Origin: Lachnospiraceae bacterium
Lineage (GTDB): Bacteria; Bacillota; Clostridia; Lachnospirales; Lachnospiraceae
Length of the DNA: 35,007 nt
NCBI GenBank assembly: GCA_030524705.1
Contig: JAUNGD010000036.1
Coordinates: 1-35,007 of the forward strand
Direction: 5' to 3'
Notes under the pieces: generated by a model
What the model saw: only the letters and a program-made list of their open reading frames with translations
Databases searched by the model: none
What the model was told of the DNA's origin: nothing
In this document: positions 1 through 35,007 of the stretch, piece by piece
Position numbering within the stretch: the stretch's first letter is position 1
Layout of the letters: every line of letters begins with the position of its first letter
Translations under genes and position numbers: made by a program

Positions 1-20
1 ATTGCAACTTTTACTGCCAT
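1..20 (-). CDS. gap: 5' end of a truncated gene, probably glyceraldehyde-3-phosphate dehydrogenase
   Basis: Only the start codon and five further complete codons lie inside the window; they read MAVKVA on the minus strand. A GGAGG ribosome binding site lies a few bases upstream of the ATG (about positions 31-36), so a real gene start is well supported. MAVKVA is the usual opening of clostridial type I glyceraldehyde-3-phosphate dehydrogenase, where it continues into the NAD-binding glycine motif. Six residues cannot prove this, so the identity is an inference and the rest of the gene lies outside the window. Confidence 0.45.
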
Positions 21-103
21 GATTACAATTCCTCCTAAATGTAATTTTAATTAGTGCGCGCTGGGGTTTGTAAGTTTGTTAAAAAATCCCCAACCTATTT
101 GCT

Positions 104-132
104 ATTTTAACCAATTTGTCCCAAAAATTCAA
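104..132 (-). promoter_or_regulatory. Promoter for the truncated left-edge gene
   Basis: On the minus strand a -35 box TTGAAT (132-127) is separated by 17 bp from a -10 box TAAAAT (109-104). This predicts a leader of about 77 nt before the start codon at position 20. The leader can pair TGGGG with CCCCA around 61-93, giving a weak hairpin. Confidence 0.45.
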
Positions 133-387
133 GTAGTAATATGCATTACTTATAAAATTTTGTGGACTTTTTGAATCGCATCCTATATTATGATTTTGAG
201 ATGTGCAAATTGCTGGTTTTCTATTCATATTTATGACAAATAGTTCAGGCACAGCCTTCAAACGTGCCCTGACGGCGGGCGGCTACCGTCATTTTATCCC
301 CTTTCAGGCTCCCCTGGATCAGCGCCCCACAGGGCCGTATACCGTCCGGTCACACAGGATAAAAATTTATCTCAGGAGGATTTTCCC
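133..387. other. Intergenic region before the PHP gene; nothing clear recognised
   Basis: This stretch separates the divergent left-edge gene and the PHP phosphoesterase. A possible plus-strand promoter, TTGTGG (160-165) with an 18-bp spacer to TATATT (184-189), is only a moderate match. The part from about 245 to 350 is more G+C-rich, with short self-complementary pieces such as ACGGC and GCCGT, but I do not recognise a riboswitch in it. A 62-codon open frame here overlaps the downstream start and has no good ribosome binding site, so it is not called as a gene. Confidence 0.4.
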
Positions 388-1200
388 ATGACAATAAAAT
401 ACGATTATCACCTGCATTCTGATTTCTCCGGCGACAGCGATACCCCGTCCTTTCAGATGGTTGAACGCGCCCTGGAGCTTGGCTTTTCCGGCATGTGCTT
501 CACCGAGCACCACGATCCGGATCATCCAGATTACGGGATTGATTTTACTTTGGATTTTGACGCTTATTTCCGAAAAATGGAGCAGCTTTGCAGTCAGTAC
601 CAGGGCCGTATCCAGCTCTGTTCCGGCATGGAATTCGGGCTTATGAAGCATCTGCCCCCGGCCCTTGATGAGCTGCTTTCATGCTATCCCTTTGACTTTG
701 TAATCGCATCTTTGCATTTTGTCAACGGCAGGGACCCTTACTACGCAGACTATTTTGAGGGCCGTTCTGAGCAAAGCTGCTATGAAGAATTTCTGCAAAC
801 AGAATATGAAACGTTAAAATGCTTCCCGCCTGAAAATTTTGACACCCTGGGGCATATGGATTTCGTCGTGCGGTACGGCCCGAACCGCAGCCGCTTCTAT
901 TCCTATGAAGCGTATGCTGATTACATCGACCCGATTCTGAAATATCTGATCGAAAACGGCAAATGTCTGGAGGTCAACACCGCCGGGTTCAAATACGGCC
1001 TGGAGCAGCCGAATCCCTGTGCCGATGTACTTTGCAGATACCGCGAGCTTGGCGGCGAGCTTATCACCATCGGTTCTGACGCCCACGAGCCTGCATATCT
1101 GGGCTATGCCTTCCACCGGACCGCCGCTCTGCTGCAGGAACTGGGCTTCCGGTATTACACCATATTTAAAAAACGGAAGCCTGAGAGGATTCCGTTTTAA
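388..1200 (+). CDS. PHP-domain phosphoesterase, histidinol-phosphatase-like
   Basis: The 270-residue protein starts with the PHP metal motif HLHSD (His8, His10). Further metal ligands are probable at EHHD (residues 40-43), the HMDFV segment near residue 150 and GSDAHEP near residue 230. This is the trinuclear-metal arrangement of the PHP superfamily and the length fits HisJ/HisK-type histidinol phosphatases (260-280 residues). The family hydrolyses phosphate monoesters such as L-histidinol phosphate in the cytosol. No other histidine biosynthesis gene lies nearby, so the substrate is not established. The ATG at 388 has GGAGG eight bases upstream. The gene ends seven bases short of the convergent carboxypeptidase stop. 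The PHP assignment is firm; the histidinol assignment is tentative. Confidence 0.85.
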   Translation: MTIKYDYHLHSDFSGDSDTPSFQMVERALELGFSGMCFTEHHDPDHPDYGIDFTLDFDAYFRKMEQLCSQYQGRIQLCSGMEFGLMKHLPPALDELLSCYPFDFVIASLHFVNGRDPYYADYFEGRSEQSCYEEFLQTEYETLKCFPPENFDTLGHMDFVVRYGPNRSRFYSYEAYADYIDPILKYLIENGKCLEVNTAGFKYGLEQPNPCADVLCRYRELGGELITIGSDAHEPAYLGYAFHRTAALLQELGFRYYTIFKKRKPERIPF

Positions 1201-1207
1201 AGCTGTA

Positions 1208-2239
1208 TTATAATGCCAGGCTCCGCCCGATCTGATTATACGCCAGAAAAGCATCATTAATATGGTACTGCTCCGTGCGGGGATCGGCGGCCCATCCTGC
1301 AGTGACCAGAATATATTCTCTGCCGCCGATTTCCGCCATACTGGCCAGGCAGTGTCCCGCCTCGTCGGTATAGCCCGTTTTTCCGCCCTTTATCTCCCCG
1401 CCGATCACCGTCGGGGATTCCATATTTTTGAACATACTGCTCTGGAAGGTAAAACCCTCGGGATGCACCTGCGTAGCCTGTACCGTATAGCTTTGTGTCG
1501 TAAATACCTTATAAAAGGTCTTATTTTTCAGAGCTGCCTGCAGAATTTTTCCAATCTCCTCTGCCGTCGAATACTGGTCATCGTTGTGCAGACCCGTACA
1601 ATTTGTAAAATGAGTCTGTGTCAGGCCCAGCTTGCCGGCCTTCTGATTCATCAATTCTACAAACGCTGTTTCCGAGCCCGCCGCCTGAACGGCCAGCTCC
1701 ATGCAGCACTCTGCCCCGGACGGCAGCAATGCACCGTAAAGCAAATCCCGTATTACCGCCTCTTCCCCCGGCTCAAAGCCCGCCCGGGAGGCATCCTGCT
1801 CATACAGCGTCTCATAATAATCATAGGACATCGTAATCGTTGTATCCAGCTTTTTGATATTTTCTACCGCAGTGAGAACCGTCATGATCTTTACCATGGA
1901 GGCCGGAAATATAATCTCCTCTCCCTTTTTCGATGCAAGCACCTCGCCGCTCTCCGCATCCATCAGCACTGCATAGGGACTGTCCAGAGTCTCCAGATCA
2001 ACCGTTATCTGCGGCCTTTCTCCGTGACTGCTCCTGTATAATAACAAAGTTCCCACGCCGCATATGATAAGCAGCACAAGGAAAATAATTACGCAGATGT
2101 ATAAAAGCCGCTGATTTCCCGGGCTTCTGCGCCGCCTCTTTCCTGAAATGCCGCGGCTGCCATTCTTGTCAGCATAGCGGCTGCCGCTCCGTTTCGCATA
2201 CCGGCTGCTGCCTCCGTCACTGTAACGGCTGCCCTGCAT
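1208..2239 (-). CDS. Membrane-anchored D-alanyl-D-alanine carboxypeptidase (DacA/DacF-type, peptidase S11)
   Basis: This penicillin-binding-protein-type DD-peptidase trims the terminal D-alanine of peptidoglycan stem peptides outside the membrane. Visible motifs are the nucleophile tetrad SMVK, the second motif region as LPSGAE (Ala where SxN has Asn), and KTG in GGKTGY. The N-terminus is unusual: about 40 residues rich in Ser, Arg, Tyr and Gly with repeated SRY, then a basic run, then one transmembrane helix (LLYICVIIFLVLLIICG). The topology is therefore a cytosolic tail with an external catalytic domain, rather than a cleaved signal peptide and C-terminal anchor. The start is ambiguous. GTG at 2263, ATG at 2257 and ATG at 2239 are in frame, and the last has AAAGGA eight bases upstream, so it is chosen. 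The Rpn-like gene lies just upstream on the same strand with no terminator between. Confidence 0.85.
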   Translation of the reverse strand: MQGSRYSDGGSSRYAKRSGSRYADKNGSRGISGKRRRRSPGNQRLLYICVIIFLVLLIICGVGTLLLYRSSHGERPQITVDLETLDSPYAVLMDAESGEVLASKKGEEIIFPASMVKIMTVLTAVENIKKLDTTITMSYDYYETLYEQDASRAGFEPGEEAVIRDLLYGALLPSGAECCMELAVQAAGSETAFVELMNQKAGKLGLTQTHFTNCTGLHNDDQYSTAEEIGKILQAALKNKTFYKVFTTQSYTVQATQVHPEGFTFQSSMFKNMESPTVIGGEIKGGKTGYTDEAGHCLASMAEIGGREYILVTAGWAADPRTEQYHINDAFLAYNQIGRSLAL

Positions 2240-2302
2240 GTTTCTGTTCCTTTCCATAATCACGTATCCCCATGAAATTATTCAAATATCCTTTACCTGA
2301 GC

Positions 2303-3148
2303 TCATGCCTCAAGCCCCTTCAGCCAGCCCTGTACAATGCCTACCTGCAGATTTACGGCTCTGGCAATATTTTCCACAGACATCCCCATGTCAAAAAGAT
2401 TCCGGGCCGTTTCCTGCTTGCCCTCCTGCTCTCCGCATTTTCTTGCTGCTTCCTTTTCCCTTCGCAGATCCTCCGCAAAAATCTCTCTGAGCACCTCACA
2501 CATAGCACTTTCCTCCTCTACTTTTTCCCGGTTTGCTCTTCCTACGATCTCCATCACTGCCTGATAATCCGAATTTGTCTTCTTCTCTTCATACCGTTCC
2601 AGCAATTCCTGTATCTCACCGCCTGACTGCAGATCATTTCTAAGTATCTGCAGCCAGGAATTTTTCTCTTTTGAAAGCTGATTTATCACAATGACCTGCA
2701 TTGCGATTGAATCTCCGACAAGCTCATAAATCCCCTCGTCCTGTTCTACCGGGACGATCCCTCTCGCTCTCCGTATATGCTCCAGCATCTTTCTCGGATA
2801 ATGATAGCACGCAAAGGTAATCGTCAATTCATCAGGATCAATCTCCATGACCTTCTGCGTATCTGCCTGATAAAAACATGCATAGCCGTATACCTTATAA
2901 AAATCATTAATGCTCAGATAATCCCCGGGAGCCTTATACTCTATAATATTGTAGGTCCTGAAGATCCTTCCGATATTCTTCTTGATCCTTTCTCCCTTTT
3001 CTTTCTTGACGATCAGCATGTCTATCTGCATCGGCTTTTTGCTGAGGAGATGTTCTGTCTCAATCTGCATTCTGTCAGCCGCCTCCTCCATTTCTATTCT
3101 TATCGACGCATCAAAGGCAGCGTGCCACTGCAGCTTTCCATCGGTCAT
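2303..3148 (-). CDS. Rpn/PD-(D/E)XK nuclease-like family protein (putative transposase-related)
   Basis: The 281-residue protein belongs to a family that is abundant in Lachnospiraceae genomes and usually annotated as Rpn/PD-(D/E)XK nuclease-transposase. The sequence shows QIDMLIVKK followed about 25 residues later by IIEYKAP, which fits the D...ExK nuclease core. The C-terminus is charged and helical (residues about 190-250), then a short helix-turn-helix-like tail (MGMSVENIARAVNLQVGIVQGWL). Rpn proteins are known as recombination-promoting endonucleases, but no activity can be claimed for this member. The ATG has GGAGA five bases upstream. It is expressed from a perfect consensus promoter and may read into the carboxypeptidase gene. 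Nothing mobile (inverted ends, target duplication) is visible immediately around it. Confidence 0.75.
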   Translation of the reverse strand: MTDGKLQWHAAFDASIRIEMEEAADRMQIETEHLLSKKPMQIDMLIVKKEKGERIKKNIGRIFRTYNIIEYKAPGDYLSINDFYKVYGYACFYQADTQKVMEIDPDELTITFACYHYPRKMLEHIRRARGIVPVEQDEGIYELVGDSIAMQVIVINQLSKEKNSWLQILRNDLQSGGEIQELLERYEEKKTNSDYQAVMEIVGRANREKVEEESAMCEVLREIFAEDLRREKEAARKCGEQEGKQETARNLFDMGMSVENIARAVNLQVGIVQGWLKGLEA

Positions 3149-3280
3149 TCTGTTCTCCTAACAGTATAATATAATCCAACAGTTCCTACAACTAAAAATT
3201 TTCAGTTCACCTTTCACCTGGGAATTCCGGCAGAAGCTGCCACAATTTTATTCAGATTTGCTCCAGACTTTATATCTCTT

Positions 3281-3309
3281 ATTATATGTATTTATTTCTT
3301 TTCTGTCAA
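3281..3309 (-). promoter_or_regulatory. Perfect consensus sigma-A promoter for the Rpn-like gene
   Basis: On the minus strand TTGACA (3309-3304) is followed after exactly 17 bp by TATAAT (3286-3281). The predicted transcript begins near 3274, giving a leader of about 125 nt. The leader contains a small hairpin (GGCAG/CTGCC, about 3230-3242). Confidence 0.75.
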
Positions 3310-3340
3310 TAGTTTTTCATCCGTTTTTAGGCCGTCACAA

Positions 3341-3460
3341 AGGAGGGTGTCACAGAATACTTCTGACGGATTTCCGTAGCCGGTGTGTCGCCTAGTCCTT
3401 CCGACATCTGTACACCTGGCTATCAGAAATTCTGTCTCACGTCTTCTGCGACACCCTCCT
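3341..3460. repeat. 120-bp imperfect palindrome, candidate miniature mobile or extragenic repeat
   Basis: The two ends are inverted copies beginning AGGAGGGTGTC(A/G)CAGAA. Complementarity continues inwards with interruptions: TAGCC/GGCTA, GGTGT/ACACC and TGTCG/CGACA around a centre near 3400. The element is exactly 120 bp, contains no open frame and fills most of the gap between mnmA and the Rpn-like gene. No target duplication is obvious. It could be a MITE, a REP-like element or a strong transcriptional hairpin behind mnmA; the T-run expected of a terminator is weak. Confidence 0.6.
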
Positions 3461-3492
3461 GATTTTACATGCTCTATTTTCTTTTTTCGTAT

Positions 3493-4575
3493 TCAGCCCT
3501 TCATGATCGTCCCGCCGCCCAGAACATAATCTCCATCGTAAAATACGACAGCCTGTCCCGGCGTCACCGCACGCACCGGCTTTTCAAAAAGCACCTCCGC
3601 CTCGTCCGGCCCGAGCCTGCGGACAACTGCTTTTTCACCCTGATGGTTATATCGTATCTTTGCAATTACCGGTACATCACCCTGAATATCTGCAACGCTC
3701 ATAAAGTTCAGCTTTGAACAGACCAACCGGTCAGTAAAGACATCTGCATTGTCGCCAATGACTACTTCGTTCGTCTCCGGCCGTATCTCTACCACAAACA
3801 CCGGCTTTCCCATGGAAAGGTTCAGGCCCTTGCGCTGGCCCACAGTGTAATGGGTAATTCCCTTATGCCTGCCGATAACCGTTCCATCTGTGGTCACGAA
3901 ATTCCCCTCCGGTATCTCGTGCCCGCTGTTTTCCTTGATATAACCGGCATAATCCTGATCCGGAACAAAACAGATCTCCATGCTGTCCGGCTTGTGCGCC
4001 ACGGAAAGACCGATCTCATCTGCAATCTCCCGGATCCGGCTTTTCTCAAAATCTCCCACCGGCATCAGCGTGTGTGCCAGCTGATCCTGTGTCAGATTGT
4101 AAAGCGCATACGTCTGATCCTTGGCGGCCGTGGCAGAACGCTGTATCGCATATCTGCCGTTTTCCAACCTTGCGACCCGGGCATAATGCCCCGTTGCTAT
4201 ATAATCGGCCCCAATCTGAAGGCTTCTTTGAAGCAGAGATTCCCATTTCACGTAGCGGTTACAGGCAATACAGGGATTCGGAGTCCTGCCCGCCAGGTAT
4301 TCCTCCATAAAATACTGAATCACCTTATCTTGAAACTCATCCCGGAAATTCATCACGTAATGCGGAATTCCCAGCCTCTGTGCGACCCGGGCCGCATCCT
4401 CTATGGCGCTCAGGCCGCAGCAGCCGCCGTTTTCACTGACCGTATCCTCATCTTCCTTCTGCCATATCTGCATCGTCACGCCGATCACATCATAGCCCTG
4501 CTCCTTTAAAAGATAAGCAGCAACGGAGGAATCCACGCCGCCCGACATACCGACGACTACTTTTTTCTTATTCAC
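3493..4575 (-). CDS. mnmA: tRNA-specific 2-thiouridylase MnmA
   Basis: MnmA places sulfur on C2 of the wobble uridine (U34) of tRNA Lys, Glu and Gln, using ATP to adenylate the base and a persulfide relayed from a cysteine desulfurase. The 360-residue protein begins with the PP-loop GMSGGVDSS. It carries the catalytic cysteine pair in NPCIACN and in MEICFVPD, and the TGHYAR segment. Length and motifs are normal for the family. The start is GTG at 4575: the SD-like AGGGG lies about ten bases upstream and no in-frame ATG is available. The gene follows iscU by 60 bp on the same strand, so the sulfur donor system and its tRNA client are encoded together, a common clostridial arrangement. Confidence 0.95.
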
Positions 4576-4635
4576 TCCTTTTAATCCCCTTTCCGCATCG
4601 TTCCGGCCTCCCGCCGTCCCCGAACGAAAACAGTC

Positions 4636-5079
4636 TTAATATTCCTCTTCTTCCTCTTCCTCACCCTCATGAATATCGGACTTCGGTTTTGAAAGTCCCT
4701 CGATCTTGATGCCATGCTTTTCCGCGTAATCCCACAATGCCGCATGAATCGCCTCCTCTGCCAGCAGAGAACAGTGCACCTTTACCGGCGGAAGTCCGTC
4801 CAGAGCTTCCATAACGGCTTTGTTGGTCACCTGAAGCGCCTCCTGAATGCTTTTCCCTTTTACCAGCTCCGTCGCCATGCTGCTGGTCGCCACAGCAGCG
4901 CCGCAGCCAAAGGTCTTAAACTTGACATCCTGAATGATACCGTTATCGTCTATATCAAGATACATTCTCATGATGTCGCCGCACTTAGCGTTGCCCACGG
5001 TGCCGACGCCGCTGGCATTCTCAATTTCACCTACATTTCTCGGATTCTGAAAATGATCCATAACCTTTTCTGAGTACAT
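4636..5079 (-). CDS. iscU: Fe-S cluster scaffold protein, NifU N-terminal/IscU type
   Basis: The product assembles [2Fe-2S]/[4Fe-4S] clusters with sulfur from the adjacent desulfurase and passes them to apoproteins. The three conserved cluster cysteines are visible in NAKCGD, FGCGAA and VHCSLLA, each in the expected spacing. The protein is 147 residues and ends in an acidic tail (a run of Glu before Tyr) not typical of E. coli IscU. The frame extends upstream, but the ATG at 5079 is chosen because GGAGG lies about seven bases before it and the family begins with MYSEKVMDHF. A gap of 145 bp separates it from the desulfurase stop; it holds no gene, only a pair of CTGCAG inverted sites. Confidence 0.93.
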   Translation of the reverse strand: MYSEKVMDHFQNPRNVGEIENASGVGTVGNAKCGDIMRMYLDIDDNGIIQDVKFKTFGCGAAVATSSMATELVKGKSIQEALQVTNKAVMEALDGLPPVKVHCSLLAEEAIHAALWDYAEKHGIKIEGLSKPKSDIHEGEEEEEEEY

Positions 5080-5224
5080 ATTCTGTTTCCTCCATTTCAA
5101 ATGCTGTTTTGTTTTTCTCCGAAGTCTCTGTGTCTTCAAAAATACTGCGTTAACATACTCCTGCAGTAAGCTATGCATACTCTGTCTGCAGCTTATTTCG
5201 TCTGTTACTTATTTTATCCGTTAT

Positions 5225-6412
5225 TTATCTCGCCTGTGATTTTCTTACAAAGTCCTCATACAGCGGCGACATACTGCGCAGACGCTCCACGATGCCCTTT
5301 GTCTTTTCAATTACATAGTCAATATCTTCCTTCGTAGTCTCCGCTCCCAGCGTCAGTCTCAAAGAACCGTGTGCAATCTCATGGGGCAGGCCGATCGCCA
5401 TCAGTACATGAGAGGGATCAAGAGATCCTGACGTGCAGGCTGAGCCGCTGGATCCGCAGATGCCCTCCATATCCAGCATGATCAGCAGGGACTCGCCCTC
5501 AATAAACTGGAAGCTGAAATTTGCATTGTTCGGAAGACGCTTTGTACGGTGTCCGTTCAGTCTCGCATACGGGATTTCCTTTAAAATCCGGTCGATCAGA
5601 TAATCCCTCAGCTCGATTTCCTTTGCTGTTCTCTCCTGCATCGTGGAAACAGCTTCCTTAGCCGCCTGGCCGTAGCCTACGATACCCGGCACATTCTCTG
5701 TACCTGCACGGCGCTTGCGCTCCTGCGCGCCCCCGTGTACGAAGGAACGGATCTTTACACCCTTGCGGATATACAGGAAACCGATGCCCTTCGGGCCGCA
5801 GATCTTATGTCCGCTGGAGCTGAGCATGTCAATATTCAGCTCGTTTACATCAATCGGGACCTGTCCATATGCCTGAACAGCATCCGTGTGGAATAAAATG
5901 CCGTGCTTTTTCGCAATCTCGCCAATCTCTTTGATGGGCTGGATCGTACCGATCTCATTGTTTGCAAACATAACGGAAATCAAAATCGTATCCGGGCGGA
6001 TTGCCTTCTCCAGCTGATCCAGCTTGATCACGCCGTCTTCATCTACGTCAACGTAGGTCACTTCAAATCCGCGTTTCTCCAGATATTCACAGGTATGAAG
6101 AATCGCATGATGCTCAATCTTTGAAGTAATGATATGCTTTCCTTTAGAGCCGTACGCCTCAGCCGTTGCCTTCAGCGCCCAGTTATCTGACTCAGAACCG
6201 CCGGCGGTAAAATAAATCTCCTCCGGTTTTGCTCCCAGCGTAGCCGCAATCGTCTCCCGGCTGTCTGTGATCGCTTCCTTGCTCTTGGCGCCGATACTGT
6301 AAATACTGGATGCATTTCCGTAATATTCAGAAAAGTACGGAAGCATAGCCTCCAATACAGTTGGGGAAGTCTTTGTCGTTGCCGCGTTATCCAGATAAAC
6401 TAATCTATCCAT
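5225..6412 (-). CDS. iscS: Cysteine desulfurase (IscS/NifS family)
   Basis: This PLP enzyme converts L-cysteine to alanine and an enzyme-bound persulfide, feeding IscU and MnmA. The 395-residue protein shows YLDNAATT at the N-terminus, the PLP-lysine segment [11 protein letters not shown], and the mobile-loop catalytic cysteine in SGSACTSG followed by SHVL. The ATG at 6412 has GGAG about eight bases upstream; an in-frame upstream start at 6439 would overlap the iscR stop and lacks a site. It lies 23 bp downstream of iscR, and the order iscR-iscS-iscU-mnmA points to one transcription unit serving Fe-S assembly and tRNA thiolation. Clostridial members are often annotated nifS; the role here looks housekeeping because no nitrogenase genes are seen. 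Confidence 0.95.
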
Positions 6413-6435
6413 TTCTATTCTCCTTTCACAGCCGC

Positions 6436-6906
6436 TCATCCAAGGCAGCTTTTACTGCTGTAATCCACCGGCTGGGTCGCTTTGTTTTTTTGTGCTTTTT
6501 TGCTTTCCTCCACGAGCTGACTCAGCATCATCTCGTCTACGGTCTTTGCAATACTCTCATTGATCCTCTGCCACACATATTTTGTCACGCACAGGTCTGC
6601 TCCCTGGCAGCCTTCGTCTGTGTGCGCCGAGCATTCCACAGCCTCCAGATTTCCTTCCAGCGCCCGCAGCACATCTCCCACCGAAATCGTGTCTGCCGGT
6701 CTGGTCAGCCGATATCCGCCCTGCGCTCCCCGAATGCTCATCACAAGCCCCGCTTTGCGCAGCCTTGCCACCAGCTGCTCCAGATAGCTTTCTGAAATGC
6801 TCTGTCTCTGAGAAATACTGCTGATGGAAACTGCCTCTTCTTCGCTGTACTGTGCGAGATCAATCATGGCCCGAAGACCGTATCTTCCTTTCGTTGATAG
6901 CTTCAT
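6436..6906 (-). CDS. iscR: Rrf2-family transcriptional regulator, IscR-like
   Basis: The 156-residue protein has the Rrf2 winged helix at the N-terminus ([15 protein letters not shown], then RGAQGGYRL for the wing). It also has three cysteines in the cluster-binding region ([11 protein letters not shown], then LC). IscR senses Fe-S cluster status through such cysteines and represses the isc operon. CymR, the Firmicutes cysteine regulator of the same family, lacks them, so IscR is the better name. The protein ends in a Lys/Gln-rich tail of about 25 residues with an extra Cys near the C-terminus. The ATG has GGAGG five bases upstream. The promoter with its overlapping palindrome lies directly upstream and supports autoregulation. 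Confidence 0.88.
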
Positions 6907-6929
6907 TCGTCCTCCATCACTTTCTTATT

Positions 6930-6946
6930 CCGAGTATTTTACTCGG
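6930..6946. promoter_or_regulatory. Rrf2/IscR-type operator
   Basis: A perfect inverted repeat CCGAGTA-ttt-TACTCGG sits between the predicted transcription start (about 6951) and the iscR ribosome binding site. Its position just downstream of the start would let a bound regulator block transcription. Rrf2 regulators commonly use short palindromes with A/T-rich centres. Binding is inferred. Confidence 0.6.
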
Positions 6947-6957
6947 ATTTCGTACAA

Positions 6958-6986
6958 AGAATATCACCTGTTGCGGCTTCTGTCAA
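6958..6986 (-). promoter_or_regulatory. Promoter of the iscR-iscS-iscU-mnmA operon
   Basis: On the minus strand TTGACA (6986-6981), a 17-bp spacer and TATTCT (6963-6958) form a near-consensus sigma-A promoter. The leader to the iscR ATG is about 45 nt and contains the palindrome at 6930-6946. Confidence 0.7.
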
Positions 6987-7114
6987 GTGGTATCTGCATT
7001 TTTTTACAATATATAAACAAATACGTGTTATATACAGAGGCGGAAAATTTATTCCTGCATGACAGAAACCTTATCCGCATAGAATGAAACAAACCCTCTG
7101 ACAGGCAGGTTTCT

Positions 7115-8710
7115 ATGAATCAGCGACATTATCTTTTAAAAGGCACGTTTCTCCTGACACTTACCGGGCTGCTTACCAGAATGGCAGGATTCTTTTATAA
7201 AATATTCCTCTCACGTACGATTGGTGCGGCGGAGATCGGGCGTTTTCAGCTAACGCTCCCCGTCTATGCATTCTGCATGGCGCTTTCCTGCGGCGGTATC
7301 CAGACGGCAATTTCCAGGTTTACCGCAGAATACTATGCCGAAAAGGACAAACGGTCCGCGTTCCGCATCCTCGCCTGCGCTCTGATGCTGTCCGGCGGTC
7401 TCTCTCTCGGATGCGGCGCAGCGCTTTTTTTCGGCTCTTCCTGGATCGCAGCTTCCTTCTTATTGGAGCCCTCCTGTGATATGCTGCTGAAAATGATTGC
7501 CCTTTCTCTGCCCTTTTCCGCTGTACACGGCTGTATAAACGGCTTTCTGATCGGTCAGAAAAATGTTTCTGTCTCGGCCGCCTCGCAGCTGCTGGAGCAG
7601 ATGCTGCGAATCGTATCCGTTTTCTTCTTTTCCGCCATTTTTCAGAAGAGCGGACGCAGTATGGACGCCTCTGTTATGGCGCTGGGGCAGATTGCCGGAG
7701 AAATATCTGCCGCACTTTTCTGCATGTATCATCTCTTTTTCGGGAAACAGCCCTCCATAGAGCCCCTGGAGGATGTCTCAAACCATACAAAGCCCTCTTT
7801 TCATACGCTTTTTCAGCTTGTTCAGCGGGATATGAAAAAGCCCCTCTCCGTCTCAATGCCGCTGGGAATCAACCGTATGCTGATCTGTGTTCTACAGGGG
7901 ATTGAAGCTGCACTGCTTCCGCAAATGCTGGGCCTATTCGGCCATAATTCTTCGGAGGCTCTGGCCGTATACGGAACCCTGACCGGTATGACGATGCCTC
8001 TGATCCTGTTTCCTACAGCGGTAACGGGATCCCTTGGCACCCTGCTGCTGCCCGTCATCTCAGAAGACCGCGCCCTGGGAAAGGATAAAAAAATAGCCGG
8101 AACCATAAGCGCCAGCTTCCAGGGGAGCCTTTTGCTGGGCTACTTCTTTCTGACCGCGTTTCTTTTGTTTGGCAATGATGCCGGACAGCTTCTGTTTCAC
8201 AGCAGTCTGGCCGGAAGCTTCGCGCAGAAGCTGGCGCTGATCTGTCCGTTTTTATATATAAACACTACGCTGATCAATATTCTTCACGGTCTTGGAAAAA
8301 CAGTCGCCGCCTCTGTGTGGAATGTCATTGCTTTCGGTATCCGCCTGTATTTTATCATCGCCCTGGTTCCCGAAGCCGGAATCGACGGATACTTTATCGG
8401 AATGCTGCTCAGCCAGGCCTTCGTCACCGCCTGCTCGCTGGTCACACTTTACCGGCAGACACATTTTGCCGCCGACCTGACAGATACTATCATCAAGCCC
8501 GCCCTTATCTGTATTGTAAGCGGCGCCGGCCTTGAGGCACTGAAGCTGCTGTTTCCGGGCCTTTGTGGCGGCTCCGTCCCGGCCCTTCTGTTCAGTGTGC
8601 TCCTCTATACCTCTGTTTTTCTGCTGCTTGCACTATTGCTGCTGTTGAGAAAGGAAGAACGGAGCAAGCTGCTCAGCGCCTTCCGGCAAAGGCCCATCGT
8701 TAAAATATAA
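7115..8710 (+). CDS. Oligosaccharide/lipid flippase of the MATE-like PST family, SpoVB type
   Basis: The 531-residue protein is an integral membrane protein with about 12-14 hydrophobic helices throughout. The opening (KGTFLLTLTGLLTRMAGFFYKIFLSR) and the following IGAAEIGRFQL segment are typical of the SpoVB branch of the MurJ/MATE-like flippases. Such proteins export polyprenyl-linked saccharides across the membrane; SpoVB is needed for spore cortex synthesis, while relatives export capsule or peptidoglycan precursors. The window also carries spo0A and coat genes, so a sporulation role is plausible but not proven. The ribosome binding site is weak (GGCAGG). The gene is divergent from iscR and convergent with the XRE gene. 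Confidence 0.75.
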   Translation: MNQRHYLLKGTFLLTLTGLLTRMAGFFYKIFLSRTIGAAEIGRFQLTLPVYAFCMALSCGGIQTAISRFTAEYYAEKDKRSAFRILACALMLSGGLSLGCGAALFFGSSWIAASFLLEPSCDMLLKMIALSLPFSAVHGCINGFLIGQKNVSVSAASQLLEQMLRIVSVFFFSAIFQKSGRSMDASVMALGQIAGEISAALFCMYHLFFGKQPSIEPLEDVSNHTKPSFHTLFQLVQRDMKKPLSVSMPLGINRMLICVLQGIEAALLPQMLGLFGHNSSEALAVYGTLTGMTMPLILFPTAVTGSLGTLLLPVISEDRALGKDKKIAGTISASFQGSLLLGYFFLTAFLLFGNDAGQLLFHSSLAGSFAQKLALICPFLYINTTLINILHGLGKTVAASVWNVIAFGIRLYFIIALVPEAGIDGYFIGMLLSQAFVTACSLVTLYRQTHFAADLTDTIIKPALICIVSGAGLEALKLLFPGLCGGSVPALLFSVLLYTSVFLLLALLLLLRKEERSKLLSAFRQRPIVKI

Positions 8711-8777
8711 TTCCGGCAGGATAACAGAGCATGTCCATTGCTTATCCCTTTACCATAAAAAACATTCTAAACGTAAA

Positions 8778-8808
8778 TAGATGTACAAAGCCCAGCTCTG
8801 TACATCTA
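8778..8808. terminator. Perfect hairpin between convergent genes
   Basis: TAGATGTACA (8778-8787) pairs perfectly with TGTACATCTA (8799-8808) around an 11-nt loop. It lies between the flippase and XRE stops. In the minus direction it is followed by TTTACGTTTAG, in the plus direction by no T-run, so it fits best as the XRE terminator, possibly bidirectional. Confidence 0.45.
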
Positions 8809-8828
8809 TCCTAAAAGCAGAAACAAAT

Positions 8829-9161
8829 TTATTTTCTCATATCATTTATTAAAAACTGTATATGTACAATCTGCTCAGAGGTCAGCCCTTCCACACTCAC
8901 ATATTTTACTTCCTCTCCGAGAATAGTTTCCATACTGACCGCCAAAATCTGCGAAAGCCTTCTCAACATACTGGCAGAAGGTATGATCCTGTTATTCTCC
9001 CAGTTCGAAACAGCCTGTTTCGTAATCCCAAGCTGTCTTGCCAGTTCAGGCTGTGACAACCCACGTGCTTTTCTTAAATTCCGTAAATTATTGCCGAACC
9101 CGCCTTCCTTCTTACTTATTCTCTCCTCCGACATTGGCATTATATGATGAATTTCAGGCAA
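8829..9161 (-). CDS. XRE-family helix-turn-helix regulator
   Basis: The 110-residue protein contains one Cro/CI-type helix-turn-helix: NLRKARGLSQPELARQLG, then ITKQAVSNWENNR, about residues 27-60. A short C-terminal helical region follows, which may dimerise. The start is not obvious. The longest frame begins inside the terminator hairpin of the upstream surface gene. Internal ATG codons at 9140 and 9134 lack a site. A TTG at 9161 has AAAGGAG nine bases upstream and is chosen. The gene lies about 90 bp behind the phase-switchable surface protein on the same strand and has no clear promoter of its own, so it may be expressed by readthrough. Its target is unknown; the surface gene or the switch are natural candidates. 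Confidence 0.8.
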   Translation of the reverse strand: MPEIHHIMPMSEERISKKEGGFGNNLRNLRKARGLSQPELARQLGITKQAVSNWENNRIIPSASMLRRLSQILAVSMETILGEEVKYVSVEGLTSEQIVHIQFLINDMRK

Positions 9162-9187
9162 CCGCGGTATCTCCTTTCTTTCAAAAA

Positions 9188-9216
9188 GGCAGCAGGGGGT
9201 CATTCCCTCTGCCGCC
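9188..9216 (-). terminator. Intrinsic terminator of the surface-protein gene
   Basis: On the minus strand GGCGGCAGAGGG pairs with CCCCCTGCTGCC (one wobble, one mismatch) around a 5-nt loop, followed directly by TTTTTG. It lies about 35 bp after the surface-protein stop. Confidence 0.75.
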
Positions 9217-9251
9217 TGTTCGTCATTAATCCTTTACCTTTTCCTGTATCT

Positions 9252-12200
9252 TTATTTTGTAGTCCGCCTTTTTTTGTTCACAACAAGCGTTCCGGTAATG
9301 ACTGCTGCGCTAAGAACCAGAAGCAGAACCCAGAGGATTATATTGCTGCTATCCCCGGTTTTCGGCGCGCCCGTCTGTACGGAATTTGTCTGCGGCTGGT
9401 TCGACTCCGCATTATCCTTCGTAGAAGTACCTTCTTTTATAGTAGTGTCATCCTTCGTCGGTGCTTCTTCTTTCGTCGGTGTCTCTCCTGCCGTTGGCGT
9501 GTTTTCTTCTACCGGGGTCTCTCCGATAGCAGGTATCTCTCCGGTTGATGGAGTCGTTCCCGTTTCTCCGGTCACTGGAGTTTCTCCTGCTGCAGGGGTC
9601 TCTCCCGTTGACGGTTTTTCCCCTGTCGTAGGAGTTTCTCCCGCCGACGGTTTTTCCTCTGTCGCAGGAGTTTCTCCCGTCGACGGTTTTTCCCCGGCCG
9701 GCGGTGTGTCTCCGCCTGTAGATGGGCCGTCACCGGAAGGAGCAGGCTCTGTCTCTGCCGGATATTCTACTGTAATATCTGCATTATCATCAGGCGTCGT
9801 GCCATCCGGTAATTTCTCATCGTCTCCTGCAGACGCATCTGTCACAACGGCCGCATTTTTAATTACCGCTTTGCCTGTCATATTACTGTTCACGGCAGCT
9901 TTTATCGTTAGGACTACTGTCGTACCATTTGCCAGCGCCGGGATTGTCCAGATGCCGTTTGCAGAATCATACTGATCTGCCGGCGCCGCACTGATAAGAG
10001 TCAGATCGTCATCCAGCTGCTCAGATACTTTGATACCGCTTAAGTCTCTGCCAGTGTTATTGCTGACCTGAATCGTATAAGTCACCGTCTCCCCTGGGGT
10101 AACCGTAGTCTTGTCTGCAGTCTTGTTGACCATAAGCTTATCCCAGTCTGGTTTGTCCGGAGCAGCCGGCTCTGTCTGATTATCTACTTCTACTGTAACA
10201 TCTACACTGTCGCTCGGCTCTGTGCCCTCAGGCAGCTTCTCCCCGTCGTCATCAGATGCATCTGTCACTACAGCCGTATTGGGAATAACCATCTGCTCTG
10301 CCACGTTGCTGTTTACATTTACCTGAAGCGTCAAAGTCGCTGTCGAACCATTCTCCAGTGCCGGAATCGTCCAAACGCCGTCCGCTGAATCATACTGGTC
10401 TTCCGGAACGGCACTGATGAGCGTCAGATTGTCATTCAACTGCTCAGACACTATGATATTGCTTAAATTTTTTCCAGTATTATTTGTCACCTGAATCGTG
10501 TAGGTCACAGTATCCCCCGGTTTGACCGTAGTCTTGTCTGCGGTTTTGTTAACCGTAAGCTTATCCCACTCCGGTTGGTCCGGAGCAGCCGGCTCTGTCT
10601 GATCATCTACTTCTACTATAACATCTACACTGTCGCTCGGCTCTGTGCCCTCAGGCAGCTCCTCCCCGTCCTCGTCAGATGCATCCGTCACTGCAGCCGT
10701 ATTTGGAATAGTCATCTGTTCCGTCACGTTGCTGTTCACACTTACCTGAAGCGTCAAAGTCGCTGTCGAGCCATTCTCCAGTGCCGGAATCGTCCAGATG
10801 CCATCTGCAGAGTCATACTGGCCTTCCGGAGCGGCGCTGATGAACGTCAGATTGTCATTCAACCGCTCAGATACTATAATATTGCTTAAATTTTTTCCAG
10901 TATTGTTTGCCACCTGAATCGTGTAGGTCACAGTATCCCCCGGTTTGACCGTAGTCTTGTCTGCGGTCTTGTTAACCGTAAGCTTATCCCAGTCCGGTTG
11001 ATCCGGAACAACCGGCTGTTTTTTGGTATATGTGTTTTTTACTTCACGGTTCAAAGTACTTTTATTCGTTGCAGAAATGGCATATGCAAAACTGTCGTTC
11101 GCCTGATTTACACCATACATAGCTGTACCCGATATGGTCATATCATATCCGTCTATGTCCGCATTCTTTTCCGTCAGAAGCAGTTCATAAGTCGTTCCTG
11201 TTTCAACATTTTTATAATATGGCAGGCTCAGAGTACCTGTCAGGGTATCTCCAGTACCAGTCAAAAGAACTGTATCGGTAACTGTCTGGTTTGTCTCAAG
11301 GTTCTTGTAAGAATACATCATGGAAAAACCTTCTGGTGCAGAGGTAATATCTCCTGCAAATTTCTTGGTAATATTCATAGTGGAATATCCCTCAACAGTA
11401 ATCTTCTTATCCTCTTCCCAAACGGCATACAGGGTCTTTGTAACAGAACCACCATCATATCCCAAAACAGTTTGGGACACCATACATGAGCCTCCCGGCT
11501 GACGTGTAGCAACCCCACCAAGGGTATCACTCCATCCCTTAAACACATATCCCGGCTTTGTGGGCACTGTATTCGGAATTGTAAAGGTGTGGCTCTTCGT
11601 ATATTTGTCATCGGTTCCATACGTCTGATCCTCAGGCGCGCCTGTACCGCCGTTGGCATCGTATTTCAATGTGAAATTCCATAAATGGCTGGTGGTTCCA
11701 CCGCCGCCATTGCCAGTCGTCCATTGTGTCACCCAATAAGTGATTGTCTGAGTTTTCTGGTTTGTACCAAATTCCACATTTTGTCCAACCCGAGCATCAC
11801 CGCTGGCTGGAAGATGATACGGCCCTACAACTTTTGTTACTGTGCCAAAATTATAGCCTGCATATGCTGTTCCAGCCAGAAAATGATTCAGGTCAGGAAT
11901 CGTATAATAAGCCTGATAGGACTCTGTGCCGCTGCCTGCATAGGCCTTATCATCTCCACCGAGAAAAACCGAAGCCCCCGAACTTGCACAAAACACACGA
12001 GCCTGAATCGTAACCGGGTTATATAATGAACCCAACGGCTGCACTCCCCCCGTCAGCGCATTCATTGCCTGCGCCATAACGAGCACTGCCGCCTGCACAT
12101 CATCTCTTTCCAGCTCTTCCTCACTCAATACATCATAAGCCGCCGATGCTGCACCGATCTGTTCATTAAGCGCCTGACCGCTTTCGCTATTGATCTCCTG

Positions 12201-12734
12201 CGGAATAGTAATTGCTGCTACAGCGTCCAAAAATGCCTGCACGGCGGCTGATTTTCCTTCATTTGCCTCTCCGGCAGGATTAACATTTGCTCCCGGCGCT
12301 TTCATAGGGCTTCCGGACACAACCTGCTCCGCCGGATTTCCTTCCGCTGCCGGTCCTGCTGCGTTCTCCGGTGCTGCCGATTCTGTCTGATTGTCCGTCC
12401 CCGTTGTTTCCGGAGCTGCCGTTGTCTCCTCCTGACTTCCGCCGTCTGTCGTATCCGGCTGGATTTCTTCTCCTGCCGTCTCCCCCTGAGTTTCCGATAC
12501 GGCCGGACTTTCTGAATCCTCCGACTGTTCCGGGGTACTTTCTTCCGTCAAAGCAGCTGTCTGCTCATCCGGATTGCCGCTCTCCGGCGTGCTGCCTTCC
12601 TGTTCATAAGTTGCGGCCGAATTAAAACCGGCAAGGTTACCTTCTTCTGCGAATGTCGTCATGCAGAGAGAAAGAACCATAACCGCTGACAATAAAAATG
12701 CCATAATACGCCGCGTATTTGCTTTTCTCTTCAT
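9252..12734 (-). CDS. Cell-wall-anchored multidomain repeat surface protein (phase-variable candidate)
   Basis: The 1160-residue protein starts with a signal peptide (basic MKRKANTRR, hydrophobic core, TTFAEE cleavage region near residue 27). Next comes an acidic Glu/Thr/Pro/Ala-rich stretch to about residue 190. An InlB-type beta-repeat lies near 350-445 (YDANGG, GYVFKGWSD). A SpaA/Cna-like domain follows near 455-580 (MNITKKFAG). Then come three tandem 141-residue DUF11-type Ig-like units to about residue 1000, and a Pro/Thr/Glu stalk of 12-residue repeats (KPSTGETPATEE type). The C-terminus is a sortase signal: APKTG, a hydrophobic helix, and a basic tail NKKRRTTK. The ATG at 12734 is chosen because it opens the signal peptide. 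It probably acts as an adhesin or host/cell contact protein outside the cell. Upstream is an invertible promoter now pointing away, so the gene is predicted OFF in this molecule. No sortase is in the window. Confidence 0.9.
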   Translation of the reverse strand: MKRKANTRRIMAFLLSAVMVLSLCMTTFAEEGNLAGFNSAATYEQEGSTPESGNPDEQTAALTEESTPEQSEDSESPAVSETQGETAGEEIQPDTTDGGSQEETTAAPETTGTDNQTESAAPENAAGPAAEGNPAEQVVSGSPMKAPGANVNPAGEANEGKSAAVQAFLDAVAAITIPQEINSESGQALNEQIGAASAAYDVLSEEELERDDVQAAVLVMAQAMNALTGGVQPLGSLYNPVTIQARVFCASSGASVFLGGDDKAYAGSGTESYQAYYTIPDLNHFLAGTAYAGYNFGTVTKVVGPYHLPASGDARVGQNVEFGTNQKTQTITYWVTQWTTGNGGGGTTSHLWNFTLKYDANGGTGAPEDQTYGTDDKYTKSHTFTIPNTVPTKPGYVFKGWSDTLGGVATRQPGGSCMVSQTVLGYDGGSVTKTLYAVWEEDKKITVEGYSTMNITKKFAGDITSAPEGFSMMYSYKNLETNQTVTDTVLLTGTGDTLTGTLSLPYYKNVETGTTYELLLTEKNADIDGYDMTISGTAMYGVNQANDSFAYAISATNKSTLNREVKNTYTKKQPVVPDQPDWDKLTVNKTADKTTVKPGDTVTYTIQVANNTGKNLSNIIVSERLNDNLTFISAAPEGQYDSADGIWTIPALENGSTATLTLQVSVNSNVTEQMTIPNTAAVTDASDEDGEELPEGTEPSDSVDVIVEVDDQTEPAAPDQPEWDKLTVNKTADKTTVKPGDTVTYTIQVTNNTGKNLSNIIVSEQLNDNLTLISAVPEDQYDSADGVWTIPALENGSTATLTLQVNVNSNVAEQMVIPNTAVVTDASDDDGEKLPEGTEPSDSVDVTVEVDNQTEPAAPDKPDWDKLMVNKTADKTTVTPGETVTYTIQVSNNTGRDLSGIKVSEQLDDDLTLISAAPADQYDSANGIWTIPALANGTTVVLTIKAAVNSNMTGKAVIKNAAVVTDASAGDDEKLPDGTTPDDNADITVEYPAETEPAPSGDGPSTGGDTPPAGEKPSTGETPATEEKPSAGETPTTGEKPSTGETPAAGETPVTGETGTTPSTGEIPAIGETPVEENTPTAGETPTKEEAPTKDDTTIKEGTSTKDNAESNQPQTNSVQTGAPKTGDSSNIILWVLLLVLSAAVITGTLVVNKKRRTTK
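9560..9720. repeat. 36-bp tandem repeats encoding the Pro/Thr/Glu stalk
   Basis: Degenerate 36-bp units encode KPSTGETPATEE, KPSAGETPTTGE and KPSTGETPAAGE, then degrade. Repeats of this kind form an extended wall-spanning stalk in Gram-positive surface proteins and are prone to copy-number change by slippage. Their periodicity also creates a long open frame on the plus strand, which is not a gene. Confidence 0.75.
9740..10986. repeat. Three tandem 423-bp repeats (DUF11-type domains)
   Basis: Unit boundaries, marked by the TCCCA(G/C)T(C/T)(T/C)GG segment, fall at 10987, 10564 and 10141, exactly 423 bp (141 codons) apart. Each unit encodes WDKL(T/M)VNKTADKTTV, then a beta-rich TYTIQV core and an acidic, proline-containing linker. 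The first two units are nearly identical at DNA level; the C-terminal one has diverged, especially in its linker. Confidence 0.88.
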
Positions 12735-12926
12735 CGCCTTTTCGTCTCTCCTTTCGATTTGCACTCTGGTGCGACGCCTGGAGCTGCATATGTCAAAATC
12801 GCTGTTTCTGTCTTCCCATCCGCCCGCCTCGCTGCAGGATTGTAATCGTGCAGGCAACGATAATATCTCCTTTCCCGAAAACACAAACGGATACCCAGCA
12901 AATTTTTGTCTGCCAGAACTTTCACC
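12735..12926 (-). other. Fixed leader between invertible segment and surface gene
   Basis: This 192-bp stretch would form most of the 5' leader of the surface-protein mRNA when the switch is ON. I see no good promoter on the minus strand within it. A GTG-initiated 64-codon frame (12925-12731) ends on ATGA overlapping the surface-gene start, but it lacks a ribosome binding site and is not called. Confidence 0.45.
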
Positions 12927-12949
12927 TCATAATTTGTCTTATGTGGTAT
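12927..12949 (+). repeat. Left inverted repeat of the invertible promoter (recombination site)
   Basis: This 23-bp sequence is repeated perfectly in inverse orientation at 13195-13217. It contains CATAATTTGTCTTATG, in which CATAA and TTATG are inverted arms around a 6-bp TTTGTC spacer. That is the form expected of a tyrosine-recombinase crossover site. Confidence 0.85.
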
Positions 12950-13030
12950 GATGTACCGTGCTTTTGGGAAGATCAGACATGAAAGATTGATAAAGGCAAA
13001 ATATCCGCGGGAAAAAAGCTCAATAAAACA

Positions 13031-13060
13031 AGTCTTTCTGGAAAAGTCTGCAGAAAGGCT
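13031..13060. terminator. Hairpin inside the invertible segment
   Basis: AGTCTTTCTG (13031-13040) pairs with CAGAAAGGCT (13051-13060) around a 10-nt loop, with one wobble position. On the minus strand it is followed by TGTTTTATTG, so in the present orientation it could stop stray transcription heading for the surface gene. After inversion it would lie behind the promoter. Confidence 0.45.
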
Positions 13061-13122
13061 CTATTTTCATACTTAAAAATAAAGAAAACCGGAAAAAAAC
13101 TATAAATTTCATGGTATTTCCT

Positions 13123-13151
13123 TTGACAAAACTATCGTTTGGCAATATAAT
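13123..13151 (+). promoter_or_regulatory. Perfect consensus promoter within the invertible segment
   Basis: TTGACA (13123-13128), a 17-bp spacer and TATAAT (13146-13151) match the sigma-A consensus at all twelve positions. In this orientation the transcript starts near 13158 and runs towards the 3' end of the recombinase gene on its antisense strand, until the hairpin at 13243-13265. Inversion would direct it into the surface-protein gene. Confidence 0.88.
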
Positions 13152-13194
13152 GAAAAAGAGTTTGGAGCTAAGTTATGTAATGTTCTGCCCACAA

Positions 13195-13217
13195 ATACCA
13201 CATAAGACAAATTATGA
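13195..13217 (-). repeat. Right inverted repeat of the invertible promoter (recombination site)
   Basis: Perfect 23-bp inverse copy of 12927-12949, 51 bp from the recombinase stop codon. Confidence 0.85.
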
Positions 13218-13242
13218 AGCAAATACAACGGGCTGGTGCATC

Positions 13243-13265
13243 AAAAAAGCATTTGCTCTTTTTTT
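13243..13265. terminator. Bidirectional A/T-flanked terminator between switch and recombinase
   Basis: AAAAAAGCA pairs with TGCTCTTTTTT around a TT loop, with T-runs in both directions. It ends three bases before the recombinase stop. It would stop the OFF-state promoter transcript after about 108 nt and also end recombinase transcription, insulating the two. Confidence 0.55.
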
Positions 13266-13268
13266 GCG

Positions 13269-14108
13269 TCAGACCACAAGACCCAGGGCATCCAGACAAC
13301 GTCGGTGCTCCTTTCCGCTGCTGATAATATAGATCCGGGTCGTGTTGATGCTGCTGTGTCCTAGTATATCTGCCAGCTTTGCAATATCTTTATCTACAGA
13401 ATAGAAGCACCGGGCAAACAGGTGGCGCAGATTATGCGGAAACACTTTTTTCTCATCTACGCCCGCATCCCGGCACAGCGCTTTCATCATCTTCCAGATG
13501 TTGCTCCGGTCCAGCGAGCGCCCGGTTCTGGTGACGAAGACCGGCCCGGAACTAATCTTCTCCCGGTGTATGAATTTCTTCAGATTTTTTTGCAGCTTCC
13601 GGGGAATTAAAATCGTCCTCGTTTTTCCTTTCAAGCGGATCAAAGCCTCGCCCTGGTCAATTGCTTCCACTGTGATATATTTCACCTCGGACACCCGGAT
13701 TCCGGTACTGCAGATTGTCTGCAGCAGCAATGCCAGTTTCTCGTTTTTCCTTTTTTCAGCTGCCTTTACCAGCCGCAGATATTCCTCCCGGCTCAGTTCT
13801 CTTTCTGCAGGACAATAGGCGGTACGCTGGATCTTTAGCAATTTCATGCACAATTCTTTTTTCCTGATAAAAATAAAAAAACTGTTTAAGGCAGACAGCT
13901 TTGTATTCACACTAACTGGCCGGTATTTTTGTTCCAGTTTCTGCTTGTAAGCCACAGCCGCTTCCTTTGTAAGTACCTCCGTATCCAGAGAGGACAAAAA
14001 TCTGAAAATATCCCGTCTGTATTGATTAATGGTGGCTTTACTGCGCTCTTCCTGTTTCAAATAATTCAGATAGCTTTCCAACTGCATTTCATATTCTGTT
14101 TTTTCCAT
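13269..14108 (-). CDS. Tyrosine recombinase (XerC/XerD-like), candidate invertase of the adjacent promoter switch
   Basis: The 279-residue protein has an N-terminal SAM-like core-binding domain (about 1-90) and a C-terminal catalytic domain. Catalytic residues are visible: Arg138 in STGIRVSE, Lys160/162 in RLKGKTR, His225 and Arg228 in PHNLRH, His251 in LGHSS and nucleophile Tyr260 in TRIYI. All are present, so the enzyme should be active. This size and layout match stand-alone recombinases that invert short promoter segments in Firmicutes and Bacteroidetes. Its gene ends 51 bp from one inverted repeat. No integrase-type attachment sites or cargo are seen, so an inversion role fits better than element integration. 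The ATG has GGAGG about six bases upstream. Its own promoter is not clear. Confidence 0.92.
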   Translation of the reverse strand: MEKTEYEMQLESYLNYLKQEERSKATINQYRRDIFRFLSSLDTEVLTKEAAVAYKQKLEQKYRPVSVNTKLSALNSFFIFIRKKELCMKLLKIQRTAYCPAERELSREEYLRLVKAAEKRKNEKLALLLQTICSTGIRVSEVKYITVEAIDQGEALIRLKGKTRTILIPRKLQKNLKKFIHREKISSGPVFVTRTGRSLDRSNIWKMMKALCRDAGVDEKKVFPHNLRHLFARCFYSVDKDIAKLADILGHSSINTTRIYIISSGKEHRRCLDALGLVV

Positions 14109-14218
14109 GACAATTACCTCCTACCGAAAATAAATCTTTTCATTTTTTCTGAAACACAAGATGACACTGCCTTTTTTTGTCTGCCGTTCGCAGCGTCGGT
14201 GTACTTCCAGCATACCAA

Positions 14219-14251
14219 ACAAGCCGCAGAGTGTTTCACCCCGCGGCCTGT
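14219..14251 (-). terminator. Terminator behind the coat protein genes
   Basis: On the minus strand ACAGGCCGC pairs with GCGGCTTGT (one wobble) around a 15-nt loop, followed by TTGG. On the plus strand the stem is followed by TTTTTC. It lies 36 bp after the CotF-like gene stop and before the recombinase gene. Confidence 0.55.
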
Positions 14252-14286
14252 TTTTCTAAAGTATTCGCTGATTCGTCAAGTATATC

Positions 14287-14535
14287 TTAGCCCTGCATCA
14301 AAATCGACTTCACATGCTCAATTTCTTCTCTTGTTGCCTGGGCTGCCGGCACATAATACTGCTTACTTCTTGCAATCTGGTAGATTTCCTCCTGGGACTG
14401 CTCGCACTGGTTGCGGATCTGTTTCAGAGTCTGTTTCAGCTGCATGTTTTCTGTCTGAGAAATCATCTCGCCGTAACGAACCAGTTCGCCATTGATACCC
14501 GCCAGAGTATCAGATACCATTGTTTTCTCGTCCAT
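14287..14535 (-). CDS. Small CotF-like spore coat protein
   Basis: The product is about 82 residues and predicted to be all helical. It contains AGINGELVRYGEMISQTEN, a glutamine-rich helix (NQCEQSQEEIYQIA) and YYVPAAQAT. This pattern is typical of small coat-F-domain proteins that clostridia encode in pairs and that associate with the spore coat or outer layers. Three consecutive ATG codons (14541, 14538, 14535) follow GGAGG; the last has the best eight-base spacing and matches the usual MDEK-type start. It lies 29 bp behind the other small coat gene on the same strand. Function beyond the coat assignment is not known. Confidence 0.75.
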   Translation of the reverse strand: MDEKTMVSDTLAGINGELVRYGEMISQTENMQLKQTLKQIRNQCEQSQEEIYQIARSKQYYVPAAQATREEIEHVKSILMQG

Positions 14536-14564
14536 CATCATAACCTCCTTCACTTTTTGTCAGC

Positions 14565-14750
14565 CTACTGCAAAAACTGCATCAGCTGCTGCTTGCTCTC
14601 CATAGCCGACTGTGCGGATTTCTGGAAAAACTGTTTTACACCCGGGTCCGTGGCCTGCTGTGCATACGCCTGCATTTTGCAGTGTGTCGTTGAAAATCCG
14701 CCGATCAGATGACGAAGATTCTGAAGGTCAAGTTCTGAAATCTGATTCAT
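14565..14750 (-). CDS. Small coat-associated protein, partner of the CotF-like gene
   Basis: The 61-residue protein (MNQISELDLQNLRHLIGG, then HCKMQAYAQQA and MESKQQLMQFLQ) is predicted to be helical. It belongs to a short family found immediately upstream of CotF-like genes in Lachnospiraceae, resembling the N-terminal half of longer coat F proteins; together the pair may equal one full-length protein. It has GGAGGG eight bases before the ATG. That site overlaps one arm of a hairpin upstream. I infer a spore coat role from the partner and from the nearby spo0A. Confidence 0.72.
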   Translation of the reverse strand: MNQISELDLQNLRHLIGGFSTTHCKMQAYAQQATDPGVKQFFQKSAQSAMESKQQLMQFLQ

Positions 14751-14761
14751 AAAAAAATCCC

Positions 14762-14809
14762 TCCTTCCGGATACTGAGTTACTATCTCAGTATGTCCCGA
14801 AAGGAAGGA
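14762..14809. promoter_or_regulatory. Leader hairpin overlapping the ribosome binding site of the coat genes
   Basis: TCCTTCC (14762-14768) pairs with GGAAGGA (14803-14809), and inside it TACTGAG (14772-14778) pairs with CTCAGTA (14786-14792). On the minus strand the hairpin ends inside the GGAGGG site of the 61-residue gene, which could limit translation or stabilise the mRNA end. Confidence 0.5.
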
Positions 14810-14845
14810 AAATATACAGTCCTTAAAATTTGTAAATTTTATAAA

Positions 14846-14861
14846 ACCGGATAACGCCGGT
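14846..14861 (-). terminator. Intrinsic terminator of glgA
   Basis: On the minus strand ACCGG-CGTTAT-CCGGT is followed by TTTTATAAAATTT. It begins 12 bases after the glgA stop codon. Confidence 0.6.
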
Positions 14862-14872
14862 ACCTGACTATT

Positions 14873-16309
14873 TTACAGCCAGTCATACAGCTCCTGGTAC
14901 TTTCTTGCTGAGCTGTTCCAGGAGAAGTCAGCCGCCATGCCGCGGTCAATCAGCTTGTTCCACTCACGCTTCTTATTGTAGAAGGTATTCATTGCATACT
15001 GCAGGGTAAAATACATCTCATGTGCATTGTAATTTGCAAAGCTGAAGCCTGTTCCTGTACCCTCGTATTCGTTATACGGTACAACAGTATCTTTCAGTCC
15101 GCCCGTCTCTCTGACGATCGGAACCGTGCCGTACCGGAGGCTCATCAGCTGGGAAAGTCCGCAGGGCTCAAACAGAGACGGCATCAGGAATGCATCGCAG
15201 GAAGCGTAAACCTTGTGGGACAGTGCTTCCGAATAGAAAATATTTGCGGATACCTTACCCTGGTATTTCCATGCAAAATGGCGGAACATATTTTCATATT
15301 TTTCTTCGCCGGTTCCCAGCACAACGACCTGAATATCGTTCTGACAGATCTCATCCATCATATGGGCGATCAGGTCAAAGCCCTTCTGGTCCGTCAACCG
15401 TGAAACAATACCCACCATAAAGGTAGAATCATTCTGCTCCAGCCCAAGCTCCCGCTGCAGAGCTCTCTTGTTCTTGATCTTCTCCTTGCGGAAATTGCGG
15501 ACATTGTAATGATGCTCAATCATCGGGTCTGTCTCCGGATTGAATACGTCATAATCAATTCCGTTGACGATGCCGCGCAGGGAATTGGCCCGGGCACGCA
15601 TCAGCCCGTCAAGTCCCTCGCCGTAGAACGGCGTCTTGATCTCCTCCGCATAGGTGTCGCTGACCGTCGTAATAGCGTCCGCATACACGATGCCGCCCTT
15701 CAGATAATTGGCGTCACCGTACGCCTCCAGCTTGTCCGGCGTAAAATAATAGGCCGGAAGTCCCGTGATGTCCCGCACGGTCTTCACATCCCACACGCCC
15801 TGGAACTTCAGATTGTGAATTGTGATCACAGACTTCATGTCCTTGAAAAACTCTCCCTCATGGAACTTATCCTTGAGAAGTACCGGGATCAGTCCGGTCT
15901 GCCAGTCATGGCAGTGAACAATATCCGGCTGGAAACCGATCAGCGGAAGCGCCGACAGCGCTGCCTTGGAGAAAAATGCAAATTTTTCAATATCCTGATA
16001 AATGTTTCCGTACGGCTTTGAACCGGCAAAATAGTATTCATTGTCAATAAAGTAAAACTGTACGCCTTCATACTCCATCTCAAGTACGCCGACATACTGG
16101 GAACGCCATGCAAGATCCATGTAAAAATGTGTCACATAATTCATCTTGCTCTTCCACTCTTCACTCATGCACATATATTTCGGAAGAATCACGCGAACAT
16201 CGTATTCCTCTTTATTGAAACATTTCGGAAGAGAACCGGCTACATCTGCAAGACCCCCCGTCTTGATAAATGGCACTGCCTCAGAAGTAACATAAAGTAT
16301 TCTTTTCAT
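14873..16309 (-). CDS. glgA: Glycogen (starch) synthase, ADP-glucose-dependent
   Basis: The 478-residue GT5 enzyme transfers glucose from ADP-glucose to the growing alpha-1,4-glucan. The N-terminal donor-site motif is KTGGLADV (Lys16 region). The catalytic-domain signatures include HCHDWQTGL, the SRLTDQKG stretch and the C-terminal PSLFEPCGLSQ segment with the conserved Glu. Length is normal. The ATG at 16309 has GGAGG seven bases upstream and begins MKRILYVTSE as in the family; the longer frame does not. It lies 118 bp downstream of spo0A on the same strand but has its own promoter. Other glg genes are not in the window. Glycogen storage and sporulation are linked in clostridia, which makes the adjacency sensible. 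Confidence 0.95.
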   Translation of the reverse strand: MKRILYVTSEAVPFIKTGGLADVAGSLPKCFNKEEYDVRVILPKYMCMSEEWKSKMNYVTHFYMDLAWRSQYVGVLEMEYEGVQFYFIDNEYYFAGSKPYGNIYQDIEKFAFFSKAALSALPLIGFQPDIVHCHDWQTGLIPVLLKDKFHEGEFFKDMKSVITIHNLKFQGVWDVKTVRDITGLPAYYFTPDKLEAYGDANYLKGGIVYADAITTVSDTYAEEIKTPFYGEGLDGLMRARANSLRGIVNGIDYDVFNPETDPMIEHHYNVRNFRKEKIKNKRALQRELGLEQNDSTFMVGIVSRLTDQKGFDLIAHMMDEICQNDIQVVVLGTGEEKYENMFRHFAWKYQGKVSANIFYSEALSHKVYASCDAFLMPSLFEPCGLSQLMSLRYGTVPIVRETGGLKDTVVPYNEYEGTGTGFSFANYNAHEMYFTLQYAMNTFYNKKREWNKLIDRGMAADFSWNSSARKYQELYDWL

Positions 16310-16342
16310 ATACGAACCTCCGCTCATTCGAGTATTGATAAA

Positions 16343-16371
16343 ATTATAACTCATTTTCTCCGTAATGAAAA
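16343..16371 (-). promoter_or_regulatory. Promoter of glgA
   Basis: TTTTCA (16371-16366), a 17-bp spacer and TATAAT (16348-16343) on the minus strand predict a leader of about 27 nt. Confidence 0.5.
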
Positions 16372-16427
16372 GTGTTTCTTCCAGGGGTTTCTCATTATTT
16401 TTTCAAAAAGATTTTAATATCAGTCAA

Positions 16428-17225
16428 CTATGCTCTGTTCTTGTATTCGAGGCGAATTTTATCCGCAATCAATGCGATAAATTCAGAATTTGTCGGTTTT
16501 CCTTTTCCATTGCTTACCGTATAGCCAAACAATTCATCAATCGTATCCATTTTCCCCCGGCTCCATGCCACCTCAATCGCATGGCGGATTGCCCGCTCTA
16601 CCCGGCTGGGCGTCGTCTGATGGCGTTTTGCGATAGTCGGATACAGGATTTTTGTGATGGAATTGAGCATTTCCATGTCCTCCACCGACATGATGATCGC
16701 ATCCCTTAAGTACTGATATCCCTTAATATGTGCAGGAACTCCGACTTCATGTATAATATTTGTGACATCTGTTTCCAGATTGTGTTCCATGTACGCTTTC
16801 TGGCTTTCATAAGCACTTACCTTTTTTGCTTTCGACGCATTACGCATCTGCCTTGTACGGACACGTTTGATCCGGTTCACCACCGTATCATTATCAAAAG
16901 GTTTCAATATATAATAATCTGCGCCCAGGTCAAATGCATCCTCGGTCATCTTTTCCTGGCTGACCGCTGATATTACGATAAACGCAGGTTTTTTCAAATT
17001 TGGCTCATGGTTGATCCGGTCCATAACTGTCAGTCCGTCCAGCTTCGGCATGATAATGTCAAGCAGCACAACATCCGGCTTTTTCTCCTTGATAATCTCG
17101 ATCAATTCCTCACCGTTTCCGGCTTTTCCGACTACCTCCAGTTCTTCATCGCTGCTTACGATACGATCCAGCAGCTGCACCATTCTCTCATTGTCATCAG
17201 CAATTGCAATATTCAGCTTTTCCAT
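16428..17225 (-). CDS. spo0A: Sporulation master regulator Spo0A
   Basis: The 265-residue response regulator has a receiver domain (residues about 5-125) with the acidic pair ADDN, the phosphoacceptor Asp in VVLLDIIMP and the Lys in ILKPFD. The C-terminal Spo0A effector domain (about 150-260) carries the recognition helix region [14 protein letters not shown] and the activation loop sequence RGKMD. Phosphorylated Spo0A binds TGNCGAA-type boxes and starts sporulation and other stationary-phase programmes. The ATG at 17225 has GGAG eight bases upstream; the longer frame adds residues not found in the family. Spo0A is usually preceded by spoIVB; here an unrelated flavoprotein gene lies upstream. 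Confidence 0.97.
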
Positions 17226-17318
17226 TTTATACTCCTCTCCTGAAATGTTTTCTGTCGTTGCACCGCTGCATTTTTTGAGGGCCCTTACCAAAAATTGTCA
17301 TGTACAAAAACTACTTGT

Positions 17319-17346
17319 ATTATATAACAACCGCCCATGATAGCAA
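17319..17346 (-). promoter_or_regulatory. Promoter of spo0A, with an upstream 0A-box-like site
   Basis: On the minus strand TTGCTA (17346-17341), a 16-bp spacer and TATAAT (17324-17319) predict a leader of about 85 nt. About 20 bp upstream, TGTCGATT (17372-17365) resembles the Spo0A box TGNCGAA with one mismatch, suggesting possible autoregulation. No sigma-H promoter was evident. Confidence 0.5.
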
Positions 17347-17524
17347 GAAAATCTTGTCTTGCTAAATCGACAGGAATCTCCCCGTTTTCTGCCGCTTCAT
17401 GCATACGCTACATTACATATTAACGTTCCGGGAAAAGATTTGTGACGGAAAAAACAAAATTTTGTCCGAAAAAAAAGAAATTTTTTGCTCCCGATTGCCG
17501 TCGAATAAAGAAGGTTCTGCGTTT

Positions 17525-18217
17525 TTATTTTATCCATCCGTGTTTAAGGTAGTGAGCATTGTCAAGACTGGGAGCCTCTTCTTTTTTTAGCACCATTTTA
17601 TGCTGAAGCTTTGCCATTTCAAACAGCATTTTTACTTTTAAATTCATACGTCTGTACGATCCGGTATTTTGTACTCTGCCTGCAAGACGCTTCATTTTCT
17701 TTTCCAGCATCTGTCGGTGAGCCTCCGTCAGTTTATCCGCAAAAATATCTCCCATCATAGGCGCGCCGCAGGTATATATGCGTGAGAGCCCCATCCAGTT
17801 CAAACTGGTCTTTACGTCTTTTTGTGCCGCTCCATTCGGCGCTCCCACGCTGTTCGTGATAATAACAGCCGTTTTTTCAAAAAATTCCGGTTCCGGGCGG
17901 TGTACCATCCAGTGGACGCAGAGATGATCCAGCAAAGACTTTATGCTTGCCGGTACCCGAAGCGCATACACCGGATAGGCAAATACCAGCAGCTCCGCCC
18001 CCAGCATTGCCTCCCACACCGGCGCTGTTTTTGCAAAATGAGGACATTTTTCTTCCCCTTCCAGAAAGCAGCGTTTGCAGCCTACGCAAAATCCCGGAAG
18101 GTCTTTGGGATAAAACTCTGTGATCTCATTTTCTCCGCCCAGATTATGGATAAACATTTCCTTCATCATACAGGTAATTCCCTTCTGCGGCGTGCCGTTA
18201 ATCACCACAATCTTCAT
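17525..18217 (-). CDS. NAD(P)H-dependent FMN reductase/flavodoxin-fold oxidoreductase
   Basis: The 230-residue protein opens with the flavodoxin-fold strand and phosphate loop VVINGTPQKGIT. It has the second FMN-contact segment VFAYPVYALRVPASIKSLLDH and a cysteine cluster (FCVGCKRC, then EKCPH) common in clostridial NAD(P)H-dependent oxidoreductases. It probably reduces quinones, nitro compounds or other electrophiles with FMN in the cytosol. The C-terminal 60 residues are basic and less typical. It begins six bases after the TetR stop, so the two genes form one operon under TetR autorepression. The inducer and true substrate are not known. Confidence 0.82.
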   Translation of the reverse strand: MKIVVINGTPQKGITCMMKEMFIHNLGGENEITEFYPKDLPGFCVGCKRCFLEGEEKCPHFAKTAPVWEAMLGAELLVFAYPVYALRVPASIKSLLDHLCVHWMVHRPEPEFFEKTAVIITNSVGAPNGAAQKDVKTSLNWMGLSRIYTCGAPMMGDIFADKLTEAHRQMLEKKMKRLAGRVQNTGSYRRMNLKVKMLFEMAKLQHKMVLKKEEAPSLDNAHYLKHGWIK

Positions 18218-18223
18218 ATTCCG

Positions 18224-18814
18224 TCACCCCTTTTCTGCATTTTGCGTCCCGATCATATTTTCCAGCATCCTTCGGTGAAACAGCTTCCGCTCCGCGGTAT
18301 TTTTCAGATTAATCCCTTGCTGCTCCAGCAGTATCTCATGCCGCAGAAATGCCGACTGCATACTGGAAATCAGAGAAAAAGTCATTTGGTACACTCTTTC
18401 TTCGTCCCAGTCCGGGCGGCACTGTGCCACCAGGGGAAGGTAAGCCCGGAGCGTCCGCTGTGTGTTGTCACTGCTCTTCGGGAAACGCATATCAGAAAGC
18501 ATGGATATTTTTGAGACCGCCTGATGCTCAAACAGAAATGTCAGTGTAATATTCCCCAGATAATCCAGCTTTTCAAAGGGCTCCATCCCCTCGGTCTCCG
18601 CCTCCATACCCCGGAATTTTTCTACAATGCCGTTTACTATTTTTTCTACACATTCCCCGATCAGCTCCTCTTTGCTTTCAAAATGATAATTGATCAGCCC
18701 CAGGCCAACGCCGGCTCTTTTTGATATCTCCCGCATCGTGATTTCCTCAATGCGATCCTCCTTCTCATTGATCAAAGCAATGGCCGCCTCCATGATCGCT
18801 TCTTTGCTGTTCAT
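18224..18814 (-). CDS. TetR-family transcriptional repressor, autoregulated
   Basis: The 196-residue protein has the N-terminal TetR helix-turn-helix (MREISKRAGVGLGLINYHFESKEEL, residues about 26-50) and an all-helical ligand domain without a recognisable family signature. The ATG at 18814 follows AAGGAGG by seven bases; the longer frame would start inside the operator. Two identical 13-bp palindromes flank the -10 box of its promoter, strong evidence that it represses itself and the flavoprotein gene six bases downstream. The ligand is likely to be a compound handled by that oxidoreductase. Confidence 0.88.
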   Translation of the reverse strand: MNSKEAIMEAAIALINEKEDRIEEITMREISKRAGVGLGLINYHFESKEELIGECVEKIVNGIVEKFRGMEAETEGMEPFEKLDYLGNITLTFLFEHQAVSKISMLSDMRFPKSSDNTQRTLRAYLPLVAQCRPDWDEERVYQMTFSLISSMQSAFLRHEILLEQQGINLKNTAERKLFHRRMLENMIGTQNAEKG

Positions 18815-18827
18815 ATCTTCGCCTCCT

Positions 18828-18865
18828 TGAACATTGTTCAAATTTATTATACTGAACATTGTTCA
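18828..18865. promoter_or_regulatory. Paired TetR operators around the -10 box
   Basis: TGAACATTGTTCA occurs at 18828-18840 and again at 18853-18865, start points 25 bp apart, each an inverted TGAACA/TGTTCA. Between them on the minus strand lies TATAAT (18851-18846), with a weak -35 TTGCAG 17 bp upstream. Binding of both sites would occlude RNA polymerase. Confidence 0.8.
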
Positions 18866-18948
18866 ATTCTGCAAGTCCATTCTGAAAAATATCCCGTGAA
18901 GCTTCTCTTAAAACAAGCCCATCCTGTTATCGTTCCTGTGCCATACAT

Positions 18949-18994
18949 AAAAAACTGCGGCAGGGTCGTCCTTCAATGCCCCGCCGCAGTTTTT
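18949..18994 (-). terminator. Intrinsic terminator of aroE
   Basis: AAAACTGCGGC pairs with GCCGCAGTTTT and the stem extends inwards through GGG/CCC; T-runs follow on both strands. It lies about 40 bp after the aroE stop. Confidence 0.8.
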
Positions 18995-19032
18995 GCATAT
19001 ATTTTTTCAAATTTCCTCTGAAACTTCCGCCG

Positions 19033-19887
19033 TTACTCTTCAAATTCCTTCCGAAGCGTCTCCTCCATCACTTCCAGCGGCGCTTTCACTCCGGTCCAGA
19101 GTTCAAAATTCAGCGCTCCCTGGCACGCCAGCATACCAAGCCCGTTCACGGTCTTCGCCCCGCGCTTTGCGGCCTCCTGCAGAAACAGCGTGTCCACCGG
19201 ATTAAACACTACGTCTGATACCACCATCGTATCACGGATGGTATCATAGTCGATATCCGGCTTCTGATCAGAATCCGGGTGCAGGCCGATACAAGTGGCG
19301 TTGATCAGGATGTCCGTATCCGCCGGAATTTTCTGCCCCGGCTCCAGCGCCATGCCGGAGGCTTCTGCCTTAGTATGGCTTTTCAGCACCTCCGCCAGCT
19401 CTTCCGCCCTGGCCGCTGTCCGGTTCAGAATCGTCACAGAAGCGGCTCCCGCCAGCGCACACTCCACTGCAATCGCCTTCGCTGCGCCTCCTGCCCCAAG
19501 AATCACGATCTTCTTTCCGTTCAAAGACACATCGTTATTCTTCAGCGCCTGAACAAAGCCCTTGCCGTCCGTATTCTCACCGAAAAGCTTTCCGTCCCTT
19601 ACCACGATCGTGTTGACCGCCCCGATAATACGCGCCGCCTCGGACAGTTCATCCAGATAAGGGATCACATTGATCTTGTGCGGCATCGTCAGGTTCATAC
19701 CCTTCATATGAAATGCGTGAATCGCCTTCATCGCATCGTCAAAATCATCCTTCGTCACCTTCAAGGTCAGATAACGGTAATTCAGGCCGCAGGCCGCATA
19801 TGCCGCCTCCTCCATGACTCCCGTAGGATTTCCATCCACCGGATCTCCGAACACTCCGGTAATCTCAGCCCGATAATTTTTTGCCAT
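19033..19887 (-). CDS. aroE: Shikimate dehydrogenase-family protein with an altered substrate motif
   Basis: The 284-residue protein has the AroE fold. The catalytic Lys is in LTMPHK, the paired Asp in ENTDGKG, the nucleotide loop is GAGGAA, NRTAAR suggests NADP, and a C-terminal QGALNFELWTG is present. In canonical AroE the N-terminal motif GHSLSP binds the shikimate carboxylate with two Ser. Here the equivalent reads DGNPTG, with Asn and Thr in place of the Ser residues. The enzyme may still reduce dehydroshikimate, or may use quinate or another related substrate. The ATG at 19887 has GGGGG about nine bases upstream. No other aro gene is in the window and it is transcribed alone. Confidence 0.85.
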   Translation of the reverse strand: MAKNYRAEITGVFGDPVDGNPTGVMEEAAYAACGLNYRYLTLKVTKDDFDDAMKAIHAFHMKGMNLTMPHKINVIPYLDELSEAARIIGAVNTIVVRDGKLFGENTDGKGFVQALKNNDVSLNGKKIVILGAGGAAKAIAVECALAGAASVTILNRTAARAEELAEVLKSHTKAEASGMALEPGQKIPADTDILINATCIGLHPDSDQKPDIDYDTIRDTMVVSDVVFNPVDTLFLQEAAKRGAKTVNGLGMLACQGALNFELWTGVKAPLEVMEETLRKEFEE

Positions 19888-19959
19888 CTCCAATTCCCCC
19901 TTCATAATTTTCATCTAATCGTATCCAAGAACTCTTTGTCTCTCTGGCTAACCATTCTC

Positions 19960-19988
19960 AGTATAAACAGAATTGCCCCTCCGGTCAA
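19960..19988 (-). promoter_or_regulatory. Promoter of aroE
   Basis: On the minus strand TTGACC (19988-19983), a 17-bp spacer and TATACT (19965-19960). The leader is about 65 nt. Confidence 0.6.
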
Positions 19989-20048
19989 TGTCAAAACTCA
20001 AAATCCTACGGCCCTATTTTTCAAATTGCCCCGCGCCCAAATCATCAG

Positions 20049-20121
20049 CAAACTTGGCCCGCATATCCCGCAAGTGGACCTATAGGGGCGTCCGCTGGAG
20101 GGATTATGCGAGCCAAGTTTG
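20049..20121. repeat. 73-bp near-perfect palindrome
   Basis: CAAACTTGGC at the left pairs with GCCAAGTTTG at the right, continuing through GCATA/TATGC, TCCC/GGGA and GTGGAC/GTCCGC with one inserted base and two mismatches. It lies between YitT and aroE and is not followed by a T-run, so it is more like an extragenic palindromic element than a terminator. Downstream at about 20129-20180 are three degenerate 19-bp repeats beginning TATCC. Confidence 0.55.
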
Positions 20122-20181
20122 CGTCCGGGTATCCAATTAATATCCGTTTATCCAACTAATGTCCGGCTATCCGTTTATTGA

Positions 20182-21042
20182 TCAGTCCGCCGGCTTCTGA
20201 TAAAACCGTCCGGTCAGCTCCTCAGTCCTCACCGCATTTACGAAGACCTTCGGGTCTACCTCCCGCACCGCTTTTATGACCTGCTTGCATTCGGCGCTGG
20301 ATACCACAGAATAAACAATATCTCTTTCACATTTTTCATAGGAGCCTTCGCCCTGCAGGATCGTTGCCCCGTGATTGCTCACATCCTTAATCACCTGACA
20401 GACCTCTTTCGGATGATTGGTCACTATGAACAGCGTTTTTTTCTGATATTTTTTGTAAAGCATATGCAGCACCTGGGTCGATGCATACTGGAAAATAATG
20501 GAGTAAAGCGCCTTATCCCAGCCGAACAGGATACCTGCCACGGACAGGATCACAACATTCAGTCCCAGTATGATATTGAAGGAATCCACGCCCTTCTTCT
20601 CCGACAGGAAAATACCGATAAAATCGGTTCCCCCGGTGGTGGCGTCCATCATCAGGCACAGGCTGACCGTAAAGCCATTGATGATGCCGCCGAATATACT
20701 GATCAGCAGCGTATCGTATGTAATCACAAAGCCGGGCATAATATCCGTCAACACACCTGTAAGCATGAACATCAAACAGGAATACAGGGTAAATTTTTTC
20801 CCGATAAAACGAAAGCCGATGTAAACAGGCACCGCATTCAGCAGCATATTGATGGCCGTATACGGAATCTCTACATGAAAAAACATCTCTCCCACACGCT
20901 GAATCAGAATCGTCAGACCCGTAGCGCCGCCCGGATACAGCCCGCCTGCCCGGACAAACGTTTTAATGTTGGCGGCGGAAATCACCGCGGCGATACAGAT
21001 TATCAGAATTCTCTTACCGTCCTTCTTTAAATCAAAATTCAT
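20182..21042 (-). CDS. YitT-family membrane protein (DUF2179)
   Basis: The 286-residue protein has five or six transmembrane helices in its first 190 residues, with the family sequences GGLYPGGATG and the TGGTDFIG motif after the third or fourth helix. A soluble C-terminal DUF2179 domain follows (about 205-280: LFIVTNHPKEV, then GATILQGEGSY). The transported substrate of this widespread Firmicutes family is not known. A GGGAGAAGAGG tract precedes the ATG. It is divergent from the LysR gene, 259 bp away, a layout in which the LysR protein could control it. Confidence 0.88.
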   Translation of the reverse strand: MNFDLKKDGKRILIICIAAVISAANIKTFVRAGGLYPGGATGLTILIQRVGEMFFHVEIPYTAINMLLNAVPVYIGFRFIGKKFTLYSCLMFMLTGVLTDIMPGFVITYDTLLISIFGGIINGFTVSLCLMMDATTGGTDFIGIFLSEKKGVDSFNIILGLNVVILSVAGILFGWDKALYSIIFQYASTQVLHMLYKKYQKKTLFIVTNHPKEVCQVIKDVSNHGATILQGEGSYEKCERDIVYSVVSSAECKQVIKAVREVDPKVFVNAVRTEELTGRFYQKPAD

Positions 21043-21176
21043 TTCTTCCTCTTCTCCCTTTGTATCTACTCACATTCCCTTTGCCTCTGCCGCCTTACCG
21101 CCCACGGCGCGGCTCCCGTCCTAATCCCCCGGAACAGGCCGTGTTCCCATAAGGCATTAGTAGTATATCTGCTTGA

Positions 21177-21229
21177 AATACTATGGTCAAACTGTATTTT
21201 CTGGTATATAATACAGGTAAAATACTGTA
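21177..21229 (+). promoter_or_regulatory. LysR gene promoter with overlapping inverted repeats
   Basis: TGGTCA (21184-21189), a 17-bp spacer and TATAAT (21207-21212) face the LysR gene. AATAC/GTATT (21177-21198) covers the -35 box and TACAG/CTGTA (21212-21229) covers the start region. The first has the T-N11-A-like form used by LysR regulators. Autoregulation is inferred. Confidence 0.5.
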
Positions 21230-21301
21230 ATACGCACTTATAAAAAGAGCGCGCCCAGGCTAACGCTCTGTCGTATAAGGATCCAGTTTTCGGAGGGTAA
21301 A

Positions 21302-22228
21302 ATGAATTTTTTGAGTATGGAATATTTCACCACCGTCGCAAATGAAAAAAGCTTTACCAAAGCCGCTGAAAAGCTGCACATCACGCAGCAGACTCTCAGC
21401 TCACACATTGCCAACATCGAAAAGGAGGTCGGCTGCCGGCTCTTTGTCCGCCATATCCCGCTGGAGCTGACCTACGCCGGACAGGTATTTTTGCAGTACG
21501 CCGCCGATTTTCGCCAGAAGTACGCCTCAATGATGCAGGAATTTCAGGATATATCCGAAAATCAGAAGGGGATTCTCCGTATCGGCATCGCCTACACCCG
21601 GGGCCGTACTATTATGCCTATGCTCATTGAAAAATTCCTGGAAATCCATCCCTATTATGAAGTGCGCCTCGTAGAGGATTCCAATGAAATGCTTCAAAAA
21701 TATGTATTGAACGGAGATGTGGATCTAGCCATCGCCAATTTCCCGGAATCCATTCCCGGCATCGAGCTTCATCCGTTTTATTTTGAAGAAATCGTTCTCC
21801 TGATCGCCCGTCCCCTTTTGGAACAGCTCTACGGAGAGGAAACGCAGCATACCATCCGTAAAATCGAAAACGGCGACCTGTCCGTACTGCAAAACTGCCC
21901 CTTCGTCCTCGGCAGTCCCGATGACATCACCGGCTCCATCGGCCGGCATTTTCTCCGGCAGGCCAACCTGACGCCCGTCGTCAAGGCACAGTCCGACAAT
22001 GTGGAAACCATTCTCTCCATGTGCGTGCGGGGCATCGGCGCCTGCTTCTGCCCCGAAAATCTCATGAAAATGACCTTATCCAAAAGCCAGATTTCCCGGC
22101 TTCGGGGCTTCCGCCTCTCCGGGGCGGCCAAATACCAGATCCGCTTCGGAGTCCTGCAGCAAAACTATCAGTGGAACGCGATTTCTGAATTCATGAAAAT
22201 CGCAGTTGAAGCTTTTCCCGGTTCCTGA
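21302..22228 (+). CDS. LysR-family transcriptional regulator
   Basis: The 308-residue protein has the LysR winged helix-turn-helix at residues 1-60 (MEYFTTVANEKSFTKAAEKLHITQQTLSSHI) and a periplasmic-binding-protein-like effector domain at about 90-300 (GILRIGIAYTRGR onward). Length is normal. GGAGG precedes the ATG by about six bases. Its stop overlaps the convergent activase gene by 38 bp, and upstream it faces the YitT gene. Its targets may be either neighbour; the effector cannot be read from the sequence. Confidence 0.92.
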   Translation: MNFLSMEYFTTVANEKSFTKAAEKLHITQQTLSSHIANIEKEVGCRLFVRHIPLELTYAGQVFLQYAADFRQKYASMMQEFQDISENQKGILRIGIAYTRGRTIMPMLIEKFLEIHPYYEVRLVEDSNEMLQKYVLNGDVDLAIANFPESIPGIELHPFYFEEIVLLIARPLLEQLYGEETQHTIRKIENGDLSVLQNCPFVLGSPDDITGSIGRHFLRQANLTPVVKAQSDNVETILSMCVRGIGACFCPENLMKMTLSKSQISRLRGFRLSGAAKYQIRFGVLQQNYQWNAISEFMKIAVEAFPGS

Positions 22229-25200
22229 CAGCGGCATCCTGCCGGGCAGAAGCAGAGGCCGCCCCGTTGCCTGACTTCGCGCAGTTCATAATCAGCATCT
22301 GCAGACGGTTTTCAATATTTGCAAAGCTGACATCCGGGTCGTAATCCAGCGGCAGAATCTGCACGTCAGGATACAGCTCCTTCAGCCGCTTTGTGATTCC
22401 CCTTCCTACCACGTGGTTGGGAAGACAGCCGAAGGGCTGCAGGATAACGAAGGCCCGGCAGCCTCTTTTCGCATGATGCAGGATTTCTCCGGGGATCAAA
22501 ACGCCCTCCCCGGCATCAAAGGTATGGTGAATGACCGGATCGCTCTCCTTTACCAGCTCGTCCATGCGGCAGACCGGCTCGTACAGCGGATGCCTCCGGG
22601 CGATCGCATCCGTCATATCGTGGGCCGCGTCAAAGGCCTTATTGGAAATATGGAACCACGCCTTTTTATCCACCGGCTTTTTCAGATGATACTCCTTGAT
22701 CTGCCTGTCCTGATAAAAATAGGTCTTGCGGATCACATCTGTCATGCGGGCCTCAATGATTTCAAAGCCGTTTCGCTCCAGATACGCCTCAATGTCATGA
22801 TTTGCCCCCGGATGGAAATTCAGCAGATACTCTCCCACGATCAATACCTGGGGTCTTGGCTCTGAGCGGTCGTATTTTACGGTTTTCATAATATCCACCG
22901 CCTGCTCAAAGCCTCTTCTTGCTCCCAAAATACCGTGGCTTTGCAGTCCTTCAACCACCTTGTCCAAAGCCTGTTCAAAGGCCCGGTCTGCGCTTCCCGG
23001 CTGGATTTCATAGGGACGCATTTTACGAAGCAGCTCCTCCAGAACGTCAATCATAGGTAGCGTAAACGCAATACAGAGGGCCGAATGTATATTCATCCGA
23101 AATCCGGGATGCATGTTGTGATAATCCTCATCGTCATTGGTAAGGATCGAAACATGGGAATACCCGGCGTCATCCAAAGCCTTTCGAAGCAGCGCACTGT
23201 AGTGTGTCAGACGGCAGTCCCCGATATATTTTCCCATTCCGATGGCCACCTCTTTGTCATTGTATTTTCCGCTTCGAAGGGCGGCCAGCGCTTCCCCAAT
23301 GACGATCTGGGCCGGAAAGCAAATATCATTATGCACATACTGTTTTCCAAGGCGTATCGCTTCCTCCCGCCCCACCTCCAGAGGCTCCGTCCGAATGCCC
23401 TGGGTCGCCAGCGCCGCCGACATGACACGGCAGAAGGCATGGGAAACATTCGGCACCAGCACAAGCTTTTCCTTCCTGCTCTTTTTTGTATATTTTACCG
23501 GGTACGGATCGCTCAGTTCCCGAACCTCCAATGTTTTCTTCTGCTCCCGGCGCATCGTCACCGTCTCAATGAAGGAACGCACCCGGATACGCAAAGGCCC
23601 CTGAATATCGCTTTCATCCAGCTTCAGGATCAGCGGCGTCTTTTCGGAGATCTCCCGCATCATTCGGATGATCTCATCGGAAAGATACGCATCATGTCCG
23701 CAGCCAAAGCTGACGATCTGCACATATTCCAGATAATCGTTCTGTGCCGCAAGAATGGCTGAGGAGAGCATACGGGCATGATAATTGTTCACCACGTCCA
23801 GACGGCTTCTGCTCAGATCCACCTGATCAGCTCCCGGCAGCGAATCCGCAGTCAAAACCGGAATGCCAAGCTTTGTAAACATATCCGGCAGGTCATGATT
23901 CACCAGCGCGTCATTCTGGTATGGACGCGACGCCAGTACAACGGCATACCTTCCGTCCCTTTTTACCTCCTCACAAACTGCCTGGCCCGCCTTAAGCAGC
24001 TCCCGGTGAAATGTGCTTTGAGCTTCGTCTCCCATCTGTATCGCCCGCCGTGTGTGATCCTTTGGAATCTGAAAGGTCTCCTGCATATATTCCGTCAGCT
24101 GTCTTTCCCTGTCCGCTTCCGTGTACCAGTGGAACAAAGGCGCGTCAAAGGGGATCCCCCAGCGCTTTTCCGGGTTGTCAGAGTTGCGGAGGATGACGGG
24201 ATAACCCTTCACCACCGCGCACATGGACTGGCTGTTTTTCTCGGTATTTTCTGATTCAACGGTGGTAATGGAGGGCATGAAAATCCGGTCGGCGCCGCTC
24301 TTTGCAAGGCTTCTGATATGGCCGTGTACCAGCTTTGCCGGGAAGCAAACGGTATCGGAGGTAACCGCCGACAAGCCGCTCTCGTAAATCCTGCGCGTAC
24401 TATCCGGGGATATTTTTACCCGGAAGCCCAGGGATTTCCAGAACACCGTCCAAAAGGGCATAGTCTCCCAATATGAAAGCACCCTGGGGATACCGATTGT
24501 AATGTCTTTTGGAAATTCCAGCGCAGTATATGGATATTCCTTCATCAGCAGGGCTTCTCTGGTCCGGAAAAGATTCGGCGCCTGCTTTTTCTCGTTCTCT
24601 TTATCCTTTAGTCTGGCCCGTACCTTCTCGTCCTTCGGATCTCCCAGTATCTCTCCCCGCTCACAACGGTTGTTGGTGATCCAGGAATCCCCGTTTGAAA
24701 AACGAACAATGGTTCTTTTGCAATGATTCGTACAGAACGGGCAGACAGAATTCGCCTCCTGGGTATAGGAAAAGCTTTCCAGCGCATCCAGGCCGATAAA
24801 GCTCTGCGTGCCTCCCTCCCTCTGAAAACGCTCCTTGGTGATCAGCGCCGCGCCGATGGCGCCCATGATTCCCGGATAAGGCGCCCGCACCACTTCTTTT
24901 CCAATGTACTGCTCCATGGCCCGCAGCACCGCGTCGTTCTGGAACGTACCGCCCTGTACGACGATCTTATCCCCAAGGCTGTCCAGGTTGGAAACGCGGA
25001 TTACCTTCGTAAACACATTTTCAATGATGGAACGGCAGAGCCCCGCCATAATGTCCTCCGGCAGCTTTCCGTTTCGCTGCTCCGTGATAATGCTGCTGTT
25101 CATGAAAACGGTGCAGCGGCTTCCAAGCTGCGCCGGGTTTGCAGAGGAAAAGGCTGACTCCGCGATTTTCTCCACTGGGATATGTAAGGAGGCCGCAAAA

Positions 25201-26639
25201 TTTTCCAGAAAGGAACCGCAGCCTGAAGAGCACGCCTCATTCACCACGATATTTGTGATCACTCCCTGATCGAGCCAGATGGCCTTCATGTCCTGTCCGC
25301 CAATATCCAGTATAAACGTGGCGTCCTCCACGTATTTTGAAGCCGCCCGGACGTGGGCCACGGTCTCCACCACGTGGCACTCCGCCCCGAATGCTTTGGC
25401 AAAAAGCAGCTCGCCGTATCCGGTGGTACCGGCTGCGATAATATCCAGCTCCGTTCCTTCTTTTCGATACCGTTCCCGCATATCCAGAAGCGCATTTTTC
25501 GCCACCAGCAGCGGCTCTCCCTCGTTCGGCGCATAGAAAGAATCCACGATCCTTTCCTCTTCATCCATTAAGACAAATTTTGTGGTTGTGCTCCCCGAAT
25601 CAATTCCCAGATATACGTGCAGAGCCTTAGCTTTCCCCGCAGCGGCGGGCCTGCTGGACGGCAGACGGTGCCGTCTGATAAACGCTGCCCGCTCCTCCTC
25701 CGAGGCAAAAAAGGGCTGTACGTCATCCTGCTGCATTTCCTTTTTCCTGTCCGCCTCTGCTAAAGCGGCGGCCAGCTCTCCGGCCAGAAAGCTTTGCCTT
25801 TGATCTGCAAACATGCCCTCCAGCGACAGCGCAGCTCCATATGCAATGATGATCTCCGGGTGCTCCGGCAAAATGATATCCTCCTGGGACAGGCCGAGCC
25901 GCTCGGCAAATACCTGTACCAGCATCGGATGGAAGGTCAGCGGGCCGCCTTCAAAGGCCACCGGCTTCTCAATATCCAGGCCCTGAGCCAAACCTCCTAT
26001 GGTTTGTTTTGCAATCGCGTGGAAGGCCGAAAGCGCAAGATCTGACTTTGCGATTCCCTGATTGAGCAGCGGCTGAATATCCGTCTTTGCATAGACCCCG
26101 CAGCGTCCCGAGATATCATAAACACACGTTCCCCGGGAAGCCAGCGCATTAAATTCCTCCACCGGAACCTTCAGGATGGATGCGATCTCGTCGATAAAAG
26201 CGCCGGTGCCTCCGGCACAGCTCCCGTTCATACGCATATCAGATACGTTCAGGCCTCCGTCTTCCTTTTCCTTATGGAAAAAAATTATTTTGGCGTCCTG
26301 TCCGCCCAGCTCAATGGCCGTGCGGACATTCTGATATTTTTCCCGCAATACGATGGAATTCGCAACCACCTCCTGCACAAAGGGCGCCTTCAGCATTTTG
26401 GCCACCGGCTTCGCGCCGGAGCCGGTGAGGGCCACCCGCATCCGAACCCCCGGAAATCTTTCTTCCAGCCGCAGCAAAGCCTGATAAACGCTTTTTACCT
26501 GATTGGCATTGTGCCGCCTGTACTCCGAATATACAATCTCCTTCTCTTCTCCGCCGACAGCCGCTATCTTGGTTGTTGTTGATCCCACATCTACGCCAAT
26601 AAGAAGCGGCCGCTGTCCTTCGTATTCCGCTTTTGCCAT
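22191..26639 (-). CDS. Giant 2-hydroxyacyl-CoA dehydratase activase-type protein (two BadF/HgdC ATPase domains plus DUF2229 region)
   Basis: The 1482-residue protein contains two ASKHA-type ATPase domains, at about 12-285 (IGVDVGSTTTK) and 342-610 (LGIDSGSTTTKF). Each has a cysteine in the position used by HgdC to bridge a [4Fe-4S] cluster (NGSCAGGTGAF, NEACSSGCGSF). A cysteine motif CPFCTNHC lies at about 633-640. A DUF2229 region (IGIPRVLSYWE onward) and a long C-terminal part with GCGHDAYLSDE and FPAQIV follow. HgdC activates 2-hydroxyacyl-CoA dehydratases by ATP-driven electron injection. This fused form is widespread in Clostridia and its client is not established; no dehydratase subunit genes are in the window. 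The ATG at 26639 has AAAGGAG upstream. It overlaps the LysR 3' end by 38 bp. Confidence 0.88.
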   Translation of the reverse strand: MAKAEYEGQRPLLIGVDVGSTTTKIAAVGGEEKEIVYSEYRRHNANQVKSVYQALLRLEERFPGVRMRVALTGSGAKPVAKMLKAPFVQEVVANSIVLREKYQNVRTAIELGGQDAKIIFFHKEKEDGGLNVSDMRMNGSCAGGTGAFIDEIASILKVPVEEFNALASRGTCVYDISGRCGVYAKTDIQPLLNQGIAKSDLALSAFHAIAKQTIGGLAQGLDIEKPVAFEGGPLTFHPMLVQVFAERLGLSQEDIILPEHPEIIIAYGAALSLEGMFADQRQSFLAGELAAALAEADRKKEMQQDDVQPFFASEEERAAFIRRHRLPSSRPAAAGKAKALHVYLGIDSGSTTTKFVLMDEEERIVDSFYAPNEGEPLLVAKNALLDMRERYRKEGTELDIIAAGTTGYGELLFAKAFGAECHVVETVAHVRAASKYVEDATFILDIGGQDMKAIWLDQGVITNIVVNEACSSGCGSFLENFAASLHIPVEKIAESAFSSANPAQLGSRCTVFMNSSIITEQRNGKLPEDIMAGLCRSIIENVFTKVIRVSNLDSLGDKIVVQGGTFQNDAVLRAMEQYIGKEVVRAPYPGIMGAIGAALITKERFQREGGTQSFIGLDALESFSYTQEANSVCPFCTNHCKRTIVRFSNGDSWITNNRCERGEILGDPKDEKVRARLKDKENEKKQAPNLFRTREALLMKEYPYTALEFPKDITIGIPRVLSYWETMPFWTVFWKSLGFRVKISPDSTRRIYESGLSAVTSDTVCFPAKLVHGHIRSLAKSGADRIFMPSITTVESENTEKNSQSMCAVVKGYPVILRNSDNPEKRWGIPFDAPLFHWYTEADRERQLTEYMQETFQIPKDHTRRAIQMGDEAQSTFHRELLKAGQAVCEEVKRDGRYAVVLASRPYQNDALVNHDLPDMFTKLGIPVLTADSLPGADQVDLSRSRLDVVNNYHARMLSSAILAAQNDYLEYVQIVSFGCGHDAYLSDEIIRMMREISEKTPLILKLDESDIQGPLRIRVRSFIETVTMRREQKKTLEVRELSDPYPVKYTKKSRKEKLVLVPNVSHAFCRVMSAALATQGIRTEPLEVGREEAIRLGKQYVHNDICFPAQIVIGEALAALRSGKYNDKEVAIGMGKYIGDCRLTHYSALLRKALDDAGYSHVSILTNDDEDYHNMHPGFRMNIHSALCIAFTLPMIDVLEELLRKMRPYEIQPGSADRAFEQALDKVVEGLQSHGILGARRGFEQAVDIMKTVKYDRSEPRPQVLIVGEYLLNFHPGANHDIEAYLERNGFEIIEARMTDVIRKTYFYQDRQIKEYHLKKPVDKKAWFHISNKAFDAAHDMTDAIARRHPLYEPVCRMDELVKESDPVIHHTFDAGEGVLIPGEILHHAKRGCRAFVILQPFGCLPNHVVGRGITKRLKELYPDVQILPLDYDPDVSFANIENRLQMLIMNCAKSGNGAASASARQDAAVRNREKLQLRFS

Positions 26640-26944
26640 CCTTTGCACTCCTTTGCTCCACATTTCTCAGCAGGAAACATGTCAAAAATCCTTAATAAAA
26701 AAGATACAAGTCCAGACATCGCATGCCATACCCTTCCATCAGTATCCCCGCAATGCCCTTTCCTGTATCAAGCCTTATAAATGCTTCATATTATACAATT
26801 GTACTGCAGATCCTTTTTAAAAAGTATGCTTCGCACACCCTCGCGCTGAAAAACTGGGGCAGCAAACCTTTTGTTCCGCGCGCGTGCAGACTGCATGAGA
26901 AGAATCACCTCCTTCGAGGTGATTCTCACATAAGCTCTGACTGA
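26640..26944. other. Intergenic region upstream of the activase
   Basis: No gene is seen in these 305 bp. A -10-like TATAAT lies on the minus strand at 26795-26790 without a convincing -35, so the activase promoter is not fixed. The hairpin at 26901-26926 belongs to the next gene. Confidence 0.4.
26901..26926 (-). terminator. Perfect 11-bp hairpin behind the secreted protein gene
   Basis: AGAATCACCTC (26901-26911) pairs perfectly with GAGGTGATTCT (26916-26926) around a 4-nt loop. It lies 18 bp after the stop codon. The following minus-strand sequence is T-rich only for a few bases, so termination is likely but not certain. Confidence 0.55.
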
Positions 26945-27715
26945 TTACTCAGCCGCCGTCACAGCCGTAATATGCGGATTCACACCCTCATACCAGTACA
27001 GAAAGCCTTCCATGTCGATCACGTCTCCGATCGCCAGATTCTTCACTGCCGCATAAACATCTGTCGTGTTGTCGCACAGATAGGACTCAACCGTAAAGGT
27101 ATAGGTCTCGCCGTTAAGAGAAACGTTGAAGTACAGGTCGTCGCCGTCCTGACCGGAGCCGTCCCAGTTGTACAGGAAAGGCGCTTCCTCGCCGTCATTA
27201 TCGGAAGCTTCAACGGTCATTCCCTTGAAGGAGACAAACTCATTCTGATGCTCAATCAGCTCGTCCGTTCCCAGCAGGTCTGTGACATCCAGCACCGGAG
27301 CAATGTACTCGCCCTCTTCGATCTCAAAGGTTGCATCTGCAATCTCAACCTCGCCGGACCACTCCTGTTTGAAGCCTGTAACCTTGATCTTTGTACCAGG
27401 AACCAGCTTCTCATAGTCCTCCTCGGAGCATGCCATGTTGTACAGGAAGTAAGCGCCGTCCTTGTCCTGTGCATAAACCGTTGCCTGATCCTCCCACCAG
27501 GACTGCTTTGCCTGAACGTAAGCTTCGATCACAACCTCAGAATCAAGCTCTGCGGCAACGTACTCCTCATGAGTCATAACGCCCTCAGACTTTACATCAT
27601 CTTCTGCTGCAGCCTCAGTCTCAACAGCCTCTGTCTCAGCGTCCTCAGCCATAGCCAGGCTGCAGGGAACCATTGTAAGTGACATTGTTAATAATAATGC
27701 AGTAATCTTTTTCAT
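26945..27715 (-). CDS. Secreted acidic protein with two OB-fold-like domains
   Basis: The 256-residue protein has a signal peptide (MKKITALLLTMSLTMVPCSLAMA, cleavage before EDAE). The cysteine at residue 18 does not lie in a good lipobox, so secretion rather than lipid anchoring is expected. An acidic Glu/Ala/Thr linker follows to about residue 45. Then come two related segments, each ending in a strand such as GTKIKVTGF or GDVIDMEGFLYW, suggestive of OB-folds (about 55-135 and 150-250). A helical family assignment is not possible. It is expressed alone, with a promoter upstream and a hairpin downstream. Its function is unknown; external binding of a small ligand or polymer is only a guess. 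Confidence 0.75.
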   Translation of the reverse strand: MKKITALLLTMSLTMVPCSLAMAEDAETEAVETEAAAEDDVKSEGVMTHEEYVAAELDSEVVIEAYVQAKQSWWEDQATVYAQDKDGAYFLYNMACSEEDYEKLVPGTKIKVTGFKQEWSGEVEIADATFEIEEGEYIAPVLDVTDLLGTDELIEHQNEFVSFKGMTVEASDNDGEEAPFLYNWDGSGQDGDDLYFNVSLNGETYTFTVESYLCDNTTDVYAAVKNLAIGDVIDMEGFLYWYEGVNPHITAVTAAE

Positions 27716-27756
27716 TCCTATTCTCCTCTTTATTTGAATGTTAAATATACAAAATA

Positions 27757-27784
27757 ATTATACAACAAACTTTTAATAAATCAA
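27757..27784 (-). promoter_or_regulatory. Promoter of the secreted protein gene
   Basis: TTGATT (27784-27779), a 16-bp spacer and TATAAT (27762-27757) on the minus strand, with a leader of about 35 nt. Confidence 0.55.
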
Positions 27785-27891
27785 TGCCTATTTATTTCCT
27801 TCGGCCATTTTTCCTGCATAAAACGGGAAAATTTCCTGTCCAGCGGCGCTTCTGCCTATCATTTTCCGGCAATCCAGAGGACCGGCATCCG

Positions 27892-28689
27892 CTATGCCTG
27901 CTTTCTGAATACGTCCAGGGCATGGCTTGTGATCCCCAGCAGATCCCCGCGCTCACAGACAGCAAAATGATACTTCAAGTATAGTTCAAATACATCCTCC
28001 TCCATGGCGTCTACCGCCTCACGCATCAGAAGCGCACAGCCGTCCGACGCGGCGTAGTGCAGTCTGGATACCGGAAATACGGACATTAGCGCATCAATAT
28101 CCTCCTTGCGGACAAGCTCAAACAGATCCTTCGGCTCAGACCTGGCGGCAAAGGTGCTGGCATCAAGCAGCCCCTTCGCAATATAATCTGCAACATTGAT
28201 ATTGCCGCGCAAAAAGCCCTCGTCCAGAAGGCATCCGTCGGATATGACGTATGCGGCAAAAATCACTCCTCCCGGCCTGGTCACACGAATGGCCTCCCGC
28301 AACGCCTGCCGTTTCTCCTCCGTGCGGTACAGGTGATACAGCGGGCCCAGCAACAGCGTAATGTCATACTGATCATCAGGAAAAGCGGACAGCTCCAGCG
28401 CATCCCCCTGAGTGATCGTAATTCTTTCCTCCGGCTGTGTGTTCCGGCGGAAAATTTCTATGTTATGCTGTACCAGCTCAACGGCATCCACCGTATACCC
28501 CCGGCGGGCCAGGGTATGGGCGTACCGGCCTGTCCCCGCGCCGATCTCGAGCACACGGTCTCCCGGCTGAATGTATTTCTCAATGTAACGCATCGTGGTA
28601 AGGAATTCCACCGAGCCATGTCTTGACGCCAGACGGCTCTCCTCATCGTAATGATTATAAAATTCAATCAAATACGGATTGTTTTTCAT
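27892..28689 (-). CDS. Class I SAM-dependent methyltransferase
   Basis: The 265-residue protein has a Rossmann-type SAM-binding motif VLEIGAGTGRY (about residues 46-56), the acidic ribose contact DAVEL, and the post-motif region ITLLLGPLYHL. It resembles the broad methyltransferase-11/25 group, whose substrates range from small molecules to lipids, so the target is not assigned. It lies 27 bp after the TetR gene on the same strand and is probably cotranscribed and controlled by it. A GGAGG-type site precedes the ATG. Confidence 0.85.
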   Translation of the reverse strand: MKNNPYLIEFYNHYDEESRLASRHGSVEFLTTMRYIEKYIQPGDRVLEIGAGTGRYAHTLARRGYTVDAVELVQHNIEIFRRNTQPEERITITQGDALELSAFPDDQYDITLLLGPLYHLYRTEEKRQALREAIRVTRPGGVIFAAYVISDGCLLDEGFLRGNINVADYIAKGLLDASTFAARSEPKDLFELVRKEDIDALMSVFPVSRLHYAASDGCALLMREAVDAMEEDVFELYLKYHFAVCERGDLLGITSHALDVFRKQA

Positions 28690-28716
28690 GCTGCGCCTCC
28701 TCCCGTCTTCTAAAAA

Positions 28717-29304
28717 TCAGCCTCGGGTCAAATCCCGTTCTTCTTTCTGCTTTACAAACGCCGACAATACATTTGATACCATTTTTTCTGCTGTCTCTCT
28801 GTCTAATGCTATTTTTTTTGCAGCCGTCAGAACTGCGATTCCATGACTGTAGAGAAACAGGTCTAAGAATATCACCCTGGCGCGTTCCGGCTCCACTCCA
28901 ATAGCTTCCGAAAAAGTCTGCGCCCTCTTTTCATTATCCATTTCCTTATAAAAATCCTTTGCTTCCGCCATGTTCAAATCCATGTCATTGATAAACAGCA
29001 GCTTAAACAGGCGGGTCTCCTCCTGCGCAAACTGAATATAGGAAAGCGGAAGAACCAGATAATCCTTCACCCTTGCAGACTCGCGGTAATGATTCACATA
29101 CTGCTGATAGTATTCATATGCAAAGGCCAGAAATTCCTCTTTTAGTTCATCCATATTTTTATAGCAGGTAAAGATCGGACGAGTCGAGCATTGCAATTTA
29201 CCTGCAATGCTTCTCGCATTCACGGCTTCAAAGCCTGTTTCCCTGGTAATATCCAGTACTGTATTCAAAATCATCTCTTTCGTTATTTTTGCTTTCGGCG
29301 GCAT
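28717..29304 (-). CDS. TetR-family transcriptional regulator
   Basis: The 195-residue protein has the N-terminal helix-turn-helix (NARSIAGKLQCSTRPIFTCYKNMDEL, about 27-55) and a helical ligand domain. The motif STRPIFTCYKN resembles the TetR group with WHG-type C-terminal domains. It is followed after 27 bp by the methyltransferase gene, and a palindrome sits in its promoter region, so it probably represses its own operon. The ligand is not known. Confidence 0.88.
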   Translation of the reverse strand: MPPKAKITKEMILNTVLDITRETGFEAVNARSIAGKLQCSTRPIFTCYKNMDELKEEFLAFAYEYYQQYVNHYRESARVKDYLVLPLSYIQFAQEETRLFKLLFINDMDLNMAEAKDFYKEMDNEKRAQTFSEAIGVEPERARVIFLDLFLYSHGIAVLTAAKKIALDRETAEKMVSNVLSAFVKQKEERDLTRG

Positions 29305-29358
29305 ACCGCTTCCTCCTGCCTTCGGATGCAGTTCTATTGGTCACATCCGTTATATAAG

Positions 29359-29377
29359 GTTACATTTGTTATGCAAC
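29359..29377. promoter_or_regulatory. Operator-like palindrome upstream of the TetR gene
   Basis: GTTACAT-TTGTT-ATGCAAC is an inverted repeat with one mismatch; GTTAC also recurs at 29382-29386. It overlaps a possible minus-strand promoter (TTGCAT, 16 bp, TATAAC), consistent with autoregulation. Confidence 0.5.
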
Positions 29378-29412
29378 TATTGTTACACAATTATCGGGAT
29401 ATGTCAAGAAAA

Positions 29413-29436
29413 AGCCGTAGATTTTACTCTACGGCT
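29413..29436 (-). terminator. Terminator of the ABC transporter/SDR operon
   Basis: On the minus strand AGCCGTAGA-GTAAAA-TCTACGGCT is followed by TTTTTCTTG, a textbook intrinsic terminator about 70 bp after the SDR stop. Confidence 0.85.
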
Positions 29437-29503
29437 CATCCTACTATACATAACTTATGATTTTAGATACGCGCCGGCTTATGACCTGGAACATACGCCT
29501 GGC

Positions 29504-30226
29504 TTACGATTTGGAATACAGGCTGGAAGAGGACACTCCTCCATCCACCGGAAAAGCGCCGCCGGTGATATAGCCGGCCTCCTCACTGACGAGGAAGGCA
29601 ACCATATTTGCGACATCCTCCGGCTGCCCGATCCGCTTTAACGGTATGCGCTCCGCACAGCGTTTTTCCGCCTCACGATCCGAAAAGCTTTTTTGCAGCA
29701 ACGGCGTGTCAATCGGCCCCGGCAGCACGCAGTTTACCCTGACCCCACAGTCCGCATACTGCTGTGCAAGGCATTTTGTGAGCATAATCAGCCCTGCCTT
29801 CGTCGTGCAGTACAGGGGTGAGGTCAACTCAGGAACCATGCCAAGACACGATGCGATCGTAATGATACAGCCCTTCGACCGCTTAAGTTTGTCGATCGCA
29901 TTTCTTGTCACCAGATACGTACCCTTGATATTAATATCCACCATTCGGTCTATCTCTTCATTTGTGGTATCCTCCAGATACTTTTCAAAATAAATCCCGG
30001 CATTGTTGATCAGTATATCCACTGTTGGCACATGGGAAAGGGCATTCCTGATTTCCTCATCCCTCCGAATGTCCACAGGAAAATAGTCAAATCCCTCTGG
30101 CGGCTCCTGGAGATCAAAAATACAGACCTGGATTCCCTTTTCCTTTAATTTTCTGGCAATCGCCAGACCCATGCCGGAGCTTCCCCCGGTCACCACCGCA
30201 ATTCTTTTGTCCATAGACAGATTCAT
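29504..30226 (-). CDS. Short-chain dehydrogenase/reductase (SDR)
   Basis: The 240-residue classical SDR has the cofactor motif TGGSSGMG (about residues 14-21), NNAG, and the catalytic YxxxK as YCTTK. The C-terminus ends with the usual PVDGG. Aspartate at the end of the second strand (IFDLQ) suggests NAD(H). Such enzymes oxidise or reduce sugars, polyols, uronates or related alcohols. It begins six bases after the solute-binding protein gene, so it is the last gene of the transporter operon and probably acts on the imported compound. Starts at 30226 and 30214 are both possible; neither has an ideal site. Confidence 0.88.
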   Translation of the reverse strand: MNLSMDKRIAVVTGGSSGMGLAIARKLKEKGIQVCIFDLQEPPEGFDYFPVDIRRDEEIRNALSHVPTVDILINNAGIYFEKYLEDTTNEEIDRMVDINIKGTYLVTRNAIDKLKRSKGCIITIASCLGMVPELTSPLYCTTKAGLIMLTKCLAQQYADCGVRVNCVLPGPIDTPLLQKSFSDREAEKRCAERIPLKRIGQPEDVANMVAFLVSEEAGYITGGAFPVDGGVSSSSLYSKS

Positions 30227-30232
30227 CCCTTT

Positions 30233-31846
30233 CTACTGCCTCTTTTTCTTTTTTGCTGCGCTGAATATCAGATACAGAAGAATCAGTATCCAGGCCCCGG
30301 CCAGGGAAGCCAGCAGAAGAACCGCCGTCCGGGGAAGCTCGCCCAGATCCGCCTTGCTGCCGGAGGATAATGCATCCTGGCCGCTGTTCTGGTCAAGACG
30401 GTACAAAGAGGTGACGTCCGCGTAAAGTGTCTCAATATATTCATCGTTTATCTCCTGCTTTCTTCTGACAGACTTCGTGACATTCTCAATCATCTGCCCC
30501 GCCGCATCCCGAAGGGAAGCCGAGCCGTTAAACACCGGGGTCACAAAGGTATGGTCTGTATTATCCAGCAGCAGCTTAGAAGCTTTTATTTTTACCTCAT
30601 AGTGCGTCGTATTGTCTTCGCCGCATCTGGAGAGATAATCCTGATACTCCGGCGTGTTCTGGGCTTTTGCAGTCACCGGCACATAGCCCTCTGTCTCCGA
30701 ATACGCGGTCTGTACCTCGTCTGTCAGCAGATACTGGGCGAACAGCCAGGAAGCCAGCACCTCCTGAGAATCCTCCTTGTTGAACACGCAGACCGACGGC
30801 CCCTGGGAAATCATCTGCGGATTTTCGGTATCAAACTGTGGAACCGGCATAACGGCGGTTTCAAACTCCACAAGCTTGTCCTCACTGATATCGGAAAGAG
30901 GCGCATCCGTTCCCATCCAGGTCGCCCCTGCCGTAGAATCCACTGCAAAAATACACTGCCCGGCGTTCAGGAAATTGGCCGGATAACTCGAGATCTTGAA
31001 GGTTGAAAACGCGCCGCTCTTTGCATGCTCCGCAATCGTATAGAGCAGCTCCCTCGTCGTATCATTGAAAATCTGTATTTCTCCGCTGTCATCGGAATAT
31101 CCGGCGCCCTTTTGACGGAGCATCTGAATCATCATATTGTCCGTGGATTTATAGATAAAAGGAATCATCGTTTTCTGACCGTTGATCAGGAAATTATCTT
31201 CCGCATCCTTCGCCATCGCCGCCTCAGAGACCTCCCAGATAAAATCCCAGGTAAGCGTCTCCGGCAGGGTATATCCCAAGGCTTCCACATACGTCTTATT
31301 TACGTAGCAGGCCTCCGTGGAACGCATAAACGGAATCGCGTAAAAGTGTCCGCCCAGCCGGCACTCCTCCAAAAACTGCGGAATGATCTCCTCCTGCTTC
31401 GGAGAATCAAAAGCAAGCTCACTGCCGCCGAACCCGTATTTTTCGTCTGCGAAAAGACTGTCCAGGGGAACGACGCTTCCCTCCCCCGTCAGATACGTCG
31501 CAATGTGATCTGGATACGTGATGCAGACATTCGGCGTCGTATTGGTGGCAATATTCGTAATGACATCGTTGTAAATTTTGCCGTAATCCGTATAGAGGCG
31601 CAGATTTACCGTGATATTCGGATATAGCGCTTCAAAATCGGCAATGGCCTTTTCGTAAATCTTCGTCTGCGTTTTATTTGTATCGTTTTTCGCCCAGAAT
31701 GTGATCTCGTACTTTTTCGACGCATCGAATTCTCCGGGAATTTCAAACGTACTCTGTCCCTTCGAACCGTGGCACCCGGTCAGCGTCACTAAGCTGAGCA
31801 CAGCCAGCAGCAAAAAAGCGGATAATCTTTTCCATATTCTGCTCAT
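30233..31846 (-). CDS. ABC transporter solute-binding lipoprotein with C-terminal membrane helix
   Basis: The 537-residue family 1 extracellular solute-binding protein has a lipoprotein signal peptide with lipobox LTGC (Cys about residue 24). The family's KYEITFWAKND opening and a MalE/UgpB-like body follow (SEAAMAK, MRSTEACYVNKTYVEALGY, DSTAGATWMG). It is about 100 residues longer than usual. The extra part ends with a hydrophobic helix (AVLLLASLAGAWILILLYLIF) and KKKKRQ tail, so it may be held at both ends. The ligand is probably a sugar, oligosaccharide or glycerol-phosphate compound. Its ATG overlaps the preceding permease stop (ATGA), showing translational coupling. Confidence 0.88.
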   Translation of the reverse strand: MSRIWKRLSAFLLLAVLSLVTLTGCHGSKGQSTFEIPGEFDASKKYEITFWAKNDTNKTQTKIYEKAIADFEALYPNITVNLRLYTDYGKIYNDVITNIATNTTPNVCITYPDHIATYLTGEGSVVPLDSLFADEKYGFGGSELAFDSPKQEEIIPQFLEECRLGGHFYAIPFMRSTEACYVNKTYVEALGYTLPETLTWDFIWEVSEAAMAKDAEDNFLINGQKTMIPFIYKSTDNMMIQMLRQKGAGYSDDSGEIQIFNDTTRELLYTIAEHAKSGAFSTFKISSYPANFLNAGQCIFAVDSTAGATWMGTDAPLSDISEDKLVEFETAVMPVPQFDTENPQMISQGPSVCVFNKEDSQEVLASWLFAQYLLTDEVQTAYSETEGYVPVTAKAQNTPEYQDYLSRCGEDNTTHYEVKIKASKLLLDNTDHTFVTPVFNGSASLRDAAGQMIENVTKSVRRKQEINDEYIETLYADVTSLYRLDQNSGQDALSSGSKADLGELPRTAVLLLASLAGAWILILLYLIFSAAKKKKRQ

Positions 31847-32718
31847 CCCTTTGTTCCTCCCCTTGCCACGCCGGCCATGATCTTCTTGTGAAACAACAGA
31901 AACAGAAGGATCAGCGGAACCGAAATCACTACCACTGCCGCCATCATTGCAGGAATGTTCTCACGGCCAAAGCCGTTTTCCCGGATCTCCTGGATTCCGT
32001 TTGAAACCAGAAAATACGCTTCGTCATCCGTGATCAGCCTGGGCCATACGTAGGAATTCCAGCACTCAATGACCTTCAAAATCGTGATGGTAATGAGAGT
32101 AGGCTTGCAGATCGGCACCAGCACCTTCAGCAGATATTTCAGATCAGAGGTGCCGTCGACCTTTGCCGCATAATACAACTGATCCGGCACCTGTTCAAAA
32201 TTTTCTTTCAGCAAATAAATATAAAAGACCGAGGTGACCGACGGCAAAATCAATCCCAGAAACGTATTCCGCAGATTCATATTTGTGATGGTCACAAAAT
32301 TCGTGATAATGACCAGCTCATTCGGTATCATCATCAGGGAAAGAAAGGCGGTAAACGCAATATTTTTCCCTTTAAAATTAAGCCTTGCAAAGGCAAAGGC
32401 CGCCAGGACCGTCACCACCAGCATGATCGCCGTAGTGACCACCGTGAAGATCAGCGTATTTACAAAGTATCCGGCCAGCGGTACGGCGGTAAATGCATCC
32501 ACATAGTTCTGCAGAGTCGGCGCCGTGGTAAAGAACTTCGGAATATATTCTGAGCTGTATGCACTGTAGCTTTTTACGGAGGTCAGAAGCATCCAGTAAA
32601 ACGGAAACAGCACCACCAGGGCCCAGACCGTCAAAAGCACGTAGGTGGCGGTCTTCAAAGCCCTCTGCCGGATCCTGTCAATCCTCTCCACCTTTTCAAA
32701 ATCAACTTGATTCCCCAT
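31843..32718 (-). CDS. Carbohydrate ABC transporter permease, MalG/UgpE type
   Basis: The 291-residue permease has six predicted transmembrane helices and the EAA loop YYAAKVDGTSDLKYLLKVLVP, the contact surface for the ATPase. The first helix (TYVLLTVWALVVLFPFYWML) and the conserved FARLNFKGK are typical of the MalG subgroup. It is the second permease of a CUT1-type importer. It is separated from the MalF-type gene by 121 bp containing tandem repeats and overlaps the binding-protein gene by four bases. Confidence 0.92.
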   Translation of the reverse strand: MGNQVDFEKVERIDRIRQRALKTATYVLLTVWALVVLFPFYWMLLTSVKSYSAYSSEYIPKFFTTAPTLQNYVDAFTAVPLAGYFVNTLIFTVVTTAIMLVVTVLAAFAFARLNFKGKNIAFTAFLSLMMIPNELVIITNFVTITNMNLRNTFLGLILPSVTSVFYIYLLKENFEQVPDQLYYAAKVDGTSDLKYLLKVLVPICKPTLITITILKVIECWNSYVWPRLITDDEAYFLVSNGIQEIRENGFGRENIPAMMAAVVVISVPLILLFLLFHKKIMAGVARGGTKG

Positions 32719-32758
32719 ATTTTCAACCTCTTACATAATAAATCATTGTCTGAAACAG

Positions 32759-32852
32759 GCTTTCGCTTCCTGTCCGCCTGTGAATACAGGCCTTTGCTTC
32801 CTGTCTGCCTGTGAATACAGACCTTTGCTTCCTGCCCACTTATGAATAATGG
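32759..32852. repeat. 31-bp tandem repeats between the two permease genes
   Basis: GCTTCCTG recurs at about 32765, 32796 and 32827, exactly 31 bp apart, with the intervening sequence conserved; nearly three copies are present. The last copy covers the stop codon of the MalF-type gene (32842-32840). In the mRNA sense each unit can form a small hairpin GCCTG-TATTCA-CAGGC. Repeats of this kind can modulate mRNA decay and relative protein output within an operon. Confidence 0.75.
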
Positions 32853-33733
32853 ACATTTTTTTTGCTCACAAGCAAATTGATGCAGGTGATCGTCAGTACA
32901 ATGGCAAACAGCAAAATAGCCGCCGCCGATGCGTAGGAGGGATAGCCGCCGCTGTTCCCGTACAGCATGTCGTACACATAGCCCACGATCGTATTCATCC
33001 CGGCCGCATTCAAATCGGTGCCGAACAGCGCCACCGCGTCGCTGTATGCCTTGAACGCGCCGATAAAGCCCGTAATGACCAGATAAAAGATCATGGGCGA
33101 GATCATCGGAAGCGTAATCCTGCGGAAAATACGGAATTTTGACGTCCCGTCCACTTTCGCGGCATTGTAATAATCCTGATTTACCGAGGATAGCGCGCTG
33201 GTCAGGATCAGGATTTTAAACGGCATAACCACCCAGATCGTGTAGAAGCACAAGACAAACATTTTGGCCCAGTACGGTCCGTCAATAAAATCAATGGACG
33301 CCCCGCCGAACCAATGGATCATCAGATTAATCAGTCCGTCGGTATACGCCGTCTTCTTGAATAAGATCATAAACACCAGCCCCACCGCCAGCGTATTCGT
33401 CACATAGGGCAGAAAATATACGGTCTGGTATAAATCCCTGAGAGGCTTGATGGAGCTCAGGCCTACAGAGATCAGCAGCGCAATTCCCGTAGAAAGCGGT
33501 ACCGTAATAATAACCAGTATAAAGGTATTTTTTACCGCCTGTAAAAAGTAAGTATCATGTAAAACATAAGAATAATTATAAAGGCCGACGCCGAAATACG
33601 TCTGGGACGCGGAGTTATATCCCTCTTCAAAGGAGTAAATAAAAACGTCAATCAAAGGATATACCATAAAAAATCCCAGAAAAAGAATCGCCGGTAACAG
33701 ATACAGCCAGCCTTTCCAGTCTTTTTTCTCCAT
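32840..33733 (-). CDS. Carbohydrate ABC transporter permease, MalF/UgpA type
   Basis: The 297-residue permease has six predicted transmembrane helices and the EAA loop YYNAAKVDGTSKFRIFRRITLP. The opening (WKGWLYLLPAILFLGFFMVYPLIDVF) is characteristic of UgpA/MalF proteins without the large MalF insertion. The ATG at 33733 has GGAGG six bases upstream; a TTG-initiated longer frame includes the site itself. It follows the ATPase gene by 31 bp on the same strand. Confidence 0.92.
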   Translation of the reverse strand: MEKKDWKGWLYLLPAILFLGFFMVYPLIDVFIYSFEEGYNSASQTYFGVGLYNYSYVLHDTYFLQAVKNTFILVIITVPLSTGIALLISVGLSSIKPLRDLYQTVYFLPYVTNTLAVGLVFMILFKKTAYTDGLINLMIHWFGGASIDFIDGPYWAKMFVLCFYTIWVVMPFKILILTSALSSVNQDYYNAAKVDGTSKFRIFRRITLPMISPMIFYLVITGFIGAFKAYSDAVALFGTDLNAAGMNTIVGYVYDMLYGNSGGYPSYASAAAILLFAIVLTITCINLLVSKKNVHYS

Positions 33734-33764
33734 TTTTTCCTCCAAAAATGCTCTGTCAGTCTGC

Positions 33765-34859
33765 CTAAATGTAAATCCGCTCTTCCGTTTCCCTGTGGAA
33801 AACGAAAACCTTGTTCGGCTTCACATCAAACCAGACTGTCTGCGAACCAAGATCCACCTTGTTTTCCGCGCCGATAATCGCGCGGATCGCCGGGCCGGCA
33901 GAGGATTCGTGGGTGGAAACCACACTGATGTCCCGACCCATTACCTCCACTCCACTGAGATTGCAGGTCAGAGCGCCGTTTTCCCGCAGGATAAATCCCT
34001 CCGGGCGGATGCCGACGTATACCTCCTGATCTGGAATGCCGGTCACGTCAAGCAGAGCTTCTCCGCCAATGCACAGTCTGCCGTCCCTGATCTTTCCCTG
34101 GAACACATTGATGGGCGGCGTGCCGAGAAACTTCGCGACAAACAGATTCACCGGGCTGTCATAGACCTCCTGGGGCTTCCCGATCTGCTGAATGACTCCG
34201 TCCTTCATAACAACGATCATGTCAGAAATGCTCATGGCCTCCTCCTGGTCATGGGTCACAAATACCGTGGTGATCTGAGTTTCCTTCTGGATCCTCCGAA
34301 TCTCTTCCCGGGTCTGCAGCCTCAGACGGGCGTCAAGGTTGGAAAGCGGCTCGTCCAGCAAAAGCACCCGGGGCATCTTCACCAGCGCCCGGGCAATCGC
34401 CACACGCTGCTGCTGGCCGCCGGAGAGCTCACTGGGCTTGCGGTCCATCAGCTCTTCTATCTGGACAAGCCGGGCAGCCTCATAGGCCCGCTCCAGCATC
34501 TCGGTTTTGGACAGCTTGTCCACTCCCTTCAGGTTCTGCAGAGGGAACAGAATATTCTGCTTCACAGTCAGATGCGGGTACAGAGCGTAATTCTGAAATA
34601 CCACGCCGACTCCTCTTTTTTCCGCCGGCAGCCCGGTGACATCGTCGTCACCGAAAAAAATCCTGCCGCTGGTGGGCTTCTGCAATCCGCTAAGCAGGCT
34701 CAGTGTCGTACTTTTCCCGCATCCAGAAGGCCCCAGCAGGCCGATCAGCTTGCCGTCAGGAATCTCAAAATTAAAATTGTTGACCGCAACGACCTCCCTG
34801 CGGTCGTTTTTGCTGCGGCCTGGGAATGTCTTGGTCAGATTTTGTAATACAACTTTCAT
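33765..34859 (-). CDS. Carbohydrate ABC transporter ATPase, MalK/MsmX/UgpC type
   Basis: The 364-residue protein has Walker A GPSGCGKST (residues 43-51), Q-loop VFQNYALYP, signature LSGGQQQRV, Walker B LLLDEPLSNLD and H-loop VTHDQEEA, followed by a C-terminal TOBE/OB domain (about 240-360). It energises the importer whose permeases and binding protein follow. Many Firmicutes share one ATPase between several sugar importers; here it is the first gene of a complete operon, so it is probably dedicated. A GGAAAGGG tract precedes the ATG. Confidence 0.94.
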   Translation of the reverse strand: MKVVLQNLTKTFPGRSKNDRREVVAVNNFNFEIPDGKLIGLLGPSGCGKSTTLSLLSGLQKPTSGRIFFGDDDVTGLPAEKRGVGVVFQNYALYPHLTVKQNILFPLQNLKGVDKLSKTEMLERAYEAARLVQIEELMDRKPSELSGGQQQRVAIARALVKMPRVLLLDEPLSNLDARLRLQTREEIRRIQKETQITTVFVTHDQEEAMSISDMIVVMKDGVIQQIGKPQEVYDSPVNLFVAKFLGTPPINVFQGKIRDGRLCIGGEALLDVTGIPDQEVYVGIRPEGFILRENGALTCNLSGVEVMGRDISVVSTHESSAGPAIRAIIGAENKVDLGSQTVWFDVKPNKVFVFHRETEERIYI

Positions 34860-34898
34860 GTTTTCCCTTTCCTTGGTACGTTAAATTTCATTGAATCT

Positions 34899-34927
34899 AT
34901 TATATTCTTCCGGCAGATGCTTTTCAA
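34899..34927 (-). promoter_or_regulatory. Promoter of the carbohydrate ABC operon
   Basis: On the minus strand TTGAAA (34927-34922), a 17-bp spacer and TATAAT (34904-34899) give a leader of about 35 nt. A palindrome TTACT-GTCA-AGTAA (34955-34968) lies about 30 bp upstream of the -35 box and may be a regulator site; no regulator gene for it is within the window. Confidence 0.7.
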
Positions 34928-35007
34928 GGAATTTAATGCAGCAAAAATATCACGTTACTGTCAAGTAAACATTGGCAAATTTTTTCATACACGATTTATC
35001 ATACGCC

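Follow-up and report, generated by a model that had tools for sequence, protein, structure and literature searches.

The locus described here raises the question of whether a short DNA segment, lying between a recombinase gene and the gene for a large surface protein, is an invertible promoter and thus a phase switch. The window analysed is a whole contig of 35,007 bases from an assembly of 3.87 Mb that is 88% complete. The first-pass annotation had taken an inverted repeat in this region as the boundary of a promoter-bearing switch, sequenced in the OFF state, with a recombinase, a surface-protein target and a downstream regulator. The locus is very probably a self-contained phase-variation cassette, comprising the recombinase, its own pair of Xer-like sites, a promoter segment and an adhesin-like surface gene.

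The inverted repeat and the promoter

A perfect 23-bp inverted repeat enclosing 245 bp had been reported, and every coordinate was found to be exact: the arms are complementary at 23 of 23 positions with 245 nt between them (Table 1). Base composition predicts 3.5e-7 perfect inverted repeats of 23 bp in the window for arms no more than 1 kb apart, and the arm is unique in the 3.87-Mb assembly in a search allowing up to 3 mismatches. The layout of half-sites and centre was derived from 94 relatives described below. The 6-bp centre is identical in both arms, and the outer half-sites are degenerate, with 6 of 9 positions palindromic.

Table 1 Features of the switch locus and its surroundings in the window.
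Feature	Position	Strand	Remarks
spo0A	16428-17228	-	
glgA	14873-16309	-	
61-aa gene	between glgA and CoatF-domain gene	-	
CoatF-domain gene	14287-14553	-	
Tyrosine recombinase gene (279 aa)	13269-14108	-	Phage_integrase match; probable invertase of the 245-bp segment
Possible terminator of OFF transcript	13230-13265	+	hairpin of 10 bp with one mismatch, then seven T; ends 3 nt short of the recombinase stop codon
Right recombination site	13195-13217		inner half ATACCACATAA 13195-13205, centre GACAAA 13206-13211, outer half TTATGA 13212-13217
Consensus promoter TTGACA-17-TATAAT	13123-13151	+	12/12; -10 box 43 nt from right site; points away from surface gene
Invertible segment, OFF orientation	12950-13194		lies within the repeat and holds the promoter; equivalent segment inverted exactly in L041/L042
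Left recombination site	12927-12949		outer half TCATAA 12927-12932, centre TTTGTC 12933-12938, inner half TTATGTGGTAT 12939-12949
Surface-protein gene (target, 1160 aa)	9252-12734	-	signal peptide, three DUF11 repeats, PKTGD anchor
HTH regulator gene	8829-9203	-	just past target; membership in switch unsupported
spoVB-like gene	7115-8710	+	faces the minus-strand genes

The promoter within the segment matches the consensus fully and, as described at the outset, points away from the surface gene; the reading of the sequenced state as OFF is well supported. About 3e-5 such matches are expected by chance in a segment-sized stretch of window-wide composition, a figure that is somewhat too low because the segment is more AT-rich than the window. 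One other 12/12 match occurs in the window, at 3309-3281 on the minus strand (3281-3309 in forward numbering), upstream of a minus-strand gene at 2303-3148. A scan of 12600-14300 for the sigma-70 consensus, on which all promoter calls rest, returned four promoter-like sites, all on the plus strand. Both the recombinase and the surface gene are transcribed from the minus strand, where no promoter-like site was found in the scanned region, including one of the recombinase gene's own. By coordinate arithmetic, inversion would bring the end of the -10 box to 12993 and the transcription start to around 12986, leaving about 252 nt ahead of the surface gene's ATG, in agreement with the roughly 250 nt first proposed. 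A plus-strand hairpin is also present inside the segment (13031-13060, z -2.65), in a stretch that is partly conserved in a related locus, L033; the stretch common to the two segments has the same orientation in both.

The hairpin and T-run between the segment and the recombinase gene fold with modest energies (z -1.3 to -2.3), and a stricter terminator scan of 12600-14300, with loops up to 8, listed no terminator. In L033 a possible 12-bp hairpin with a T-run occupies the equivalent place despite diverged sequence, and the fold there prefers another structure. Hairpins with a T-run were found on the recombinase side at 51 of 94 related loci, as against 30.8 in shuffles that preserved base composition only, and those on the target side also exceeded such shuffles (17 against 8.4). 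Tentatively, the hairpin and T-run may insulate the recombinase from its own switch. A very stable hairpin between the CoatF-domain and recombinase genes (14195-14260, minus strand, -32.7 kcal/mol, z -6.7) is probably the end of the CoatF transcript.

The surface protein and the HTH gene

The predicted target begins with a signal sequence, as judged by eye, and is preceded by a ribosome-binding site (GGAG near 12749). Its three DUF11 repeats (1.2e-65) also match an isopeptide-forming fimbrial domain, and the C-terminus consists of PKTGD, a hydrophobic stretch and KKRRTTK. The textbook sortase motif is LPXTG, from which PKTGD departs. Nine sortase matches over cut-off are present in the same genome, and anchoring of the protein to the wall may fairly be inferred. 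A related target was found beside one other cassette only (L177, 34% identity), and L151 gave a weak match (24%).

The downstream regulator named in the first-pass annotation does exist as an HTH gene, but its membership in the system is unsupported: as a relative was seen at only 1 of 138 other cassette loci, the gene was rejected as unproven and is not counted as a part of the switch.

The recombinase and its relatives

The gene alongside the repeat, from which it ends 51 bp away, encodes a complete tyrosine recombinase, as had been stated. The protein matches Phage_integrase (2.9e-25) and a SAM-like N-domain, and the catalytic residues R138, K162, H225, R228, H251 and Y260 are all present; the six positions are kept in 92 to 94 of 94 relatives. 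The nearest solved chains, aligned over most of the length, are the XerC-like 4a8e (5e-22) and XerA 5hxy (1.5e-20). Three Xer-family models scored below their cut-offs (152 against 220, 120 against 335 and 125 against 330 bits), the last two being those of the housekeeping XerC/XerD equivalogs, and a FimB/FimE-type model gave 31.1 bits against a cut-off of 221. As a tyrosine recombinase, the enzyme beside the switch is not of the serine invertase type (Hin, Mpi). Its nearest outside relative, at 74% identity, is that of L033.

Searches with the recombinase (E up to 1e-40) gave matches in 82 of 397 genomes of the family and 63 of 391 of the class, these sets overlapping. A set of 108 distinct related recombinases was assembled from genes with at least 700 bp of unmasked downstream DNA, identical genes being counted once and hits below 37% identity dropped. 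This left out 25 loci with less than 700 bp downstream, among them L042 (689 bp), retained solely for comparison with L041, and five with runs of N; wider regions were lacking for 31 family-level matches (29 weak ones and two of genome G347) and for weaker matches of another search. For 94 of the 108, an inverted repeat was found no more than 130 bp from the recombinase stop codon, and the remaining 14 include L191, with a repeat at 288 bp. There are 65 genome or record labels among the 94 loci, which represent at most 63 assemblies, since L036 and L041 share one, as do L039 and L040. A strict test, which required an exact repeat of at least 14 bp, was passed by 83 of 98 loci; among 280 control windows taken from these loci, 6 passed. 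The class-level check took in 29 loci rather than every class-level match, and 23 of the 24 with enough room had the repeat.

The site common to the family is ACCACATAA-N6-TTATGTGGT. When the centre is chosen to maximise palindromy, 84 of the 94 loci have halves with at least 7 of 9 palindromic positions; the centre is identical in both arms in all 94, largely by construction, and self-palindromic in none. This is the layout of an Xer-type site whose crossover region is asymmetric. Recombinase similarity is tracked weakly by the half-sites (r 0.17, p 0.011) and not by the centre (r -0.04, p 0.80). The site lies less than 40 bp from the recombinase stop codon in 86 of the 94 loci, abutting or overlapping it in most relatives, and the median gap between arms is 241. 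The degenerate outer half-site of the window recurs next to the recombinase gene of L033, which also has a perfect 21-bp repeat.

At L044 (5940-6424), arms of 51 bp, each with two tandem copies of the site, enclose 380 nt that contain a 12/12 promoter. Long inverted repeats were also seen 5' of the recombinase in L074, L153 and L165 (scores 297, 71 and 49), possibly marking further rearranging DNA. One genome, G092, has six cassettes with six different site sequences (L049, L058, L060, L061, L067 and L069), possibly a natural set of private recombinase-site pairs.

Orientation of the segment in related assemblies

Comparison of the segment between related assemblies had been suggested as a check, and it disclosed an inversion. 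L041 and L042 belong to two Candidatus Mediterraneibacter assemblies that differ in name and in sample number. Their segments are identical at 229 of 229 positions when one is inverted and at 80 when it is not, while the flanks are collinear, with 300 of 300 and 299 of 300 bases in direct order; the promoter points toward the recombinase in L041 and toward the target in L042. Therefore, elements of this recombinase-switch family do invert. Opposite orientations were also found within looser groups, namely L173 as against L041, L043 and L172, L175 as against L180 (over 55 nt only), and L024, L081 and L085 as against members of L083, L086 and L087. The window's own copy is known in one orientation.

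A promoter match of at least 10/12 located 30-60 nt inside an arm was found at 33 of the 94 loci. It points to the recombinase in 25 of them and to the target in 8, with none in both directions, against 1.27 expected per direction from shuffles preserving base composition; the other 61 loci have no such match at the usual place. At a threshold of 9 there were 50 matches toward the recombinase, 22 toward the target and 7 in both, compared with 9.05 expected. As matches inside the arms exceed those in shuffles, the promoter has a favoured place. By these calls, the sequenced copies appear to lean to the OFF orientation (25 to 8, p 0.005; 41 to 13 in the looser call, p 0.0002), with p values that are generous because the loci are related, and with 40 of the 94 loci giving no orientation even in the looser call.

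Genomic placement and targets

CoatF was found in 32 congeners, of which 29 were examined as loci. A spoVB-like gene lies downstream of CoatF in 21 of these, within about 400 bp in 17 and at 1.08-1.25 kb in four; it was not seen in the other 8 stretches, four of which are shorter than 1.5 kb. The recombinase, surface and HTH genes were absent from the stretches downstream of CoatF in all 29. As CoatF and the spoVB-like gene adjoin without a cassette, about 5.4 kb of the window is missing from most congeners examined. Cassettes downstream of glgA on the same strand occur in three other genera, with recombinase identities of 51-54%: L129, 0.3 kb from glgA, next to a gene with a von Willebrand domain; L148, 2.2 kb away, with a neighbour that has InlB-type repeats and with spo0A on the far side of glgA; and L181, 4.3 kb away, next to what was called a DUF6273 protein. 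The placement may reflect either a preferred landing site or an old address that most congeners have since given up. An origin from a phage or other mobile element was rejected, as the region 9000-17300 had no megablast match in the phage collection and gave one weak viral hit, of 32% over 57 residues.

At 85 of the 94 loci a gene lies in the expected direction, and at 9 the longest nearby frame is opposed. Targets were called as the longest frame whose start lies no more than 900 bp from the arm, so some of the calls are wrong. Pfam was run on 67 of the 85 targets, long ones being cut to 650 residues, and among the matches listed (25 of 61 families) are surface repeats, capsule-synthesis enzymes, Rrf2 regulators, helicases and EAL domains. 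From its targets, the switch looks modular. At L034 a signal peptidase comes first and a secreted protein of 1138 aa or more after it. For L043 and L173 the called target is an Rrf2-type regulator and not a surface protein.

Proposed mechanism and alternatives

In the proposed mechanism, the recombinase would bind the two sites, exchange strands within the asymmetric 6-bp centre and invert the 245 bp. As sequenced, the promoter would fire toward the recombinase gene, with a transcript that may stop at the hairpin and T-run before that gene, and the surface gene would be OFF, with no promoter in view. In the ON orientation the inverted promoter would read through the left site into the surface gene, giving a leader of about 252 nt. 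For the window's own copy we infer inversion by the adjacent recombinase, as well as the activity of the promoter, the terminator and the phenotype.

Promoter inversion could be accompanied by feedback, the OFF promoter driving antisense RNA into the recombinase gene and so holding the switch OFF, an effect comparable with the control of fimE by orientation. The short distance from site to stop codon (below 40 bp in 86 of 94 relatives) and the lean of promoters toward the recombinase (25 to 8 or 41 to 13, with generous p values) are consistent with this, but a hairpin with T-run intervenes both here and in L033 and makes the feedback less attractive, as does the excess of such hairpins on the recombinase side (51 of 94 against 30.8 in composition-only shuffles); it is considered unlikely. 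That the cassette is genuine and no longer inverts in this strain, leaving the surface gene permanently off, would fit the single known orientation, the deviation of the outer half-sites from consensus and the lack of a visible promoter for the recombinase gene. This appears distinctly improbable in view of the perfect repeat, the shared centre, the intact catalytic residues and the occurrence of the same degenerate half-site with a perfect 21-bp repeat in L033, whose recombinase is 74% identical.

Two further explanations would assign the repeat another role. In C. difficile CwpV, as described in the available text of PMC2784873, the relevant promoter lies beyond the segment, which acts as a terminator when turned one way; the plus-strand hairpin inside the segment (13031-13060, z -2.65) would suit such a mechanism, but it is very improbable here, given the 12/12 promoter inside the segment, the promoter that relatives keep at a fixed place inside an arm and the absence of minus-strand promoter-like sites in 12600-14300. 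The integrase-like recombinase and the lack of the cassette at the same place in most congeners examined might suggest the attachment or excision sites of a mobile element. These sites, however, are inverted and not direct, and the layout recurs beside 94 of 108 relatives, so a mobile element is hardly credible as an explanation.

A promoter switch driven by its neighbouring recombinase is thus preferred, and its arrangement corresponds to that of known phase-variable promoters, as first claimed: sites, promoter, recombinase and target lie together, in a layout kept by 94 of 108 relatives. Taken across the family, it might represent a Clostridia-wide plug-in switch, in which a recombinase, a private Xer-like site pair and a promoter at a fixed distance from the arm are combined repeatedly with unrelated targets (adhesins, capsule synthesis, regulators). 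Every copy would have its own half-sites and central 6 bp, so that several could work in one genome without crosstalk, and copies would lean OFF with the promoter directed into a terminator; we regard the case for this broader scheme as evenly balanced. The locus presents, for a large group of Clostridia, a surface-protein phase switch that is complete and readable. Together with the layout rule, the site ACCACATAA-N6-TTATGTGGT allows switches of this kind to be recognised in assemblies, often along with whether they are ON or OFF, and the family supplies a natural series of recombinase-site pairs with which site recognition by tyrosine recombinases can be studied.

Comparison with known systems

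The recombinase is similar over its full length to XerA, XerC and XerD, and in both cases half-sites surround a 6-bp centre. It differs from the Xer enzymes in scoring under the family cut-offs and in having sites that are inverted pairs around a promoter.

The fim switch of E. coli has the gene order fimE-fimS-fimA, with the recombinase at the switch and a fimbrial target. Its promoter, on a segment between inverted repeats as here, is described as inverting (PMC2784873). By analogy, the window's switch would work like the fim switch, although the enzyme is not of the FimB/FimE type (about 31 bits against 221), no second recombinase was found beside the switch and the target is a predicted wall-anchored protein rather than a fimbrial one. 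The cwpV/RecV system of C. difficile, as far as that text describes it, shares with the window a tyrosine recombinase, short inverted repeats, a surface protein and its occurrence in Clostridia (PMC2784873). In that system the promoter sits beyond the segment, control acts through termination, and recV maps to another part of the genome (PMC2784873), whereas in the window the promoter is inside and the recombinase adjacent.

With near-perfect inverted repeats and a promoter-bearing segment upstream of a gene, the locus has the structure of an inverton; both orientations are known from its relatives L041 and L042, and the intact recombinase alongside is a candidate for the inverting enzyme. In the accessible text of Jin et al. 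2025 (PMC11892184), inverton group 139, of 33 invertons with 32 from Clostridia, was detected by read mapping and grouped statistically, and its link to invertase group 35 is the strongest inverton-invertase link reported. The motif is given as previously unpublished, with orientation changes in Clostridium sp. D5 and Intestinimonas (PMC11892184). By a broad criterion, a tyrosine recombinase beside an inverton in Clostridia, these groups resemble the window's family. The geometry is also similar, two members having 26-bp arms 205 nt apart and 14-bp arms 227 nt apart (PMC11892184), compared with a median of 241. The window's family is therefore probably inverton group 139 with invertase group 35, as matched by geometry and taxonomy rather than by motif in the text available.

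It had also been suggested that the pairing of this recombinase with this surface protein is undescribed. That can stand at most for the exact gene pair, on which no paper was found by title or abstract in a search covering few subscription papers; fragments of the site returned only papers that seem unrelated by title. The family has probably already been found as a statistical group, and an invertible promoter beside a tyrosine recombinase is a known class, to which the window adds a copy with a well-defined family around it.
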